Positions 1-64,000 of a DNA stretch of 64,000 nucleotides are shown in pieces. This DNA is from Hymenobacter sp. ISL-91 (GTDB taxonomy: Bacteria > Bacteroidota > Bacteroidia > Cytophagales > Hymenobacteraceae): NCBI RefSeq assembly GCF_018613725.1, contig NZ_JAGGPS010000010.1:101493-165492 (forward strand). The letters are read 5' to 3'. A program made the position numbers and the translations under genes. Positions within the stretch are counted from its first letter, which is position 1; each line of letters begins with the position of its first letter. The notes beneath the pieces are model-generated. The model was not told the origin of the DNA, ran no database searches, and saw only the letters and a list, made by a program, of their open reading frames with translations.

Positions 1-15
1 CCCCGCCCCTACACC
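1..15. repeat. Edge of GC-rich inverted repeat (right arm only)
   Basis: The first 15 bases are identical to positions 9117-9131, the end of the right arm of the 28-bp inverted repeat at 9033-9128. The window therefore seems to begin inside another copy of that repeat, just downstream of the malate synthase stop codon. Only this fragment is visible. Confidence 0.6.
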
Positions 16-34
16 GTTCTAACCTGCCGGCCTG

Positions 35-1666
<1,632 letters not shown>

Positions 1667-1710
1667 TGGAGTTACAGGAAACGATAGGAACGCTACCAGG
1701 GGCAGTGCAT

Positions 1711-1741
1711 CAAATGTAGTAAAGCGAATTTTATCAATCAA
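1711..1741 (-). promoter_or_regulatory. Bacteroidota-type promoter of aceB
   Basis: On the minus strand, TACATTTG (1711-1718) matches TAnnTTTG exactly. A TTG (1739-1741) lies 20 bp upstream, the expected spacing for the major Bacteroidota sigma factor. Initiation would fall near 1705, about 40 nt before the ATG at 1666. The match to family consensus is seen directly; activity is inferred. Confidence 0.65.
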
Positions 1742-1754
1742 GCGAATATTCGCT
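1723..1754. promoter_or_regulatory. Candidate operator between aceB and its regulator
   Basis: A perfect 14-bp palindrome, AGCGAATATTCGCT, spans 1741-1754. A direct copy of its half-site, AGCGAAT, lies at 1723-1729, 18 bp away and so on nearly the same DNA face. The palindrome touches the -33 element of the aceB promoter, so a bound protein could block or assist polymerase. The neighbouring RamB-like protein is the obvious candidate ligand; this is an inference. Confidence 0.5.
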
Positions 1755-1762
1755 AATTTTTA

Positions 1763-1788
1763 TTGGGCTCTCTAAAACCGTAGCTTTG
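1763..1788 (+). promoter_or_regulatory. Possible promoter of the RamB-like regulator
   Basis: TAGCTTTG at 1781-1788 matches the TAnnTTTG -7 box. The nearest TTG (1763-1765) is only 15 bp upstream, short of the usual 17-23, so the -33 part is weak. Transcription from here would leave about 145 nt of leader before the ATG at 1941. Confidence 0.35.
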
Positions 1789-1940
1789 CCGGCTTGGGGT
1801 AAAAGGAAAAGCCAAGGCAAAAAGCGGCTTGAGCCCAGGCAACTGGCCGGTTAGGAGTTGGTCTATAAGACCGGCGCCGGTGCTTTCGTCGGGCAGTTCC
1901 GGGCATTCGCCTCCCAACTCACCATTTCACCAGTGCATCT

Positions 1941-3428
1941 ATGCTGAGCCACGGCCAGGTTGTCCGCTTGATTTTTGGGCTAAAGCTGCGCGAATTGCGG
2001 CAGGAGCGGGGCCTCACGCCCGCCGAAATGGCCCGCGCCTGCGACGTGTCGGTGTCCTACCTCAACGAAATCGAGAAGGGCAAGAAGTACCCCAAGGCCG
2101 ATAAAATTCTGAGCCTCAGTAAGGTGCTGGGCGTGAGCTACGACCAGCTGGTGTCGCTGACGTTGAGCCGGCGGCTCGAACCCATTTCCGAGCTGCTGCA
2201 GTCGGATTTGCTCAAGGAGTTTCCGCTGGAGATGTTCGGGCTCGACCCGCTGCGCATCGTGGAGCTGATTGCCAACGCGCCGGCCAAGATGAACGCCTTC
2301 ATCAGCACGCTGTTTGAGATTGCGCGCAACTACGAAATGCGTCAGGAAAACTTCTTTCTGGCCGCGCTGCGCTCTTTTCAGGAGATGCACGACAACTACT
2401 TCGAGGAGCTGGAGCAGGACGCCCGCACCTTCGTGGTAGAGCACGGCCTGGCCGCCGCCGCACCCCTCGACCGCACCCAGCTGGAGCGGGTGCTCACCAC
2501 CCAGTACGGCTACACCCTCGACCGGGGCGGGCTGGCCGAGTATGCCCATCTGGGGCGGCTGCGGTCGGTATTTCAGCCCAAGTCGCGGCGGCTGCTGCTG
2601 CGCCAGGGCCTGAGCGGGGCCCAGGAGGGCTTCGTGCTGGGCCGCGAGCTGGCCTTCAACTACCTGGGCCTCAAAGACCGGCCTTACGTGAATGCGTCGT
2701 TTCCGGTGCGCTCGTTCGAGGAGGTACTCAATAACTTCAAGGCCTCGTACTTCGCCGGCGCGCTGCTCATGGATGAGGAAACGCTGGTGCGCGACCTGAC
2801 GGCCCTGTTCGCGGCTAAAACCTGGGAGCCGGCCGCGCTGCTGGCGCTGCTCACGCGCTACGACGTGTCGCCGGAGATGTTCATGCAGCGCATCACCAAC
2901 CTGCTGCCCCGCCATTTTGGGCTGCAGAGTCTGTTTTTCCTGCGCTTCGACCAGGCCAACGCCTCGGCCGACTACCGCCTGACCAAGGAGCTGCACCTCT
3001 CGCGCCTGCACAACCCCCACGGCAACGAGCTGCACGAGCATTACTGCCGCCGCTGGATTTCGGTGCGGCTGCTGGCCGAGCTGCGCCAGCAGCCGCTGGC
3101 CACCGGCGCGCCAGCCTACACGCTCGGGGCCCAACGCTCGCGCTACCCCAACGGCGACGAGTACCTGTGCCTGACGCTGGCGCGGGCCGGCACGGCCACC
3201 GAGCCCGCCGTGAGCGTAACCGTAGGCCTGCTCTGCGACGACACGCTCAGCCAGAAAATCCGCTTCGCCGCCGACCCCGCCATCATTCAAAAGGAGGTGA
3301 ACGAAACCTGCGAGCGATGCACCATTCCCGATTGCGAAGTGCGCGCCGCCGCCCCGCTCGAAGTGGAGCGCCGCCAGCGCCAGCAGGAGCTGGAAGCCGC
3401 CATTGCCGCGCTGGTGAACGAGGCGTAA
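1941..3428 (+). CDS. XRE-family regulator of RamB/ScfR type
   Basis: Predicted DNA-binding regulator of acetate or short-chain fatty-acid metabolism. Residues about 13-70 form an XRE helix-turn-helix with the typical SVSYLNEIEKGKKYPKADKI stretch. The middle region resembles the ImmA/IrrE-like domain (DUF955) of this class but lacks an HExxH motif (LGRELAFNYLG occupies the expected place), so it is probably a sensor rather than a protease. The C-terminal part, with CERCTIPDCEVRAAAP, fits the DUF2083 family. In Actinobacteria, RamB-type proteins of this architecture control aceA and aceB, and here the gene is divergent from aceB. The effector is unknown; acyl-CoA or acetate-derived signals are an inference. 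Its 495 residues are close to the family length. Confidence 0.85.
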   Translation: MLSHGQVVRLIFGLKLRELRQERGLTPAEMARACDVSVSYLNEIEKGKKYPKADKILSLSKVLGVSYDQLVSLTLSRRLEPISELLQSDLLKEFPLEMFGLDPLRIVELIANAPAKMNAFISTLFEIARNYEMRQENFFLAALRSFQEMHDNYFEELEQDARTFVVEHGLAAAAPLDRTQLERVLTTQYGYTLDRGGLAEYAHLGRLRSVFQPKSRRLLLRQGLSGAQEGFVLGRELAFNYLGLKDRPYVNASFPVRSFEEVLNNFKASYFAGALLMDEETLVRDLTALFAAKTWEPAALLALLTRYDVSPEMFMQRITNLLPRHFGLQSLFFLRFDQANASADYRLTKELHLSRLHNPHGNELHEHYCRRWISVRLLAELRQQPLATGAPAYTLGAQRSRYPNGDEYLCLTLARAGTATEPAVSVTVGLLCDDTLSQKIRFAADPAIIQKEVNETCERCTIPDCEVRAAAPLEVERRQRQQELEAAIAALVNEA

Positions 3429-3746
3429 ACGGCCAGCCTCGTTCAGCTGGTAAGCAATGGTGATGGGTGGCTGCTTGGGAAGCTCAGGTGTAGAGCAGGA
3501 TTGCGCTATTATCAGTCGGGGGATGAAGCTGTTAAGCTGGAAAAAGCCGGTTTGGAGGGCCTAAAAGAAGCAAACGAGTTCAACGAGGGAGATGCGCCAT
3601 TGGTCGCGGATGGAGGGGGTTCTGTCGAAAATCTGTAGGAGCCGGCGGCGCGGTAGGGTAATATTGTATTGGCAAAATGATAAATACGGATTTTTATCTG
3701 CCGGTTCCTGCCCCTGTACGCTCCAATCACCCCACATTTCTTTCTT
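3429..3746. other. 318-bp intergenic region without a recognised gene
   Basis: The first half remains GC-rich and the last 100 bp are AT-richer (around 3658-3700), which fits a promoter for the gene at 3747. No clear TAnnTTTG box with spaced TTG was found. A minus-strand reading frame crosses it, but its composition and overlap with the 3747 gene argue against coding. Confidence 0.4.
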
Positions 3747-4442
3747 ATGCCCCTAACCACGCACCCCTTCCACCCGGCCACCGGCGAACTGTTGGCTACC
3801 CACCGCGACGCCTACCTGCGCGGCGACTTATCGGGTAAGAACACCGAGCTGGTCGATGCTTACCTGCAGGCCAACCCCGCGTATGGTGATGCCGCTTTCC
3901 AGCGCTACTACACCCTGAAGCAGCAAGGCCATCAGGTGCGGCCGGTAGGCTGGCTGCAGCACCAGTTCGAGCTGATCCGGACCGAGCCGGCCCGGTTCCG
4001 CAAGCGCGCCGGCAGCATTGCCATGGTGGGCCTGCTGATTGGCGGCGCCGTGTTTGCCGGTACCAATCTGCCTACCGAAAACCTGCCGACCGACAACCTG
4101 CCCACCGAGTCCCCGGTAGCCCTCGAGGCGGCCGGGGCGCCGGCCGAAGCCGAAGTGGCCGCCGCGGCCTTTACCACCATCCGGGGCCGCATTCTGGATG
4201 AGAACGGCCGGCCGCTGGTTGGCGCCACCGTGCTCGACAAGCTGAATAAGCGTGGCGTGAGCACCGATGCCAACGGCAACTACACGCTCCTGATTCCGGC
4301 CAATCGCGCTTCGCAGCTGCAGTACGGCTACGGCGGCTACAGCGAGGAGGAAGTGGCCGTGCGCGGCCGCGCTTCCACCCACAACGTAACGCTGCTGCCG
4401 CGCGCCAAAGAGCAGGCCAAGCGCCGCTGGTGGCTTTTCTAA
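3747..4442 (+). CDS. Single-pass membrane protein with carboxypeptidase-regulatory-like domain
   Basis: 231 residues. An N-terminal region of about 85 residues without a signal peptide is followed by one hydrophobic segment (IAMVGLLIGGAVFAG, about residues 91-106). Then come three copies of a five-residue unit (NLPTE, NLPTD, NLPTE), an Ala/Glu-rich linker and a C-terminal domain starting TTIRGRILDENGRPLVGATV. That last part is typical of the carboxypeptidase D regulatory-like (CarboxypepD_reg) fold common in Bacteroidota surface proteins. The topology, with a cytoplasmic N-terminus and an outside beta-sandwich, superficially resembles anti-sigma factors, but no sigma factor lies nearby. Function not known. 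Confidence 0.7.
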   Translation: MPLTTHPFHPATGELLATHRDAYLRGDLSGKNTELVDAYLQANPAYGDAAFQRYYTLKQQGHQVRPVGWLQHQFELIRTEPARFRKRAGSIAMVGLLIGGAVFAGTNLPTENLPTDNLPTESPVALEAAGAPAEAEVAAAAFTTIRGRILDENGRPLVGATVLDKLNKRGVSTDANGNYTLLIPANRASQLQYGYGGYSEEEVAVRGRASTHNVTLLPRAKEQAKRRWWLF

Positions 4443-4511
4443 GGCTGCCCGCCTAAGTTGTTGGGCCCGCCACGGGCGGGCCCGGCGGCTCTTCTCACTT
4501 GCTTGCTTTTC

Positions 4512-4934
4512 ATGAATTTTCCGTTTTTCAACCGGCTGCAGGTCAAGAAAATCACCGTTGCCACCACCGATGAAGCCGGCCAGCGGGCGCGCACCATTCT
4601 GGAAAGCCTGCTGCGCGAACTGCCCGAGCTGCTGCTCAGCTGCGTGGTAGAGGTGCAATCGGGAAAACTGATTGCCTCTTACACTGCGCACAGCAACTAC
4701 AACCCCAACCACGTCAGCCTGCGCTACGCCCGGGTTTTCCGGGCGGCGCAGGCGGCGCTGGCCACCCGGGCCTGGCCCGGCGGCCCCCTAACCGATATTT
4801 CGGTACTGCTCGACGAACAGCTGCACCTGCTGTGCCCGCTCGACAACGGCCAGCGCTACTGCCTGCTGGTAGTGAACACCGCCGATACGAACCTGGCCCT
4901 GGCCAAGGATATTCTGCGGCGGAGCACGGAGTAG
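4512..4934 (+). CDS. Roadblock/LC7-like protein (first of pair)
   Basis: 140 residues, soluble, no signal peptide. The C-terminal half, with DEQLHLLCPLDNGQRYCLLV and NTADTNLALAKDIL, aligns with the next gene and has the beta-alpha pattern of roadblock/LC7 domains, small dimeric proteins that often act on Ras-like GTPases (for example MglB on MglA). A longer frame starts at 4458, but the ATG at 4512 (MNFPFFNRL) gives a protein matching its neighbour. No GTPase gene is in the window, so the partner is unknown. The domain assignment is by pattern only. Confidence 0.65.
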   Translation: MNFPFFNRLQVKKITVATTDEAGQRARTILESLLRELPELLLSCVVEVQSGKLIASYTAHSNYNPNHVSLRYARVFRAAQAALATRAWPGGPLTDISVLLDEQLHLLCPLDNGQRYCLLVVNTADTNLALAKDILRRSTE

Positions 4935-4980
4935 GCTCCACTTTTTTAACTCAACTTTTTTCTCTTTTATTACCATCTCA

Positions 4981-5343
4981 ATGTCAACTCCCAAAGACAC
5001 CGTTAAGGGCATCATGGAAGAACTGCCCACACTGCTAGCTGTGGCCGTTGTAGAAACCGAAACGGGTATGCCCCTGGCCTCACACGCCAATATTGCTGAT
5101 TTCGACATCGAAACGGCCGCCGCCTACAACACCGAAGTGGTAAAGGCCAAACTCAAAGCCATTCAGGCCCTTAAGCTGAACCAGACGTTGCAGGACATCC
5201 TGCTTACCCTCACCGACCAGCTGCACCTGCTGAAGCTTTCGCCTAGCGGCGACAAGTTCATCTATCTGGCCGTGAACTCGCGCGACACCAACCTGGCCCA
5301 GGCCCGCCAGATTATGAAGGCCCACTCGGCTTCGCTCAACTAA
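4981..5343 (+). CDS. Roadblock/LC7-like protein (second of pair)
   Basis: 120 residues, cytoplasmic. Shares with the preceding protein the stretch around TDQLHLLKLSPSGDKFIYLA and the near-identical DTNLAQARQI, so the two look like a tandem duplication that diverged. The N-terminal part (MEELPTLLAVAVVETETGMP) has the form of a roadblock first strand-turn-strand, a scaffold for regulating small GTPases or forming filaments. Spacing to the first gene is 46 bp with no terminator, so they are likely co-transcribed. A good terminator follows. Partner and process unknown. Confidence 0.72.
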   Translation: MSTPKDTVKGIMEELPTLLAVAVVETETGMPLASHANIADFDIETAAAYNTEVVKAKLKAIQALKLNQTLQDILLTLTDQLHLLKLSPSGDKFIYLAVNSRDTNLAQARQIMKAHSASLN

Positions 5344-5368
5344 GCACGCCAACTGCTGCAAAGTCTGA

Positions 5369-5405
5369 AAGTCCTGCCGCCCTCCGGGGTAGCAGGACTT
5401 CTTTG
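5369..5405 (+). terminator. Rho-independent terminator after the roadblock pair
   Basis: A perfect 9-bp stem AAGTCCTGC (5369-5377) pairs with GCAGGACTT (5392-5400) and is followed by CTTTGTT. It lies 26 bp after the stop of the second roadblock gene. Confidence 0.75.
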
Positions 5406-5436
5406 TTGATTGGCCAGTGGCGCCGGCCTGCGCCAA

Positions 5437-6522
5437 ATGCTGTTTCTTTGCAGAACGATTTTGCTTGTTCACCTTCTGATTATCGTTTTGCGCAGATTCT
5501 GGCTTGTTTTCCTACTGACACTCGGCCTGCTCATTCTGGCGGGGTTGGGGGCGGCTTGGTGGCTGCTGCAGCGGCCCAACGTGCGCGAATCGGCCTTCGG
5601 GCCGGCCTACCTGTACATTGGCACGGGCACGGGCTACGGGGCGGTGCTCGATTCGCTGCGCAAATACGAGTTGCTGCGCGATGAGAGCACGTTTGACCGG
5701 GTGGCGCGCTGGCAGAATTACCCGCAGCAGGTGCGCCCCGGCCGCTACCAGCTGCGGCCCGGCATGGGCAACCGGGCGCTGGTAGAAATGCTGGCCCGCG
5801 GCGAGCAGGACACGGTGGCTTTCACGCTGAACGCCTTCAAATACAAGCCCCAACTAGCCCGGCAGCTGGCGCGGGCCTTCGAGGCCGATTCGGTAAGCCT
5901 GCGCCGCTTGCTGAACGACAACGCCTATTTGCAGCGCCGCTACCAGCTCGACACCACCACCATCCTCACGCTGTTTCTGCCCGGGCCCTACCGCCTGCTC
6001 TGGAACTCCTCGGCCCCGCAGCTGCTCGACTCGGCCGCCGCCACCCACGCCCGGTTCTGGACGCCCGAGCGCCGCCGCCGGGCCGATTCGCTGGGCCTTT
6101 CGCCCACCCAGGTGCACGTACTGGCCAGCATCGTGCAGCGCGAAACCGCTAAGCCCACCGACAAACCCATCATTGCCGGAGCCTACCTCAACCGCCTGCG
6201 CACCAACATGCGCCTGCAGGCCGACCCCACGCTGCTCTGGGCCATCGGCAACTTCGGGGTGAAGCGCGTGCTGAACAAGGACAAGCTGGTGGATTCGCCC
6301 TACAACACCTACCGGCACAAGGGCCTGCCGCCCGGCCCCATCACCTCCGCCAACCGCCAGAGCCTCGACGCCGTGCTGCGCCCCACGCGCCACAAGTTCG
6401 TGTTCTTCGTTGCCCGCCCCGACGGCAGCGGCTTCTCCGACTTCGCCGTAACCTACGCCGAACACCTCCAAAACGCCCGCCGCTACCAGCGCCGCCTCGA
6501 TAGTTTAGGGGTGAAACGTTGA
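5437..6522 (+). CDS. mltG: Endolytic murein transglycosylase MltG
   Basis: Cleaves nascent peptidoglycan glycan strands at the outer face of the inner membrane. One N-terminal membrane segment is followed by a periplasmic YceG-like domain. The catalytic-site motif LASIVQRETAKPTDK holds the conserved glutamate (about residue 236 from this start), followed by AGAYLNRLRTNMRLQADPT and the conserved SPYNTYRHKGLPPGPI. The frame is open from a TTG at 5410, but the ATG at 5437 is the first usual start. The 361 residues fit the family. Its last 40 bp overlap the convergent membrane gene ending at 6483. Confidence 0.93.
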   Translation: MLFLCRTILLVHLLIIVLRRFWLVFLLTLGLLILAGLGAAWWLLQRPNVRESAFGPAYLYIGTGTGYGAVLDSLRKYELLRDESTFDRVARWQNYPQQVRPGRYQLRPGMGNRALVEMLARGEQDTVAFTLNAFKYKPQLARQLARAFEADSVSLRRLLNDNAYLQRRYQLDTTTILTLFLPGPYRLLWNSSAPQLLDSAAATHARFWTPERRRRADSLGLSPTQVHVLASIVQRETAKPTDKPIIAGAYLNRLRTNMRLQADPTLLWAIGNFGVKRVLNKDKLVDSPYNTYRHKGLPPGPITSANRQSLDAVLRPTRHKFVFFVARPDGSGFSDFAVTYAEHLQNARRYQRRLDSLGVKR

Positions 6523-8102
6523 AAGAGTAATCCGGCGAATTCGGGTTTCGGCACGACGTCGTGCCGGAACTGCATATGTTCATTTCCCACCTCATATACC
6601 CGCAGCTGGGCCGAATCCTGGCGGGCTTGCTGCTGTAGGTGCAGGGTTTGCTGGTAGCTGAGGCCGGTGTATTCAGAGTGCTCCAGAAAGAGCAGGGGCG
6701 AGGTGAGGGCCGGCTCGGGCCAGGCAGCCAGCGGCTTTTGGCGGCGCAGCGAGTCGAACTGTTGCACGTTGGTTACGCGCCAATAGGCATCGAGCAGCAC
6801 GTAGCGGTAGCCCTGGCGGGCCAGCATGGGAAGGCGTTTTTCGTCTACTACTGAGCGCACGGTATCCGTATGAAAGGGCGCCAGCGCCAGGCCCACGGTG
6901 CTGGCCACGGGGCCGCCGCCGTGGTGGGCGGCCAGCCACGCGGCCACGGCCGGGTAGCTGGTGGGGCGGGCGTAGGCATACACTTCGCGCTGAAGCCGGT
7001 AGAGGTTGCCGGCCAGCGCGGCCAGTAGCAGCGCGGCCAGCGCCGGGGCCGGCAATTGCCGGCCGCGCCAGGGCCGTGCCAGTAGCAGCAGCCCTAGTGC
7101 GTACCACAGCCCGTAGGCCCACAGCAACCCCCGCGGCGCCTTCAGCAGCAACGACATGCCCGCCAGCAGGCACCAGCCCCAGGCGGCCAGGTATAGCTCG
7201 AAGGGCAGCGGCCGGCCCCGGCCAAGACGGCCCGTTTGCCACTGCCGCCCCAGCAGTACCAGCGGCCCCAGCAACCCCATCCACACCAGCCACGACTCGA
7301 AATCGAGCAGGAAACGGAAGTAGTACAGCAAATCGAGGTGCAGTGTGGCGGTGCGGCCGGCGGCATTGGCGGCCCCCGGAAACAGCACGCTGTAGAATAC
7401 GCCCAGCCAGGCATACCAGCGCAGGCCCACCAGCCAGCCCACTGTGCTCAATACCACGAAAGGTGCGGCCAGCAGCAGGCCCACGCGCCACCAGTGGCCC
7501 CGCTGCAGCAGCAGCCCATCGGCCTGGTACCACTCCAGCACGGCCAGAATGGGGAGCGTGAGCAGGAATTTATAGTTGAAGCTCAGGCCCAGCAGCAACC
7601 AAACGGTGGCCCGATAGAGGGTGGGGGAGCCCGGCTGCCGGAGCCGTTGGTAGTAAGCGGCCAGCAGCCCAGCGAAGCACAGCAGGCTGCCGGCACTCAT
7701 GGTAAAGTCGCGGCCGCCGTAGGTGAGGAAGGTGGCCGTGCCCATGAGCAGCGTGAGCAGCCCGGTTTGCCAGCCCGGCAGCCGGGTTTCGCGGGTTACA
7801 AAGGCCGCCAGCAACCCCACGGCCGCCAGCGCCAGCAGCGCATTGAGCACCAGAAACACCCGATAATCGGACGTGACCCAGGCCACCGGCGCGTAGAGCA
7901 GCATAAACAGCGGGCTACCGTGCCGGAACAGGTGGCGCAGGTTGCCGGTTGCCACTTCCTGCACAATCTGCCAGTTGCGCACCGAATCGAAATCAGGCAG
8001 CGCGCCCTCGCTGAGGCCATACAGGCGCACCGGCACCAGCAGCAGCAGCGCCAGACCGAGGTAGTACGATTGTGGCCGTGAGCAGGCGAGCGGGCTGTTC
8101 AA
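6483..8102 (-). CDS. Multi-pass membrane protein, GT39/GT-C-like
   Basis: About 539 residues with around nine to eleven hydrophobic segments up to roughly residue 360, then a soluble C-terminal part of about 170 residues. A short acidic motif soon after the first membrane segment (GALPDFDSVRNW) resembles the catalytic loop of GT-C glycosyltransferases of the GT39/PMT superfamily, which use lipid-linked sugars at the membrane exterior. No more specific assignment is possible. The frame has no ATG near its N-terminus; the TTG at 8102 is the longest start, and the true one may lie a little downstream. The 3' end overlaps mltG by 40 bp in convergent orientation. Confidence 0.6.
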   Translation of the reverse strand: MNSPLACSRPQSYYLGLALLLLVPVRLYGLSEGALPDFDSVRNWQIVQEVATGNLRHLFRHGSPLFMLLYAPVAWVTSDYRVFLVLNALLALAAVGLLAAFVTRETRLPGWQTGLLTLLMGTATFLTYGGRDFTMSAGSLLCFAGLLAAYYQRLRQPGSPTLYRATVWLLLGLSFNYKFLLTLPILAVLEWYQADGLLLQRGHWWRVGLLLAAPFVVLSTVGWLVGLRWYAWLGVFYSVLFPGAANAAGRTATLHLDLLYYFRFLLDFESWLVWMGLLGPLVLLGRQWQTGRLGRGRPLPFELYLAAWGWCLLAGMSLLLKAPRGLLWAYGLWYALGLLLLARPWRGRQLPAPALAALLLAALAGNLYRLQREVYAYARPTSYPAVAAWLAAHHGGGPVASTVGLALAPFHTDTVRSVVDEKRLPMLARQGYRYVLLDAYWRVTNVQQFDSLRRQKPLAAWPEPALTSPLLFLEHSEYTGLSYQQTLHLQQQARQDSAQLRVYEVGNEHMQFRHDVVPKPEFAGLLFQRFTPKLSRRRW

Positions 8103-8135
8103 GAGGTGGTAGTTGGAGCGGGAGAAACCGAGCTA

Positions 8136-8180
8136 GCAAAGAACGTGATTCTTCGCTGCGCTCTGAATGACGTTCTTTGC
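8136..8180. repeat. Partial copy of the GTCATTC-type palindromic repeat
   Basis: GCAAAGAACG (8136-8145) pairs with CGTTCTTTGC (8171-8180). The inside, GATTCTTCGCTGCGCTCTG followed by AATGACG, matches one arm of the larger palindromes at 11311-11421 and 56940-57041. It sits between the divergent starts of the membrane gene (8102) and dtd (8215). Confidence 0.75.
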
Positions 8181-8214
8181 GGCTTCACCATCTAGCTACC
8201 TCACACCTCACATT

Positions 8215-8655
8215 ATGCGTCTTGTACTCCAGCGCGTCCGCCATGCCCGGGTTACCGTGGAGGGCCGTGTTACCGGCCAGATTGGCCCCGGCCTGCTGGT
8301 GCTGGCCGGCTTCGCGCCCGATGATGATGCCGCCATTCTCGATCGGCTGGCCCGTAAAATGGTGCAGCTGCGCATCTTCGCCGACGACGAAGGAAAGATG
8401 AACCGCTCGGTGCAGGATGTGGGCGGTGAGGTGCTGGTAGTAAGCCAGTTTACGCTGCTGGCCGACGCCCGCAAGGGCAACCGGCCCAGCTATGCCGGGG
8501 CCGCGCCACCGCCGCTGGCCGTGCCACTCTACGAGCAGTTTGTGCAGGTAGTAGCCGGGCTGCTGGGCCGGCCCGTAGCCACCGGCGAGTTCGGGGCCGA
8601 TATGCAGGTAGAGCTGCTCAACGATGGCCCGGTAACCATTGTACTCGACAGCTAG
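8215..8655 (+). CDS. dtd: D-aminoacyl-tRNA deacylase
   Basis: Hydrolyses D-aminoacyl-tRNAs (and Gly-tRNA-Ala), a translational proofreading enzyme. 146 residues from the ATG at 8215, the usual length; the longer frame from 8167 adds residues not found in the family. N-terminal [17 protein letters not shown], the SQFTL motif (residues 77-81) and the Gly-cisPro motif NDGPVT (136-141) are all present. It is followed 43 bp later by the MazG-like gene in the same direction, so the two probably share a transcript. Confidence 0.97.
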
Positions 8656-8698
8656 CACTGCTCACTTTCCCATCAGCACCTCTCAAAATGCCTCATTC

Positions 8699-9025
8699 AT
8701 GACTATCGAAGAAGCCCAGCAAACCGTGGATGCGTGGATTAAAACCACCGGCGTCCGGTATTTCAATGAGCTGACCAACATGGCCATGCTCACGGAGGAG
8801 GTGGGCGAGGTGGCCCGCATCATTGCCCGGCAGTACGGCGAACAGTCGTTCAAGGAATCGGACAAAGACAAGGAGCTGGCCGACGAACTGGCCGACGTGC
8901 TGTTCGTCGTTATCTGCCTGGCCAACCAGACCGGCATCGACCTCACCGATGCCCTGAACCGCAACCTGGCCAAGAAAACCCAGCGCGACGCCACGCGGCA
9001 CAAGAACAACGACAAGCTGAAGTAA
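8699..9025 (+). CDS. MazG-like nucleotide pyrophosphohydrolase
   Basis: 108 residues, single-domain member of the all-alpha NTP pyrophosphohydrolase superfamily, which converts (often non-canonical) NTPs or dNTPs to monophosphates. The metal-binding pattern is visible as LTEEVGEVARI and ELADELADVLFVVICLAN (ExxE...ExxD). The ATG at 8699 (MTIEEAQQTV) is chosen over the longer frame from 8639, which would overlap dtd. It sits directly downstream of dtd, so both gene products deal with wrong building blocks, though a functional link is only suggested. Confidence 0.88.
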   Translation: MTIEEAQQTVDAWIKTTGVRYFNELTNMAMLTEEVGEVARIIARQYGEQSFKESDKDKELADELADVLFVVICLANQTGIDLTDALNRNLAKKTQRDATRHKNNDKLK

Positions 9026-9032
9026 GCACGAC

Positions 9033-9128
9033 GTAGGGGCGGGGCTTGTCCCCGCCCGCCATTTGCGCCGTTTTAACGGTAATCATTCAACGGCCCGAAC
9101 GGCGGGCGGGGACAAGCCCCGCCCCTAC
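9033..9128. repeat. GC-rich 28-bp inverted repeat
   Basis: Two perfect 28-bp arms (9033-9060 and 9101-9128), beginning GTAGGGGCGGGGCTTGTC, face each other across a 40-bp centre. The element lies between two convergent genes (MazG-like and RNase D) and may act as a two-way terminator. The window's first bases are part of another copy. No coding capacity; it resembles a REP or small non-autonomous element. Confidence 0.85.
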
Positions 9129-9131
9129 ACC

Positions 9132-10301
9132 CTACTTCTCAAACGGTCCGGCTACTTTCGAAAAGTCCAGGCTGTGCTGCTGGGCAGTTTCGGTGAGGAG
9201 CTGGTGCTGCCAAGGGCGCAGAACCTGGTCGGCGCCCTGCTCAATGATGTCGTTGATGAGGCGGTTGCTGAGCACGAGGTTGGCCATGATGGGGCTGTGG
9301 TCGGCGGCCAGATGGGCTTTGAGGGTGGTCAGCAGGGCTTCACGGGCGTCGGCCTCGGCGGCTTTAGCCCCACTCAGGCGGCGGCGCGACGGGAAACCCC
9401 GGCGGTCGGCGGGTAGCGGCGGCTCGGGTACCCGGTCCTCCTGGCTCAGGGCCACGAGACGGTCGGCGAAGGTGCCGCGCTTAAGCTCGGGGTGCAGGCC
9501 GTTGGCGTTGCGCAGATGGCCGGTGCTGGTAACGGGCAGGCGCGTGAGCTCGGCCAGCCGGTCGTTGCTGGCAATCATGTACGAAGGCCGGTCAATGTAG
9601 CGGGCCACCTCATCGCGCAGCAAAAACAGGTCGCGGAACATGGGTAGCTCGGTGGGCTGAATGCGGTATTTGCCGGCCAGGCGCATGTAGGGCCGCTCGT
9701 CGCGCGAGTAGCGTACTGCCTCCAGGGCCTTGTTTTCCTGCTCGGCCCAGGCGGTGCGGCCCAGAGCGGCCAGCTTGGCGCTGAGCCGGTCAGTCAGCTC
9801 GAACAGGTACAGCACGTCGTTGGCCGCGTACTGCTTCTGGGCCTCGGTGAGCGGGCGCTTCAGCCAGTTCGACTTCTGTTCGCCCTTGTCCACTTCCAGG
9901 CCCAACTCCTCCTGAATGAGGCGGCCCAGTGAGATGTTGTTGTCGGCTTCGGCCAGCAGCGTGTGCTGCACGCTGGTGTCCACGATGTTGCGCACATGCA
10001 CGCCGTAGAGTTCATCGAGCAGCAGAATATCGGATTTGCAGCTGTGGAATACGGTGGTAATAGCCGGGTCGCGCAGCACCTGCCAGAGCGGTTCCAAGTC
10101 TTCGGCTTCGTTTTCCAGCTCCAGCGGGTCAATCAGGTAAACAGTCTGTCCGTCGAACACCTGAATCAGGGCCAAGTGGCGGCCGTAGCGGTGGCGCATA
10201 TCGTCGAACTCCAGGTCGAGCGCAATGCGGGAGCTTTGGAGCAGGTGGCGGGCCGCCTCGGCTACGGCCGCTGCGTCCGTGATAAACTGAATATCGGGCA
10301 T
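9132..10301 (-). CDS. rnd: Ribonuclease D
   Basis: 3'-5' exoribonuclease of the DEDDy class, trimming tRNA and other structured RNA ends. The N-terminal exonuclease domain (about residues 1-190) shows the motifs IALDLEFDD, VFHSCKSDILLLDELYGV and QYAANDVLYLFEL with the Tyr-Asp pair. An HRDC-type helical region follows (about 200-300). The ATG at 10301 (MPDIQFITDAA) gives 389 residues, close to the family's 370-390. A TACCTTTA -7-like box lies about 50 bp upstream. The stop codon is 3 bp from the GC-rich inverted repeat. Confidence 0.92.
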   Translation of the reverse strand: MPDIQFITDAAAVAEAARHLLQSSRIALDLEFDDMRHRYGRHLALIQVFDGQTVYLIDPLELENEAEDLEPLWQVLRDPAITTVFHSCKSDILLLDELYGVHVRNIVDTSVQHTLLAEADNNISLGRLIQEELGLEVDKGEQKSNWLKRPLTEAQKQYAANDVLYLFELTDRLSAKLAALGRTAWAEQENKALEAVRYSRDERPYMRLAGKYRIQPTELPMFRDLFLLRDEVARYIDRPSYMIASNDRLAELTRLPVTSTGHLRNANGLHPELKRGTFADRLVALSQEDRVPEPPLPADRRGFPSRRRLSGAKAAEADAREALLTTLKAHLAADHSPIMANLVLSNRLINDIIEQGADQVLRPWQHQLLTETAQQHSLDFSKVAGPFEK

Positions 10302-10397
10302 TAAGTAATCGGCAAGAATGACAGCCCGCACCAGCCGGCGGGCAATGGTAGTAAAGGTAAGTAGCAGGCGACAAAGCGTTGCCGGGGCCGCACGTGG

Positions 10398-10868
10398 CTA
10401 ATCCTCCTCTTCGTCGCGACTGAAATCCAGCATCGGCACCAGCTCCAGCGCTTCCCCGATAACATCGTCCATGAGGCGTTGAGTGTCGGCATCGAGAGTG
10501 CGCTCGAACAGGTGCAGCACCTGCTCGCCGTCTTCGTTCACGTAGAGGTTGGCGTAAAGCTGGTCGAAGGTGGTGGCACCTTTCTGCATGGCCTTGTCGA
10601 TACCGGCTACGGAGGGGGCTTGCAGCGCGTTTTTCAGCACATCGAGTACCTGGCGGGCTTCCTCCATGTCGCCCAGTTCGGCCAGCAGCCGCAGTAGGGC
10701 CAGGGCCACGCCCAGCCGCACCCGCTCGAAACGGTAGGCAATATCGGCGGGGGCGGCCTGTCCAAAGAGGTGGTAGGCCTCGCGGGTGGCAGGTGTGAGG
10801 TAACGGGCGGCGGCGGCGGGCTCGGCAAAGGCCAGGTCGAGCAGGCGCTGGTAAGAAGATGTGGGCAT
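10398..10868 (-). CDS. Conserved hypothetical soluble protein
   Basis: 156 residues, mainly predicted helical and acidic, ending in DFSRDEEED. No signal peptide, membrane segment or motif recognised. It lies 96 bp upstream of RNase D in the same direction and may be co-transcribed. A TACCTTCG box on the minus strand at 10933-10940, one base off the TAnnTTTG consensus, could be its promoter. Codon use and composition match the neighbours, so it is likely a real gene. Function not known. Confidence 0.7.
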   Translation of the reverse strand: MPTSSYQRLLDLAFAEPAAAARYLTPATREAYHLFGQAAPADIAYRFERVRLGVALALLRLLAELGDMEEARQVLDVLKNALQAPSVAGIDKAMQKGATTFDQLYANLYVNEDGEQVLHLFERTLDADTQRLMDDVIGEALELVPMLDFSRDEEED

Positions 10869-11035
10869 CGGCGGCAGGTGTAACGCCGGACTAATCCGGA
10901 GAATCTGGCTTGAAAACGGGAACCTTGGGCCACGAAGGTACGATTACAGGAGCGGCAGTAGCCAAAAAGCCGGCCGACTGGTTATCTTAGCAGATTCCTG
11001 CTCGTTCCGTCCAACTCAGCATCTGTAGCTCTATC

Positions 11036-11296
11036 ATGACGCACAAAGAAAAATGGCTGGCCTTTGCGCCGGCTGGCCTCCTGACCATCGGCCTGGGCAC
11101 CTGCCTGGTGCAATGGGCCGCTGATAAAAAACGCCGCCACGAATCGACGACCGAGTGGGTTGCCGCCGGTACTGCGGCCCTGCTCGTGCTCAACGCCGGC
11201 ATCAGCCTCTTTGGTCGTGGCGTAGTAGAAAAAGTGAAGCACGACATCTACCACACCACGCCCGAGCCCGACTACGGCAACATCGGCCGGTTGTAA
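11036..11296 (+). CDS. Small membrane protein of unknown function
   Basis: 86 residues with two predicted membrane segments (LAFAPAGLLTIGLGTCLVQW and WVAAGTAALLVLNAGISLFG) joined by a short basic loop (DKKRRHES), plus a polar C-terminal tail. The small hairpin topology is common among Cytophagales hypothetical proteins. It stands alone between the divergent 10868 gene and a large palindrome that probably ends its transcript. Function unknown. Confidence 0.65.
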   Translation: MTHKEKWLAFAPAGLLTIGLGTCLVQWAADKKRRHESTTEWVAAGTAALLVLNAGISLFGRGVVEKVKHDIYHTTPEPDYGNIGRL

Positions 11297-11310
11297 GGGT
11301 AGATTCTAAT

Positions 11311-11421
11311 AAAAAACGTCATTCTGAGCGAAGCCGAAGAATCTCTACCGCAGTGCTAACTCAACGAAAGGATTAGCACTGCGGTAGAGATTCTTCGACT
11401 TCGCTCAGAATGACGTTTTTT
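11311..11421. repeat. 49-bp palindrome, GTCATTC-type repeat
   Basis: Left arm 11311-11360 and right arm 11373-11421 are inverted copies with one visible mismatch, separated by 12 bp. The arms contain AACGTCATTCTGAGCGAAG and AGAATCT. The outer ends are A/T runs, so each strand would make a long hairpin followed by U residues. It separates the convergent genes ending at 11296 and 11433 and probably terminates both. Confidence 0.88.
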
Positions 11422-11432
11422 CTTTACTCCTG

Positions 11433-13373
11433 TTAAAGAACCCGCACTTTCAGCTGTGAGGCCTTGGCGGGCGAGTGGTAGAGGCGGTGATTGGCCGTCT
11501 GGAAATCCTTTTCGTCGGCCTCGAAGATGTTGGGCACGAAGGTTTGGGGGTTGCGGTCAACCATCGGGAACCAGCTGCTCTGCACCTGCACCATTAGGCG
11601 GTGGCCCTTGCGGAAGGTGTGGCACAGGTCCTGCACCACAAAGGGCACGGCCGTTACCTGATTGGGCACGAAGGCTTCGGGCTGGCTGAAGCTGTTGCGG
11701 AACCGGCCGCGCATCACCTCCGAACGTACCATTTGCTGGTAGCCGCCGAGCTTCACGCTGGGGTTCAGGCGCGGGTTGTTGGGGGTATCGTTGGGGTATA
11801 CATCAATAATTTTCACCACCCAGTCGGCGTCGGTGCCGGTGGTGGCTACCTGCAAAAGCGCCTCAATGGGGCCGGCCAGGGTCAGGTCCTCGGTCAGCAC
11901 ATCGGTCTGGTAAGTCAGCACGTCGGGGCGGCGCGAGGCAAAGCGCTGGTCGTCGGTCATGTACTCGCGGGTCATGCCCGTGGCCATGTTTTCGTTGGAG
12001 GGCACCGGCTTGGCCGGGTCGCTGATGTATTGGTCGAACTCGGCCTGCCCGCCAGTTGGCGGCTCAAACCCGATTTTACCGTCGGCCTGGAAGTATAAGG
12101 TGCGCTCCTGGGCCTGTTTGGGCGGCCAGGCATCAAAGGTGCGCCAGCGGTTGGTGCCGCCTTCAAACACGGTAGCCTCAGGCACGTTGGGCCGCTTGTT
12201 ATCTTTCAGATACGATTTGAAAAACGGTGCCTCAATCTCCTTCTGGTAGTAAAGCGAGGGCGACTCGCCGTAGGCCACATTGCCCACCACCTCGCCGGTG
12301 CCGCGGGCCCAGCCGCCGTGCACCCAGGGGCCCATCACGAGCCCGTTCTGCATGCCCGGATTCTGCTGCTCGATGCTCTCGTAGGTTTTGAGCGCCCCAA
12401 ACAAGTCCTCGGCATCGTTGAAGCCGCCCACCGTGAGCACGGCAGTTTGTTTGTTGAGGTTTTTGAGATGGGGCCGCAGGTTGCGGGCCTGCCAGAACTC
12501 GTCGTAGTTGGGGTGCTGCATCATCTCGTTCCAGAACGCCACTTGGCCCTTGTAGTAGCGGGCATCGGCATTCTTGAGCGGCCCCATCTTCATAAAGAAG
12601 TCGTAGCCGTCGGGCGTGCCGTGCTTAAAACCGGGGTTGCCAGTGGGTGTGGGCACGGGCCGGGGCAGCCCGAACGAGGCCAGAAAATTGAAGGCGTGGG
12701 GCAGGAAAAATGCGCCGTTGTGGTGGAAATCGTCCCAGAACCAGTCGGCAATGGGAGCCTGGGGCGAGGAGGCTTTGAGGGCTGGGTGGCGGCTGAGCAA
12801 GCCCACAGATGTGTAGAAGCCGGGGTAGCTGATGCCCCACTGCCCCACGCGGCCGTTATTTTTCGGTCCCTTCTTCACCAGCCACTCAATAGTATCAAAG
12901 GTGTCGGTGCCCTCGTCGATGTCGTTTTTGCCTTTGGGTGCATCCTTGGCGGGCCGCATATTCACAAACTCGCCCTCCGACATATAGCGCCCGCGCACGT
13001 CCTGGTAGGCGAAAATGTAGCCTTCGCGCATCATGGTGGAGCTGGGGCCGAGGCTTTTCTTGTACTTGCCCGCCTCGTAGGGCCCCACGGCGTAGGGCGT
13101 GCGGCTGAGCATAATAGGGTAGCGTACCTTGTCGGCGTCTTTAGGCGCATACACCACCGTATACAGCTTTATGCCGTCGCGCATAGCAATGCGGTGTTCC
13201 GTTTTGGTGTAGTGCTGCTGAATGTAGAGCGTATCGGCCAGCACCTGGGCCAGTTGCTGCCGGTCGGCTTCAGAAGGCAGCGGGTACGAAACGGGCTGCT
13301 GGGCCTGGGCGGCAAAAGAGCCGGCTGCAAGCAGGGCCGCCAGCAACGTGGGGCGGAGGTAGGAGTGGGGCAT
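11433..13373 (-). CDS. Secreted CocE/S15-type hydrolase, alpha-amino-acid ester hydrolase-like
   Basis: Serine alpha/beta hydrolase, probably periplasmic, acting on amide or ester bonds of amino-acid derivatives. Signal peptide in the first about 24 residues (LLAALLAAGSFAAQAQ) from the ATG at 13373; the frame extends to a TTG at 13517 but without sense. The nucleophile motif is GQWGISYPGF (Ser182); candidate acid and base are in GGFNDAEDLFGA and MGPWVHGGW. The C-terminal jelly-roll of the X-Pro peptidase/S15 family follows. The stretch SRHPALKASSPQAPIADWFW with DDFHHNGAF resembles alpha-amino-acid ester hydrolases and glutaryl-7-ACA acylases. It is divergent from the secreted M14 peptidase, suggesting peptide scavenging. 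Exact substrate not known. Confidence 0.88.
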   Translation of the reverse strand: MPHSYLRPTLLAALLAAGSFAAQAQQPVSYPLPSEADRQQLAQVLADTLYIQQHYTKTEHRIAMRDGIKLYTVVYAPKDADKVRYPIMLSRTPYAVGPYEAGKYKKSLGPSSTMMREGYIFAYQDVRGRYMSEGEFVNMRPAKDAPKGKNDIDEGTDTFDTIEWLVKKGPKNNGRVGQWGISYPGFYTSVGLLSRHPALKASSPQAPIADWFWDDFHHNGAFFLPHAFNFLASFGLPRPVPTPTGNPGFKHGTPDGYDFFMKMGPLKNADARYYKGQVAFWNEMMQHPNYDEFWQARNLRPHLKNLNKQTAVLTVGGFNDAEDLFGALKTYESIEQQNPGMQNGLVMGPWVHGGWARGTGEVVGNVAYGESPSLYYQKEIEAPFFKSYLKDNKRPNVPEATVFEGGTNRWRTFDAWPPKQAQERTLYFQADGKIGFEPPTGGQAEFDQYISDPAKPVPSNENMATGMTREYMTDDQRFASRRPDVLTYQTDVLTEDLTLAGPIEALLQVATTGTDADWVVKIIDVYPNDTPNNPRLNPSVKLGGYQQMVRSEVMRGRFRNSFSQPEAFVPNQVTAVPFVVQDLCHTFRKGHRLMVQVQSSWFPMVDRNPQTFVPNIFEADEKDFQTANHRLYHSPAKASQLKVRVL

Positions 13374-13520
13374 AGTTGGTGGGGTTGGCGTGGGAACTTG
13401 GGGGGAGTCTGCTGTGAGAAAGATGCGTGGCAACGCATAGTGTTGCGTCGTTGGCCTGCTCAAATATGCTTTCTTTGAGCCATAAACTTTCTGCCTTTCC
13501 TGGTTTACTTCCGCCACCTG

Positions 13521-16151
13521 ATGAAAAACTATACGCTACGGGCTCTGGCCTCGGTGCTGCTAGTGAGCCTGCTAACGTGCTTCGGCGCTTCGGCCCAGAC
13601 GCCGGCTCCGGCCGCCTTTCCCAACCCGTTGGCCGGTCCGGCCGATGGTCCGCTGCAGACGCCCGCCCAGTTTCTGGGCTACGAGCTGGGGGCCCGCTTC
13701 ACGCCCCATGCCGAGCTGCTGCGTTACGTAGCCCACATAGCAGCCCACAGCCCCGACCGAATGAAGCTGGAGCGCTACGGCAGCACCTACGAAAACCGCC
13801 CGCTGGAGCTGGTGTACATTGCCTCGGCCGCCAACCTGACCCGCCTCGACGACATCCGGCGCGACAACCTGCGGCTGGCGGGCCTCGAAACCGGGGCCGT
13901 GAAGGGCGCGACGCCGGCCGTGGTGTGGCTGAGCTACAACGTGCACGGCAACGAGGCCGTGTCGTCGGAGGCTGTAATGCAGGTGCTGTATGACCTCGCC
14001 AACCCCGCCAATACCACCGTGCAGAGCTATCTGCAGAACCTGGTGGTAATCGTGGACCCCTGCGTGAACCCCGACGGGCGCGACCGGTATGCGCAGTGGT
14101 ACAACCGCGTAGCCAACCGGCAGACCAACGCCTCGCCCCTGAGCTGGGAGCACCGGGAGCCCTGGCCCGGTGGCCGCTACAACCACTACTACTTCGATTT
14201 GAACCGCGACTGGGCCTGGCAAACTCAGCAGGAGAGCCGCCAGCGCATTGCCGTGTACAACCAGTGGCTGCCCCAGGTACATGCCGATTTTCACGAGATG
14301 GGCCCCAACAACCCCTATTACTTCTCGCCCGCCGCCAAGCCTTTCCACGCCGACCTCACGGCCTGGCAGCGCCAGTTCCAGGACATCATCGGCGACTACA
14401 ACCGCCGGGTGTTCGATAAGAACAACTGGCTCTACTTCACCCGCGAAACCTACGACCTGTTCGCGCCCTTCTACGGCGACACCTGGCCGAGCTTCAACGG
14501 CGCTATTGGCGTAACCTACGAACAGGGCGGCGGGGGCGTGGCCGGCATTGCCTACGCCAAAACCGACGGCGATACGCTCACGCTAAGCCAGCGCATCGAG
14601 CACCACCACGCCACCAGCCTGGCCACGCTGCAGGCCGCTGCCGAGCGCCACCAGGACCTGACCCGGGAGTTCCGCAAGTTCTACGACGATGCCCGCACCA
14701 AGCCTAAAGGCGAGTACAAGTCGTACGTGCTGGCGGGCTCCTCCGACCCCGGCCAGGTGCGCGCCCTCACGCAGTACCTCGACCGTCAGCAGATCAGCTA
14801 CGGCTTCGCGACTAAACGCAGCCGTCAGGCCGGCTACAGCTACGCCACCGGCCAAACCGAAACCGTGCAGATTGAGCCCCAGGACGTGGTTATCAGCATG
14901 TATCAGCCCAAATCGACGCTGGTAAAAGTGCTGTTCGAGCCCCAGGCCCAGCTTGAAGACTCGCTCACCTACGACCTCACCGCTTGGTCGCTGCCCTACG
15001 CCTTTGGCCTGAACGGCTACGCGCTGAAAAATCAGTTGTCAGTTAATTCAGTTGCTAGTGGTCAGTTGTCAGTTGTCAGCCCAAGCGGTAAAAACAACCT
15101 GACAACTAACAACCAACAACTGACAACCAACAACGCCCCCTATGCCTACCTGGCCCGCTGGAACAACCTGCAGGACGTGCGCTTTCTGAGCCGGCTGTTA
15201 CAGCAGGGTGTGAAGCTGCGGGTGGCCGAGGAGCCCTTTGAAACCGAGGGGCAGAAGTACGGCCGCGGCACGCTCATTATTGCCCGCACCGGCAACGAGC
15301 GACTCGGCGCACGGTTCGACCAGCTGGTACGCGCTCAGGCTGATTCGGCGGGCGTGCTGGTGCAGGCCGTGCAGTCGGGCCTTTCTACCAGCGGTGGCGA
15401 CCTGGGCTCGCGCTCGGTGCGGCCGCTGGCCACGCCCAACGTAGCCGTACTGGCTGGCCCGGGTGTAGATGCCACGGCTTTCGGCGAAGTCTGGCACTTT
15501 TTTGAGCAGCAGGTGGGCTACCCCGTCACGGTGCTGGGCACCGATTATTTCAGTGGCGTACCGCTTAGCAAATTCGATGTGCTGATACTGCCCGATGGCC
15601 GCTACGACGACATCATGACCGAAAGAACCCTGGCCGCCGTGAAAACCTGGGTGCGCGGGGGCGGCCGTCTCATCGCCCTCGAAGGAGCCTCACGTTTCCT
15701 GGCCGGCCAGAAGGACCTATTGCTCAAAGCCAAACCCTCCGACTCGACAGCCGCCAGCAAAAAAGCGCCCTATGCCGCCCTGCGCCGCTACGCCGACGCC
15801 GAGCGCGACGGTATCAACGGCCGGGTGCAGGGCAGCGTGTTCCGGGTGCAGCTCGACAACACCCACCCGCTGGCCTTCGGTTACGGCAACACCTACTTTG
15901 CCCTGCTCCGCGAAGCGCCCAACTATACGTTCTTGCCCGAAGGTGGCTGGAATGTGGGCGTCCTGAAAAAGAACAGCTACGCCTCCGGTTTTGCCGGCCG
16001 CAAAACCCGCACCGGCCTCACCGACAGCTTTGTGCTGGGTACTCAGGACTTAGGTCGTGGCCAAATCGTCTATCTGGCCGACAACCCGCTGTTCCGGGCC
16101 TTCTGGCAGGGCGGTAAGCTGCTGTTTGGCAATGCTGTTTTCATCCTATAA
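13521..16151 (+). CDS. Secreted M14-family zinc carboxypeptidase with in-frame repeat insertion
   Basis: Exported metallopeptidase, 876 residues. Signal peptide at residues 1-25 (ALASVLLVSLLTCFGASAQ). Zinc ligands of the M14 fold: HGNE (His142, Glu145) and the third His in HADFHE (His258). A PDGRDR loop, NPDG and FDLNRDWAW are also typical. The second half, with LIILPDGRYDD-like and GGRLIALEGASRFLA stretches, is the long C-terminal extension of Bacteroidota M14 proteins. Residues about 504-538 (NQLSVNSVASGQ to QQLTTNN) are encoded by a heptamer inverted repeat that interrupts the protein without shifting the frame; this Asn/Gln/Ser/Thr-rich stretch is probably a surface loop. Divergent from the S15-type hydrolase. 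Confidence 0.9.
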   Translation: MKNYTLRALASVLLVSLLTCFGASAQTPAPAAFPNPLAGPADGPLQTPAQFLGYELGARFTPHAELLRYVAHIAAHSPDRMKLERYGSTYENRPLELVYIASAANLTRLDDIRRDNLRLAGLETGAVKGATPAVVWLSYNVHGNEAVSSEAVMQVLYDLANPANTTVQSYLQNLVVIVDPCVNPDGRDRYAQWYNRVANRQTNASPLSWEHREPWPGGRYNHYYFDLNRDWAWQTQQESRQRIAVYNQWLPQVHADFHEMGPNNPYYFSPAAKPFHADLTAWQRQFQDIIGDYNRRVFDKNNWLYFTRETYDLFAPFYGDTWPSFNGAIGVTYEQGGGGVAGIAYAKTDGDTLTLSQRIEHHHATSLATLQAAAERHQDLTREFRKFYDDARTKPKGEYKSYVLAGSSDPGQVRALTQYLDRQQISYGFATKRSRQAGYSYATGQTETVQIEPQDVVISMYQPKSTLVKVLFEPQAQLEDSLTYDLTAWSLPYAFGLNGYALKNQLSVNSVASGQLSVVSPSGKNNLTTNNQQLTTNNAPYAYLARWNNLQDVRFLSRLLQQGVKLRVAEEPFETEGQKYGRGTLIIARTGNERLGARFDQLVRAQADSAGVLVQAVQSGLSTSGGDLGSRSVRPLATPNVAVLAGPGVDATAFGEVWHFFEQQVGYPVTVLGTDYFSGVPLSKFDVLILPDGRYDDIMTERTLAAVKTWVRGGGRLIALEGASRFLAGQKDLLLKAKPSDSTAASKKAPYAALRRYADAERDGINGRVQGSVFRVQLDNTHPLAFGYGNTYFALLREAPNYTFLPEGGWNVGVLKKNSYASGFAGRKTRTGLTDSFVLGTQDLGRGQIVYLADNPLFRAFWQGGKLLFGNAVFIL
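15036..15133. repeat. Paired heptamer arrays inside the M14 gene
   Basis: TTGTCAG-type units run 15036-15079 (five units, one extended to 9 bp). CTGACAA/CTAACAA/CCAACAA-type units, their reverse complements, run 15099-15133 (five units in exact 7-bp steps). The centre is about 20 bp. Same family as 27062-27144 and 56885-56940. The insert is in frame and has no stop codon. Confidence 0.85.
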
Positions 16152-16180
16152 GCATCGGTTACAGCCGACTAGGAATACAA

Positions 16181-16213
16181 AAAAAGAGCTTGCCTTCGGG
16201 CAAGCTCTTTTTT
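16181..16213. terminator. Bidirectional terminator with UUCG loop
   Basis: GAGCTTGCC (16186-16194) and GGCAAGCTC (16199-16207) form a perfect stem closed by TTCG, flanked by A5 on the left and T7 on the right. It serves the M14 gene on the plus strand and the 16235 gene on the minus strand. Confidence 0.92.
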
Positions 16214-16234
16214 TGTGAAGGCAACGGGGTACGT

Positions 16235-16588
16235 TTAGTCAACCACGTCTACGGCCTTGTTCTTAACGGCCTTAGCGCCTTTCTTGGTGGCGCGGGCAGC
16301 TTTCTTGGCAGCACGGGCTGTTTTCTTGGCGGCTTTTTCGGCGAAGTTACCCGTTGCCTGGGCACCGGTTTCTACTGCGTTGCCGGTTGCACGGGCGCCG
16401 GTTTCTACCGCGTTGCCCGTTGCCTGGGCAGCCTCCACAGTGCCCTGTTTGGCGTCCTGGATTACTTCGCCTGCTTTGGTCCGTTCATCGGCAGTGGGAG
16501 CGGGGGTAATCGTTACTGGGGTACTTTGAGCAAAAGCAGCGGCCGTAGCGAAAACCAGGGCAGCAGCTGTCAGAAATAACTTTTTCAT
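16235..16588 (-). CDS. Small secreted protein with 11-residue repeats and Lys/Ala tail
   Basis: 117 residues. Signal peptide at residues 1-21 (MKKLFLTAAALVFATAAAFAQ). The mature part contains 11-residue units, QATGNAVETGA, RATGNAVETGA and QATGNFAEKAA, which continue as a basic KKTARAAKKAA-type helix-forming tail. An 11-residue period of Ala, Thr, Glu and Lys is also seen in group 3 LEA (desiccation-related) proteins and some amphipathic lipid-binding helices, so a stress or surface role is possible but unproven. The gene is alone, with its own terminator shared with the convergent M14 gene. Confidence 0.72.
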   Translation of the reverse strand: MKKLFLTAAALVFATAAAFAQSTPVTITPAPTADERTKAGEVIQDAKQGTVEAAQATGNAVETGARATGNAVETGAQATGNFAEKAAKKTARAAKKAARATKKGAKAVKNKAVDVVD

Positions 16589-16808
16589 AATGGAAAGGCA
16601 GATGGAAAAAAAGGATTTGAGGCCTTATACGACGAAACACCGGAGACAGCGGAAAATCAGCTGTATAAACTAATAAACAGCCTTCGTCAACAAGTAGGTT
16701 CATCTGGCTACCCTCCTGAGCTGGTGCTTCATAGGCTGTCCTCCTGAACAAGGCAGTACACGTGATGCTGCGCTGCCTTTTTATGCTGCTGGTAGCTCTG
16801 CCTGTTAT

Positions 16809-18035
16809 TTAGGGCAGCAGCAATGACGAGTCGCCGTAGCTGAGGAAGCGGTAGTTGTGGGCCAGGGCATGCTCGTACACGCGTCGCCAGTCGGGGCCCA
16901 GCAAGGCCGCCACCAGTAGCAGCAGGGTGCTCTCGGGCTGATGGAAGTTGGTGACGAGGCCACGAATCAGCCGGAAGCGGTAGCCAGGCGCAATTAGTAG
17001 CTGAGTGGTGGCGTGCAGCGTATCGGAGCCGGTTAGCGCCAGCTGGGCCAGCAGTGCCTCCAGTGCCTGTTGGGTCGATACCTCGGTGTCGGGTTCGTAG
17101 GGTTGCCATTGGCTAACGTGCCAGCTGGGTAGTTGGGCCGGTTGCTGTACCAGCGCTGCTCCAAGCCAGTACAGGCTTTCGAGGGTGCGCAGGCTGGTAG
17201 TGCCCACCGGAATAATGGGGTGGCCCGCTGCCAGATGCTCCAGCAGCCGCCGCAGTGTGTCGGCCGATACACTGAACGGCTCGCCGTGCATGGGGTGGTC
17301 GGCCATATGGTCGGCCTTCACCGGCTGAAACGTGCCCGCGCCCACATGCAGCGTTACGCGGGCGGCGGCGGTGCGGCGCTCGGCCAGTTCGGCCAGTACG
17401 GCATCCGAGAAGTGCAGCCCGGCCGTAGGAGCGGCTACGGCGCCCTCGTGGGCGGCGTACACGGTTTGGTAGCGTACGGCGTCCATGTCGGTATCGGGGC
17501 GGTTGAGGTAGGGTGGCAGAGGCAGGTGGCCGGCGGCGCGCAGCACTTCGGCAAACGGCAGTTCGGCCGGTTCCCAGCCGAAGGCAATGAGGGCGTAGCC
17601 GTCGTGCTGCTCGGTGCGCTCGGCCCGCAGGGTGGCCGGCTGGCCGTGGGCTTCAAACTCCACCAGCACGGGGCCATCTTTCCAGCGGCGGCCGTTGCCC
17701 ACCAGGCATTTCCACACGCAGGCGCCGGTTTGCTGCATAGCCAGCTCGATAGCGCGGTGCGGCGCTACCGGCTCCAGGCAAAACAGCTCCACCATACCGC
17801 CCGTTGGCCGCCGGGCAAACAGCCGAGCCCGCACCACTTTGGTATCGTTGAATACTAACAGGCTGTCGGGCGGCAGCAGCGCGGGCAGGTCGCAGAAGGT
17901 ACGGTCGCCCAGCAGCCCCTGTTGGTACACCAGCAGCCGCGACTGGTCGCGGTTGGCTAGCGGCTCGGGAGCAATGCGCTCGGGCGGAAGCTGGTAGGTG
18001 AAATCGTGAATGGAAAGCCGGCGCGGGTCAGACAT
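16809..18035 (-). CDS. queA: tRNA preQ1(34) S-adenosylmethionine ribosyltransferase-isomerase
   Basis: Transfers and isomerises the ribose of S-adenosylmethionine onto preQ1 at tRNA position 34, giving epoxyqueuosine. 408 residues from the ATG at 18035 (MSDPRRLSIHDFTYQLPPE); the longer frame from 18071 runs into a heptamer repeat. Family motifs include LLVFNDTKVVRARL, AAPTAGLHFSD, HVGAGTFQPV and GLVTNFHQPESTLLLLVAAL, and the C-terminal YRFLSYGDSSLLLP is typical. It sits downstream of the methyltransferase gene, separated by a paired heptamer array. Other queuosine genes are not in the window. Confidence 0.97.
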   Translation of the reverse strand: MSDPRRLSIHDFTYQLPPERIAPEPLANRDQSRLLVYQQGLLGDRTFCDLPALLPPDSLLVFNDTKVVRARLFARRPTGGMVELFCLEPVAPHRAIELAMQQTGACVWKCLVGNGRRWKDGPVLVEFEAHGQPATLRAERTEQHDGYALIAFGWEPAELPFAEVLRAAGHLPLPPYLNRPDTDMDAVRYQTVYAAHEGAVAAPTAGLHFSDAVLAELAERRTAAARVTLHVGAGTFQPVKADHMADHPMHGEPFSVSADTLRRLLEHLAAGHPIIPVGTTSLRTLESLYWLGAALVQQPAQLPSWHVSQWQPYEPDTEVSTQQALEALLAQLALTGSDTLHATTQLLIAPGYRFRLIRGLVTNFHQPESTLLLLVAALLGPDWRRVYEHALAHNYRFLSYGDSSLLLP

Positions 18036-18045
18036 TTTGTAGAGC

Positions 18046-18176
18046 TGTAAGCCGCAAGCTACAAGCTGCAAGCTTTTTTAGCTTTTCAGCAACGCGAAAA
18101 AAGCCCTCTTGCAAGCAGGCAGCCGCCCGAACAGGCTTGCAGCTTGCGGCTTAACGCTTGCCGCTCAAAGCTTACT
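18046..18176. repeat. Paired heptamer arrays between methyltransferase and queA
   Basis: Left array: TGTAAGC, CGCAAGC, TACAAGC, TGCAAGC at 18046-18073, four exact 7-bp steps. Right array: GCTTGCA, GCTTGCG, GCTTAAC, GCTTGCC, GCTCAAA, GCTTACT at 18135-18176, six exact steps of GCTTNNN. The arrays are inverted with respect to each other. The left one begins 10 nt upstream of the queA ATG and the right one runs over the methyltransferase stop codon. Confidence 0.85.
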
Positions 18177-18951
18177 TTTGGAAAAACAGCAAATGCTGCT
18201 GGGGCAGGGTCTCTACCGAGTCGGTGAGGCGCAGGCCTACGGCCGCCATTTCGCGGCGGGCCTGTGCCACGCTCATCTTATGGATGCGCTTGATGGGAAC
18301 GTTGGGGTCCTCGGCCCGGTACTCGACCAGCGCCAGCCGACCGTTGGGCGAAAGGGCCTGACGAATGGCACGGGCCATTTCGCGGGGGTAGTCGAACTCG
18401 TGGTAGGCGTCTACCAGCAGCACCAGATCAACCTGGCCGGCGGGCAAGTTGGGGTTTTGGGTAGTGCCACGCACCGGAATCACGTTGTTGGCTCCTAGTT
18501 TTGCCGTGGTTTCGCGCAGGCTGGCCAGCATTTCGGGCTGAATATCGACGGCCAGCACTTTCCCCTGGGGTACCAGCGCACTCATCTTGAAAGTGAAATA
18601 GCCCGTGCCAGCTCCGATATCAGCCACCACATCAGAGGGCTTCAGCTTGAGCGCCTGCAACAACTGGTCGGTGTCTTCCTCGCGGGCGCGGCTGGAGCGG
18701 TCGAGCCACGAGGCCCCCTCATGGCCCATTACGTGGGCAATCTGGCGGCCCATATAGTATTTGCCGATGCCATTGATATCCTGCGGGGCACGCCGCTCGT
18801 AGCCGCTGGTATCGGGTGCAGCGTTGGCGCGGCGCTGCTCCGTGAGCTGGGCAGCCGTTCCCTCGCTCAGCGACTGAGTGCAGGCTCCGATGCCGAGCAG
18901 CAGGGCTCCCAGCGCACTAATAGGCAGGAATAATCTCATTTGGTTGACCAT
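18172..18951 (-). CDS. Class I SAM-dependent methyltransferase with lipoprotein-like N-terminus
   Basis: 259 residues. The N-terminus carries a hydrophobic segment ending in LGIGAC, which reads as a lipoprotein signal peptide (Cys about residue 24). Residues about 95-220 hold a Rossmann methyltransferase core: VVADIGAGTGYFTFKMS (motif I), VLAVDIQPEML (motif II), VDLVLLVDAYHEF (post-I/IV region) and LSPNGRLALVEY. Both domains are clear. S-adenosylmethionine is not expected outside the cytoplasm, so the combination is odd. The start could be 18951 or 18939. The C-terminus abuts a heptamer array. Substrate unknown. Confidence 0.83.
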   Translation of the reverse strand: MVNQMRLFLPISALGALLLGIGACTQSLSEGTAAQLTEQRRANAAPDTSGYERRAPQDINGIGKYYMGRQIAHVMGHEGASWLDRSSRAREEDTDQLLQALKLKPSDVVADIGAGTGYFTFKMSALVPQGKVLAVDIQPEMLASLRETTAKLGANNVIPVRGTTQNPNLPAGQVDLVLLVDAYHEFDYPREMARAIRQALSPNGRLALVEYRAEDPNVPIKRIHKMSVAQARREMAAVGLRLTDSVETLPQQHLLFFQK

Positions 18952-19173
18952 AAACGGAAGGCAAATATCGGACTTGCTGCTAACAGAAAGGCCGGTGGAA
19001 CGGTTCGATATGGCCTCAGTTGGCGGGCGCTGGCAGCAGTAAGCCCTTGGCTACTTGGTCAGAGCCCCCGTTGGGCGGGGCATAATTGGATAATATTTCT
19101 GTTTATGTATGCTTATTTCCTAATTTAGCCCGTACAAAACGCTCTCACATTTTCCACTTTTCCTTCTTTTATT

Positions 19174-19773
19174 ATGAAACACTTGTCCAATCTGTTGCGC
19201 AAACTCACCGCTGTAGCGGCCGTTGGTATTGCTCTAACGAGCTGCAACCGCGCCGAGTATGCTATGCTGCCTAAGACGTCGTCGGCTTACCACGGCACGC
19301 AGCGGTCCACCATTATCAAGCCAGCCCCGGCCCCCGAGGTTGCAGTAGCCCCGCAGGTCGTCGCTGAGGCAGTGGTAACGCCCGAGGCAGTTGCACCTGT
19401 AGCGGCGCCTGCTGCTGTAGCCACAGCCGCACCAGTTGCCAAGGCTGCTCCCGTAGCTGCTGCTGCTCCGGCCAAGGTTGCCAAAGCCCCCAAGCTGAAC
19501 CTCGTGCAGAAGGCGCTGGTAAACAAAATCACCAAGCAAGCGGACAAGCTGGCGGCCAAAGCTGGCATCGTGAAGAAGTCGTCGGAAACGGCCGCTACCG
19601 ACCGCCTCGAAGGCAAGCTGCGTCAGGGCCTGATTCTGATGCTGGTGGGCCTGTTGGTAGGTCTGCTTGGCGTAATAGGTGGTACTATCGGTGCCATCTT
19701 CTCCATTCTGGGCTCTATCATCTTCATCATCGGTGTGGTACTGGTTATCCTGTACCTGCTCGACGAGATATAA
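19174..19773 (+). CDS. Small lipoprotein with Ala/Pro linker and C-terminal membrane segments
   Basis: 199 residues. The lipobox LTSC follows a hydrophobic stretch (AVAAVGIALTSC, Cys24). An Ala/Pro/Val-rich linker (about 48-105) leads to a short basic helical region, then two long hydrophobic segments (LILMLVGLLVGLLGVIGGTI and IFSILGSIIFIIGVVLVILY). An N-terminal lipid plus a C-terminal membrane hairpin suggests a small envelope protein. It resembles the next gene in plan though not closely in sequence. A terminator follows. Function unknown. Confidence 0.7.
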   Translation: MKHLSNLLRKLTAVAAVGIALTSCNRAEYAMLPKTSSAYHGTQRSTIIKPAPAPEVAVAPQVVAEAVVTPEAVAPVAAPAAVATAAPVAKAAPVAAAAPAKVAKAPKLNLVQKALVNKITKQADKLAAKAGIVKKSSETAATDRLEGKLRQGLILMLVGLLVGLLGVIGGTIGAIFSILGSIIFIIGVVLVILYLLDEI

Positions 19774-19795
19774 GCGCACTGCTTTCACATGGAGA

Positions 19796-19831
19796 ATCCC
19801 CGGTTGTCAGTTGGCAGCCGGGGATTTTTTT
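19796..19831 (+). terminator. Terminator containing two heptamer units in its loop
   Basis: ATCCCCGG (19796-19803) pairs with CCGGGGAT (19818-19825), followed by a T run. The loop is exactly TTGTCAG and TTGGCAG, two units of the heptamer repeat family found in other spacers. It lies 22 bp after the stop of the 19174 gene. Confidence 0.88.
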
Positions 19832-20028
19832 GTAAAGTCTGATTTGAGCATAGACTGGAGTGCTGTAGTCAGTATTATCCGGCACTCAGGGTAGGTTTAT
19901 AAAGTCTGATCTGTGAGAAAGAGGAGTAGATACTACCTCACATTGTAGTAGTTTTCAACATCAATTGCATACGCGCCATAGTAGCCCTTTCGGCCTTTTC
20001 ATACGACCAATATCTACGCTCAAATTTT

Positions 20029-20781
20029 ATGGTGAGAAGCACTTTACTAACCGCCTCATTAACCTGCGCCTTGCTGGCTGGCTGCCAAAGTGCCCGTTTT
20101 TCGCCAACCCTCCCGCGAGTCAGTGAGTACGGCACAGTTCACTCGCAACCCGCCGTTGCGCCGCAACTGTGTGCCAAGCCCGTTGATGAGCCAGTGTTGT
20201 CGGCCGCGCTGCCCGTTTCCAACCCCGTCGATGGAGACCGTCAGGAAGCACACCCACTCCCATCGGTAGCCAATAAATCCTGGCGCGTTCAGGCTACGCC
20301 GCTACTCGCCGCCCCCGATACCCTGCTGACGCCGCCGCCGCAGCAACCCAAGTTCCCGACCGATCCTTCGACAACAGCGGTAAATATCGTTGGAGGGGTA
20401 ACAGTGGCTGCTGGTTTGGGGGTAATGATTACCAAGGGTTTCGATGGTAGGCCCGACGCCCCAAGCCTGGCTCCGGAGTCCAGTATTTTAGTCGGTTTGG
20501 GTTTAATGGTTGTGGGGGTGGCGTTGCTGTGTTTTCAGGGAAAGAACGGCCGCATGCGAAAACTGCGCGAGGCCCGCGAAGCAGCCGTAGCTCCAACAGC
20601 CGCAGCTATGCGGTCCCAAAACTTCAAAACGGGTTTGCGCAAAACCGGCCGGGTAATTCTTATCGTGGGGGGCGCACTGCTACTATTGGGAGTAGCAGTG
20701 CCTTACGGTATATATCTGCTGGGCTTGCCGGCAATTGCGCTGATATTAACCGGGCTATTCATGGTTGCCTTCAGCAATTGA
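20029..20781 (+). CDS. Putative lipoprotein with C-terminal membrane segments
   Basis: 250 residues. Lipobox LAGC after a hydrophobic N-terminus (LLTASLTCALLAGC, Cys19), a Pro-rich linker of about 100 residues, then four hydrophobic segments (around INIVGGVTVAAGLGVM-type, SILVGLGLMVVGVALLC, VILIVGGALLLLGVAV and LLGLPAIALILTGLFMV). The plan (lipid anchor, Pro/Ala linker, membrane hairpins) matches the previous gene, so the two may have related roles. Composition is slightly less GC-rich than the neighbours. Function not recognised. Confidence 0.62.
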   Translation: MVRSTLLTASLTCALLAGCQSARFSPTLPRVSEYGTVHSQPAVAPQLCAKPVDEPVLSAALPVSNPVDGDRQEAHPLPSVANKSWRVQATPLLAAPDTLLTPPPQQPKFPTDPSTTAVNIVGGVTVAAGLGVMITKGFDGRPDAPSLAPESSILVGLGLMVVGVALLCFQGKNGRMRKLREAREAAVAPTAAAMRSQNFKTGLRKTGRVILIVGGALLLLGVAVPYGIYLLGLPAIALILTGLFMVAFSN

Positions 20782-20816
20782 ATGCGACCAATTAGCAAGC
20801 CAGGCAACGCGCTACG

Positions 20817-23342
20817 CTACATCGGGTCTACGTCGGCGGCCAGGCGCACCTGCTTGAACTCCTTCTGGTCGCGTACTATATCCATGGCGGCCATCACGTC
20901 GGCTTTGGCGGCTTTAAGTACTGTGTGTTCGCGGCTGAGCTTGATGGTGATTTCCTGGAGGTAGAAATTACGGATGCGGAAGATGTAGGGTGCCTCGGGG
21001 CCCAGCACGGCTTCGCGGCCCAGCCGGTCTACCAGCTCCTGGGTTAGCAGCAGCGCCGCCCGCTCGCCCACCGTCACATCTACATGCTTCACCGTGAGCC
21101 GAATGATGCGCATAAACGGCGGGTAGCCATGCTCGCGGCGCTGCGTTACTTCGTAATCGTAGAATTCCAGGTAGTCGTTGCGCATCACCTTGTCGAAGAT
21201 AACCTGCTCGGGGTCGGCGGTTTGGATAATCACGCGGCCTTTTTTGCCCTTGCGGCCCGCTCGCCCGCTCACCTGCACAAACATCTGGAACGCCCGCTCG
21301 TGGGCCCGGAAGTCGGGGTAGTGGATGATGGAATCGGCGTTGATGATGCCCACCAGGCTCACGTTGGCGAAGTCGAGGCCTTTGGTTACCATCTGGGTGC
21401 CCACCAGCACGTTGGTTTTCTGCTGCTCGAAGTCAGAAATAATCTGCTGATACGAGTTTTTGGCGCGGGTCGTGTCCAGGTCCATGCGCTGTACTTGGGC
21501 GGCGGGCAGCATTACCTTCAGGTCGTCCTCAATTTTCTCGGTGCCGAAGCCCACGGTTTTCACGTTGCGCGAGCCACAGGCGGGGCACTGGGTCGGCATC
21601 CGGTCGTGGTGGCCGCAGTAGTGGCAGCGCAGCTCGTGGGCCTGCTTGTGGTAGCTCAAACTCACGGCGCAGTTGGTGCATTTGGGAATCCAGCCGCAGT
21701 CGAGGCAGTTGATGAACGGGGCGTAGCCGCGGCGGTTCTGGAACAGAATCACCTGCTCCTGCTGGGCCAGCTTGCTTTCCATTTCGGCCATCAGCTCGGG
21801 CGTGAAGTGGTTGAGCATGGTTTTCTGCTCCCGGCTCTTGCGGGTGTCCACCAGCACGATTTCAGGCAGGCCGGCCTCACCGAAGCGCTTGGTCAGGCTC
21901 ACGAGGCCGTAGCGGCCGGCGCGGGCCTGGTAGTAGGTTTCCACGGCCGGGGTGGCCGAACCCAGCAGCGTTTTGGAGCCCTGGAAGTGCGCCATCATCA
22001 AAGCCACCTCGCGGGCATTGTAGCGCGGGGCCGGGTCGTACTGCTTGTAGCTCGACTCATGCTCCTCATCCACAATCGTGAGCGAGAGATTATCAAACGG
22101 TAGAAATACGGCCGAGCGCACGCCTACCACCACCTGAAACCGACCCGACAGCACCCCGTTCCACACTTCCACCCGCTCGTTGTCGGAGAACTTGGAGTGG
22201 TACACGCCCAGCCGCGAGCCGAATACCCGCATGAGGCGGGTTACAATCTGGGCCGTGAGGGCAATTTCGGGCAGCAAGTACAGCACCTGCCCGCCACCAT
22301 CCAGCGCCTGCTTTATCAGGTCGATGTAGATTTCGGTTTTGCCCGCGCCCGTTACGCCGTGCAGCAGCACGATGTCCTTGGTCTGGAACTCGCGCATCAC
22401 CGCGTCGCGGGCCTCGGTCTGGGCCTCGCTCAGCGTGAAGTGCATGTTGGCCTCAGCGTCGTCCTCATCGAGCGGAAAGCGCGACACAATCTGGTCGAAC
22501 TGCTCCAAAATGCCGTTTTTGATGAGCGTGTTCACTGCCGAGGGCGACAGGTGCGGGGCCGACGTGAGAGCCGCTTTTTCGAGGCCCCGGTGGTTGGCGT
22601 GCTCGTTCTGGTACACCGGCACGCGCTGCAGGTAGCGCATCACCACGTCGAGCTGCTTGGCCTTGCTGGCCAGCTGCCCGAACAGCTCCTCCAGCGCCGC
22701 CTCGGCCACATAGCGGTGCGTCAGCCGCACCTTCTTCACCACCTTGGGCGCATACTTATCCTTGAGGTGCTCAAACAGAAACACCACGTCTTTCTGCATC
22801 AACGACTTGATGTACTTATGGAACGAGGCAATGCCCAGCACCTCGCCCACCTCGGTAAACGTCAGCGACTTGCCCTCTTCGCCGGTGTTCAGTGCGTTCA
22901 CTACTTTCTGCTCCTGCTCGCCGAGCGGGTAGGGGTGCGTTTCGGGCTCATAGGCCGGATGCAGCTGCACCCGGCTCTCGGAGCTGAGCTTGAGGGCCGA
23001 AGGCAACGCCGCGTTTATTACCTCGCCCAGCGTGCAGAGGTAGTACTCGGCAATCCAGGCAAACAGCTTCAGCTGGGGCTGGGTTACTACGGGCGCATCA
23101 TCAATGAATTCGAGAATGTACTTGGCCTGGTACGCGGCGGGCGGCGTTTGGTGCACGGCCGCCACAATGCAGCTCAGCGTGCGCTTGGCCCCGAACTGCA
23201 CCAGCACACGCCCGCCGATAACCACCTGGTCGCTCAGCTCGAACGGTACGCGGTAGGTGTAGAGGCGGGGCAGCGGCAAGGGCAGAATCACGTCGGCAAA
23301 CAGCGTAACGCGGTCGGCCGCCGGTTCCGGCGCTGGCTGCAC
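20817..23342 (-). CDS. priA: Primosomal replication protein N', ATP-dependent helicase PriA
   Basis: DNA helicase that restarts collapsed replication forks. An N-terminal 3'-DNA-binding domain (FADVILPLPLPRLYTYRVP) precedes the helicase core with Walker A GVTGAGKTEIY (about residue 330) and Walker B TIVDEEHESSYKQ (about 425). The zinc-binding insertion has paired cysteines CLDCGWIPKCTNC and CHYCGHHDRMPTQCPAC (about 530-595), and a helicase C domain (GTQMVTKGLDF, QVSGRAGR) follows. There is no ATG near the N-terminus; the frame runs to a TTG at 23474, but the extra residues look non-coding, and a GTG at 23342 gives about 841 residues, the family size. A TACCTTTA -7-like box at 23431-23438 (minus) agrees with this start. 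Confidence 0.94.
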   Translation of the reverse strand: MQPAPEPAADRVTLFADVILPLPLPRLYTYRVPFELSDQVVIGGRVLVQFGAKRTLSCIVAAVHQTPPAAYQAKYILEFIDDAPVVTQPQLKLFAWIAEYYLCTLGEVINAALPSALKLSSESRVQLHPAYEPETHPYPLGEQEQKVVNALNTGEEGKSLTFTEVGEVLGIASFHKYIKSLMQKDVVFLFEHLKDKYAPKVVKKVRLTHRYVAEAALEELFGQLASKAKQLDVVMRYLQRVPVYQNEHANHRGLEKAALTSAPHLSPSAVNTLIKNGILEQFDQIVSRFPLDEDDAEANMHFTLSEAQTEARDAVMREFQTKDIVLLHGVTGAGKTEIYIDLIKQALDGGGQVLYLLPEIALTAQIVTRLMRVFGSRLGVYHSKFSDNERVEVWNGVLSGRFQVVVGVRSAVFLPFDNLSLTIVDEEHESSYKQYDPAPRYNAREVALMMAHFQGSKTLLGSATPAVETYYQARAGRYGLVSLTKRFGEAGLPEIVLVDTRKSREQKTMLNHFTPELMAEMESKLAQQEQVILFQNRRGYAPFINCLDCGWIPKCTNCAVSLSYHKQAHELRCHYCGHHDRMPTQCPACGSRNVKTVGFGTEKIEDDLKVMLPAAQVQRMDLDTTRAKNSYQQIISDFEQQKTNVLVGTQMVTKGLDFANVSLVGIINADSIIHYPDFRAHERAFQMFVQVSGRAGRKGKKGRVIIQTADPEQVIFDKVMRNDYLEFYDYEVTQRREHGYPPFMRIIRLTVKHVDVTVGERAALLLTQELVDRLGREAVLGPEAPYIFRIRNFYLQEITIKLSREHTVLKAAKADVMAAMDIVRDQKEFKQVRLAADVDPM

Positions 23343-23649
23343 AAAATCAAACGAAAGACTCAACAAAAGGCAAAAACAGAAAAACAAACACCGGCCGGCC
23401 GGCAGTAGCCTGCGGCGGCGGAATAGGTAGTAAAGGTACGGCACCAGCCGGCTCCGCGGAAGCTGCCGCCACAAATTCCACCCGTTGCTGTCACCACATC
23501 CAGGGCTTCAGGCAATGGGGCAGAGGCTTGCCCGAACTGGTAGCCGGTTGTGTCTGCCGATTACCTTGCAGGGCGGGAAACTGCTCCGTTACGCGGCCCC
23601 TTTGCCCTGAAATCGGAACGCCCAAGAACCAGTACACACTTTCTATGAA
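23343..23649. other. Intergenic region upstream of priA
   Basis: About 307 bp between the proposed priA start and the terminator of the GSCFA gene. Apart from the TACCTTTA box (minus strand, 23431-23438), nothing recognisable was seen. Open frames crossing it have no family features. Confidence 0.4.
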
Positions 23650-23682
23650 CACAAAACCCAGCCGGCAGGGCTGGGTTTTGTG
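23650..23682 (-). terminator. Terminator of the GSCFA gene
   Basis: ACAAAACCCAGCC (51-63 of this block) and GGCTGGGTTTTGT form a long stem around GGCAG, ending next to the stop codon at 23684-23686. On the minus strand the 3' side is T-rich (TTTTGTGTTC). Confidence 0.75.
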
Positions 23683-23683
23683 T

Positions 23684-26311
23684 TTACTGCGCTTTCGGCT
23701 TTTCGGGCTTGTCTTTCTTGGTTGGCTTAGCGGCTGTTTTGGCTTTAGTCGGAGCCGACTTAGCAGCAGTAGCCTTTGGAACAGCTGCAGCCTTGTCGGC
23801 CGCTGCTTTAGGCTTGGTCGCCGCTTTAGGGGGCTTTTTGGTCGTTGCTTCGGCAGCTGCCTTCGGCTTGGCTTTGGCTGGCGCTTTCGGCTTGGCAACC
23901 GGCTTTGCAGGAGCAGCGGGCTTGGGCGGAGCAGACTTGGTGGCTACTGTTGCTGCCTCAAGTGCTGCCGCCGCCTCGGGCGCGGCCGGCGCTTTTGGTT
24001 TGGCGGCAGCTCGTTTTCGGGCCGGAGTCTTGACGGGTTCCGGTGCTGGCTGCGCCGCTGCTTCCGGAGCCGCTTTAGGTTGCGCAGCCGGTTTACGACG
24101 GCTAGGCCGGGCCGCCGGTTTGGCCGCCGCAGCCTCTGGCGTTGCAGCAGCGACAGGAGCGGCTGTGGCTACCGAAGGTGCTACTACAGGGGTAGTTACT
24201 TCTGGCGTAGCTTCAACAGGCGCTGGCTCGGCCGGAGTAGCTACAGCAGCTGCCGGCTGCCGGGTTGCTTTTGGCCGGGGCGTGCGCTGCTTGGTGGCCG
24301 GTTTCTCGCTTGCCTCAGCAGATGCCGGCACCACCGGGCTCGATACTTCCGGCTCGGTGGTGTTACCTTCTGCGGGCGTAGCGGTTGCCTCGGGTGCCAT
24401 ATCGGCCGGCATGGGCGCAGGGCCATTGGTATCAAGGGCGTAAAGCGGCTGGCGGCCGGGGCGGCCACCATAACGGGGGGCCTGCTCGCGCTTGTTGCCC
24501 CGACGGTTATTCCGGCTACGGCGGGCCTCCGGCGCTGCTTCGTCGGCTTCCGGTGTGGCCGTCTCAGTGTCGTCGGTGCTGGTTGGCTCGGTCGGGCCGC
24601 TGGCTGGGGGCGTCGGCTGCGGGCGGGGCTGGCGCAGCTGCGCCTCCGTTATGTACACCACTTCCGAAGCCAGCTCCTCTTCGTCATCTGGCTGAGCAAT
24701 AGTGGCCGGAGTACCGGGCAGTGGTGCATCGGGCAGTGGTGCGGGGGCAGTAGCTACGGTGCTGGCCTCGGGCTGCCCTTCGGTATTGCCCTGCTCGGCG
24801 GCCAGGCGGGCATGCTTGCGCTTGGTGCGTTTGGCTCCACCCCGCGAGCGGCGCTTTTTGCGGCGGGCTGCTTCCTCTACGGTTTCGTCCGGGTTGACTT
24901 CTTCGTTGTCGTCCGCCTCGTCTTCGTCAGTTTCGGCTTCGTCCGTCAGATCGGTGATGGTAGGCGAATAGGCGTGGTCGTAAGCCGATTCGGCCGATAC
25001 AGTCGAATCAGCCGATTCGGTTACGTCGGTGGTATCAGTTTCCTCTGGCTCGGTCTCTTCGGCATCCTCTACCAGCAGGCCGGCACCGGGCCGGATGAGG
25101 CTAGCCTGAGACGTAAGCCGGGTTTTGGCAAACACAGCCCGGTTAATTTCCTTTTTTGCGGCGCCTTTTTTCGCGGCCTCCGGCTTGGTGTCGGCCTCAG
25201 TGGCGGTGGCCACTACCGGAGCGGCGGGCTGCACTTTAGAAGTTGCGGCCTGGTCATCAAACGAGCCAATGTCGATGCGCTCTTCACCGTCGTCGTACAC
25301 CTCTTCTGGGGCCGGGGCCGTTGTTTTGGGCTCGGGCAGGTTGGCCAGCTCACGCTCCACATGCAGCAGCTCCATGCGCACGTCGGCCGTGCCGCCGAGC
25401 TTGCGCAGGCGTTCGAGCGTGCTTTCCAGAAAGGCACGGTGTTCGGGAGCTGCCGGATGCAGAGGCCGGTGGCCCAGGTTCTGCCGGATGCCTTCCCACT
25501 CCTTTTTGAAGCGCCCGAAAGCTGCGTCGAAGTAAGTACGCGTAAACTTGTCCCACACATAGTTCTCGGCCGATTCCGAGAGGTGCAGCATATCGGTGGC
25601 ATAAAAGCGGTAGTCGCGCAGGTCGTCTACCAGCAGTTCGTAAGCCGGGAAGTAGGTAACATCGGGCAGTAGCTCGCTCAGATAGTGGCAGGCAACCCGC
25701 AGCATCGCCTTGCTGGCCGAGTTCAGCACCAGCGTATCCTTGAGGTGGCGGACGGGGCTTACTGTCAGTACAAAGCGGAGCTTGGGGTTCGTCCGGCGCA
25801 GGTACGCATGGGTTTCGGCCACAGCTGCAATAATTTCATCGGCCGTCAGCAACTCCTTATCGAACTGGTCGGCCCCAACCTTATGGCAGTTGCTCACCAG
25901 CTCACCGGTTTCACGCAGGCGGTAGGCAAAGGCCGAACCCAGCGTGAGTACCACCACATCGGCCGTAGCCAGAAACACGCCCACCTCGCGGGTAAGCTGG
26001 CTGATATGTTGCAGTAGCTCCACCGGCGAATCGGCTCCGATTTCGGCGTGCAGGTCGTAGCTCTGCCAGCGGCCACGGGCCTCTACTAAGTGCTGCTGCC
26101 AGTCCACATCTTCGCCGGCCGCCGCGCGCAGCAGCTTACAGGCCGAGATGGGGTTGAATACAGTGCCAAACGGGTTAACCAGCGTCGCGACCTTGAACTC
26201 GGTCAGGCGCGCGCCGATTGCATCCGAAAAGCAGGACCCCAGCGTGAGCACCCGGGCCGAAGGCGGCAGCTGGTGGGGGAGGGGCGTAAGCGGGATTTCA
26301 GTACGAAACAT
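23684..26311 (-). CDS. GSCFA-domain protein with long acidic/basic low-complexity tail
   Basis: 875 residues. Residues 1 to about 320 form a GSCFA domain (named for its motif, here VLTLGSCFSDAIG), with NPFGTVFNP, LTLGSAFAYR, SPVRHLKDT and FPAYELLVDDLRDYRFYATD; such proteins resemble SGNH/GDSL hydrolases. The rest is unusual: an acidic Glu/Asp/Thr-rich section (about 340-500, with EEETDTTDVTESADS-like runs and a short basic RRKKRRSRGGAKRTKRKHAR) is followed by about 300 residues of Ala/Pro/Lys repeats (KPKAPAKAKPKAAAEA-like), similar to histone H1 tails. Normal GSCFA proteins end near 320-350. The tail may bind nucleic acid or polyanions; this is inference. No signal peptide. Confidence 0.85.
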   Translation of the reverse strand: MFRTEIPLTPLPHQLPPSARVLTLGSCFSDAIGARLTEFKVATLVNPFGTVFNPISACKLLRAAAGEDVDWQQHLVEARGRWQSYDLHAEIGADSPVELLQHISQLTREVGVFLATADVVVLTLGSAFAYRLRETGELVSNCHKVGADQFDKELLTADEIIAAVAETHAYLRRTNPKLRFVLTVSPVRHLKDTLVLNSASKAMLRVACHYLSELLPDVTYFPAYELLVDDLRDYRFYATDMLHLSESAENYVWDKFTRTYFDAAFGRFKKEWEGIRQNLGHRPLHPAAPEHRAFLESTLERLRKLGGTADVRMELLHVERELANLPEPKTTAPAPEEVYDDGEERIDIGSFDDQAATSKVQPAAPVVATATEADTKPEAAKKGAAKKEINRAVFAKTRLTSQASLIRPGAGLLVEDAEETEPEETDTTDVTESADSTVSAESAYDHAYSPTITDLTDEAETDEDEADDNEEVNPDETVEEAARRKKRRSRGGAKRTKRKHARLAAEQGNTEGQPEASTVATAPAPLPDAPLPGTPATIAQPDDEEELASEVVYITEAQLRQPRPQPTPPASGPTEPTSTDDTETATPEADEAAPEARRSRNNRRGNKREQAPRYGGRPGRQPLYALDTNGPAPMPADMAPEATATPAEGNTTEPEVSSPVVPASAEASEKPATKQRTPRPKATRQPAAAVATPAEPAPVEATPEVTTPVVAPSVATAAPVAAATPEAAAAKPAARPSRRKPAAQPKAAPEAAAQPAPEPVKTPARKRAAAKPKAPAAPEAAAALEAATVATKSAPPKPAAPAKPVAKPKAPAKAKPKAAAEATTKKPPKAATKPKAAADKAAAVPKATAAKSAPTKAKTAAKPTKKDKPEKPKAQ

Positions 26312-26540
26312 TGGGCTGAATTAGACCCCGAACGGGCCAACGGGCAGGCAACCTACTCAACCGCCCGCTTTCGGCCAAACGGACCGGTCGGCGGGGCGCA
26401 TCGCCTATATGGAAACGCGGCTCAGTTGCTGCCTTTAAGATGGGAGAGAAGACCGGCACAGACTCCATGAAGGAAGCAAGCCAGACGAGTGTACGAACAA
26501 AGGTCGTAATAAGTAGGGCAGTTTATGCCGTGGTCCATAA

Positions 26541-26580
26541 ACAAAACGCCCGGCTGCTAAAGCAACCGGGCGTTTTGTTT
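26541..26580 (-). terminator. Terminator of the rpsF-rpsR-rplI operon
   Basis: AAAACGCCCGG (26543-26553) pairs with CCGGGCGTTTT (26566-26576) around a 12-nt loop that can itself form a short stem. Flanking A and T runs allow use on either strand. It lies 26 bp after the rplI stop. Confidence 0.9.
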
Positions 26581-26605
26581 GCCTCAATGGCGTTTCAGCA
26601 ATAGC

Positions 26606-27049
26606 CTACTCGGCCACTACGTTGAAACGAATCTTGTGCTTCACCTCGCGGTGCAGGTCGGCCGAAGCAGTATACTCGCCTACCGACGTGGGGTCGGTGT
26701 CGAACGAGAGACGCTTGCGGTCTACCTCAATGCCCTTCGCCTTGAGGGCGTCGGAGAGCTGCAGGGTGGTTACGCGGCCGAAAATTTTGCCGCTTTCACC
26801 CACCTTAGCCGGGATGTCGAGCACCATGTCGCCAATCTGGTCGGCCAGGCTCTGGGCATCACCCTTCACCTTGTCGGCCTTGTGAGCGGCCTGACGGACG
26901 TTCTCGGCAACGATTTTCTTGTTGGTTTTATCGGCCAGTACAGCCAAGCCCTGGGGCATCAGGTAATTGCGGCCGTAGCCGGGCTTTACCGTCACGAGGT
27001 CGTTCTTGTAGCCGAGGCCCTTAACGTCGTCTTTCAGAAATACTTCCAT
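26606..27049 (-). CDS. rplI: 50S ribosomal protein L9
   Basis: Binds domain V of 23S rRNA at the base of the L1 stalk. 147 residues; the N-terminal domain MEVFLKDDVKGLGYKNDL with GYGRNYLMPQGLA is the family signature, joined by a long helix to the C-terminal domain ending HKIRFNVVAE. Third gene of the rpsF-rpsR-rplI operon, separated from rpsR by about 96 bp filled with an inverted heptamer array, an unusually long spacer for this operon. A strong terminator follows. Confidence 0.98.
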   Translation of the reverse strand: MEVFLKDDVKGLGYKNDLVTVKPGYGRNYLMPQGLAVLADKTNKKIVAENVRQAAHKADKVKGDAQSLADQIGDMVLDIPAKVGESGKIFGRVTTLQLSDALKAKGIEVDRKRLSFDTDPTSVGEYTASADLHREVKHKIRFNVVAE

Positions 27050-27061
27050 GAGTTTATTTAG

Positions 27062-27144
27062 TTATTAGTTGTTGGTTGTCAGTTGTTAGATTCAAAAGCG
27101 TTGCTTCAGCCAACAACTGACAACTGACAACTAAATACTGACAA
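27062..27144. repeat. Paired heptamer arrays between rpsR and rplI
   Basis: Left: TTATTAG, TTGTTGG, TTGTCAG, TTGTTAG (27062-27089). Right: CCAACAA, CTGACAA, CTGACAA, CTAAATA, CTGACAA (27110-27144). Both arrays keep an exact 7-bp period and are reverse complements in consensus. They fill the spacer from 1 bp past the rpsR stop to 12 nt before the rplI ATG, so the operon mRNA could form a hairpin here. Confidence 0.88.
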
Positions 27145-27145
27145 C

Positions 27146-27397
27146 TTATTTCAACGAGTCGGTTACGTAGGGCATCAGGGCCAGGTGGCGCGCCTTGGCT
27201 ACTGCCTGGGCTACTTTACGCTGGAACTTGAGGCTGGTGCCGGTAATACGACGGGGCAGAATGCGGCCCTGCTCGTTGACGAACTTCAGCAGGAAGTTCG
27301 GGTCTTTGTAGTCGACGTACTTGATACCAGCTTTCTGAAAGCGGCAGTACTTCTTACGAGCGTCCTGCTTGTGCAGACGCTCGTTGGCGAGACTCAT
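27146..27397 (-). CDS. rpsR: 30S ribosomal protein S18
   Basis: Forms a heterodimer with S6 on the 30S platform. 83 residues from the ATG at 27397 ([20 protein letters not shown]), ending [14 protein letters not shown], with the conserved [22 protein letters not shown]. The frame extends to a TTG at 27415, but that would overlap rpsF; with the ATG the gap to rpsF is 10 bp. A cysteine in KKYCRF is retained, though the classic zinc-binding set is not seen. Confidence 0.97.
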
Positions 27398-27407
27398 TTT
27401 ACGTTGC

Positions 27408-27779
27408 TTAGCCAACTGCTTCGGACGTTTTAGGTTTGGGTTGATTCATTTCGCCTTTGCGACGGCGGCCAGCGTACTCCAGGGCGTACTTGTCGAGTAC
27501 GGTGGTCAGGAAACGGATGACGCGCTCATCACGACGGAAGGCCAGCTCCAGCACATCTACGATGTTGCCTTCACCGGTGAACTCCACGAGGAAATAATAC
27601 CCGGTGTTTTTTTTCTCGATCGGGTAAGCCAGCTTTTTCAGGCCCCACGATTCAAGGTTGATGATGTCGGCGCTATTTTCCTTAAGCACCTGCGAGAACT
27701 TCTCGACCGTCTCTTGCACTTGGCTCTCGTTCAACACGGGAGTCAGAATGAAGACCGTCTCGTAATTTCTTACTGCCAT
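27408..27779 (-). CDS. rpsF: 30S ribosomal protein S6
   Basis: Partner of S18 on the 30S platform. 123 residues beginning [19 protein letters not shown]; motifs [20 protein letters not shown] and [14 protein letters not shown] are typical. First gene of the operon. A TACCTTTG box on the minus strand (27821-27828) lies about 42 bp upstream of the start and is the likely -7 element. S6:S18 autoregulation of the leader is known in many bacteria, but no matching leader fold was identified here. Confidence 0.98.
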
Positions 27780-27820
27780 TACGACGGGGTGGAATATGAT
27801 GTGAAAAAATAAATGAGGGG

Positions 27821-27828
27821 CAAAGGTA
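27821..27828 (-). promoter_or_regulatory. -7 box of the rpsF operon promoter
   Basis: TACCTTTG on the minus strand matches TAnnTTTG exactly and sits about 42 bp before the rpsF ATG. No clear TTG was found at the expected -33 position, so only the -7 element is claimed. Confidence 0.45.
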
Positions 27829-28090
27829 AGCTTTTTAGCCGCAATAACCAGCTATATTCAAGTAGATTACAGGGAAAGTTTTGGACCACAGCTTATTGCC
27901 CATCTGGCCCCAAACCTTCTCCTTATAGTAAGGGTTTTTTTGCTGAGCCGGGCAGCTTGCAGCCTCTGTGCGGCGGCCGAGTCTGAGTTGGGGTGTGCAG
28001 GCAGGTGCTGAGTTGCTAAAAAGCCGCAAAATAATAGAGTTTAGAATGAATCTAAGCTTGCCGCGAAGGGCGAAAAATCGCCCCCGTTGG
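27829..28090. other. Intergenic region between rpsF and actA promoters
   Basis: With its flanks this is part of a 389-bp gap between divergent transcripts. Apart from the rpsF -7 box and the actA promoter at its ends, no gene, hairpin or repeat was recognised. Short reading frames here have no family features. Confidence 0.4.
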
Positions 28091-28121
28091 TTTGTTCTCT
28101 GGCTTTCCCAAGCTACATTTG
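28091..28121 (+). promoter_or_regulatory. Promoter of the alternative complex III/oxidase locus
   Basis: TTTG (28091-28094), 19 bp, then TACATTTG (28114-28121) is a full match to the Bacteroidota housekeeping consensus (TTTG at -33, TAnnTTTG at -7). Transcription would begin near 28128, about 40 nt before the actA start. It is the strongest promoter match in the window. Confidence 0.75.
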
Positions 28122-28168
28122 TGGCCTTGAAGCACCCCCGCGTTTCTTTTTTTTAGCTAATCTGTGCG

Positions 28169-29524
28169 ATGGATAGCATCCGACTACGTTCCCTTCCCCG
28201 CCTCTTTCTTGCTCTGCTTCTGTTCTTTGTCAGCTTTGGCTATGCCATGGCGCAAGGTGCACAGCCAGCAGCCGGCGAAGTAGGTACCTCTAAAAATCCC
28301 AGCGAGGCTGGCGTTACGCCCGGCACCGTTGCCGCCGCCGCGCCGGCTGCTGCTGCCGGCACCACCACCGCCGACCCGGCCGCCATTGCCGCCGGTGATG
28401 CCCTGTTTAAAGCCAACTGCGCCCAGTGCCACGCCATCAACGACGTAGTAGTAGGTCCGGCCATGGCCGGTATTGCCAAGCGTCGGCCCATGTCGTGGCT
28501 CATTCCCTGGATCAAGAACTCCAGCAAAATGGTAGCCAGTGGCGACGAGTACGCCGTGAAAATATTCAACGAGTACCAGAAGCAGCAAATGCCAAGCTTC
28601 CAGCTCTCGGATGCTGAAATCACCTCGATTATTGCTTACGTTACCGATGCAGAAACCAAAACTGTTGCTGTGGGCACGGGGCTGGACTCTAAGTCGGGTG
28701 ATCAGGCGGCCGTAGATGGCACTGCCACTGCCGGCGGCGAGGCCAGCAGCTCCATGAACATCCTGCTGATTGTGCTGGTGGTGGTGCTGATTGTGCTGGT
28801 GGTAACACTGGTAATTATTGCCAACATCATGAAGGATGTGCTGCGGGGCCGCAAGGACCTCGACGGCCGCGACCGGGAGCAGATTGAGCAGCGTTTCGAT
28901 TACAGCCGCATTTACAAGTCGACGGCCGTGCGCGGTATCGTGGGTGCCGTATTTGTGCTTGCCGTACTCTACGAAACCATTCAGGGAGCTATGGGCGTAG
29001 GCCTGAGCCAGGGTTACCAGCCCACCCAGCCTATTGCCTTCTCGCACAAGCTGCACGCCGGCGAAAACCAGATCGACTGCGCCTATTGCCACACTTCGGT
29101 GTACAAAGGCAAGTCGGCCAACATCCCGTCGCCTAACATCTGTATGAACTGCCACTCGCAGATCAAAACAGAGTCGCCGGAAATCAAGAAGATCTACCGG
29201 GCCATCGAGCGTAAGCAGCCCATCCAGTGGGTGCGGGTACACAACATTCCCGATCTGGCCTACTTCAACCACTCCCAGCATACCCAGGTAGCCGGCCTCG
29301 AGTGCGTAACCTGCCACGGTCCTATCGAGAACATGGAAGTGGTTTACCAGTACTCGGCCCTCACGATGGGCTGGTGCATCAACTGCCACCGCGAAACGCC
29401 GCTCAACACCAAGGGCAACGGCTACTACGACAACCTTGTGAAGCTGCACGACTCCAAGAATGGGGCAGTTCCCTTCACGGTATCGTCGAACGGCGGCACC
29501 GAGTGTTCGAAGTGCCACTATTAA
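28169..29524 (+). CDS. actA: Alternative complex III subunit ActA, multiheme cytochrome c
   Basis: Membrane-anchored c-type cytochrome of the quinol:cytochrome c oxidoreductase ACIII. 451 residues: signal peptide (about 1-28, LFLALLLFFVSFGYAMAQ), an Ala/Pro linker, a monoheme domain with CAQCH (Cys84), a membrane segment (about 196-221), a second hydrophobic segment (about 255-272), then a pentaheme domain with CAYCH (304), CMNCH (325), CVTCH (379), CINCH (403) and CSKCH (446). Six heme sites are thus present; the classic ActA core has five, so the N-terminal monoheme part looks like a fused extra domain. First gene of the operon, transferring electrons toward the caa3-type oxidase encoded downstream. 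Confidence 0.93.
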   Translation: MDSIRLRSLPRLFLALLLFFVSFGYAMAQGAQPAAGEVGTSKNPSEAGVTPGTVAAAAPAAAAGTTTADPAAIAAGDALFKANCAQCHAINDVVVGPAMAGIAKRRPMSWLIPWIKNSSKMVASGDEYAVKIFNEYQKQQMPSFQLSDAEITSIIAYVTDAETKTVAVGTGLDSKSGDQAAVDGTATAGGEASSSMNILLIVLVVVLIVLVVTLVIIANIMKDVLRGRKDLDGRDREQIEQRFDYSRIYKSTAVRGIVGAVFVLAVLYETIQGAMGVGLSQGYQPTQPIAFSHKLHAGENQIDCAYCHTSVYKGKSANIPSPNICMNCHSQIKTESPEIKKIYRAIERKQPIQWVRVHNIPDLAYFNHSQHTQVAGLECVTCHGPIENMEVVYQYSALTMGWCINCHRETPLNTKGNGYYDNLVKLHDSKNGAVPFTVSSNGGTECSKCHY

Positions 29525-29623
29525 GCGCTTAGTGCGTAAGCTTGGCGAGCAATGAAGACTACTCGCTTCCGCTTTTAGCGCAATAAGACCAACAAACAAC
29601 TTCCCAAGTCAAGATAAGCACCC

Positions 29624-29669
29624 TCTTGCGCACGCAGGGCGTCGAATAGAAGACCCCCGGTGCGCAAGA
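29624..29669 (+). promoter_or_regulatory. Intercistronic hairpin between actA and actB
   Basis: TCTTGCGCAC (29624-29633) pairs perfectly with GTGCGCAAGA (29660-29669), loop 26 nt. No T run follows, so it is more likely an mRNA stability or processing element than a terminator. It ends 17 nt before the actB ATG. Confidence 0.55.
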
Positions 29670-29686
29670 CCCCAAGCCCCCAACAA

Positions 29687-32600
29687 ATGCAAGAGTCGCC
29701 CAAGTACTGGAAGGGAATTGAGGAGCTGGAAAACTCGCCGGAGTTCATTAAGAACGCCATGACCGAGTTTGCCGACTTCATGCCGGTGAAGGAAGGCCAT
29801 GGTTCGACGGATGCAACAGTTGCTCCACGCCGCGACTTTCTGAAGCTAATGGGCTTCGGATTGGCCGCCGCGACGCTGGCCAGCTGCGAAGCGCCCGTTC
29901 GGAAGGCTATTCCCTACCTCAACAAGCCCGAGGAAGTAGACCCCAGCATCGCCAACTTCTACGCTTCCACGTTCTTCAACGGCCAGGATTATAACAGCGT
30001 ACTGGTTAAAACCCGCGAAGGACGGCCCATCAAGCTCGAAGGCAACCCCGAGTCGCCTATTACCCGCGGTGGCCTCTCGGCTCGCGGCCAGGCTGCTGTG
30101 CTGGGCCTGTATGACAATGCCCGGCTGCAGTTCTTCACCAAAAAGGGCCAGCGCATTGCCACCGACCAGCTCGACCAGGAAGTACGGGCCGCATTGACCG
30201 GCGCTGGCCGCGTGGCCATCGTGTCGCCGACCATTATCAGCCCTTCGACCAAAAAAGTCATCAACGAGTTCACTACCCGCTTCGGCGGAGGTGAGCATGT
30301 GATGTACGATGTGAACTCGGTGTCGGCGCTACTCCGGGCCAACGGCGGCGTGCTTCCGGCTTATGATTTCAGTAAGGCCGACGTTATCGTAGGCCTCGAT
30401 GCCGATTTCCTGGGCACCTGGATTTCGCCCGTAGAGTTTGCCCGCCAGTACGTAGAGAACCGCAAGGTATCGAGCGAGCGGCGTGCCATGTCGAAGCACT
30501 ACCAGTTCGAAACCAACCTCTCGCTTACCGGCTCCAACGCCGATGTGCGCGAGTCGCTGAAGCCCTCGGCTATGGGTGCGGCAACGGCCGACCTGTACAA
30601 CGCCGTAGTAGGCGGGGGCGCGGCCCCAGCTTCCAAGAAGCTTGCCGAGGCCGCTGCTGCTCTGCGTCGGGCGGGTTCGCGTGGCCTCGTGGTTTCGGGA
30701 ATCAACGACCCCGGCATCCAAACGCTGGTAGCCGCTATCAACCAGACGCTCGGCTCAGCCGCCGTCGATACGGCCAACCCTTCCTACGTACGTCAGGGCG
30801 ACGACGCCCGTATGGCTCGCCTGATCAAGGATATTATTGCGGGCCAGATTGGCGCAGTAATTTTCTACGGTGCCAACCCCGTGTACGACCACCCGATGGG
30901 TGCCGAGCTAGGTAAAGCGCTGCAGGCCGGTAAAGTAAGAACGAGCATCTCGCTCAACGACCGGCTCGACGAAACCGGCAAGCTATGCCTCTACGCTGCT
31001 CCCGACCACCACTTCCTGGAGTCGTGGAATGACTACGAGCCAAAGCGCGGCTATCTGAGCCTAGCTCAGCCCGTCATCACGCCTCTGTTTGCCACCCGTC
31101 AGGCCCAAGATTCGCTCCTGACCTGGGCCGGTAATCCAACTACCTATTACAATTATCTTCGCCAGCAATGGCAGGGAGTATTAGGCAGCGCAGGCTTCAT
31201 AAAAGCCTGGGACAAGGCTGTACACGACGGTGTAGCCCGTGGCTCGGCGCTGCCTGCTCCGGCGGCCCAACTAGAGCCCGCAATGGATGCAAACAGCGCT
31301 ATGAGTGCTATTCGTGCCAACAAAGGCACTGGTATTGAGCTTGCTGTTTACGAAAAAGTTGGCCTCGGCAATGGAGCACAAGCCAACAACCCCTGGCTAC
31401 AGGAATTGCCTGACCCGATTTCGAAGGCTACCTGGGGCAACTACGTAACTGTTCCTCGCGCCTACGCTCTGGAGCAGAAGTGGGAGCAGGGTGATGTGGT
31501 GAAAGTGACGGCTAATGGCAAGAGCATTCAGCTACCCGTCCTGATTCAGCCCGGCCAGGCTGCCGGCACCATTGGTATTGCTATCGGTTACGGCCGCGAG
31601 GCAGCGGGTAAGGTTGCCGATCAGGTTGGCGCCAATGTGCTGCCACTGCTGACAATGCGCAACGGAGCCATCAACTATACTACCTCGGTGCAGATTGAGG
31701 GTACCGGAACCCAGTCGCCAATTGCCCAGACCCAGACTCACCACACTATCATGGACCGCGAGGAAGTGGTGCAGGTAGCGTCGCTGGCAGAATACCAGAA
31801 GAATCCTAAGGAGGTTACTAATTACATCAAGATTGCGACCCCCGAAGGTCTGGAAGCTCCTCGTAAAGTGTCGTTGTGGCAGGACTACGAGTACAAGAAT
31901 CACCATTGGGGCATGGCCATCGACCTCAACTCGTGCATCGGCTGCGGCTCGTGCGTGATTGGTTGCCAGGCCGAGAATAATGTGGCTGTGGTGGGCAAGC
32001 AGGAGGTTATCAACCGCCGTGAGATGCACTGGATGCGCATTGACCGCTACTATAGCTCCGACGCTAACAAAGAGCAGTTCGACGAGAAGGGCAAGCTTGA
32101 CACCTACGCGGCTATGGAAGATCCTTCGGCTAACCCCGCAGTAGTATTCCAGCCCCTGATGTGTCAGCATTGCAACCACGCACCTTGCGAAACGGTGTGT
32201 CCGGTACTGGCGACTACCCATAGTTCGGAAGGTCTCAACCAGATGACCTACAACCGCTGCGTAGGTACCCGTTACTGCGCCAACAACTGCCCTTACAAGG
32301 TGCGTCGCTTCAACTGGTTCTCGTACTACTCCAATGAGAAGTTCGAAACTGTAAACGGCCACATGTTCACCGATCTGGGACGCATGGTGCTCAACCCGGA
32401 TGTAACGGTACGAGCCCGCGGCGTGATGGAAAAGTGCTCCATGTGTGTGCAGCGGATTCAGCTGGGTAAGCTGGAAGCAAAGAAAGAGAAGCGCCGCCCA
32501 CGGGATGGTGAAATCGTTTCGGCCTGCGCCCAGTCGTGTCCTACCCAGGCCATCGTATTCGGCGACATGCGCGACTCGGAGTCACGCATAGCTCAGCTGT

Positions 32601-32716
32601 TGCGCCGCGAGGATGGTGAGCGGGCTTTCCACGCCCTGAGCTCCATCAATGTGCAGCCTAACATCACGTACCTGACCAAAATCCGCAATACGGATCAACT
32701 CGATTTCAACGTTTAA
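29687..32716 (+). CDS. actB: Alternative complex III subunit ActB, iron-sulfur protein
   Basis: Periplasm-side subunit of ACIII combining a molybdopterin-oxidoreductase-like domain (without functional cofactor in the known family) and a ferredoxin domain. About 1009 residues from the ATG at 29687; the longer frame starts with GTG at 29660. A Tat motif RRDFLKLMGFGLAA near residue 48 is followed by LASC, a possible lipidation site. Four clusters are predicted near residues 750-960: CIGCGSCVIGC, CQHCNHAPCETVCP, CVGTRYCANNCP, and CSMC with CAQSCPTQAI (three [4Fe-4S] and one [3Fe-4S] in solved complexes). Takes electrons from quinol via ActC/ActF. Confidence 0.95.
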   Translation: MQESPKYWKGIEELENSPEFIKNAMTEFADFMPVKEGHGSTDATVAPRRDFLKLMGFGLAAATLASCEAPVRKAIPYLNKPEEVDPSIANFYASTFFNGQDYNSVLVKTREGRPIKLEGNPESPITRGGLSARGQAAVLGLYDNARLQFFTKKGQRIATDQLDQEVRAALTGAGRVAIVSPTIISPSTKKVINEFTTRFGGGEHVMYDVNSVSALLRANGGVLPAYDFSKADVIVGLDADFLGTWISPVEFARQYVENRKVSSERRAMSKHYQFETNLSLTGSNADVRESLKPSAMGAATADLYNAVVGGGAAPASKKLAEAAAALRRAGSRGLVVSGINDPGIQTLVAAINQTLGSAAVDTANPSYVRQGDDARMARLIKDIIAGQIGAVIFYGANPVYDHPMGAELGKALQAGKVRTSISLNDRLDETGKLCLYAAPDHHFLESWNDYEPKRGYLSLAQPVITPLFATRQAQDSLLTWAGNPTTYYNYLRQQWQGVLGSAGFIKAWDKAVHDGVARGSALPAPAAQLEPAMDANSAMSAIRANKGTGIELAVYEKVGLGNGAQANNPWLQELPDPISKATWGNYVTVPRAYALEQKWEQGDVVKVTANGKSIQLPVLIQPGQAAGTIGIAIGYGREAAGKVADQVGANVLPLLTMRNGAINYTTSVQIEGTGTQSPIAQTQTHHTIMDREEVVQVASLAEYQKNPKEVTNYIKIATPEGLEAPRKVSLWQDYEYKNHHWGMAIDLNSCIGCGSCVIGCQAENNVAVVGKQEVINRREMHWMRIDRYYSSDANKEQFDEKGKLDTYAAMEDPSANPAVVFQPLMCQHCNHAPCETVCPVLATTHSSEGLNQMTYNRCVGTRYCANNCPYKVRRFNWFSYYSNEKFETVNGHMFTDLGRMVLNPDVTVRARGVMEKCSMCVQRIQLGKLEAKKEKRRPRDGEIVSACAQSCPTQAIVFGDMRDSESRIAQLLRREDGERAFHALSSINVQPNITYLTKIRNTDQLDFNV

Positions 32717-32731
32717 TTATCGGTGCTTAGC

Positions 32732-32815
32732 TTGTTGGGGATTTAGGGAGTTGGTTTTTTAGCGCCAGTTCATTCGCCACGAAGCCAAGTCCCCGAATTC
32801 CTGAAGCCCCAACAA
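32732..32815 (+). promoter_or_regulatory. Intercistronic hairpin between actB and actC
   Basis: TTGTTGGGG (32732-32740) and CCCCAACAA (32807-32815) are perfect 9-bp inverted repeats spanning the spacer. There is no U run after the right arm, and the next gene starts 16 nt later, so a processing or stability role is more likely than termination. Confidence 0.45.
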
Positions 32816-32830
32816 CCAAATTCAACCACT

Positions 32831-34285
32831 ATGCAGCACGTATCACCTGTACGGGAGCCGCTCGTAACCGGGGGGAAAACGTACCACGACGTCACCCAGG
32901 ACGTGTGCCGCCAGGTAGAAGCCGCCCCGAATATTCGGTGGATGGCCGCCCTGAGCGTCGCCCTTCTGCTCCTCGGCGTATTCTTCTATTCCGTTTACCG
33001 CACCTTGTGGTACGGTATCGGCGAGTGGGGCCTGAACAAAACCATTGGCTGGGCCTGGGACATCACCAACTTCGTGTGGTGGGTAGGCATCGGCCACGCC
33101 GGCACCCTGATTTCGGCCGTACTGCTGCTGTTCCGTCAGAAGTGGCGGACCTCCATCAACCGCGCTGCCGAAGCCATGACCATCTTCGCCGTAATCTGCG
33201 CGGCCATGTTTCCGGTACTGCACATGGGCCGTCCTTGGCTGGCTTACTGGGTGTTCCCACTACAGAATACGTTCGGCTCGCTGTGGGTAAACTTCAACTC
33301 GCCCCTGCTCTGGGACGTGTTTGCCATCTCGACTTACTTCACCGTGTCGCTGGTGTTCTGGTACACAGGTCTGGTGCCCGACTTCGCCACTATCCGCGAC
33401 CGGGCTAAGGGTCCGATTGCCAAAGTAGCTTACTCCATGCTGAGCATGGGCTGGAAAGGTTCGGCTAAGCACTGGAGCCGCTACGAAACTGTTTCGCTGA
33501 TTCTGGCCGGCGTTTCGACGCCACTGGTACTCTCGGTACACACCATTGTATCGATGGACTTTGCTACCTCGGTAGTACCGGGCTGGCACACTACCATCTT
33601 CCCGCCCTACTTCGTGGCTGGTGCTATCTTCTCGGGCTTCGCCATGGTACTGACGCTGATGCTCATTACCCGGGTCGTATTTAAGCTGGAAGACTACATT
33701 ACCATTGAACACATTGCCCTCATGAATAAAATCATGATGGTTACCGGCTCCATCGTAGGTGTGGCTTATATCACCGAGTTCTTCATTGCCTGGTACTCGC
33801 AGGTGGAATACGAGTCCTACGCGTTCATCAACCGGGCCACTGGTCCTTACTGGTGGGCTTATGCGGCTATGATGACCTGCAACGTAATTACGCCGCAGCT
33901 GGTGTGGTTCCGTAAGGTGCGTTACAGCATTCCGCTGACCTTCGTGCTATCGATTATCGTGAACATTGGTATGTGGTTCGAGCGTTTCGTAATTATCGTC
34001 ACCTCGCTGCACCGCGACTACCTGCCTTCTTCGTGGGCTATGTTCTCACCAACTATCATCGACGTGGGTATCTACGTAGGCACTATTGGTCTGTTCTTTA
34101 CGCTGTTCCTGCTGTTTGCTAAGTTCTTCCCGGTTATCAACATGGCCGAAGTGAAGTCGGTGCTCAAGTACACGGTGGATAACGGCCCGACCTATACTGG
34201 CCGCGACCCGCACCACGCCCCTCAACCCGTTACCACCCACGGAGTGCCTGCCTCGGCCCCGGTAAACTACGATAAGCATGACTAA
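32831..34285 (+). CDS. actC: Alternative complex III subunit ActC (NrfD-like)
   Basis: Integral membrane quinol-binding subunit of ACIII, related to NrfD/PsrC. 484 residues with about ten membrane segments (for example [20 protein letters not shown] near the start and [19 protein letters not shown] near the end). [20 protein letters not shown] and [16 protein letters not shown] are characteristic. The C-terminal tail is His/Pro-rich and soluble. Overlaps actD by 8 bp, suggesting translational coupling. Confidence 0.96.
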
Positions 34286-34802
34286 GCGCTTCGCCCTCGG
34301 TATTTTCGAAGACGAGGACGTGCTGCTGCACGCCGTGGAAAACGTTCGGGAAGCCGGCGTTAAAATCTACGAAGTCTTCACCCCGTTCCCCATCCACGGC
34401 ATCGATGATGCCCTAGGCATCGAACGGTCGCGCCTGCCCATTGCCGCGTTCTTCTTCGGCCTCACTGGCCTGTCGTTTGCGCTCTGGATGCAGATTTATA
34501 TGCTGGGCTTCGACTGGCCGATGATTATCGGCGGTAAGCCCCACATCGCACTGCCGGCCTTCATTCCGGTAACGTTTGAGTTGACCGTGCTTTTCTGCTG
34601 CCACGGTATGGTTATTACCTTCTATGCCATCAGCAAGCTCTACCCGCGCTGGAAAACGCCAGTGCTGGATGTGCGCTCGACCGACGACAAGTTCGTGATG
34701 GCCATTGAAGTAAACGAGAACACCGATATGAACAAGCTCACGCAGATTCTGCGCGAGAACGGCGCATCGGAGGTCAATCAAAAAGAAATGTCCAAGTTCT
34801 AA
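34278..34802 (+). CDS. actD: Alternative complex III subunit ActD (DUF3341)
   Basis: Accessory membrane subunit of ACIII. 174 residues: an N-terminal soluble domain ([20 protein letters not shown] and [19 protein letters not shown], the DUF3341 signature), two membrane segments ([20 protein letters not shown] and [20 protein letters not shown]), and a soluble C-terminus. It overlaps actC and actE (TAATG), consistent with a tightly coupled operon. Confidence 0.95.
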
Positions 34803-35545
34803 TGATGCACTCGCTGAAAATATCGCTACAAGCGTCGGCGGTGCTGCTGGCTGCGGCGCTGACTACGGGCTGTAATGAGGCCAATGATCCGGGCCTGGAG
34901 TATGCTCCTGAGATGTACACTTCCATCCCGTACGAGCCGCTAAGCCAAGTAGGTGCCAACCGTGTTAACCCCATGGGCATCAACCAGCGCACGCCAGCGG
35001 TAGGAACCATACCGCGCGGCAAGCTGGCCTATTACACACATATCGCCAAAGACGATATTCCTACGGCTGAAACAACACTGAAAAACCCCTACGCTTACTC
35101 TAAAACGCATTTAGAGCAAGGCAAAGTGTTGTACTCGCGTAACTGCCAGCACTGCCATGGTGAGCAGGGCGACGGACAAGGCCCGGTAGGCATCAAGTTC
35201 AAAGGTGTACCCAACTACGCCACCGGAACCTACCCAACCCAGAACGACGGCCATATCTACCACGTCATTCAGTGGGGCAAGGGCCGCATGATGCCGCACG
35301 GCTCACAGGTAAACCCTGAGGAGCGTTGGAAGATTGCCATGTATGTGCGGGCTCTCCAGCTCGGCAAGGGCCCGGATGGGCTGGCAGACATGGTAAAAGT
35401 TGGCGGCGCCGACGCCAACGTACCCACGGCCGACTCGACCATGACGTCGGGCCAGATGAAACAGAATCCCACTAAAGCTGGGTCGAACGAGATGTCGAAG
35501 AACCCTGGCGCGGGCGACCCGGCACGTAACGGCGAAGCTATTTAA
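34802..35545 (+). CDS. actE: Alternative complex III subunit ActE, monoheme cytochrome c lipoprotein
   Basis: Monoheme c-type cytochrome on the outer face of ACIII, the likely electron exit. 247 residues, lipobox LTTGC after a short hydrophobic N-terminus, one heme site CQHCHGEQGDGQGPVG and a probable Met ligand in KGRMMPHGSQ. The C-terminal about 40 residues are Met/Ser/Thr-rich and lack structure, longer than needed for the cytochrome fold. Start and actD stop overlap by one base. Confidence 0.95.
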   Translation: MMHSLKISLQASAVLLAAALTTGCNEANDPGLEYAPEMYTSIPYEPLSQVGANRVNPMGINQRTPAVGTIPRGKLAYYTHIAKDDIPTAETTLKNPYAYSKTHLEQGKVLYSRNCQHCHGEQGDGQGPVGIKFKGVPNYATGTYPTQNDGHIYHVIQWGKGRMMPHGSQVNPEERWKIAMYVRALQLGKGPDGLADMVKVGGADANVPTADSTMTSGQMKQNPTKAGSNEMSKNPGAGDPARNGEAI

Positions 35546-35554
35546 TCCCCTGCT

Positions 35555-36919
35555 ATGGCAACTCTGACGCATCAGGAAAGTGTTACGGCGGAATACCTGG
35601 AAGTAACCCCGGGCACTCGTAAGAACTTCATGCTTATCATCATTGCCGGCGTGGTTCTGCTGATAGTGGGCGTAATCGTCTCGCTGTTCGGCGGTGGTGG
35701 CCACGAGGCCGCTGAAGGCGCCGCCGCCGCCCACGGCGCAACCGCGGGCCACGGTGTGGCAACGGCTGGCAATACGGCTGCGGCTGCGCATGGTGGTGGC
35801 GAGCACCACAGCAGCGCACCTTGGCTCAAGCGTATTATTGTGAGCTTATGGCACAACAACGTGTTCTTCACAGGTGTGTCGGCCATCGGTACCGTGTTCA
35901 TGGCTATTCAGTACGTGGCTTACGCGGGCTGGTCGGTTGTGGTAAAGCGCATCAATGAGGCCCTCAGTGCCTGGCTGGTGCCCGGTCTGGTGATTATGCT
36001 GGTTGTATTCGGCCTTAACTTCATCAACTACGATCTGTTTCACTGGACGGTACCCGGCATCATGGACAAGGGGGATGCCAACTACGATGCCATCATTGCA
36101 GGCAAATCAGGATTTCTGAATGTGCCGTTTTATGTCATTCGAATGGTGGTGTACCTGGGCCTGTGGATTTATTTCACGAAGCGTCTGCGCGATCTGTCGC
36201 TGGCCGAAGACCTGAATGGTGGTACTGCCTACTTCCATAAAAGCATCAATGTTTCGGCTCTTTTCCTTGTATTCTATGCCGTAACCTCGTCGATGTCGGC
36301 CTGGGACTGGGTAATGTCGGTTGACGTGCACTGGTTCTCCACCATGTTTGGCTGGTACGTTTTCGCCTCGTGGTGGGTATCGGGTATTGCAGCGGTTACG
36401 CTATGTGCCATCCTGCTTAAGCAAGCCGGCTACCTGCCTCTGCTGAAAGATGGCCACCTGCACGACTTGGGCAAATTCATGTTCGGCTTCAGCATCTTCT
36501 GGACTTACCTGTGGTTCTCGCAGTTTATGCTCATCTGGTATGCCAACATGCCCGAAGAGTCAGTGTATTTCAACCAGCGTCTGGGCGGCTTCAACGGCCA
36601 GTATACGTGGTTGTTCTACGCCAACCTGGCTATCAACTTCGTCTTCCCTTTTCTAGTGTTGATGACCCGTGATGCAAAGCGTCAAATGATCATGCTCAAA
36701 ATAGTGAGCATTGCCATTCTGATTGGTCACTGGTCTGACTTTTATTTGATGTTCATGCCCGGAACAATGAAGGGTGAAAACGGGTTTATTATTGAGATTG
36801 GAATTGCACTGATTTTCCTCGGTAGCTTCCTTATTTTGATGACTAAGCGTTTGGCTCAGGCTTCGCTGACCCCGGTTCATCATCCCTTCCTCGACGAAAG
36901 CGTTCATCATACTACTTAA
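35555..36919 (+). CDS. actF: Alternative complex III subunit ActF
   Basis: Second integral membrane subunit of ACIII, related to ActC. 454 residues with about ten membrane segments. Conserved stretches include FYAVTSSMSAWDWVMSVDVH and FSIFWTYLWFSQFMLIWYAN. After the first membrane segment there is an Ala/Gly/His-rich loop (about residues 50-88) with six histidines. Ends close to coxB (93-bp gap, no terminator), so ACIII and oxidase genes appear to be one transcription unit. Confidence 0.94.
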   Translation: MATLTHQESVTAEYLEVTPGTRKNFMLIIIAGVVLLIVGVIVSLFGGGGHEAAEGAAAAHGATAGHGVATAGNTAAAAHGGGEHHSSAPWLKRIIVSLWHNNVFFTGVSAIGTVFMAIQYVAYAGWSVVVKRINEALSAWLVPGLVIMLVVFGLNFINYDLFHWTVPGIMDKGDANYDAIIAGKSGFLNVPFYVIRMVVYLGLWIYFTKRLRDLSLAEDLNGGTAYFHKSINVSALFLVFYAVTSSMSAWDWVMSVDVHWFSTMFGWYVFASWWVSGIAAVTLCAILLKQAGYLPLLKDGHLHDLGKFMFGFSIFWTYLWFSQFMLIWYANMPEESVYFNQRLGGFNGQYTWLFYANLAINFVFPFLVLMTRDAKRQMIMLKIVSIAILIGHWSDFYLMFMPGTMKGENGFIIEIGIALIFLGSFLILMTKRLAQASLTPVHHPFLDESVHHTT

Positions 36920-37012
36920 TCTCAGACAGGAGTATTGAGTAGTAAGAAGACGGCCCTGCCTGATAGCTGGTGCTCGTTCTTAGCCTCTCAACACTCACTT
37001 CTACCCTTGCAA

Positions 37013-38089
37013 ATGACTACTCTGAGCATTGTTCTGGTTTTGGCGTTGTTACTGGTCGTATTCGGCCTGTTGTTTCGTCTCCAGATTCTGACTTCCATTT
37101 TCTCAGGCAGCTCTAATCGGGAGGTGGGCGTCAGCAACCGCGTAAATGCCATCCTGTTTATGGTATTTCTCCTAGGTGGTGGCGCGTGGTTCGCGTGGTC
37201 GTTCGTCGAGAACTTCGACAAGATGAACCCGCCGATTGCTTCCGTGCACGGCCTGGCTACCGACAAGATGTTTTGGGTGTCGATGGCCATTCTGGGTGTA
37301 GCCTTTGTGCTGACGCAGGTATTGCTGTTCTGGTACTCATACCGGTATCAACATAAGGAAAATCGTCGGGCCTTCTTCTTTCCTCATAACAACAAGATTG
37401 AAGTTATCTGGACGTTAATTCCAGCTATTGTAATGGCTGCCTTGGTGTTTGCTGGCTGGAAGGAGTGGACGCGTATCACTGGCCCCGCTCCGAAAGATGC
37501 CGTTGTGCTGGAGGTTATGGGCAAGCAGTTTAACTGGTTGGTACGTTACCCGGGCCGCGACCAGAAGCTGGGTGTGGTTAATTACCGGCTTATCGACGCA
37601 GTAAACGAATTCGGATTTGATCTGAGCGACCAGAATGGTGTTGACGACTTTACAGCCGGAGAAATCCACGTTCCTAAAGGTCATCCGGTATTGTTGCGCA
37701 TCCGTTCGCGCGACGTGCTACACTCGGTATATATGCCAAACTTCCGGGTGCAGATGTACGCCGTACCAGGTATGCCGACTAAATTCTGGTTTACGCCTAC
37801 CAAGACTACCGATGAGATGCGGGCCCAAACAGGCAACCCTAATTTCAATTACGAGTTGGCCTGTAACCAGATCTGTGGCCGTGGGCATTTTGCTATGAAA
37901 ATGAGCATCATCGTGGATGAGCCGGACGATTATGTAGCTTGGTTTGCCAAGCAGAAATCGTTCTCAGAACAAAACCCGGAGGTATTAGCCAGCTTCAAAC
38001 AGAAGTCGGATAAATTGGTTGATAAAGCACCGGCTACCCCGGCTGCCGCTGCGGTGGTAACGCCTACGGCTGCCAAGGCTTCGCTTTAA
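37013..38089 (+). CDS. coxB: Cytochrome c oxidase subunit II
   Basis: CuA-bearing subunit of the caa3-type/A-family oxidase. 358 residues from the ATG at 37013 (MTTLSIVLVLALLLVV); the longer frame from a TTG at 36935 is less likely. The usual two membrane segments are joined here by an extra N-terminal one. The CuA site is complete: HSVYMPNFRVQ supplies the first His, CNQICGRGHFAMKM the two Cys, Glu/Gln position, His and Met. No heme c motif is seen, so this is not the fused caa3 form. The C-terminus is Ala/Pro-rich. Confidence 0.97.
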   Translation: MTTLSIVLVLALLLVVFGLLFRLQILTSIFSGSSNREVGVSNRVNAILFMVFLLGGGAWFAWSFVENFDKMNPPIASVHGLATDKMFWVSMAILGVAFVLTQVLLFWYSYRYQHKENRRAFFFPHNNKIEVIWTLIPAIVMAALVFAGWKEWTRITGPAPKDAVVLEVMGKQFNWLVRYPGRDQKLGVVNYRLIDAVNEFGFDLSDQNGVDDFTAGEIHVPKGHPVLLRIRSRDVLHSVYMPNFRVQMYAVPGMPTKFWFTPTKTTDEMRAQTGNPNFNYELACNQICGRGHFAMKMSIIVDEPDDYVAWFAKQKSFSEQNPEVLASFKQKSDKLVDKAPATPAAAAVVTPTAAKASL

Positions 38090-38113
38090 ACATTCTTACT
38101 GCACGATTTACCT

Positions 38114-39964
38114 ATGGCAGCTAACTTTCCAACGCAAGAGCAGGTGCAGGGTGGCATCGGGGCTACCGAACCGGGCCACGACCACGCGCACCACGACGAG
38201 CATCACGAGCAGAGCTTTCTGCAGAAATATGTATTCAGCACCGACCATAAAGTAATTGCTAAGCAGTTCCTGATTACAGGTATTTTCTGGGCCATTATTG
38301 GTGGTGCGCTTTCCAGCCTGTTTCGTCTGCAGTTGGGCTGGCCCGAAGCTACTCTGGAATGGCTTAAGCCGTTTTTGGGTAAGTGGATTGAGGCTGGCAA
38401 ACTGAACCCAGAGTTTTATCTAGCATTGGTAACTATGCACGGCACCATCATGGTGTTCTTCGTGCTGACTGCTGGTCTGTCCGGAACGTTCTCCAACTTT
38501 CTGATTCCGTTGCAGATTGGTGCCCGCGACATGGCGTCGGGCTTCATGAATATGCTCTCGTACTGGTTCTTCTTCGGATCCAGCGTGATTATGTTCGCTT
38601 CGCTCTTTATCGAAACTGGCCCGGCTGCGGCTGGCTGGACAATTTACCCGCCACTTTCGGCGCTGCCTCAAGCCATTGCCGGCTCGGGTGCGGGTCAAAC
38701 GCTCTGGCTGGTATCGATGGCGCTGTTTATCATTTCGCAGTTGCTGGGTGGCGTAAACTACATCACTACCGTTATCAACCTGCGTACCCAGGGCATGAGC
38801 ATGAGCAAGCTCCCGCTCACCATCTGGGCCTTCTTCCTGACGGCTATTTTGGGTCTGCTTTCGTTCCCGGTTCTGTTCTCGGCCGCACTGCTGCTGATCT
38901 TCGACCGTTCGTTTGGTACGTCGTTCTTCCTGTCTGACATTTACATTGCTGGTCAGGCCCTGCCTAATACCGGTGGCTCGCCTATCCTGTTCCAGCACTT
39001 GTTCTGGTTCCTGGGCCACCCTGAGGTGTACATCGTAATTATGCCTGCTATGGGTATGGTGTCAGAAATTCTGGCAACCAACGCCCGTAAGCCTGTATTC
39101 GGCTACCGCGCTATGATTGGCTCACTGCTCGGTATTTCGTTGCTCTCCTTTATTGTGTGGGCTCACCATATGTTCGTAACCGGCATGAATCCTTTCCTCG
39201 GATCGGTCTTCATGTTCCTGACGCTCATTATTGCGGTGCCATCAGCCGTGAAGGTGTTTAACTGGCTGGCTACGTTGTGGCGCGGTAACATCCGTTTCAC
39301 TACGGCTATGTTGTTCTCTATTGGCTTTGTCTCGCTGTTCATTGCGGGTGGTCTTACGGGTATCATTCTTGGTAATGCCGCCCTCGACATTCAGCTGCAT
39401 AACACGTACTTTGTAGTAGCTCACTTCCACCTTGTAATGGGTTCATCGGCCTTCTTTGGCCTGTGGGCTGGTGTATACCATTGGTTCCCCAAGATGTTCG
39501 GCCGTATGATGGACGAGAAGCTTGGCTATCTGCACTTCTGGCTAACCTTCGCCGGCGTATACTTGGTGTTTCTGCCGATGCACTATGTGGGTATTGCCGG
39601 TTTCCCCCGCCGCTACTACGCCTGGACTGGTTTCGATACATTCAGCCAGTTTGCTGACTTGAATAAGTTTATCTCGGTGGCAGCCATTATTGCCTTCCTA
39701 GGTCAGTTCATCTTCATCTTTAACTTCTTCTACAGCATCTGGCGCGGCCGTCGGGCTACCGAGAACCCCTGGAACTCGACGACGCTGGAATGGACGACGC
39801 CGGTTGTTCCCGGCCATGGCAACTGGCCCGGCGATATTCCTGCTGTACACCGCTGGCCCTATGATTACAGCAAGCCCGGTGCTGAAGAGGACTTCATTCC
39901 TCAAACCGTGCCCTACTCGCAGACGCAATCTTCAAATTTGCCCTACGAAAAGGAGATGGAGTAA
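38114..39964 (+). CDS. coxA: Cytochrome c oxidase subunit I
   Basis: Catalytic subunit with heme a and the heme a3-CuB site; reduces O2 and pumps protons. 616 residues, about 12 membrane helices. Key motifs: STDHKVIAKQF, HGTIMVFFVLTAG (heme a ligand), WFLGHPEVYIVIMPAMG (CuB His and cross-linked Tyr), VWAHHMFVTG (CuB ligands) and NTYFVVAHFHLVMG (heme a3 and heme a ligands). Glu-rather-than-Tyr class details were not resolved. The first about 33 residues carry a His-rich run, GHDHAHHDEHHEQ. A strong terminator-like stem follows the gene. Confidence 0.98.
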   Translation: MAANFPTQEQVQGGIGATEPGHDHAHHDEHHEQSFLQKYVFSTDHKVIAKQFLITGIFWAIIGGALSSLFRLQLGWPEATLEWLKPFLGKWIEAGKLNPEFYLALVTMHGTIMVFFVLTAGLSGTFSNFLIPLQIGARDMASGFMNMLSYWFFFGSSVIMFASLFIETGPAAAGWTIYPPLSALPQAIAGSGAGQTLWLVSMALFIISQLLGGVNYITTVINLRTQGMSMSKLPLTIWAFFLTAILGLLSFPVLFSAALLLIFDRSFGTSFFLSDIYIAGQALPNTGGSPILFQHLFWFLGHPEVYIVIMPAMGMVSEILATNARKPVFGYRAMIGSLLGISLLSFIVWAHHMFVTGMNPFLGSVFMFLTLIIAVPSAVKVFNWLATLWRGNIRFTTAMLFSIGFVSLFIAGGLTGIILGNAALDIQLHNTYFVVAHFHLVMGSSAFFGLWAGVYHWFPKMFGRMMDEKLGYLHFWLTFAGVYLVFLPMHYVGIAGFPRRYYAWTGFDTFSQFADLNKFISVAAIIAFLGQFIFIFNFFYSIWRGRRATENPWNSTTLEWTTPVVPGHGNWPGDIPAVHRWPYDYSKPGAEEDFIPQTVPYSQTQSSNLPYEKEME

Positions 39965-39979
39965 GTACCACCAGGTGCA

Positions 39980-40029
39980 TGCACATAAAAACAGGCCGCC
40001 GTACCAACGGCGGCCTGTTTTTATGTGCA
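39980..40029. terminator. Perfect 22-bp stem after coxA
   Basis: Arms 39980-40001 and 40008-40029 are perfect complements (centre ACAGGCCGCCG/CGGCGGCCTGT) around a 6-nt loop, with internal A5 and T5 runs. It can act as an intrinsic terminator on either strand and would separate the ACIII/coxBA transcript from ctaA. Confidence 0.85.
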
Positions 40030-40126
40030 ATGCCCACCTATTGGTAACGATTATATCAAGCATAAATATAGCCGCTGCGGAGAAGCAATTAACCCTTAAA
40101 ACGGTTATATAGAGAAGGAAGGGTAG

Positions 40127-40178
40127 GAGAAGCATCATTTACCCGGTAAGCCTTTAGATGCTTCTCAGGCCGCTTTTT
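40127..40178 (+). terminator. Second hairpin before ctaA, possible terminator
   Basis: GAGAAGCATC (40127-40136) pairs with GATGCTTCTC (40157-40166). A T6 run follows after 7 nt (40174-40179), too far for an ideal terminator. It may instead be a leader structure of ctaA. Confidence 0.45.
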
Positions 40179-40216
40179 TCGTTGGTCAACAACTAACAGC
40201 CACCAGTTTTCAACTA

Positions 40217-41299
40217 ATGGTATTTCCTGCTTTTGTGCGCCGCTTTCGGTTCGTAGGTATCCTGACCGTGGCGGCCGTGTACGTTCTAATTTTGATAGGT
40301 GGTATTGTGCGGAGTACCGGTTCAGGAATGGGCTGCCCCGACTGGCCCAAATGCTTCGGTACCTGGGTGCCGCCTACGCATATCAGCCAGCTGCCAGCCG
40401 ATTACAAGGAAATCTACCTGGCCCAGCGGGTAGCCAAGAACAAGAAACTGGCTACCCGGCTCGAAAGCATGGGCTTTCATCAGGTGGCGGGCGATATTTT
40501 CAACCATCCCTCGCAGTACATCGAAACGGATTTCAATCCGGTAAAAACCTGGATTGAGTATATCAACCGCTTGGTGGGGGCACTGATTGGAGTATTTGTA
40601 TTTGCTACTGTGCTCTTTGCTTTTCCGTACTGGCGGCGCGACCGGCCGGTGTTCTGGCTGGCACTGGGCTCGTTTCTGCTTACCGGCGTGCAGGGCTGGT
40701 TGGGTTCGTTGGTTGTTTCAACCAATCTGCTGCCCATTATGGTAACTATACACATGGGCTTGGCCCTCGTGATTGTAGGGATGTTGTTGTATGCCGTGAT
40801 TCGCTCGCAGCGCCCGGGCAGCGGCGTTGAGGAACGAGTGCAGCCGTTGGCGGGCCTGAAAACTGCGCTGGTCGTGGCAGTTATATTCAGCTTTGGTCAG
40901 ATTGTACTGGGTACACAGGTGCGTGAAGAGGTCGACTTGCTGGCTTCGGCCAACCACTACCTTGGCCGCGCCGGTTGGATAGACCAGTTGGGTACCACCT
41001 TTAAGGTACACCGGTCGTTTTCCATCCTCATCGTGCTGCTGAATGCCTACTTGGTATATAAGCTATACAAGGTGCCTTCGAGGGGCCTGCACCGGCTGGC
41101 TACGGTTATTGCGGTGCTGGTTGTGGGTGAAGTAATAGCCGGTATCACGCTGGCTTACTTTGCCTTTCCGGCTTTCGCTCAGCCCATCCATCTCACGCTG
41201 GCTACTGTGCTCTTTGGGGCACAGTTTCAGGCGATGATAGCCTATAACCGGGCTACGAAAGGGCAGGCGCAGGAGGTTACTCCGGTCGTTGTTGCGTAG
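40217..41299 (+). CDS. ctaA: Heme A synthase (CtaA/COX15 family)
   Basis: Oxidises heme O to heme A for the oxidase. 360 residues, eight membrane helices. The first helix and loop, GGIVRSTGSGMGCPDWPKC followed by FGTWVPP, are the family signature; conserved histidines occur at the ends of helices (for example YIHMGLALVIVG-like and LGTTFKVHRSFSILIVLL). About 250 bp after coxA, with two hairpins in between, and only 56 bp before ctaB, so it probably has its own promoter and is co-transcribed with ctaB. Confidence 0.96.
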   Translation: MVFPAFVRRFRFVGILTVAAVYVLILIGGIVRSTGSGMGCPDWPKCFGTWVPPTHISQLPADYKEIYLAQRVAKNKKLATRLESMGFHQVAGDIFNHPSQYIETDFNPVKTWIEYINRLVGALIGVFVFATVLFAFPYWRRDRPVFWLALGSFLLTGVQGWLGSLVVSTNLLPIMVTIHMGLALVIVGMLLYAVIRSQRPGSGVEERVQPLAGLKTALVVAVIFSFGQIVLGTQVREEVDLLASANHYLGRAGWIDQLGTTFKVHRSFSILIVLLNAYLVYKLYKVPSRGLHRLATVIAVLVVGEVIAGITLAYFAFPAFAQPIHLTLATVLFGAQFQAMIAYNRATKGQAQEVTPVVVA

Positions 41300-41355
41300 C
41301 TTTGCAGCCCCGCAAGGGGTGGTTTTCCGCCATATACACCGTTTTTCTCCCGTTA

Positions 41356-42207
41356 ATGAGTAAGGCTAAGGCGTACTTCCAGCTGATTAAGTTCCGATTG
41401 GCCCTCACGGTGGCTTTCTCCAGCGCCATTGGCTATCTGTTGGGCGCCAACGAGCTACACTGGGGACGGGCTCTACTGGTAATGGTGGGCGGCTTGGCTG
41501 TTACCGGGGCAGCTAACACCATCAACCAGATTTTCGAAATCGACCTAGACCGCCAAATGAAGCGTACGGCTCAGCGGCCATTACCCCTAGGGATTCTTAG
41601 CCCGCTGGAGGCCTGGGTATTCACGCTCGTACTGGGCGGAGCGGGGCTGACGCTGCTGGCGCTGGTATTCAACCCGTTGTCAGCAGCACTGGCGCTGCTT
41701 TCGCTTATTTTGTACGGGTTTGTGTACACGCCTCTCAAAACTATTTCGCCGATTTGCGTGGCGGTAGGTGCCATTCCGGGCGGATTGCCGCCGCTTATTG
41801 GCTGGGTGGCAGCTACTGGTTTTCTGGGGCTGCAGGGTTGGATTCTATTTGGTATCCAGTTTATGTGGCAATTTCCGCACTTCTGGGCCATTGCCTGGGT
41901 GCTCGATGACGACTACAAGAAGGCCGGATTCAAGATGCTGCCTTCGCCCGGCAAAAAGGACTTACGCACCGCCTTCCAGATCATGACTTACACCATGGTG
42001 CTGATTCCGCTTAGCCTGTTGCCCTTCTATTTTGGGATGACCGGAACCGTGTATCCGATGGTAGCGGCGGTATGTGGAGTGCTGTTTCTGATGCAGACGT
42101 TTTACCTGATGCGGACTGTCAGCAAGAAAGCGGCCATGAGCATCATGTTCGGCTCCTTTCTATATCTGCCCATTGTGCAGATTGCGTTGGTGCTGGATAA
42201 AATATAG
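41356..42207 (+). CDS. ctaB: Heme o synthase (protoheme IX farnesyltransferase)
   Basis: Adds a farnesyl group to heme B, giving heme O, the substrate of CtaA. 283 residues from the ATG at 41356 (MSKAKAYFQLIKFRLALTVA); the longer frame begins with TTG at 41302. The prenyl-diphosphate motif NQIFEIDLDRQMKRTAQRPL is intact, as are the second motif around WAIAWVLDDDYKKAGFKML and about nine membrane helices. Confidence 0.97.
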   Translation: MSKAKAYFQLIKFRLALTVAFSSAIGYLLGANELHWGRALLVMVGGLAVTGAANTINQIFEIDLDRQMKRTAQRPLPLGILSPLEAWVFTLVLGGAGLTLLALVFNPLSAALALLSLILYGFVYTPLKTISPICVAVGAIPGGLPPLIGWVAATGFLGLQGWILFGIQFMWQFPHFWAIAWVLDDDYKKAGFKMLPSPGKKDLRTAFQIMTYTMVLIPLSLLPFYFGMTGTVYPMVAAVCGVLFLMQTFYLMRTVSKKAAMSIMFGSFLYLPIVQIALVLDKI

Positions 42208-42362
42208 CGCTTTGCCTGGAAGTGAGATTTGCGACCTAAACAGTGAGACAAAAGACTCTTGTTCAGTGTTAAAAATAAACAGGCGAAGGTCCCGGATTCA
42301 CCAGAATCCCTGTTCCGACGCCTTGCTTACTTCTCACCTCTCATACTCACACATTCAACCAT

Positions 42363-42950
42363 ATGCTTGCTAACGAAGCCCTGAATACCAAGGAGCCGGC
42401 TACCGGAATACATCCGACCCGGTTTCTGCTCATGCTGATGATGGTCAGCATTTTCATGATTTTTGCTGCTTACACCAGCGCCTACATTGTGCGCCGCAAC
42501 GAAGGCAACTGGCTGGAATTCAACCTGCCTCCCGGTTTCCTATACACCACGGTTGTGCTGCTGCTGAGCTCGGCTACGGTGCAGTGGGCCTGGGTGGCTG
42601 CCCGCCGCGACGACCTTAAGCAGGTGCGGCTGGCGTTGCTGCTTACTTTCGGATTGGGCATGGCGTTTTTGGTGGGTCAGTGGCTGCTTTGGGGGCAATT
42701 AGTCGACGGTCGTATCTTTTTTGCGGGCACCGACTCCAACCCTTCCGGCTCATTTCTGTATGTATTAACCGGAGTCCACGCTTTTCACCTCATTACGGGC
42801 CTTATCTTTCTGCTGGTTGTGGTGCGGAAAAGCTTTAAGTATCAGGTGCATTCCCGTCAGATGCTCTCCATTGGCAACGTTACCATCTACTGGCACTTCC
42901 TGGGCGTACTTTGGTTGTACCTGTATTTGTTCTTACTTTTGAACCACTAG
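42363..42950 (+). CDS. Cytochrome c oxidase subunit III (first copy)
   Basis: 195 residues, five membrane helices, heme-copper oxidase subunit III family. FLLMLMMVSIFMIFAAYTSA and GVHAFHLITGLIFLLVVV fit the family, as does the final IYWHFLGVLWLYLYLFLLL. The gene is separated from ctaB by 155 bp with a small inverted repeat. The next gene is a longer subunit III, so the complex may contain two related subunits or this one may be an accessory assembly form. Confidence 0.92.
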   Translation: MLANEALNTKEPATGIHPTRFLLMLMMVSIFMIFAAYTSAYIVRRNEGNWLEFNLPPGFLYTTVVLLLSSATVQWAWVAARRDDLKQVRLALLLTFGLGMAFLVGQWLLWGQLVDGRIFFAGTDSNPSGSFLYVLTGVHAFHLITGLIFLLVVVRKSFKYQVHSRQMLSIGNVTIYWHFLGVLWLYLYLFLLLNH

Positions 42951-42975
42951 ATTGTTGTAAACTCCCCCGCACGCT

Positions 42976-43749
42976 ATGTCCACCATTTCCCCGACGACGC
43001 AGGCAATTTCCGATTCCGCCCTGGACAAGCCGCGCACCGGCACCTGGGACGGCGGCAATGAGCCCTTCAATGCCAGCTACGGCAAGCTGATGATGTGGTT
43101 CTTCCTGCTGTCGGACGCCTTCACGTTCGCTGCCTTCCTGACCACCTACGGCCTTATTCGCCACCGGTACCAGCCTTACACCGGCTCGCCCGAGGCGTTC
43201 GAGTTCTCGACTGCTTACTGGCCTATTCCGGAAAAGGTATTCAACTCCTTCCCGGGGCTGCACGGTGTCGATCTGCCACTGGCCTTCGTGGCCCTGATGA
43301 CGATGATTCTCATCTTCTCATCGGTAACGATGGTACTGGCCGTAGAAGCTGGCCAGCGTTTCGATAAGAAGGACGTGCAGAAGTGGCTGCTCTGGACTAT
43401 CCTGTTCGGAGTTGTCTTCGTAAGCTGCCAGGCCTGGGAGTGGAGCCACTTCATCACCGGTACCGACGAGGGTACGCTGATGAACGACGGCACGCGGTTC
43501 TTCGGGGCCAACCTGGCAATGAACCAGTATGGGCCCGTGCTATTCGCCGACCTGTTCTTCTTCATCACCGGTTTCCATGGTACGCACGTATTCTCAGGCA
43601 TCTGCCTGCTGATCTACTGCTTTATCGCTACCACCAACGGTACGTTCGAGAAGCGTGGCCACTACGAGATGGTGGAGAAAATCGGCCTGTACTGGCACTT
43701 CGTTGACTTGGTGTGGGTGTTTGTCTTCACCTTCTTCTACCTGGTTTAA
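42976..43749 (+). CDS. Cytochrome c oxidase subunit III (second copy)
   Basis: 257 residues with about five to seven membrane helices; motifs MMWFFLLSDAFTFAAFLTTY, FFITGFHGTHVFSGICLLIY and LYWHFVDLVWVFVFTFFYLV are typical for subunit III. The N-terminal about 30 residues are polar. Adjacent to the shorter subunit III gene, 25 bp apart. Confidence 0.95.
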   Translation: MSTISPTTQAISDSALDKPRTGTWDGGNEPFNASYGKLMMWFFLLSDAFTFAAFLTTYGLIRHRYQPYTGSPEAFEFSTAYWPIPEKVFNSFPGLHGVDLPLAFVALMTMILIFSSVTMVLAVEAGQRFDKKDVQKWLLWTILFGVVFVSCQAWEWSHFITGTDEGTLMNDGTRFFGANLAMNQYGPVLFADLFFFITGFHGTHVFSGICLLIYCFIATTNGTFEKRGHYEMVEKIGLYWHFVDLVWVFVFTFFYLV

Positions 43750-43763
43750 TTTTCCTGACTCTG

Positions 43764-43800
43764 CTGCCGACTGGCCCCCACTGGGGCGGCTAGTCGGCAG
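43764..43800 (+). promoter_or_regulatory. Intercistronic hairpin between subunit III and subunit IV
   Basis: CTGCCGACT (43764-43772) and AGTCGGCAG (43792-43800) form a perfect 9-bp stem, extended inside by GCCCC/GGGGC. It stands alone in a 71-bp spacer. A T-rich stretch follows (GTGTTTCTTTC), so partial termination is possible. Confidence 0.6.
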
Positions 43801-43820
43801 CTGTGTTTCTTTCTACGCTC

Positions 43821-44150
43821 ATGGCTAATCACACCACCCAAATGCCGGCCCATCCCGGCGAGATTCCGAAGCCCAACACGGCCTGGATTTGGAAAACCTT
43901 CTGGATTATCACGGCCATTACGGCGCTGGAATTCCTGATTGCCTTCGTTATGCCTGCAAGCACGTTGCGCAACTCGATTTTCATCATCCTGACTATCTTC
44001 AAGGCTTTCTTCATCGTGGCCGAGTTCATGCACTTAAAGCATGAAACTAAAGGCCTGATCTGGACGATTTTGATTCCGATGGGCCTATTGATCTGGCTGC
44101 TGGTAGCACTCATTACCGAGGGTAACGCCATTCACGAAGCTATTTTCTAG
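43821..44150 (+). CDS. Cytochrome c oxidase subunit IV-like protein
   Basis: 109 residues with three membrane helices (WIITAITALEFLIAFVM, FIILTIFKAFFIVAEFMHL and WTILIPMGLLIWLLVALI), matching the small prokaryotic subunit IV family. The conserved FKAFFIVAEFMHLKHE is present. The ATG at 43821 (MANHTTQMP) is preferred over 43803. Ends 3 bp before the SCO-like gene. Confidence 0.9.
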   Translation: MANHTTQMPAHPGEIPKPNTAWIWKTFWIITAITALEFLIAFVMPASTLRNSIFIILTIFKAFFIVAEFMHLKHETKGLIWTILIPMGLLIWLLVALITEGNAIHEAIF

Positions 44151-44153
44151 CCT

Positions 44154-44816
44154 ATGCGGCCCCAACAAGTATTACTGTTGGGCCTGATGTTGCTGGTTCC
44201 GGTCCTGGCTTTTCTGTTTCTGAAAGGCTTCGGTACCAACCGTTACGCGCTGCCCTTTTATCTGCCCGAACGCGTTGATTCGACGCTGGTGGCCGGAAAG
44301 TGGCAGCGCGATACTGTTTACCACCAACTTGGGCCGTTTCGGCTGCGCGAAGGTGCCGGCGGGCGCGAGGTAACCGGTGCCGAGCTAAAGGCCCAGGGCC
44401 TTTACGTATTGAGCGCCCTGCCTCCCGGCTGCCCGAACGACTGTCAGCGCCAGACGGCCCAACTAGTGCGGCTGCAGGAGAAATACCGGCAGGAACCTCG
44501 CGTGCGTCTGGCCTCGGTGCTCACCAGCCCCGACTCGGCGGCTGCCGCCGCACGCTATGCCGAACAGGCAGGGGCTATTGCCGGCAAATGGTTTTTTCTG
44601 ACCGGAAACGAAAGCACAGTAAACCGGTTATTAAACCAGGAACTGCAGCTCCTGCCTTCCACCACTAGTAGCAGTGCCGGTGCTTACCCACTTGTTGTGT
44701 TGCTTGTAGACCGCGACGGCTACGTACGGGGGCGCTACAATGGCACCAGCGAGCGGGATATGAACCGGCTCATCACTGAAATCAGCGTACTGCTGTACAT
44801 CTATGACCACCCCTGA
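44154..44816 (+). CDS. SCO1/SenC-like thioredoxin-fold protein
   Basis: Predicted assembly factor for CuA of the oxidase. 220 residues; one N-terminal membrane anchor (VLLLGLMLLVPVLAFLFL), then a thioredoxin-like domain with the CxxxC copper motif in PPGCPNDCQRQ (Cys93, Cys97). A conserved distal His normally follows in SCO proteins (before a LVDxxG strand); here the corresponding stretch, SAGAYPLVVLLVDRDG, has no His, so copper ligation may differ. It could be redox-only. Overlaps DUF420 by 14 bp. Confidence 0.82.
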   Translation: MRPQQVLLLGLMLLVPVLAFLFLKGFGTNRYALPFYLPERVDSTLVAGKWQRDTVYHQLGPFRLREGAGGREVTGAELKAQGLYVLSALPPGCPNDCQRQTAQLVRLQEKYRQEPRVRLASVLTSPDSAAAAARYAEQAGAIAGKWFFLTGNESTVNRLLNQELQLLPSTTSSSAGAYPLVVLLVDRDGYVRGRYNGTSERDMNRLITEISVLLYIYDHP

Positions 44817-45363
44817 TCCGCTTGTCAATTCTGCTGCTGGTGCTGCCAAGTACAAAGTGCTGGCCGCTGTGCTCGGTGCTGTTGTGCCCCTGGCAGTAGC
44901 TGTGCTGTACTTTTTTCCCGGCGTATTCGTTATTCCGGGGCTCAACGTGAAAGCATTGCCCGCCGTAAATGCCGGGCTCAATTCGCTGACGGCGGTTTGC
45001 CTAATGCTGGGCTATTACTTCATCCGCAACAAGCAGGTGACCCGGCACCGCGCCATGATGGGGCTGGCTTTCTTGCTGGGCTCGTTATTTCTGGTGTCGT
45101 ATGTGGCCTACCATTCGCAGGTGACCAGCACCACGTTTGGGGGCCAGGGCCTGATTCGGGGCATATATTACTTCATTCTGCTGACGCATATTGTGCTGGC
45201 CGCCGCTACGGTGGGGTTGGTGCTGTTCACGCTCTATTTCGCCCTCACCGAGCAGTTTCAGAAACACCGCCGTATTGCCCGCTGGACGTATCCGGTGTGG
45301 CTGTATGTGTCGGTGACCGGGGTGATTGTGTATTTCATGATTTCGCCCTACTACAGTTCTTAG
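44803..45363 (+). CDS. DUF420 membrane protein
   Basis: 186 residues with five membrane helices. DUF420 proteins are recurrent neighbours of cox genes in Bacteroidota and are thought to help oxidase assembly. Seen here: FLLGSLFLVSYVAYHSQVTS, YFILLTHIVLAAATVGLVLF and several conserved His (YHSQ, LLTHIVL, KHRR). It overlaps the SCO-like gene, consistent with co-translation. Confidence 0.9.
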   Translation: MTTPDPLVNSAAGAAKYKVLAAVLGAVVPLAVAVLYFFPGVFVIPGLNVKALPAVNAGLNSLTAVCLMLGYYFIRNKQVTRHRAMMGLAFLLGSLFLVSYVAYHSQVTSTTFGGQGLIRGIYYFILLTHIVLAAATVGLVLFTLYFALTEQFQKHRRIARWTYPVWLYVSVTGVIVYFMISPYYSS

Positions 45364-45433
45364 AAGGAGTTTCGGCCGAACCTTCGGGGCAGGTTTCAGA
45401 GTTATACAAAGACACGTTTATCATCTCAACGCC

Positions 45434-45709
45434 ATGAAGAAATTTGCTGTAACGGGGCTGTTAGCTCTGCTGGTAACCTTGCTGCTGAGTGTGCTGGTGC
45501 CCGCGCCCGCCCAGGCCCAATGCACGCTGTGCAAAACCCAGTTGGTATCGGGTGGCAAAGACAAGGATAGCTATGATACCACGGGCCTCAACAAGGGCAT
45601 TGTGTACCTGATGGCCATTCCGTACCTGCTGATTGGCAGCGTGGGCTTTTTCTGGTACCGCCATACTGTCCAGCAGAAGAAGAAAAAAGCCGCTCAAGAT
45701 GGCCTATAA
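45434..45709 (+). CDS. Small exported/membrane protein with CxxC
   Basis: 91 residues. A hydrophobic N-terminus ending in PAPAQAQ reads as a signal peptide, followed directly by CTLCK (Cys30, Cys33), a polar stretch, a membrane segment (VYLMAIPYLLIGSVGFFWY) and a Lys-rich cytoplasmic tail. The CxxC could be a metal or redox site. It is within the cox locus and overlaps the DUF983 gene by 11 bp, so a role in oxidase assembly is plausible. Not recognised otherwise. Confidence 0.78.
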   Translation: MKKFAVTGLLALLVTLLLSVLVPAPAQAQCTLCKTQLVSGGKDKDSYDTTGLNKGIVYLMAIPYLLIGSVGFFWYRHTVQQKKKKAAQDGL

Positions 45710-46118
45710 AGAATATCCGGTGGCAGCTGGCTCGATGCTGGCGGGCGTTGTGCAGCAGCGCTGCCCGCGTTGCCGCCGTGGCCCACTGTTCACGCATTCG
45801 GCCCTCAACTTGGCCCATTTCACCGAAATGCCCGCCCAGTGTCCGGTATGTGGCCAGGCCTACGAACCCGAGCCGGGTTTCTACTGGGGCGCCATGTACA
45901 TCAGTTTTGGCTTCTCGACGGGTATGATGCTTGTGATTGGCGCGCTGGTATACTACCTACTCGGCGACCCCGATACGTGGGTGTACGTTACGGCCGTAGC
46001 AGTGGTAGCCGTGCTGATGACGCCTTTTAACCTGCGTTACTCCCGTACACTGATGCTCTATCTGTTTGGTGGTGTGGAGTATAACCCGGGCTATGCTGAG
46101 GCCGGCCCGGGCCGCTAG
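45699..46118 (+). CDS. DUF983 family protein
   Basis: 139 residues; DUF983 proteins are small membrane proteins often found with cox genes in Bacteroidota. A four-cysteine zinc-ribbon-like N-terminus (CPRCRRGPLF and CPVCGQAYEPEPGFYWGAMY) is followed by two membrane segments. The ATG at 45699 overlaps the preceding gene by 11 bp; the longer frame from 45633 is unlikely. Last gene of the respiratory cluster, followed by a terminator. Confidence 0.92.
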   Translation: MAYKEYPVAAGSMLAGVVQQRCPRCRRGPLFTHSALNLAHFTEMPAQCPVCGQAYEPEPGFYWGAMYISFGFSTGMMLVIGALVYYLLGDPDTWVYVTAVAVVAVLMTPFNLRYSRTLMLYLFGGVEYNPGYAEAGPGR

Positions 46119-46153
46119 CGGTACAGTTACTGCCGGCAAAACCGTTAAACTAT

Positions 46154-46180
46154 ACGCCGCCTTCGGGGGGCGTTTTTTTT
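46154..46180 (+). terminator. Terminator of the respiratory locus
   Basis: ACGCCGCC (46154-46161) and GGGGGCGT (46166-46173) pair around a TTCG loop with one G-G mismatch, followed by T8. Confidence 0.9.
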
Positions 46181-46228
46181 GGCCCTAAGGTTGTAGGTTT
46201 ACTGCACTACCTTACTTATGGTAACTGT

Positions 46229-49200
46229 TTGAAACTTCGTCGTAATCTTCCGCGCTGGCTGCTGTTGCTGGCAACGCTGTGCTTTGTGGGGGCGTACGCG
46301 AGCAACCGCTACGGCCAAGACCCCAAGCTGATACTGCAGGCCTCGGCTACCCGGCTACAGGAGGTGTTGATGGAAGCCGAGATGACGGGCGAGCGGGAGT
46401 CGACGGATGTACTGCAGCGCCTGGCTACCGACCGGGTGGACTTCCGCAGCCTGACGAGCCACACGACCTATCCGACGTTCGTGTTCCGCAACGAGCAGCT
46501 GCTGTATTGGTCCGACCACGCGGTGCGCCCTGATGTGGAGCAGGCCACCCAACGTTACCACGAGCGGCTGCTGGAAACCCGGTTCGGTAAGTTTCTGGTG
46601 CTGCGCCACGCCGAGGGGCCGTACGTGCTGCTAACGTACATCCCGCTCGAAATCAATTACGGCATCAGTAACCGCTACCTGCGCGACGGCAACGGCCAGG
46701 GTATTTTCCAGGGCCTGAGCGTGCGGCTGGTGGTAGAGAAAACCGATACGGGCCGCCCCCGGGTGGTATCGAACGAGGGCAACTACCTGTTTTCGGTGGA
46801 AAGCCTGCAGGCCGATGCCATTACGGGCAAATACCTGCCGCTGGCGCTGCTGCTGCTGGGCGTAGGCGCCTACGTGGCGGCTTGGCTGCTATGGGCCCGC
46901 CGGCAGTTTGCCCGGGGCCAGGCATTGGCCGGCGTATTGCTGGTACTGTTGCCGGTGCTGGCCCTGCGCGCAGTCATGCTGCAGCTAAGTCTGCCGTTTT
47001 CGCTGCTGGAGTTCCGGCTCTTCGATCCGCGGGTGTACGCCGCCTCCTGGCTTTCTCCTTCGTTGGGCGACTTGCTGCTGAACGCGCTGCTGCTCGCCGG
47101 AGCCGCCTGGTACGGGCTGCGGCTGTTTCGGCGCTACGGCCTGCCGCGCCGGGTAGAGCGGCTGCACCGCTGGCAGCTGCGCGTGGCGTTGGGTACCGGC
47201 GCGGTGCTGGGCTTCTATGGGCTGCTGGAACTGCTCTACGATTTTTACAGCAGCAGCTTCAGCAACTCGCAACTGTTGCTCGATATCACCCAGGACATTC
47301 AGGTGAGCCCGTTTAAGGTAGTACTGGGTCTGGCTATTGTGCTGCATACCGGCAGCTACGTGGTAGGCTTTTATCTTTTGTCGCAGGTGTTTGTGCGGGT
47401 GGTGCGGCCTTCCACGCGCTACCTAGGAGCGGGGCTGCTGTTGCTTTCGGCCGTGGTGTTTCTGGCGGCTGGCCTGGGTCTACAACTGGTACACAGTACG
47501 CTGCTGGGGTTCACTCTCGCCTTTTTTCTGGGACTTCGGCTCACAGGGCTGGTGCCGGCCGCTGCTGCGCTGCCCTACCAGGTATACCTGTTTGTGTTTG
47601 TGCTGCTGGGCCTCAGCTCGGCTGTGGGGGCGTTGGCCCTCTACGAGCATTTCAACCGTCAACTCACGCTCAACAAGCAAAGTCTGTCTTCCAACCTACT
47701 AACTGACAACGATTTGCAGGGTGAATACCTGCTAGTGGAGCGCGGTGGTGAAATGGCCCGCGACCCAGTACTGCGCACGATGCTGGCCAGCCCCTTTGTC
47801 AATCTCGACCTCATCAAGCAAAAGGTAGTAAAGTACTACCTGCGCGACTACTTCGACAAGTATGAGGTGCGGGTGCTGCTGTTCCGGCCCGAGGGGCGGG
47901 GCGTGGCCATTGGGGGCAACCTGCAAACGACCCGCGACTATCTGCTGCGCAACGCCAGCCCCACCGACTACCCCAACATCTACCTGGTGCGCGACGGCAA
48001 CCGCGCCTTCGATTCGCGGCGCTACGTAGCCTTTATTGCCGTGCCCGCCCCCGAGCCTGAGCAGGGCAACAGCACGATTGCGCTGGAATTGACGCTGAAA
48101 AAGCTGACGGCTAATAGCGTAGTGCCCGAGCTACTGGTCGATCAGAAATTCTTTCAACCCCAGCTGGGTACCGACCTGAGCTATGCGGGCTTCGAGAAAA
48201 ACCAATTGGTGTACAGCGAAGGCGACTTCGATTACGTCAACGAGTTGCTGCCCCGCCTCTTTGATGATCCGCGCCTGTACACCACGGGCCTCGTGCTGAA
48301 TGGCTACCACCACCTGGCCGTGCGCGGGACCGGTAAATCCGACCGGCTAGTGGTTGTCACGACGGCCACGTACTCATTTACGGGCTGGCTGGCTAATTTC
48401 TCGTTTCTATTCCTGCTCTACAGCTTCTGCTGGTTGCTGCTGATGGGGGCTGTGCTGCTGGCCCGTGGGCGCTACCGTTCCATGCTGCGCACAAATTTCA
48501 GTACCAAAATTCAGGTGTTTCTGAACCTGGGCGTGCTGGTGCCGCTGGTGGTGGTAAGTGCCGCCATTGCCGGCCAGGTAACCAGCTCGTACAAGCGCGA
48601 CCTGCTTCGCTCGTACCTGCGCCGGGGCCAGGCGGTGCAGGAAAACCTGCTGAAAAACCGCGCCCTGCTGGCCGAAGATGCCAACCGGGCCGACCTCGTG
48701 GAACTGGCCGAAAACGTAGCCTCGCTCACCGAAACCGACCTCAACCTATACGACGCCCGCGGCGAACTGCTCGTGAGCAGCCAGCCGCTTATTTTTGAGG
48801 CCAGCCTGCTGAGTACCCTTATGAACCCGCGGGCCATCACGGAGCTCAGCGAAGACGGGCAGCCCCGGGCCCTGCTTACGGAGCAGGCCGGTACCCTCTC
48901 GTTCAACGCGCTGTACCTGCCGTTGCGCTCCAGCGTGGTGCAGGATGGCCGCCCCGGGCCGGTACTCGGCTACGTGGGCATCCCGTTTTTCGATTCGGAG
49001 AAGGACCTCGACAACAAGCTGACGGAGCTGGTGAGCACCGTGCTCAACATCTTCACACTCATGTTTATCCTGTTTCTGGGGCTGGCCTTCCTGGCTTCGC
49101 GCCTGCTAACGGAGCCACTCAAGCTGCTGACTGAAAAACTGCGCCAAACCACGCTCACGGGCCAGAACGAGATGCTGGCCTACGAGTCGGAGGACGAAAT

Positions 49201-49975
49201 TGGGCTGCTGGTGCGCGAGTACAACCAGATGCTGCTGAAGCTGGACGAGAGCAAGGAGGAGCTGGCCATTCAGGAGAAGGAAGCCGCCTGGCGCGAAATG
49301 GCCCGGCAGGTAGCCCACGAAATCAAGAACCCGCTCACGCCCATGAAGCTGAGTTTGCAATTCTTGCAGCGTGCCATTCAGGACCGGCGCCCCAACCTGG
49401 AGGAGCTGCTTACCAAAGTTTCGCAAACGCTTATCACTCAGATTGATGTGCTGACCGATATTGCCACCTCGTTCAGCAATTTTACCAACCTGCCTGCCAT
49501 GCGCCCCGAGCGGCTCGACGTGGTGCCTATTCTGCGCCGTTGCGTGCACCTGCACCAAAGCCGGCCCGGCGGGGGCGGTATCCGCCTCGCGCTGCCGCCC
49601 GTTACGGCCCCCGATCAGTATGTGGTGTTTGCCGACGAAAGCCTGCTGGTGCGCACATTCAATAACCTGCTTATAAACGCGTTGCAGTCGGTGCCGGAGG
49701 GGCGTACTCCCGAGGTGGTGGCTATTCTGGAGCCCTTAGGCGACGAGCCGGGCCAGGGGCGGGTGCGCATCTGCATTGCCGACAACGGCACTGGCATTGC
49801 CGCTGAGGTACAGCCCCAGATATTTGTCCCCAACTTCACGACCAAGGAAACCGGCTCGGGTATTGGGCTGGCCGTGGCCCGGCGCGGTATCGAAAGTGCC
49901 GGTGGCCACATCTGGTTTGAAACCGAGGAAGGCGTAGGCACCCGCTTTTATATTGAACTGCCGTTGGCGGGGTAG
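46229..49975 (+). CDS. Large NtrY-like sensor histidine kinase
   Basis: 1248 residues. N-terminal membrane segment (about 9-27), an outside domain (about 28-200), a block of about eight to nine membrane helices (about 205-470), another soluble region (about 480-735), a further helix (about 745-765), and a second transmembrane/extracellular unit ending near 960. Then come a HAMP-like segment (SRLLTEPLKLLTEKL), a HisKA domain with VAHEIKNPLTPMKLSLQFLQ (phospho-acceptor His1030), and an HATPase domain with FNNLLINALQS, ICIADNGTGI and GSGIGLAVARRGIE. This NtrY-like plan senses envelope or metabolic conditions. No response regulator is adjacent. The start is a TTG at 46229; no ATG precedes the first membrane segment. 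Confidence 0.9.
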   Translation: MKLRRNLPRWLLLLATLCFVGAYASNRYGQDPKLILQASATRLQEVLMEAEMTGERESTDVLQRLATDRVDFRSLTSHTTYPTFVFRNEQLLYWSDHAVRPDVEQATQRYHERLLETRFGKFLVLRHAEGPYVLLTYIPLEINYGISNRYLRDGNGQGIFQGLSVRLVVEKTDTGRPRVVSNEGNYLFSVESLQADAITGKYLPLALLLLGVGAYVAAWLLWARRQFARGQALAGVLLVLLPVLALRAVMLQLSLPFSLLEFRLFDPRVYAASWLSPSLGDLLLNALLLAGAAWYGLRLFRRYGLPRRVERLHRWQLRVALGTGAVLGFYGLLELLYDFYSSSFSNSQLLLDITQDIQVSPFKVVLGLAIVLHTGSYVVGFYLLSQVFVRVVRPSTRYLGAGLLLLSAVVFLAAGLGLQLVHSTLLGFTLAFFLGLRLTGLVPAAAALPYQVYLFVFVLLGLSSAVGALALYEHFNRQLTLNKQSLSSNLLTDNDLQGEYLLVERGGEMARDPVLRTMLASPFVNLDLIKQKVVKYYLRDYFDKYEVRVLLFRPEGRGVAIGGNLQTTRDYLLRNASPTDYPNIYLVRDGNRAFDSRRYVAFIAVPAPEPEQGNSTIALELTLKKLTANSVVPELLVDQKFFQPQLGTDLSYAGFEKNQLVYSEGDFDYVNELLPRLFDDPRLYTTGLVLNGYHHLAVRGTGKSDRLVVVTTATYSFTGWLANFSFLFLLYSFCWLLLMGAVLLARGRYRSMLRTNFSTKIQVFLNLGVLVPLVVVSAAIAGQVTSSYKRDLLRSYLRRGQAVQENLLKNRALLAEDANRADLVELAENVASLTETDLNLYDARGELLVSSQPLIFEASLLSTLMNPRAITELSEDGQPRALLTEQAGTLSFNALYLPLRSSVVQDGRPGPVLGYVGIPFFDSEKDLDNKLTELVSTVLNIFTLMFILFLGLAFLASRLLTEPLKLLTEKLRQTTLTGQNEMLAYESEDEIGLLVREYNQMLLKLDESKEELAIQEKEAAWREMARQVAHEIKNPLTPMKLSLQFLQRAIQDRRPNLEELLTKVSQTLITQIDVLTDIATSFSNFTNLPAMRPERLDVVPILRRCVHLHQSRPGGGGIRLALPPVTAPDQYVVFADESLLVRTFNNLLINALQSVPEGRTPEVVAILEPLGDEPGQGRVRICIADNGTGIAAEVQPQIFVPNFTTKETGSGIGLAVARRGIESAGGHIWFETEEGVGTRFYIELPLAG

Positions 49976-50132
49976 GGGATGCGGAAAGTGAAAAACAGGG
50001 CTGGCGCTGCCGACCTGCGCTGCGGCGGGAGCAAATCGGCAGTAGCTACGGATTTTATCCGCATTGGCAGACGTTGCCCTTCGACTCGGCGTTAAGTAAG
50101 TAATAGCTGCGCAGAAAAATCCTCTGGAATGG
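49976..50132. other. Intergenic region between kinase and barrel protein
   Basis: 157 bp without a clear promoter, hairpin or repeat. The downstream barrel gene may still be transcribed from here or by read-through from the kinase gene. Confidence 0.35.
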
Positions 50133-53100
50133 ATGACCTCTAATCCTGCATTAGCATGTGCCAACGCTACCGGCCGCCTGTGGAGGTTGCTGCTGGCATT
50201 GCTGTGGCTGCTGTTGCCGGCTGCCGCGCTGGCCCAGCAGCGCCCGGCAGTGCCCGCCGCTACCACCCCCGATGCGCCCCCCAGTACCCAACGTTGCGTG
50301 TGGGTGCGGCTGGCCGTAAAGGGGGATACTACGCTGTTTAGTCTGCCCGATACGCTGACCGTGGTGCCGGCCTCCGTGAGCCTGAACGGCCGCTCGGTGG
50401 CCTACGACCCTGTTACCAACCGCTACCGCTACGTGCGGCCCAGTTCGCGCTTCCCCAACCCCGAGCCCGGCCGGCCCGATATTGTGCTGCCGCCCGCCGG
50501 GCCCGACTCGGTGCGGGTGTGCTACCGAGTGCTGCCGCTGCGGCTGGCCGAACCCCGCTTCCGGCGGCCCCGCAGCCTGCTCGATACGCTCGAGCTGTGG
50601 CGGCGGCCGGCGTTCGGTGTGCAGGATTTCTCGGTGAAGGAGCAGATCCTGAGCACGCCGGGCATCAACAAAACCGGTAATCTGTCGCGGGGCGTCTCGT
50701 TTGGTAATGCCCAGAACGTGTTCGTCAACTCCTCGCTCAACCTGCAGCTCGAAGGCAAGCTGACCGACAATATTGACCTGACGGCGGCCATATCCGACCA
50801 GAATGTGCCCTTTCAGCCCGAGGGTAACACCCAGCAGCTCCAGGAGTTCGACCGGATTTACATCACCCTCACCAACCCACGCTGGAGCCTGACGGCCGGC
50901 GACGTGGTGCTGCGCAACAAGCCCGATTACTTCTTGCGCTACTATAAAAACATCCAGGGCGGGGCCGGCGAGGTGAATTTCGGGCAGCTGCCGGCCGGCG
51001 GTTTCGGCGGCGGGGCCGGGGCGGGCATCAGCAACCAGCAGCTGTTCCAGTACCCCAACGCGGCGGGTGGCAGCACCGGCACCTTTATTACGAGCCCGAC
51101 TACCGTGCCTCCGGCTGCCGGCTCGGGCCAGCAACAGCCCGGCCTCAATCCAGCCGGCACCCCTGACCCCTACGCGCCGCGGGACGGGACCCTGACGCCC
51201 AACGGCATCGGCCCCAACGCAGCCAGCCAGAGCCAGAGCGTAACCACGCGCCGGGAAGCCGGAGCGCGGCAGCCGCTGCTGTCGGTGGCCAAGGGCGAGG
51301 CATTTGCCACTACCTCGGTGGCGGCGGGCGGGGCCAAGGGCAAGTTTGCCAGCATCGATATTGCGCCTCTGGAGAACGTGCAGGGGCCGTACCGACTGCG
51401 CGGGCCCAACGGCGAGCAGTTCATCATCGTGCTGGCCAACTCCGAGCGCGTGTACCTCGATGGCCGGCTGCTGGTGCGCGGGTTCGATGCCGACTACATC
51501 ATCGACTACAACCAGGCCGAGCTCACGTTTTCGCCCCGCCACCTCATCACCAGCAACACCCGTATCAAGGTCGATTACGAGTATTCCGACTTCAACTACG
51601 CCCGCTCGCTGGTGCAGGCCAGCCACTACCAGCAGCTGGGCCGCCTGCAGGTGCACGCCAACTTCTACCGCGAAGCCGACAACCCCGACAACTCGCCCAA
51701 CCTCACCCTCAACGACGGCCAGAAGGCCCTACTGCGCCGCAGCGGCAACGTGAGCCGCGTAACGGCTCCCGGCGACACGCTCGTGCCCTACGACCGGCGC
51801 CAGATTCAGTACCGCCGCGAAACGCTGCCCGACCCCGCCACGGGCCTGCCCACCCGCGTGTTCGTGTATCCGCCGCTCGATACGCTGGCGCTGGTGTACA
51901 ATGTGCAGTTTACCAACCTGGGGCCCGGCCGCGGCTCGTACAACCTGGGCACCACGCCCGGAGAGGCCAACGCCAACGGCCGCGTGTACACTTTCGTGGG
52001 TACCAACCGCGGCAGCTACGAGCCGGTGCGGGTGCTGCCCACGCCGCTCAAAAAGCAACTGCTAACGGTAGGCACCAGCTACGCCCTCGACTCAACGGCC
52101 ACCGTGTTCGTGGATTTGGCTTCCTCGGAGCTGGAGCTGAACCGTTTTGCCAACGAGGGCGAGAAAGGCCAGGCCATGCGGGTGGGCTACGTGGTGCAGA
52201 ACCGCGCCGTAAACCTGCCGGGCCTCACGGGCTACCGGCTGCGCAGCAACGTCGATTACGAGTACACCAGCCGCCGCTTCACGCCCATCGACCGGTACCG
52301 CGACATTGAGTTTGACCGCAACTGGAGCACCGATAACACGCTCATCAGCAACAACCAGACGCCCCGCGAAGAAAACATCTTTAATGCCGGCCTGGGGCTG
52401 ATAAAGGATGCCAATAATGCCCTGGGCTACCGCCTGAGCCGCCGCTACCGGGCCGGCGAGGTGAGCGGCGTGCAGCACTGGCTCGATGCTGCCCACCAGT
52501 TTGGCCGCCTGCAGCTGCGGGGCAACCTGTTTCTGCTGAACTCGGAAGCTGGCCGGCGCGAATCGCGCTGGGCCCGGGGCGAGGCGGCCGCCCGCTACGT
52601 GGGCGGCGCCCTGGAGCCCGGCTACGCCTACCGCTTCGACAAAAACCGGGTGGCCCGCCCCGCTGGCGACTCGCTCACGTCGGCCAACTACTACGACGAG
52701 CACGCGCTGTTTGTGCAGAGCCGCGACACGGCCCGCATTAAGTTTCGGGCTGATTATAGCTTTCGCCGCGACCAGACGCCTAACATCGACCGCACGGAGC
52801 TGCGCGAGCGGGGCCGGGCCCACACCTGGCAGGCTACGCTCAACTCGCACCTGAGTGCCACCCAAGACCTCAATATCCTGGCCACCTACCGCGACCTGAG
52901 CGCCCGCGACACCGTGGGCCAGTCGCGCCCCGGCGCCCCCGCGCCCGGCTTCGTGCGCGACCGGACGGTGCTGGGCAAGCTCGACTGGAACGCTAGCTTC
53001 TGGCAGAACACGCTGCGCTCGGAGCTGAGCTACGCCGTGGCCACCGGCCGCGAGCTGCGCCGCGACTTCGCCTACCTGGCAGTGCCCAACGGCCAGGGCA

Positions 53101-54077
53101 CCCACTACTGGAACGATTTGGACGGCGACGGCTTGCAGCAGAAAAACGAGTTTTTCGAGGCCCAGACGCCCGACGCGCAGTTCCGCACCTACATCAAGGT
53201 GTTTCTGCCCACCGACGACTACCTGCCCGCCTTCACCAACCGCTTCAGCTACCGCCTCACGCTCTCGGCTCCGCGCGAGTGGCGCGAGGCTAGCGGCTGG
53301 CGCGAGCTGCTGGGCCGCTTCAGCACGCTCACCACCGTCACGCTCGACCGCAAAAGCACCGAAAATACGCTTAACGCCCGCCTCAACCCCTTCGCCTTTC
53401 AGACTGATGATGCGCTGCTGCTGAGCCTCAACAAGCTGCTGCGCAACACGCTGTACTTCAACCGCTCGAACCCCATTTTCGGGGCCGAGTTCACGGTGCA
53501 GCAAACCCAGCAGAAAGTGCTGCTGACGCAGGGATTCGACACGCGCAACCTGGCCAGCCAGAACCTGCTGCTGCGCCGCACGCTGGCCCGCTCGTTCACG
53601 GGCCGGCTCAACGGCACCCGCGCCATCCGCGAAAACCAATCCAGCTACCTGGAAACGCGCAATTTCCGGGTCGAGCAGTACGAGCTGGCGCCCGAAGTAA
53701 GCTACCAGCCGTCCACCGTCTGGCGCTTCACCACCACCTACCTGTTCAGCACCAAGCGCAACCTGGCCGGCTCCGATGTGGGCACGAAGGGCACCTTCCA
53801 CGAACTGGGCCTCGAAACCCGCATCAGTCAGGTGGGCAAGCGTACTGTGTCAGCCACCGGGCGCTACGTAGGCGTAGGCTTCACGGGCAACCAGCTGAGC
53901 CTTGTGGGCCTGGAAATTCTCAATGCCCTGCGGCCCGGCACCAACTTCACCTGGAACCTGAACCTGGAGCAGCGCCTAAGCAACGGCCTCAACATCACGC
54001 TGGCCTACGACGGCCGCAAGCCTCAGGGCCTAAGCGCCATCCACACCGGCCGCATGCAGGTGGCGGTGCTGTTTTAG
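50133..54077 (+). CDS. Very large outer-membrane beta-barrel-like protein
   Basis: 1314 residues. Signal peptide (about 16-35, LLLALLWLLLPAAALAQQ) then an all-beta sequence. From about residue 165 (KEQILSTPGINKTGNLSRGV) alternating polar/hydrophobic strands continue to the C-terminus (MQVAVLF), ending in a hydrophobic residue pair as outer-membrane barrels do. Residues about 288-385 form a Gly/Pro/Ser/Gln-rich insertion that may be a surface loop. No plug or TonB box was recognised, so the barrel class is not known; similar large proteins without a name occur in Cytophagales. Transport or secretion function not known. Confidence 0.75.
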   Translation: MTSNPALACANATGRLWRLLLALLWLLLPAAALAQQRPAVPAATTPDAPPSTQRCVWVRLAVKGDTTLFSLPDTLTVVPASVSLNGRSVAYDPVTNRYRYVRPSSRFPNPEPGRPDIVLPPAGPDSVRVCYRVLPLRLAEPRFRRPRSLLDTLELWRRPAFGVQDFSVKEQILSTPGINKTGNLSRGVSFGNAQNVFVNSSLNLQLEGKLTDNIDLTAAISDQNVPFQPEGNTQQLQEFDRIYITLTNPRWSLTAGDVVLRNKPDYFLRYYKNIQGGAGEVNFGQLPAGGFGGGAGAGISNQQLFQYPNAAGGSTGTFITSPTTVPPAAGSGQQQPGLNPAGTPDPYAPRDGTLTPNGIGPNAASQSQSVTTRREAGARQPLLSVAKGEAFATTSVAAGGAKGKFASIDIAPLENVQGPYRLRGPNGEQFIIVLANSERVYLDGRLLVRGFDADYIIDYNQAELTFSPRHLITSNTRIKVDYEYSDFNYARSLVQASHYQQLGRLQVHANFYREADNPDNSPNLTLNDGQKALLRRSGNVSRVTAPGDTLVPYDRRQIQYRRETLPDPATGLPTRVFVYPPLDTLALVYNVQFTNLGPGRGSYNLGTTPGEANANGRVYTFVGTNRGSYEPVRVLPTPLKKQLLTVGTSYALDSTATVFVDLASSELELNRFANEGEKGQAMRVGYVVQNRAVNLPGLTGYRLRSNVDYEYTSRRFTPIDRYRDIEFDRNWSTDNTLISNNQTPREENIFNAGLGLIKDANNALGYRLSRRYRAGEVSGVQHWLDAAHQFGRLQLRGNLFLLNSEAGRRESRWARGEAAARYVGGALEPGYAYRFDKNRVARPAGDSLTSANYYDEHALFVQSRDTARIKFRADYSFRRDQTPNIDRTELRERGRAHTWQATLNSHLSATQDLNILATYRDLSARDTVGQSRPGAPAPGFVRDRTVLGKLDWNASFWQNTLRSELSYAVATGRELRRDFAYLAVPNGQGTHYWNDLDGDGLQQKNEFFEAQTPDAQFRTYIKVFLPTDDYLPAFTNRFSYRLTLSAPREWREASGWRELLGRFSTLTTVTLDRKSTENTLNARLNPFAFQTDDALLLSLNKLLRNTLYFNRSNPIFGAEFTVQQTQQKVLLTQGFDTRNLASQNLLLRRTLARSFTGRLNGTRAIRENQSSYLETRNFRVEQYELAPEVSYQPSTVWRFTTTYLFSTKRNLAGSDVGTKGTFHELGLETRISQVGKRTVSATGRYVGVGFTGNQLSLVGLEILNALRPGTNFTWNLNLEQRLSNGLNITLAYDGRKPQGLSAIHTGRMQVAVLF

Positions 54078-54103
54078 GATGAATTATAGAACCTCGCACT
54101 CTT

Positions 54104-54778
54104 ATGGATTACAACAAATTAAACGGCTGGGCCAGACGAGCATTCTTCCTACTCATGTTCACTATTTTAACACAATGTCGGCCAGACGTGAGATTGGAAC
54201 AGCCGGTTCAAACTCAAACAGCGAGTGATACTCTTGATATAACTGCTTTTAATGTCGAACACGAAATAAAAAGTCCTGAATTAGCAGACTGGGTCGTATT
54301 TGAAATTGGTCAAGAAATTATATGCGCTCCTTATGGTTGGAAGGCTCAACCTAGAGAACATGAACTTGCTCTTTTGCCACCTAATAGCAGGGATAGTATA
54401 GAACGTATAACATTCGCTAGAATTCAAAAAGATATTGACTCGCTCGATTACAATGCTTTTGCTCGCGGAATAAGTAAAAAAGCCTTTGATGGGTTTGCTG
54501 TTCAAGGTGCTGATACATTGAAACAGCTAATTTTTCAACATGATTTTGCATATGAACGAAACATTGAATTTACTTATAATGCAATGGCCTACAAAGGCTA
54601 TTGCATAGTTTACGTTGATGATAGATTTATTTATAAGTATCAAATTGCATTATCAAATGATAGATTGAATAAATGCAAAGGTGATTTGTTTAAAGATATT
54701 ATTGGTAATTTGCAAATTAATAAAAAATATATTATGAGAAATGAAAATCCGTTAAAGCAACTGATATTCATTGATTAA
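54104..54778 (+). CDS. AT-rich putative lipoprotein of unknown function
   Basis: 224 residues. The N-terminus (RRAFFLLMFTILTQC) resembles a lipoprotein signal with Cys25, but Gln before it is unusual. The rest is a soluble alpha/beta sequence with an aromatic pattern (YKGYCIVYVDDRFIYKYQI). Base composition is strikingly different: the line 54601-54660 has 14 G+C of 60, while 53941-54000 has 35 of 60. Codons are A/T-ending. This suggests recent acquisition. No family recognised. It sits 26 bp after the barrel gene and ends 11 bp before the convergent GH20 gene. Confidence 0.68.
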   Translation: MDYNKLNGWARRAFFLLMFTILTQCRPDVRLEQPVQTQTASDTLDITAFNVEHEIKSPELADWVVFEIGQEIICAPYGWKAQPREHELALLPPNSRDSIERITFARIQKDIDSLDYNAFARGISKKAFDGFAVQGADTLKQLIFQHDFAYERNIEFTYNAMAYKGYCIVYVDDRFIYKYQIALSNDRLNKCKGDLFKDIIGNLQINKKYIMRNENPLKQLIFID

Positions 54779-54789
54779 ACTAAGTTTAA

Positions 54790-56850
54790 CTACCGCAGCT
54801 CCACCAGCCGCCGAATAACTGGCAGTACCGCCAGCTCCGTTTGGCCGGCCGGCTTATTCAGCGCGTTGAGTTGTTTCAGCGCGCTGGCCTGCCACTCAGC
54901 GTCGGGTTGCTGCTGCTTCTCCAGCAGCGCCAGCCGCTCCAGGCCCAGGGCGGCGGCGGCGCTTAGGGCGGCTGAGAGCGGGGCGTATTCGGTGAGAGTG
55001 GGGGAGGCGGCCAGCAGCGGAATGAGCCGGGAGTTGTTGGCCTGCCAGGTTTGCAGCTGCTGGCGCATGGCCAGGGCGTTGCGGCGGCTGGCTAGCATGG
55101 CAAACACCGGCCCGCGGGCATCGGTGGCCTTCATGGCGTCCTGCAGCGAATCGACCCGGCAATTGAAGTTGCGGGCCACGTCCGATTCGGCCGGGGCGGC
55201 ATCGACGAGGCGGTTGAGGGGCGTGCTGGGCGTGTAGGTGAAGCCCTGGAAGTGGCGCTTGTACTCCTTGACGGGCTCCAGCACCTGAGCCAGCGTGCGC
55301 AACGGGCCCACGTCGGTGGGGCCGGCCAGCTGCCGCAGCAGCTGCTCGGGGGCGCTGCGGTGTTGCAGCCCCAGCCCCTCCAGCTGCCGCGACACGGCAG
55401 CCAGGCGGCGGTACATGTCGGCGGTGTTGTTCACGTCGCGGGCCGACCATAGCCGCTCGGCCACGGCGGCGGCGCGGGGCCAGATACGCGAATCCACGAT
55501 GACGCTGTCGGCAAACTCGCTCCACATGGCGGCCTCCCCGCCCAGAATCAGCTTCTGCTGCGCCGGAGTCAGCGGGTTGTCGGCCGGCAGCGGGTCGGTG
55601 CCGTAGGCGTTGGCGGCCGACAGGTTCAGGTCGAGGTAGTAGCCGTTGGAAAGAATGGTTGGGTTGCCGGCTTTGGCGGCGTCGTAGAGGCCCTTTTTGC
55701 CCCGCCAGCTCTGGATTACGGCATTCTTGGGCAGGCCGGGGCCCAGGATTTCGTCCCAGCCCACCATCTGCTTGTGGTACTTGGTGAGGATGGTGAGCAC
55801 CCGGCGGTTGAAGTAGGTTTGCAGCGCGTGCTTGTCGAGGGTTTTGCCATCGGATTTCAGCATCTTCTTCGCCTTGGCAAACGCCATAATGCGCGGGTTG
55901 CCCCGCCACTGCCGCCCGTCGTTTTCGTCGCCCCCGATGTGGAAGTAGGGGTCGGGAAACAGGGCTGTCATCTCGCCAAACAGCGTATCGAGCAGCTTGT
56001 AAGTGGTTTCCTTGGTGGGGTCGAAGGCCACGTTGGCCAAGCGCCAGCTCTGGTACACGGTTTTGTAGAGCGTGTCGCCGGAGGCCAGAATGGGGTAGGC
56101 CGCCTGCCAGGCAATGGTGTGGCCGGGCACGTCGAACTCGGGCAGCACCCGAATGCCGCGGGCGGCGGCGTAGCGCAGCACCTCGCGCACCTCATCCTGG
56201 GTGTAGTACTGCCCGCTCACTTCGTGCAGGCGGGGCAGCGTCTTGCTTTCCACCCGAAAGCCCTGGTCATCAGAAAGGTGCCAGTGCAGCACGTTGAGCT
56301 TGACGGCCGCCATGGCATCGAGGTTGCGCTTGATAACGCTGACGGGCATAAAGTGCCGGGCCACGTCCATCAGCAGCCCCCGCCAGGCAAAGCGCGGCTG
56401 GTCCTGGATGTCCACTTCGGGCAGCACTACGTTGCGGCCGGTGGCCTGGGGCAGCTGCTCCAGCGTGGCCAGCGCCCGCAGCACGCCCAGGCTGGTGGGC
56501 GCGTCAATCGTGATGCCGCTGGGCGTTACGCGCAGGCTGTAGCGCTCCTCGTCGAACAGCTCGGCCCGGCCCACCTTGCCAAAGTTGATTTGCAGCGGCA
56601 GCGAAGCCGCCGATTGATTTCTGGCTGGCACGTTCAGCCCCAGCCGCGCCAAGGTGCGGGTTACGGCGGCGGCGGTAAGCGAGTCGGGCGGGCCCTGAAA
56701 CTGCGGCCGCAGCGCGGTTTTGGGCTTCAGCGTGGCCGTGCCCCAGCGCACGGTGGTGGGCACCGGCAGCAGGTTGCGGGTATCGGCGGTGGGCTGGCTG
56801 AACCCCGGGCGGGCCAGCAGAAATACAAGCAGCAGCAGAAATGAACGCAT
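54790..56850 (-). CDS. Secreted beta-N-acetylhexosaminidase (GH20)
   Basis: Removes terminal N-acetylglucosamine or N-acetylgalactosamine from glycans or chitin oligomers by substrate-assisted catalysis. 686 residues from the ATG at 56850 with a signal peptide (FLLLLVFLLARPGFSQ). The non-catalytic GH20b domain (about 30-150) precedes the TIM barrel: RFAWRGLLMDVARHFMPV, LNVLHWHLSDDQGFRVESK, VLPEFDVPGH, the catalytic Asp308-Glu309 pair in HIGGDEND, MVGWDEIL and IQSWRGKKG. A C-terminal helical region (about 510-680) is typical. A heptamer array lies 34 nt upstream of the start. Probably periplasmic, for glycan recycling or scavenging. Confidence 0.95.
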   Translation of the reverse strand: MRSFLLLLVFLLARPGFSQPTADTRNLLPVPTTVRWGTATLKPKTALRPQFQGPPDSLTAAAVTRTLARLGLNVPARNQSAASLPLQINFGKVGRAELFDEERYSLRVTPSGITIDAPTSLGVLRALATLEQLPQATGRNVVLPEVDIQDQPRFAWRGLLMDVARHFMPVSVIKRNLDAMAAVKLNVLHWHLSDDQGFRVESKTLPRLHEVSGQYYTQDEVREVLRYAAARGIRVLPEFDVPGHTIAWQAAYPILASGDTLYKTVYQSWRLANVAFDPTKETTYKLLDTLFGEMTALFPDPYFHIGGDENDGRQWRGNPRIMAFAKAKKMLKSDGKTLDKHALQTYFNRRVLTILTKYHKQMVGWDEILGPGLPKNAVIQSWRGKKGLYDAAKAGNPTILSNGYYLDLNLSAANAYGTDPLPADNPLTPAQQKLILGGEAAMWSEFADSVIVDSRIWPRAAAVAERLWSARDVNNTADMYRRLAAVSRQLEGLGLQHRSAPEQLLRQLAGPTDVGPLRTLAQVLEPVKEYKRHFQGFTYTPSTPLNRLVDAAPAESDVARNFNCRVDSLQDAMKATDARGPVFAMLASRRNALAMRQQLQTWQANNSRLIPLLAASPTLTEYAPLSAALSAAAALGLERLALLEKQQQPDAEWQASALKQLNALNKPAGQTELAVLPVIRRLVELR

Positions 56851-56884
56851 GGGCAAGGCAGGCGGGTGGTACTGCGAAGTTAGG

Positions 56885-56940
56885 CTATCAGTTGCTGGGT
56901 GCCAGTTGCCAGTTGTCAGTTGCCAGTTGTCAGTTAGGAG
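56885..56940. repeat. Heptamer array upstream of the GH20 gene
   Basis: Eight consecutive 7-bp units: CTATCAG, TTGCTGG, GTGCCAG, TTGCCAG, TTGTCAG, TTGCCAG, TTGTCAG, TTAGGAG. No inverted partner array is seen, unlike at the other sites; instead it runs straight into the GTCATTC-type palindrome at 56940. Confidence 0.88.
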
Positions 56941-57041
56941 AACGTCATTCAGAGCGGAGCGAAGAATCTCGCTCGGGCTCGTTGAACGATTACCGATAAA
57001 CGACTCAAGCGAGATTCTTCGCTTCGCTCTGAATGACGTTC
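56940..57041. repeat. GTCATTC-type palindromic repeat
   Basis: Arms 56940-56973 and 57008-57041 (34 bp each, starting GAACGTCATTCAGAGCG) are inverted copies with one mismatch, around a 34-bp centre. Same family as 11311-11421 and 8136-8180. Located between GH20 (start 56850) and the DUF58 stop (57077). Confidence 0.88.
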
Positions 57042-57044
57042 TTT

Positions 57045-57076
57045 CCCTAATCCCTAATCCCTAATCCCTAATCCCC
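57045..57076. repeat. Tandem CCCTAAT heptamers
   Basis: Four tandem CCCTAAT units followed by CCCC, ending at the DUF58 stop codon (57077-57079). The unit is again 7 bp. Confidence 0.9.
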
Positions 57077-58429
57077 TCAAATCAACCCCCGGGCCTTGAA
57101 CTCCAGGTACTTGTTGATGGTGTTAGCCGTGAGGTTTTGCGGGGCGGTGAGCAGGGCGTGGATGCCGTACTGGTTCAGCTCGCGCACAATCTGGCGCTTT
57201 TCCTGGGCGAATTTTTCGGCTACGGTCTGGTTGTACACCTCCTGGGTGGTGGTAGCGGGGGCGTTCAGGTAGGCGCTCAGCTCGGTGTTTTCGAAGAACA
57301 CGACCAGCAGCAGGTGGCTTTTGGCCAGCCGGCGCAGGTAGGGCAGCTGGCGCTGCATGCCGTAGAGCGTCTCGAAATTGGTGAACATAATCAGCAGGCT
57401 ACGCTGCCTGATTTGGTGGCGCACCGTGAGGTAAAGGCGCTCGTAATCGGTTTCGAGGTACTTGGTTTTTTGGCGGTAGAGCACCTCCAGCAGCTGGCGC
57501 AGCTGGCCACTGCGGCGGTCGGCGGGCACCAGCGTGCCGGGCTGGTGCGAGAAAGTGATGAGCCCGGCCTTGTCGTGCTTGCGCAGGGCAATGTTGCTGA
57601 CGACCAGCGTGGCGTTGATGGCGTAATCGAGCAAACTCAGGCCCTCGAAGGGCATGCGCATTACCCGGCCCTTATCAATGAGGCAGTACACCTGCTGGGC
57701 GCGCTCATCCTGGTAGTGATTTACGGCCAGCGCGTCGGCGGCTTCGGGCGTGGTGGTGCGGCGGGCGGTGGCCTTCCAGTTGATGCGGCGCGGGTCGTCG
57801 CCGGGTACGTAGGGCCGGATCTGGTCGAACTCCAGACTCTGGCCCACCCGCCGGATGCGCTTCACGCCCACCTCCGTGAGGCGGTTGCTGGCCGCCAGCA
57901 GCTCGTACTGCCGCATCTGCAAAAACGACGGATACACCGGCACCACGCGGTTTTCATCAAACCGGAACCGCCGCCGCACCAGCCCCAGTGGCGAGGCCAC
58001 GTACACGTTCAGGGCCCCAAACTCGTACTCGCCCCGCTTGGTAGGCCGCAGCTGGTAGCGAATCACGCTCGTCTCTCCTGGCTGCACGGCGGCGCGAAAC
58101 AGCACGTCGCGCCGCTGAAACTGGTGCGGCACCTCGTCGATGGTTTGCGTCTGGAGCGGGAAGCGGTAGCGGTTTTCGAGGTACAGGGCCACGTCGTTGT
58201 CGGAGCCGTTGGCCAGCTTATCGCCCAGCACCCGCCGCCCGAACACGCCCCCACCGGTGCCGTAGAGTAGTACCGCATCCAGCAGCGTCAGCAGCGCCAG
58301 CAAACCCAGCGCCAGCTGCAGCGGCACCAGCCAGCCCGGCAGGAAAAAGGCCACGGTCAGCCCGATAACCAACGCTGCGAGAGCCAGGAAAAAGCGAGAG
58401 GTGAGAAGAAAGCTGCGCAAAAGCTGCAT
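57077..58429 (-). CDS. DUF58 domain protein
   Basis: 450 residues. Two N-terminal membrane segments (about 12-55), then a beta-rich domain and the DUF58 motif DQIRPYVPGDDPRRINWKAT (about 200-220), followed by a von Willebrand A-like region (CLIDKGRVMRMPFEGLSLLD). DUF58 proteins are usually encoded beside MoxR AAA ATPases, as here, and are thought to work with them on envelope substrates. Last gene of the minus-strand cluster from 64 kb, separated from moxR by a palindromic repeat. Confidence 0.93.
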   Translation of the reverse strand: MQLLRSFLLTSRFFLALAALVIGLTVAFFLPGWLVPLQLALGLLALLTLLDAVLLYGTGGGVFGRRVLGDKLANGSDNDVALYLENRYRFPLQTQTIDEVPHQFQRRDVLFRAAVQPGETSVIRYQLRPTKRGEYEFGALNVYVASPLGLVRRRFRFDENRVVPVYPSFLQMRQYELLAASNRLTEVGVKRIRRVGQSLEFDQIRPYVPGDDPRRINWKATARRTTTPEAADALAVNHYQDERAQQVYCLIDKGRVMRMPFEGLSLLDYAINATLVVSNIALRKHDKAGLITFSHQPGTLVPADRRSGQLRQLLEVLYRQKTKYLETDYERLYLTVRHQIRQRSLLIMFTNFETLYGMQRQLPYLRRLAKSHLLLVVFFENTELSAYLNAPATTTQEVYNQTVAEKFAQEKRQIVRELNQYGIHALLTAPQNLTANTINKYLEFKARGLI

Positions 58430-58455
58430 CCGTAAAACTAGAGCTAGAAGTTAGT

Positions 58456-58601
58456 TCCCCTCCTTGGAAAGGAGGGGCTAGGGGTGGTTAATTCGGTGAA
58501 CAACGCCATGGCGAGCTGTTCAACCAAACAACATCAGCAACGAGCCAACCACCCCAGCGGCGGCCAAGCCGCCGCGTCCCCTCCTTAGCTAAGGAGGGGA
58601 G
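58456..58601. repeat. CCCCTCCTT-type palindromic repeat
   Basis: Two small palindromes, CCCCTCCTTGGAAAGGAGGGG (58457-58477) and CCCCTCCTTAGCTAAGGAGGGG (58579-58599), stand at the ends of a larger inverted repeat (GGGGTGGTT at 58481-58489, AACCACCCC at 58547-58555). In the spacer between moxR and DUF58. Confidence 0.82.
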
Positions 58602-58623
58602 TGTCGTTCTTCGCGCTTTGTGC

Positions 58624-59736
58624 TTACCGCGGGACTTCAATCTGCTGCAGAATCTGCTTCACTACATCATCCGGGGTGCCGCCTTCCATCTCGCGCTCGG
58701 GCGTGAGCTGGATGCGGTGGCGCATCACTACCGGAGCCAGGTACTGGATGTCTTCGGGCGTGATGAAGTCGCGGCCCCGCAGGGCGGCCAGGGCTTTGGC
58801 GCCGTTGAGCAGCGCCAGCGAGGCCCGGGGCGAGGCGCCCAGGTACAGGCCCTTGTGGGCGCGGGTCTGGCCCACGAGGCGGGCAATGTACTCCAGTAGC
58901 TTGGGCTCGACGTGCTGGCGGCGCACCTGCTCGCGCAACTGCCGCAAGTCGTCGGCCGATACTACGGCCTGCACTGCCTCCAGCGGCGTGCCGCCAAAAC
59001 CGGCGTGGTGGCCCTGCAGAATGGCAATTTCCTCCTCCACGGTGGGGTAGCCCACATTCAGCTTGAACAGGAAACGGTCGAGCTGGGCTTCGGGCAGGCG
59101 GTAAGTGCCTTCCTGCTCGATGGGGTTCTGGGTAGCCAGCACGATAAACGGCGCGGGCAGCGGGTAACGGGTGCCGTCCTGGGTTATCTGCCGCTCCTCC
59201 ATCACCTCAAACAGCGCCGACTGCGTTTTGGCCGGGGCCCGGTTGATTTCGTCAATCAGCACCACGCTGGCGAAAATAGGGCCGGGCCGGAATTCAAACT
59301 CACCTTTCTGGGGCCGGAACACCGAAGTGCCCAGCACGTCGGAGGGCATCAGGTCGGGCGTGAACTGCAGGCGGCTGAAGGGCACGCTGAGGGTGCGGGC
59401 CAGCAGTTTGGCAGTGAGCGTTTTGGCCACGCCCGGCACGCCTTCGAGCAGCACGTGGCCGTCGGCCAGCAAAGCCGTGAGCAGCAACTCGGCCAAATCG
59501 CGCTGGCCCACAATCACCTTGCTCAGCTCGCCCCGGATGGCCTCGGCGTGGCGGCTGAGAGAACTCAGGTCGCTGCGCGGGACGAAGTCGGCCGCAGGGG
59601 TTGATGTAGCCGGAGCAGTTTGATCCGCTGCCGTGCCAGTGTCTGCAGAGTCCGTGGTAGTCGGAGCAGCGGGGTCGGGGTTGGGCTGGGAGGGTGGTGT
59701 CTGGTCAGCGGAATCCATGTGCAGGTTATTCTCCAT
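58624..59736 (-). CDS. MoxR-family AAA+ ATPase
   Basis: Chaperone-like ATPase. 370 residues; an N-terminal Pro/Thr/Ala-rich stretch of about 50 residues is unusual. Walker A GVPGVAKT, Walker B VVLIDEINRAPAKTQSALFE, sensor PFIVLATQNPIEQEGTYRLP, and the C-terminal lid LLEYIARLVGQTRAHKGLYL with GASPRASLALLNGAKALA are typical. Upstream of DUF58, the usual partner. The start could be 59736 or a Met six codons later. Confidence 0.96.
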   Translation of the reverse strand: MENNLHMDSADQTPPSQPNPDPAAPTTTDSADTGTAADQTAPATSTPAADFVPRSDLSSLSRHAEAIRGELSKVIVGQRDLAELLLTALLADGHVLLEGVPGVAKTLTAKLLARTLSVPFSRLQFTPDLMPSDVLGTSVFRPQKGEFEFRPGPIFASVVLIDEINRAPAKTQSALFEVMEERQITQDGTRYPLPAPFIVLATQNPIEQEGTYRLPEAQLDRFLFKLNVGYPTVEEEIAILQGHHAGFGGTPLEAVQAVVSADDLRQLREQVRRQHVEPKLLEYIARLVGQTRAHKGLYLGASPRASLALLNGAKALAALRGRDFITPEDIQYLAPVVMRHRIQLTPEREMEGGTPDDVVKQILQQIEVPR

Positions 59737-59881
59737 ATTGGGGCGTGGTTTGCAAAGCAGGGTTGATATAATTCTAGTGGATAACTACAGATATTGCATG
59801 AAATAGCTTTTCTGAGGCATTGAGCTGATATATTGGAATAATCATAAAGAAGAAAAAGTCAATTTGATACGATAGTGCAAT
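59737..59881. other. AT-rich spacer between DUF4350 and moxR
   Basis: 145 bp, visibly AT-richer than the flanks. It may hold a promoter for moxR and DUF58 but no consensus box was found. Confidence 0.35.
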
Positions 59882-61180
59882 TTAGGCGGCCCGCTGGCGG
59901 AACCGGTTAATGGCTTGGTTTAGCGCCAGCAGTTCTTCATCCGAAACCTGAGGGGCAGTGCGGGTGCGGTTCATGCGGCGCACCAGCTCGTCCAGCTCGG
60001 GGCGCGGCACGCCGGCCTTTTGGGCCAGCCGCTCGCGGGTCGGTTCGTCGCTCAGGTCGAGGCCGGGCTCGTGGTAGCGGGTGCGCAGGAAATCCTGGAA
60101 CAGCCCGATTTTCTTCTCGGCAATAAGCGCGTGGTTGCTGCCTTGACGGTAGAGGCTGGCCACGGTGCTCGTAAACAGGAGCGTAGTGTTGGGCAGCGGC
60201 CGGATGATGGGGATGATGCGCTGCCGCCGCCGGGCCTCGAACAGTACGAACAGCGCCATGCCCGCCACCCCCACCCACAAGGCCCAGCGCAACGGCTCGT
60301 GCGCCGCCAGTACCCGCAGCAACGACTGCTCGCCCAGGGGCCCCTGCTTCTGGTACTCATCCCAGAAAACCGGCTGGCCCGCTGGCAGCCACGATAGTGC
60401 CGCAAAGGCAAAACCCGCCGTAGCTGGCTTCAGCAGCCTCAGGTTGCTGAAGGCCGCCGGCGTAGCGCTCAGCAGTATTTCGCCCCGGCCCACCGGCACA
60501 CGCACCAGCACCGGCCGGCGGCGGGCATCGTGGGCCAGCACCGTAGCCCGACTACCCGCCTTGGCCCGAAAAAAATACGCCACTTCAGCGGCCGGAAACG
60601 GGTAGCTTTTGGCAGCTCCGGCCGGCGGGTTTACCAGCGTGAGAGTGGTAGTGCGGGCCCGCGCCCCGTTGCCGGCCGGCAGCCCGCCGCGTCGCCGCGC
60701 CCGTTGTTGCAGCAGCTCGCTTAGCTCCAGCACCGGGCGCAACTCCAGGCGCAGCGAATCGAGCAGCAGGCGGCTGATATTTTCGCCCGCAATGAGTACA
60801 TGGCTACCCCGGGCCACATAACGCAGTAGCGCGTCATGGTCGAGTGGCGAGCAGCTGAAACCGTCGTTGATGAACAGGTAGCTAGCCCTGCCGGGCCGCA
60901 GGGCGGGCGCCGTGTTGCCATTGATGGTGGTATCGGAGTTTACATCGGCCCCCAGGCCGGGCAGTAGCTGGTTGGCAATTGGCAGGCGCACGGTGCTGAT
61001 GGGCTGGTCCGGAAACAGGGCCGGCAGCTGGTCGTAGAGCACGTAGGTGCCGTAGGGGATTTTGTCGCGGTTGATGAACGTGGGCGTCCAGTTGGTGGGT
61101 TGGGGCCGGAAGTACTCCACCGCCACAAAGGCCATAAACAGCCCCACCAACCCCAGCAGCAAAGCACGAAAACGAGTCAT
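59882..61180 (-). CDS. DUF4350 domain membrane protein
   Basis: 432 residues. N-terminal membrane segment (LLLGLVGLFMAFVAVEYF), a soluble outside domain with a DUF4350 core (GTYVLYDQLPALFPDQPIS, HDALLRYVARGSHVLIAGEN), one membrane segment around residue 300 (ALWVGVAGMALFVLFEAR), and a C-terminal cytoplasmic part. The family sits in MoxR/DUF58/DUF4129 clusters and is thought to be part of an envelope system. Upstream spacer contains paired heptamer arrays. Function not known. Confidence 0.88.
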   Translation of the reverse strand: MTRFRALLLGLVGLFMAFVAVEYFRPQPTNWTPTFINRDKIPYGTYVLYDQLPALFPDQPISTVRLPIANQLLPGLGADVNSDTTINGNTAPALRPGRASYLFINDGFSCSPLDHDALLRYVARGSHVLIAGENISRLLLDSLRLELRPVLELSELLQQRARRRGGLPAGNGARARTTTLTLVNPPAGAAKSYPFPAAEVAYFFRAKAGSRATVLAHDARRRPVLVRVPVGRGEILLSATPAAFSNLRLLKPATAGFAFAALSWLPAGQPVFWDEYQKQGPLGEQSLLRVLAAHEPLRWALWVGVAGMALFVLFEARRRQRIIPIIRPLPNTTLLFTSTVASLYRQGSNHALIAEKKIGLFQDFLRTRYHEPGLDLSDEPTRERLAQKAGVPRPELDELVRRMNRTRTAPQVSDEELLALNQAINRFRQRAA

Positions 61181-61201
61181 TTTGATTGAGCTGCTTTTTT
61201 G

Positions 61202-61351
61202 AGCTATTAGCCAACAGCGGTTAGCTGCTGGCTTTCGTTCTGGTGGGCGACTGAGAAGTCAGAGATAAGGTGAAAAATCTATTCTGTGTAAAAAGGATAG
61301 TGGTTCGGCAGCGTAAAAGGCAGATTGGCTACCAACTGTCAGCTAGTGGCT
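61202..61351. repeat. Paired heptamer arrays between DUF4129 and DUF4350
   Basis: Left: AGCTATT, AGCCAAC, AGCGGTT, AGCTGCT, GGCTTTC (61202-61236). Right: TTGGCTA, CCAACTG, TCAGCTA, GTGGCTA (about 61325-61352), overlapping the DUF4129 stop (61339-61341). Both keep 7-bp steps but are more diverged than other arrays. Confidence 0.6.
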
Positions 61352-62184
61352 AGTACCTTTTTCCTGCCCGAAATCTGGCCGATAAAGCTCAACTGCTGCT
61401 CGCGCAACTCGGGGTACTGGCTGGCGGCCAGCGGCAGCTCGCCGTACCAGACGTACTCGAACTGCCGGGTGAGGGCGCGGAAGTTGGCCGCCAGGCGCGT
61501 GCCGGCCAGCTCGCGCAGGTAGTCGTGGTTGGTTTTGTCGGGCTGCCACTGAATGAGGGCTTGGTCGGTGAGGTGGCGTAGCGTCTGCAAGTAACCCAGG
61601 CGCAGGGCCAGGCGGTAGTTGCCGACCTGCTCAGCCCGCGCCAGCTCGGCCCCGAAATCGATGCCCCGAATATCCTCGGTCAGGGCCTCGTAGGGCAGAG
61701 GCAACGACCGGCCCCGCCGGCCCAGCAGCCCCGTCAGGTCTAGTTGCAGCAGGCGTAGCAGCGCGTAGCCGAAAGCCGCCGCAAACAGCGCGTACACCAC
61801 GTAGCGGCCCCTGGTTTCGTAGGTTTTGCCTGAGAACAGCCCGCTGATCCAACGCCAGAACTCCCGCCAAAACCGCGACCATACGCTCTCGGCGCTTCGG
61901 TCGGGCTCCGGCTCGGCATACTGAAACTCAGCCTGACCACGTAGCTCGGCCAGCCGGCCGGCTGCCGGGCGCCGTAGCACGGTGGCTGGCGCGGCATCGG
62001 CCCGCAAGCGTATGGCGCGCGTCGCTACGGCAGCACCCAGCGAATCAGTGGGGGCGGGTGGTAGCACTGGCGGGCGGGGCGGGGCCTGGGCCCGGCCGCC
62101 CGCCGGGACTAGCAGCAGTACCAGGCCCAGCAGCCCTGGGAGCAGGGCGGGGCAGAAGCGACGCAGGAAGCTAAGCTGGGGCAT
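61339..62184 (-). CDS. DUF4129 domain protein
   Basis: 281 residues from the ATG at 62184 (MPQLSFLRRFCPALLPG); the longer frame to 62337 overlaps the upstream gene. Signal peptide-like N-terminus, Pro-rich linker, one membrane segment around residue 125 (YVVYALFAAAFGYALLRLL) and the C-terminal DUF4129 domain (LALRLGYLQTLRHLTDQALI, DYLRELAGTRLAANFRALTR). DUF4129 resembles a transglutaminase-associated helical domain. Its last residues (ATS) are encoded by a heptamer array. Envelope cluster member. Confidence 0.88.
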   Translation of the reverse strand: MPQLSFLRRFCPALLPGLLGLVLLLVPAGGRAQAPPRPPVLPPAPTDSLGAAVATRAIRLRADAAPATVLRRPAAGRLAELRGQAEFQYAEPEPDRSAESVWSRFWREFWRWISGLFSGKTYETRGRYVVYALFAAAFGYALLRLLQLDLTGLLGRRGRSLPLPYEALTEDIRGIDFGAELARAEQVGNYRLALRLGYLQTLRHLTDQALIQWQPDKTNHDYLRELAGTRLAANFRALTRQFEYVWYGELPLAASQYPELREQQLSFIGQISGRKKVLATS

Positions 62185-62269
62185 ATAGAAGAAGGATCCT
62201 GCGTTGGCCAAACCGTTTACGAAGGTGGCCGAGGTCAGCAAGCGAAGCCGGCAGTATGGGGCGTCCAGG

Positions 62270-63310
62270 CTAGTATTCGCCCTCGTCATCGGGCCGCAAC
62301 GCCTGGGGCGAGGCGGCTGCGAGTACAGGCTCGCCAATGGCTTCCACCAGTAGCCGGGTGCCGGTACCGTCGAGGCGCTCTACGAGGTTGAAGTACTGGA
62401 AGCTGATGGCCACGAGAATGAACGGGTAGTAGACCAGCGTAATCAAACTCTGCAGGGCCGAATACACAATCAGCAGCACCCGCATCGAGCCCGTTTCCAG
62501 CTCACCGCTCATCAGTCCGGCAAAGGGCAGCCCAAACGCCGATAGTACGACCATCGACAGTATCAGAATCAGGTACATAATCAGCGTGATGACCACCAGC
62601 AGCCCAAACGTCGACCACCATTTGCCCCACGTCAGGCGGAAACTGCGCGTGAGGCTGCCGAAAAAGCCCCGCCCTTCGCGCAGCCACACAATAAAGTACA
62701 GGCTCAGCGGCACGATGGCGTAGAACATGGCCACGTAAAGCAACAGCACAAACGGGAAAATTACCCACGGCGTGGAGGCCGATGCTAGCACGCCTCCGAT
62801 AGCGAAAAGCACCCCCCCAATAACCATCATGCCCGCCGTAAACAGCAGCCCCAGCCCGAAAAAGGAGCCCACCATTCCCAGAAACCGGGCCTTTACCACC
62901 TGCCAGACCTCCCCGGCCGTTACCGGCTCGTTGGTGGTGCGGTCGGCCTGGAGCACTACGTAGCCAAATATCACTAGGTGCATCACGGCAAACAGCAGCA
63001 TACCCGAAAGTATCGTCAGCCAAAAGGTGGAAGAGGTGAATACTTCGGGCATTCCCGGAACGCTTTGGCGCGTAACACTTCCCCCACGACTAATTGCCTG
63101 CATATCCCGGAAACTGCTCAGCATCTGGCCCTGCAGCAGGCTGGTGCCAATGCCGGTGAGCAGCGCCAGCGGCAGCACCAGCACTACCAGCACCCGCACC
63201 AGCGGTGTGGCGTGCGCCCGGATGAAATCGAAGGTGGCCTCCATTTTCTGGCTGAAGTCGCGGCGGCGCAGGAAATCGGTAGGCCGGTTGAAGGCAAGGT
63301 GACGGCGCAT
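62270..63310 (-). CDS. Multi-pass membrane protein of the MoxR cluster
   Basis: 346 residues with about six membrane helices (for example FWLTILSGMLLFAVMHLVIF, FLGMVGSFFGLGLLFTAGMM and WSTFGLLVVITLIMYLILIL). The N-terminal DFLRRRDFSQKMEATFDFIR is conserved in related Bacteroidota proteins of this neighbourhood, supporting the ATG at 63310. Function unknown. Follows SpoIIM on the transcript with a spacer made of paired heptamer arrays. Confidence 0.82.
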   Translation of the reverse strand: MRRHLAFNRPTDFLRRRDFSQKMEATFDFIRAHATPLVRVLVVLVLPLALLTGIGTSLLQGQMLSSFRDMQAISRGGSVTRQSVPGMPEVFTSSTFWLTILSGMLLFAVMHLVIFGYVVLQADRTTNEPVTAGEVWQVVKARFLGMVGSFFGLGLLFTAGMMVIGGVLFAIGGVLASASTPWVIFPFVLLLYVAMFYAIVPLSLYFIVWLREGRGFFGSLTRSFRLTWGKWWSTFGLLVVITLIMYLILILSMVVLSAFGLPFAGLMSGELETGSMRVLLIVYSALQSLITLVYYPFILVAISFQYFNLVERLDGTGTRLLVEAIGEPVLAAASPQALRPDDEGEY

Positions 63311-63320
63311 AGGTTTCTTT

Positions 63321-63411
63321 GAGCTGATAGCTAGTAGCTGCTGGCTGTTAGCTTTTTTCGTTTGGTGATGGATAATGGAGTAAATTTCGTTTGCCAGCTA
63401 ACAGCTAACAG
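63321..63411. repeat. Paired heptamer arrays between SpoIIM and the 63310 gene
   Basis: Left: GAGCTGA, TAGCTAG, TAGCTGC, TGGCTGT, TAGCTTT (63321-63355), starting 10 nt upstream of the ATG at 63310. Right: AGCTAAC, AGCTAAC, AGCTCTT (63396-63416) overlapping the SpoIIM stop at 63398. The two are inverted. Confidence 0.82.
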
Positions 63412-64000
63412 CTCTTCTAGCCAGCCACCACGGATAGGCCACGAAGTAGCCCAGAATGAGGGCCGCCGAGGTGCCAATAATGCTCAGACTAGCGTAGAGC
63501 GGCATTTCGGTGTGGCGCGTCACGAAGCCTTCGAGAAAGCCGGCCACCACGAATACCGGAACCAGCGCCAGCACCAGCTTCATACCGTCGCGGGCACCGC
63601 GCCGCAGCGAGTCGCGGCGCGAGTAGGTGCCCGGAAACAGCAGGCTTTGGGCCATGATGGCCCCGGCCCCGCCAGCCAGCACAATGGCCGAAATTTCGAG
63701 CGTGCCATGAATCCAGATGGTGAGCACCGAAGGCAGCAGCAGGCCTTTCTGGTAAAAGAAAAACTGGAACGCGCCCAGCATCACGCCGTTGCGAAACAGC
63801 ATGAAGCCCGTGAACAGCCCCGCCGTAATACCGCCGGCAAAGGCATACAGCGCCACCCGCACGTTGTTGAGCGTGATTTGCAGAAACATCAGGCTCTCAT
63901 CGGTGCCCTTGTACACGGCCATCGGGTCGCCTTTCTCGATGTTGGCCAGCGTCCGGTTCACGTAGTCGTCGCCGAGCACCACGCGCACAAACGCGTCGTC
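63398..64000 (-). CDS. SpoIIM/DUF95 family membrane protein (partial, 5' end beyond the window)
   Basis: C-terminal about 200 residues seen; the N-terminus is off the right edge. Several membrane helices (VALYAFAGGITAGLFTGFML, IHGTLEISAIVLAGGAGAIM and VLALVPVFVVAGFLEGFVT) and the characteristic IHGTLEISAI and GFLEGFVTRH motifs fit the SpoIIM family, found in Bacteroidota beside RDD and MoxR-type genes. The final residues (RAVSC) are encoded by a heptamer array. Likely first of the envelope cluster seen here. Confidence 0.9.
   Translation of the reverse strand, partial: DDAFVRVVLGDDYVNRTLANIEKGDPMAVYKGTDESLMFLQITLNNVRVALYAFAGGITAGLFTGFMLFRNGVMLGAFQFFFYQKGLLLPSVLTIWIHGTLEISAIVLAGGAGAIMAQSLLFPGTYSRRDSLRRGARDGMKLVLALVPVFVVAGFLEGFVTRHTEMPLYASLSIIGTSAALILGYFVAYPWWLARRAVSC

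Follow-up and report, generated by a model that had tools for sequence, protein, structure and literature searches.

Palindromes that lie in frame within protein genes are best known from Rickettsia, whose palindromic elements (RPE) were reportedly the subject of work by Ogata in 2000 and 2002; the way in which coding palindromes move is, to our knowledge, not settled. RPE are described in PMC10969869. REPs tagged with CGTC or GTAG include intragenic examples in uvrA, uvrB and recB, different REPs occur at about one recB site, and those of CGTC type are, in the account given there, reported to have no dedicated transposase (PMC3733652). The P6b stems of the Nostoc trnL intron are built of heptanucleotides (TDNGATT or NNTGAGT), one class replacing the other wholesale (PMC4476775). 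Direct repeats of TAACTGA are found in some Bacteroidetes, with some sets inside ORFs where they give LSVISYQ-type peptides (PMC4679880), and coding palindromes have also been described in nematomorph mitochondria (PMC6649704).

The window analysed here (64,000 nucleotides of Hymenobacter sp. ISL-91) contains a gene of the M14 zinc carboxypeptidase family that carries an array of TTGTCAG-type heptamers in frame. Like RPE, this array and its sister copies are palindromes that sit in frame in many unrelated genes, are tolerated by the proteins, and are present in some species and absent from others. They differ from RPE in that the arms are tandem repeats of a heptamer, the loops mostly differ between copies, and at a single codon one heptamer family gives way to another or to a REP. 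The size (mostly 70–130 bp; hairpin z 7.7–26.2, fold z −5.3 and −7.2) is in keeping with the palindromes of about 100–150 bp looked for in an RPE-like element, and unrelated genes hold the copies (8/43 of those with two arms) while homologues lack them (short sites at 20/30 UvrA and 7/28 radical-SAM loci); between copies the arms are alike and the loops mostly are not, the element as a whole being not conserved. The likeness to REPs lies in palindromes that occur both in spacers and in frame in repair genes, UvrA included, and CGTC-type palindromes are present in this genome; nine relatives, judged by eye, have one at the radical-SAM codon in question. The heptamer hairpin itself is periodic in 7 and has neither a GTAG nor a CGTC end; GAACGTC is confined to separate REP palindromes. 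As in Nostoc P6b, both stem arms consist of a 7-nt unit, the unit of a whole stem is replaced at one site and the copy number varies, but P6b is a single cyanobacterial intron site whereas Hymenobacter has dozens of sites per genome, several families and copies inside protein genes; the intron context is absent here and the heptamer stem is shared by analogy only. TAACTGA is one base away from CAACTGA, a rotation of the complement of TTGTCAG, but forms direct tandem sets (one is indirect, in the BOGUAY genome) that lie mostly just upstream of start codons or, inside ORFs, mostly at protein ends, whereas the Hymenobacter unit is CAACTGA/TTGTCAG and is inverted in 43/50 clusters. Heptamer hairpins, RPE and intragenic REPs are of the same kind, palindromes tolerated in frame. 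Among the open-licence papers listed by our searches, none dealt with heptamer hairpins in Hymenobacter genes, which does not imply their absence from print. The interest of the genus is that close species have different palindromes at the same housekeeping-gene codon and in the same spacer, and that it is free-living with many sequenced species; because palindromes differ among such close, well-sequenced species, comparison of strains makes insertion, slippage and template switching separable.

The M14 peptidase gene and its linker

The ORF (13521..16151, + strand, 876 aa) was assigned from the ORF list, its translation, Pfam PF00246 and collinear homologues. The Peptidase_M14 domain (PF00246, E = 2.5e-21) spans residues 68–239, and H142-G-N-E145, its HxxE motif, is invariant across 34 sequences; domain and motif both place the protein in the family. 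The N-terminus is signal-like and the enzyme is probably secreted.

Positions 15032–15134 form an imperfect inverted repeat of TTGTCAG-type heptamers in frame within this ORF. The heptamer scan resolves the left arm (15032..15079, +) into two runs, 15032–15044 and 15048–15079, with a shift of register between them. A loop of 19 nt (15080..15098, +), delimited from sequence and fold, leads to the right arm (15099..15134, +) of CTGACAA-type heptamers, in which the stop-phase unit is CCAACAA (Gln) in place of the TGA-bearing unit. The arms match at 29 of 38 positions, and the folding energy of the single strand is −34.1 kcal/mol, compared with −17.9 (sd 3.0) in shuffled sequences (z = −5.3). Translated, the array gives residues 505–538 of an Asn/Gln/Ser/Thr-rich linker with no stop. 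In the AlphaFold2 model, residues 512–537 have pLDDT < 50 and no secondary structure and are flanked by well-predicted strands, which supports the view that the protein tolerates the array as a floppy loop, without implying that the peptide has a function.

The linker was compared among 100 distinct homologous sequences from 110 loci. Its length ranges from 60 to 132 nt (20–44 residues), with 81/100 linkers at or below 75 nt (20–25 residues) and that of this genome at 108 nt (36 residues). A TTGTCAG hairpin with z > 6 is present in six linkers, those of this genome, H. rubripertinctus, H. piscis, H. actinosclerus, H. lapidiphilus (G029) and H. edaphi. By eye, the left arms of H. rubripertinctus and H. 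piscis differ by one 7-residue block, as do the right arms of H. actinosclerus and this genome. In a tree of the M14 protein built without the linker (56 rows), all eight sequences of one clade have a hairpin (five) or a remnant (three) in the linker, which argues that the array was inherited. A second case lies far off in the tree, H. edaphi with a hairpin and Hymenobacter sp. 15J16-1T3B with a remnant. On the tree the hairpin label requires four changes or more, and this is the only count used from it, the remnant count having been dropped as the identical rows L068 and L041 carry different labels. By this comparison the array is old, inherited and decaying in places rather than a recent private insertion.

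The preliminary description had placed the array correctly, in position and reading frame, and had likened it to arrays between genes, which the TTGTCAG clusters in spacers (below) bear out. Its view that the element can grow inside genes agrees with the single 7-residue blocks seen by eye, and its suggestion of a tolerated loop with the predicted disorder. The proposed insertion of about 35 residues stands only in that the linker is longer here; the net gain is about 12 residues on linkers that are mostly already 20–25 residues long. The reading of residues 504–538 as a clean insertion was ruled out: Pontibacter, Spirosoma, Chitinophaga and others have a variable linker at this place, which is an old one. 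Alignment with M14 homologues, offered as a check, gave no collinear proteins that simply lack residues 504–538, and equally no stretch conserved across many genera, the linker sequence being not conserved.

The heptamer family and its in-frame copies

The window contains 16 occurrences of TTGTCAG where 5.9 would be expected, and a total of 16 is reached in 0/100 shuffles. Genome-wide, TTGTCAGTTGTCAG with up to two mismatches has 130 + 137 matches, compared with 4 + 1 for a reversed control pattern. The stretches examined were contig C2 as a whole, 40 stretches round genome matches and two further loci, about a tenth of the genome; they hold 50 heptamer clusters, and since they were chosen from 100 of the 267 pattern matches the genome total is higher. 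Forty-three clusters are two-armed, and the TTGTCAG arm comes first in every one.

Copies free of a REP core are mostly about 70–130 bp long, and nine G000 copies (15 shuffles each) gave the hairpin z range stated above. An arm usually has three to five units of seven bases; the typical one reads AGTTGTCAG-TTGnnAG-TTGTCAG-TTGTCAG, and in most copies the outer ends, by eye, are (A)GTTG...CAAC(T). Variation is concentrated in the third unit from the loop, where exact TTGTCAG occurs in 7/35 intergenic left arms as compared with 23/35 in slot 1, 20/35 in slot 2 and 17/31 in slot 4. Loops are mostly unlike between copies: only 12/595 loop pairs score 12 or more (shuffled maximum 1), six of them owing to heptamers that remain in the loop. 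A few loops have a core in common, for example CCAGCAGAACG. The motif AACG/CGTT is nevertheless present in 20/35 loops (7.3 expected, maximum 14 in 300 shuffles). The inner left arms (up to 28 nt) of 39 copies all differ from one another, so that there is no sign of very recent spread. Hairpins are also built of other units (AGCTGTT, AATTATG, AAGCTTG and others). The pooled stretches of six species contain 27 self-similar segments with lag 7 and 23 with lag 14, and at most seven at any other lag of 4–15; taken alone, the stretches of G004 and G008 have one lag-7 segment each.

A second TTGTCAG hairpin in the window (27058..27146, fold z −7.2) fills the spacer between two minus-strand genes, presumably rpsR and rplI. 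Further on, a TTGTCAG/TTGCCAG array (56888..56935, +) forms the left flank, and a TCCCTAA heptamer array (57044..57075, +) the right flank, of the palindrome AGAACGTCATTCAGAGCG... (56939..57042; C2:158431–158534), which is of the CGTC-REP kind. Heptamer arms flank a REP-like palindrome in 3/43 copies (L001, L215 and C2:185035).

Within a copy, the two arms match better than arms of different copies do, as a set. When the right arms of the 43 two-armed copies were dealt to other copies and realigned (200 permutations), the summed arm score fell from 1055 with own partners to 888 (sd 18, maximum 940). For the individual copy the effect is less clear; the own right arm is unbeaten in 12/43, and in 31/43 the right arm of another copy fits better. 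Mirrored deviations, again with realignment, number 177 (mean 125 and maximum 173 when dealt), barely beyond the permutations. In spacer L187, changes between this genome and G029 on one arm have their counterparts on the other, as judged by eye. Inverted arms have been described as undergoing template switching (PMC8794818, PMC8604942, PMC7202029).

Eight of the 43 two-armed copies are in frame in long ORFs, each with a Pfam family: besides M14, these encode a radical-SAM protein, IcmF, a PD-(D/E)XK protein, Dala-Dala ligase, alpha-2-macroglobulin, GcpE/IspG and UvrA. The copy in IcmF is placed between the B12-binding and MeaB domains. Outside the 43, L210, L213 (a PurQ-type ORF) and L216 are single-arm tracts in open frames; L189, L205, L217 and L220 overlap open frames and were not counted as in-gene, being near or before the likely start or in a doubtful frame. 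A pure CTGACAA arm of at least 21 nt has a stop in every frame. Among the in-gene copies, a stop triplet is carried by 0/7 stop-phase units and by 25/35 units in other phases; intergenic units carry one in 90/119. The zero arises because the frame is open, and it is the contrast between stop-phase and other units which indicates that the family unit had to differ there. In the five copies with a stop-phase unit, the first such unit is the third from the loop. Arrays in M14, UvrA and IcmF would give peptides of the type LTTNNQQLTTNN. Protein stretches such as QLSVVS and LTTDNQQLTT can be repeats at the DNA level and not domains, a point that annotators should bear in mind.

Different palindromes at one site

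Palindrome types at the UvrA, IcmF and radical-SAM loci were read by eye, and 9/30 UvrA and 11/28 radical-SAM loci were scored as well. Among the 30 UvrA loci, five have heptamer hairpins (TTATTCG is the unit of one), four are decayed or intermediate, one site measures 57 nt and twenty measure 42–45 nt. At the 28 radical-SAM loci there are six heptamer tracts of several units (that of G008 is weak), nine in-frame CGTC-type REP palindromes, one decayed REP, two short remnants, two other tandem repeats, seven sites of 33–39 nt and one poorly aligned locus. IcmF (30 loci) has five hairpins, of which one is built of AGCTGTT, along with a few tracts that have a single arm and other units, seen by eye in G013 and G006. 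Across species the same codon of these three genes is occupied by a short site or by another heptamer hairpin, and in the radical-SAM gene only, also by a REP palindrome.

The spacers behave similarly. Between rpsR and rplI, a 7-periodic hairpin is found in this genome and in 5/5 relatives, four of which have another unit (lag-7 match 0.73–0.82; 0.49 in G008, where the period is weaker). Five of the 40 two-armed copies outside C2 had orthologous stretches, and all five face a palindrome in every relative found (L187 against G016 was judged by eye, the other comparisons were scored). C2 has 42 listed palindromes; three with N runs are artefacts, N-containing rows were excluded from the comparison with relatives, and C2:169074 was classed and counted as heptamer but resembles a terminator. 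Palindromes were scored as the same in relatives in 2/13 comparisons for heptamer hairpins other than M14, 2/14 for REPs, 0/2 for the single mixed palindrome and 1/5 for M14, with an arbitrary threshold of 0.5 under which several REP pairs scored as different may be diverged copies of one REP. GTAG-type palindromes are the same in G029 at 5/5 C2 sites, where heptamer hairpins other than M14 are the same at 1/8, and in G016 at 0/3; as the GTAG type is also replaced against G016, heptamers are not alone in turning over at such a distance. The 56 C2 comparisons include one 'absent' (not a heptamer copy), six cases with no hairpin and 49 in which the relative has a hairpin scoring at least 14, a threshold set without a shuffled control. 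No empty site with a target duplication was seen among these 56 comparisons and the orthologous stretches, and the in-gene short sites are too diverged for a target duplication to be read.

Loops of IcmF, rplI and C44 had suggested by eye that arms are rewritten in place around a kept loop, an idea that the loop similarity test rules out. Pairs from the same site with different units have a loop likeness of 0.244 (37 pairs) against 0.27 for cross-site pairs (283 pairs), and 4893/5000 draws reach 0.244; same-site pairs with the same unit score 0.479 (16 pairs). Unit labels in this test were set by eye and some loops were trimmed by hand. Since loops are not carried over when the unit differs, the hairpin is replaced whole, and as these genomes hold other families at other places, the data are most simply read as a pool of palindromes that substitute for one another. 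Same-codon replacement in the three other genes likewise suggests the mobility proposed in the preliminary description, which stays inferential as no empty site with a target duplication came to light.

For rplI, the loops of G029 and G004 resemble each other only when one is reversed (0.55); an inversion of the loop could account for this.

Origin of the M14 array

The M14 array is real, inherited, in frame and part of a wider, lively system; the mechanism first envisaged for it is plausible but unproven. The account we favour, with a probability of roughly 0.6, is that the array is one copy of a family of small palindromic elements, in which arms of TTGTCAG-type units enclose a loop that is short and mostly unrelated. 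The hairpin would have been acquired inside the disordered M14 linker in the ancestor of one Hymenobacter subclade, the frame staying open because the stop-phase unit had no TGA, TAA or TAG. Later it was inherited, probably lengthened or shortened by slippage in steps of three heptamers (21 nt, 7 residues), and it has decayed in some species. Arms within a copy would be kept complementary, most likely by hairpin-templated repair (template switching), and over longer times whole hairpins at spacers and linkers may be replaced by other heptamer families or by CGTC-type REP palindromes through insertion of mobile palindromes. In this account the family, its hairpin form, the closer match of arms within copies as a set, the in-frame cases, the common descent and the differing palindromes at one site are results of the comparisons, and slippage, template switching and replacement through mobile palindromes are inferred from them.

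A broader proposition, which we put forward tentatively, is that Hymenobacter genomes have fixed docking places (spacers and disordered linkers) for interchangeable palindromes, which would be replaced wholesale between species, in frame where coding, with no known transposase involved. On that view, heptamer hairpins would represent a new class of mobile or self-rewriting palindromes, and one frame would be left open by the third unit from the loop, which varies in intergenic copies as well.

It is conceivable, if rather doubtful, that nothing moved: linker codons could have drifted into a TTGTCAG-like seed that grew by replication slippage, with template switching producing the hairpin as a side effect. 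Heptamer tracts are recognised as one class of slippage repeats (Mrazek 2007, cited in PMC4679880), and the 21-nt blocks by which arms differ among relatives (by eye), the single-arm tracts in IcmF of G013 and G006 and the lack of any target duplication in the C2 comparisons are all as slippage would have it. Independent local slippage would not, however, be expected to yield one unit shared by 50 clusters and a single polarity of all 43 two-armed copies, nor the recurring AACG/CGTT motif of the loops, nor an exchange with REP palindromes at the same radical-SAM codon.

Retention of a hairpin in the rpsR–rplI spacer of all five relatives, though four have changed the unit, raises the question whether hairpins are kept for an RNA function, those in spacers acting in mRNA processing or translation and the in-gene copies being side effects. 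The 49/56 C2 comparisons with some hairpin in the relative point the same way, at a threshold that has no shuffled control, and the Nostoc trnL P6b stems, made of either of two heptamer classes, are a precedent (PMC4476775). Copies in frame in unrelated genes, and other species that do without them at those codons, make this explanation unlikely, and a search of the window gave no Rfam family at its gathering score or above. Hits to microRNA and other RNA models (best E = 0.00019) are far below gathering scores and were taken as generic hairpin matches.

Mobilisation as REP-type elements by a RAYT (Y1 tyrosine transposase) of this genome is very improbable. Three Y1_Tnp genes are present, and heptamer arms do flank a REP-like palindrome in the 3/43 copies named above. 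All three Y1 genes, however, have other palindromes within about 1.5 kb (GTAGGGGCGGGG..., the GTAGTTCGCG type and AGGGCTAAAGCCC), and no lag-7 heptamer array lies within about 1.5 kb on either side of any of them; the palindromes flanking a Y1 gene are in no case the heptamer hairpins, and the link was rejected for the three genes found. The GTAG type also fares differently from heptamer hairpins in G029, but not against G016.

Least probable of all is a functional repeat domain (an adhesive or cleavable linker) selected at the protein level, for which an Asn/Gln/Ser/Thr-rich linker in an enzyme with a signal-like N-terminus, and hence of presumed secretion, would speak, but the linker is not conserved, has decayed in close relatives and is predicted to be disordered, and the same peptide occurs in unrelated, probably cytosolic proteins.

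The window also holds a terminator-like stem with the loop TTGTCAGTTGGCAG (19795..19826, +); in three relatives compared at this place the loop is TTGCCAGTTGGCAG, TTGCCAGTTGGCAA or TTGCCAATTGGCAG.

Heptamer repeats between genes

The genes on either side of window position 27058–27146 are ones we take to be rpsR and rplI, and the spacer between them is filled entirely by a heptamer hairpin, an inverted repeat of TTGTCAG-type (left arm) and CTGACAA-type (right arm) units. A hairpin of matching position and architecture occupies this spacer in five relatives, in four of which the unit differs. At 19795–19826 of the window a terminator-like stem carries TTGTCAGTTGGCAG as its loop; a similar loop is retained in three relatives, so that heptamer-like sequence is found in terminator loops too.

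Repeats within coding sequences

The linker of the radical-SAM gene, an in-frame site of the heptamer hairpin, holds other tandem repeats in L305 and L306 (genomes G022 and G011), which are SPSPAMAGEHFTP-like and LPPPALVQPALGQV-like and likewise in frame; the linker thus accepts several repeat types. The 942-residue Dala-Dala ligase open reading frame of locus L199 (1162–4050), with two N-domain and four C-domain stretches, looks like a tandem fusion and has a heptamer hairpin within it. At locus L213 (1803–3608) the open reading frame of a PurQ-type GATase continues through a DUF559 domain; ahead of the GATase domain lies a heptamer tract with a single arm.

Other palindromes and Y1 transposase genes

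Window position 56888–57075 comprises a CGTC-type palindrome together with the arrays beside it, of TTGTCAG units to its left and of TCCCTAA units to its right. At C2:185035 (contig C2 of Hymenobacter sp. ISL-91) the right flank of such a palindrome consists of CTGACAA-type units in this strain and is TCCCTAA-like in H. lapidiphilus and in genome G016. The G016 counterparts of C2:112800 and C2:166734 are REP palindromes with outer arms of TGAGGTGG and GGTGATTG, whose period looks to be 8, not 7.

Each of three Y1 transposase genes (L222, L223 and L221) has palindromes of its own on its flanks, namely GTAGGGGCGGGGCTTGTCCCCGCC, the GTAGTTCGCG type and AGGGCTAAAGCCCT. Further copies of the GTAG-type palindrome lie on C2; compared with relatives, and counting palindromes as the same at an arbitrary threshold of 0.5, these are matched at 5/5 sites in H. 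lapidiphilus and 0/3 in G016.

The heptamer pattern outside Hymenobacter

Allowing at most one mismatch, the TTGTCAGTTGTCAG pattern has 29 matches in G050, a genome of the same order and a different genus, against 0–5 in the remaining non-Hymenobacter genomes searched. Many of the G050 matches are the TGGTCAG variant.
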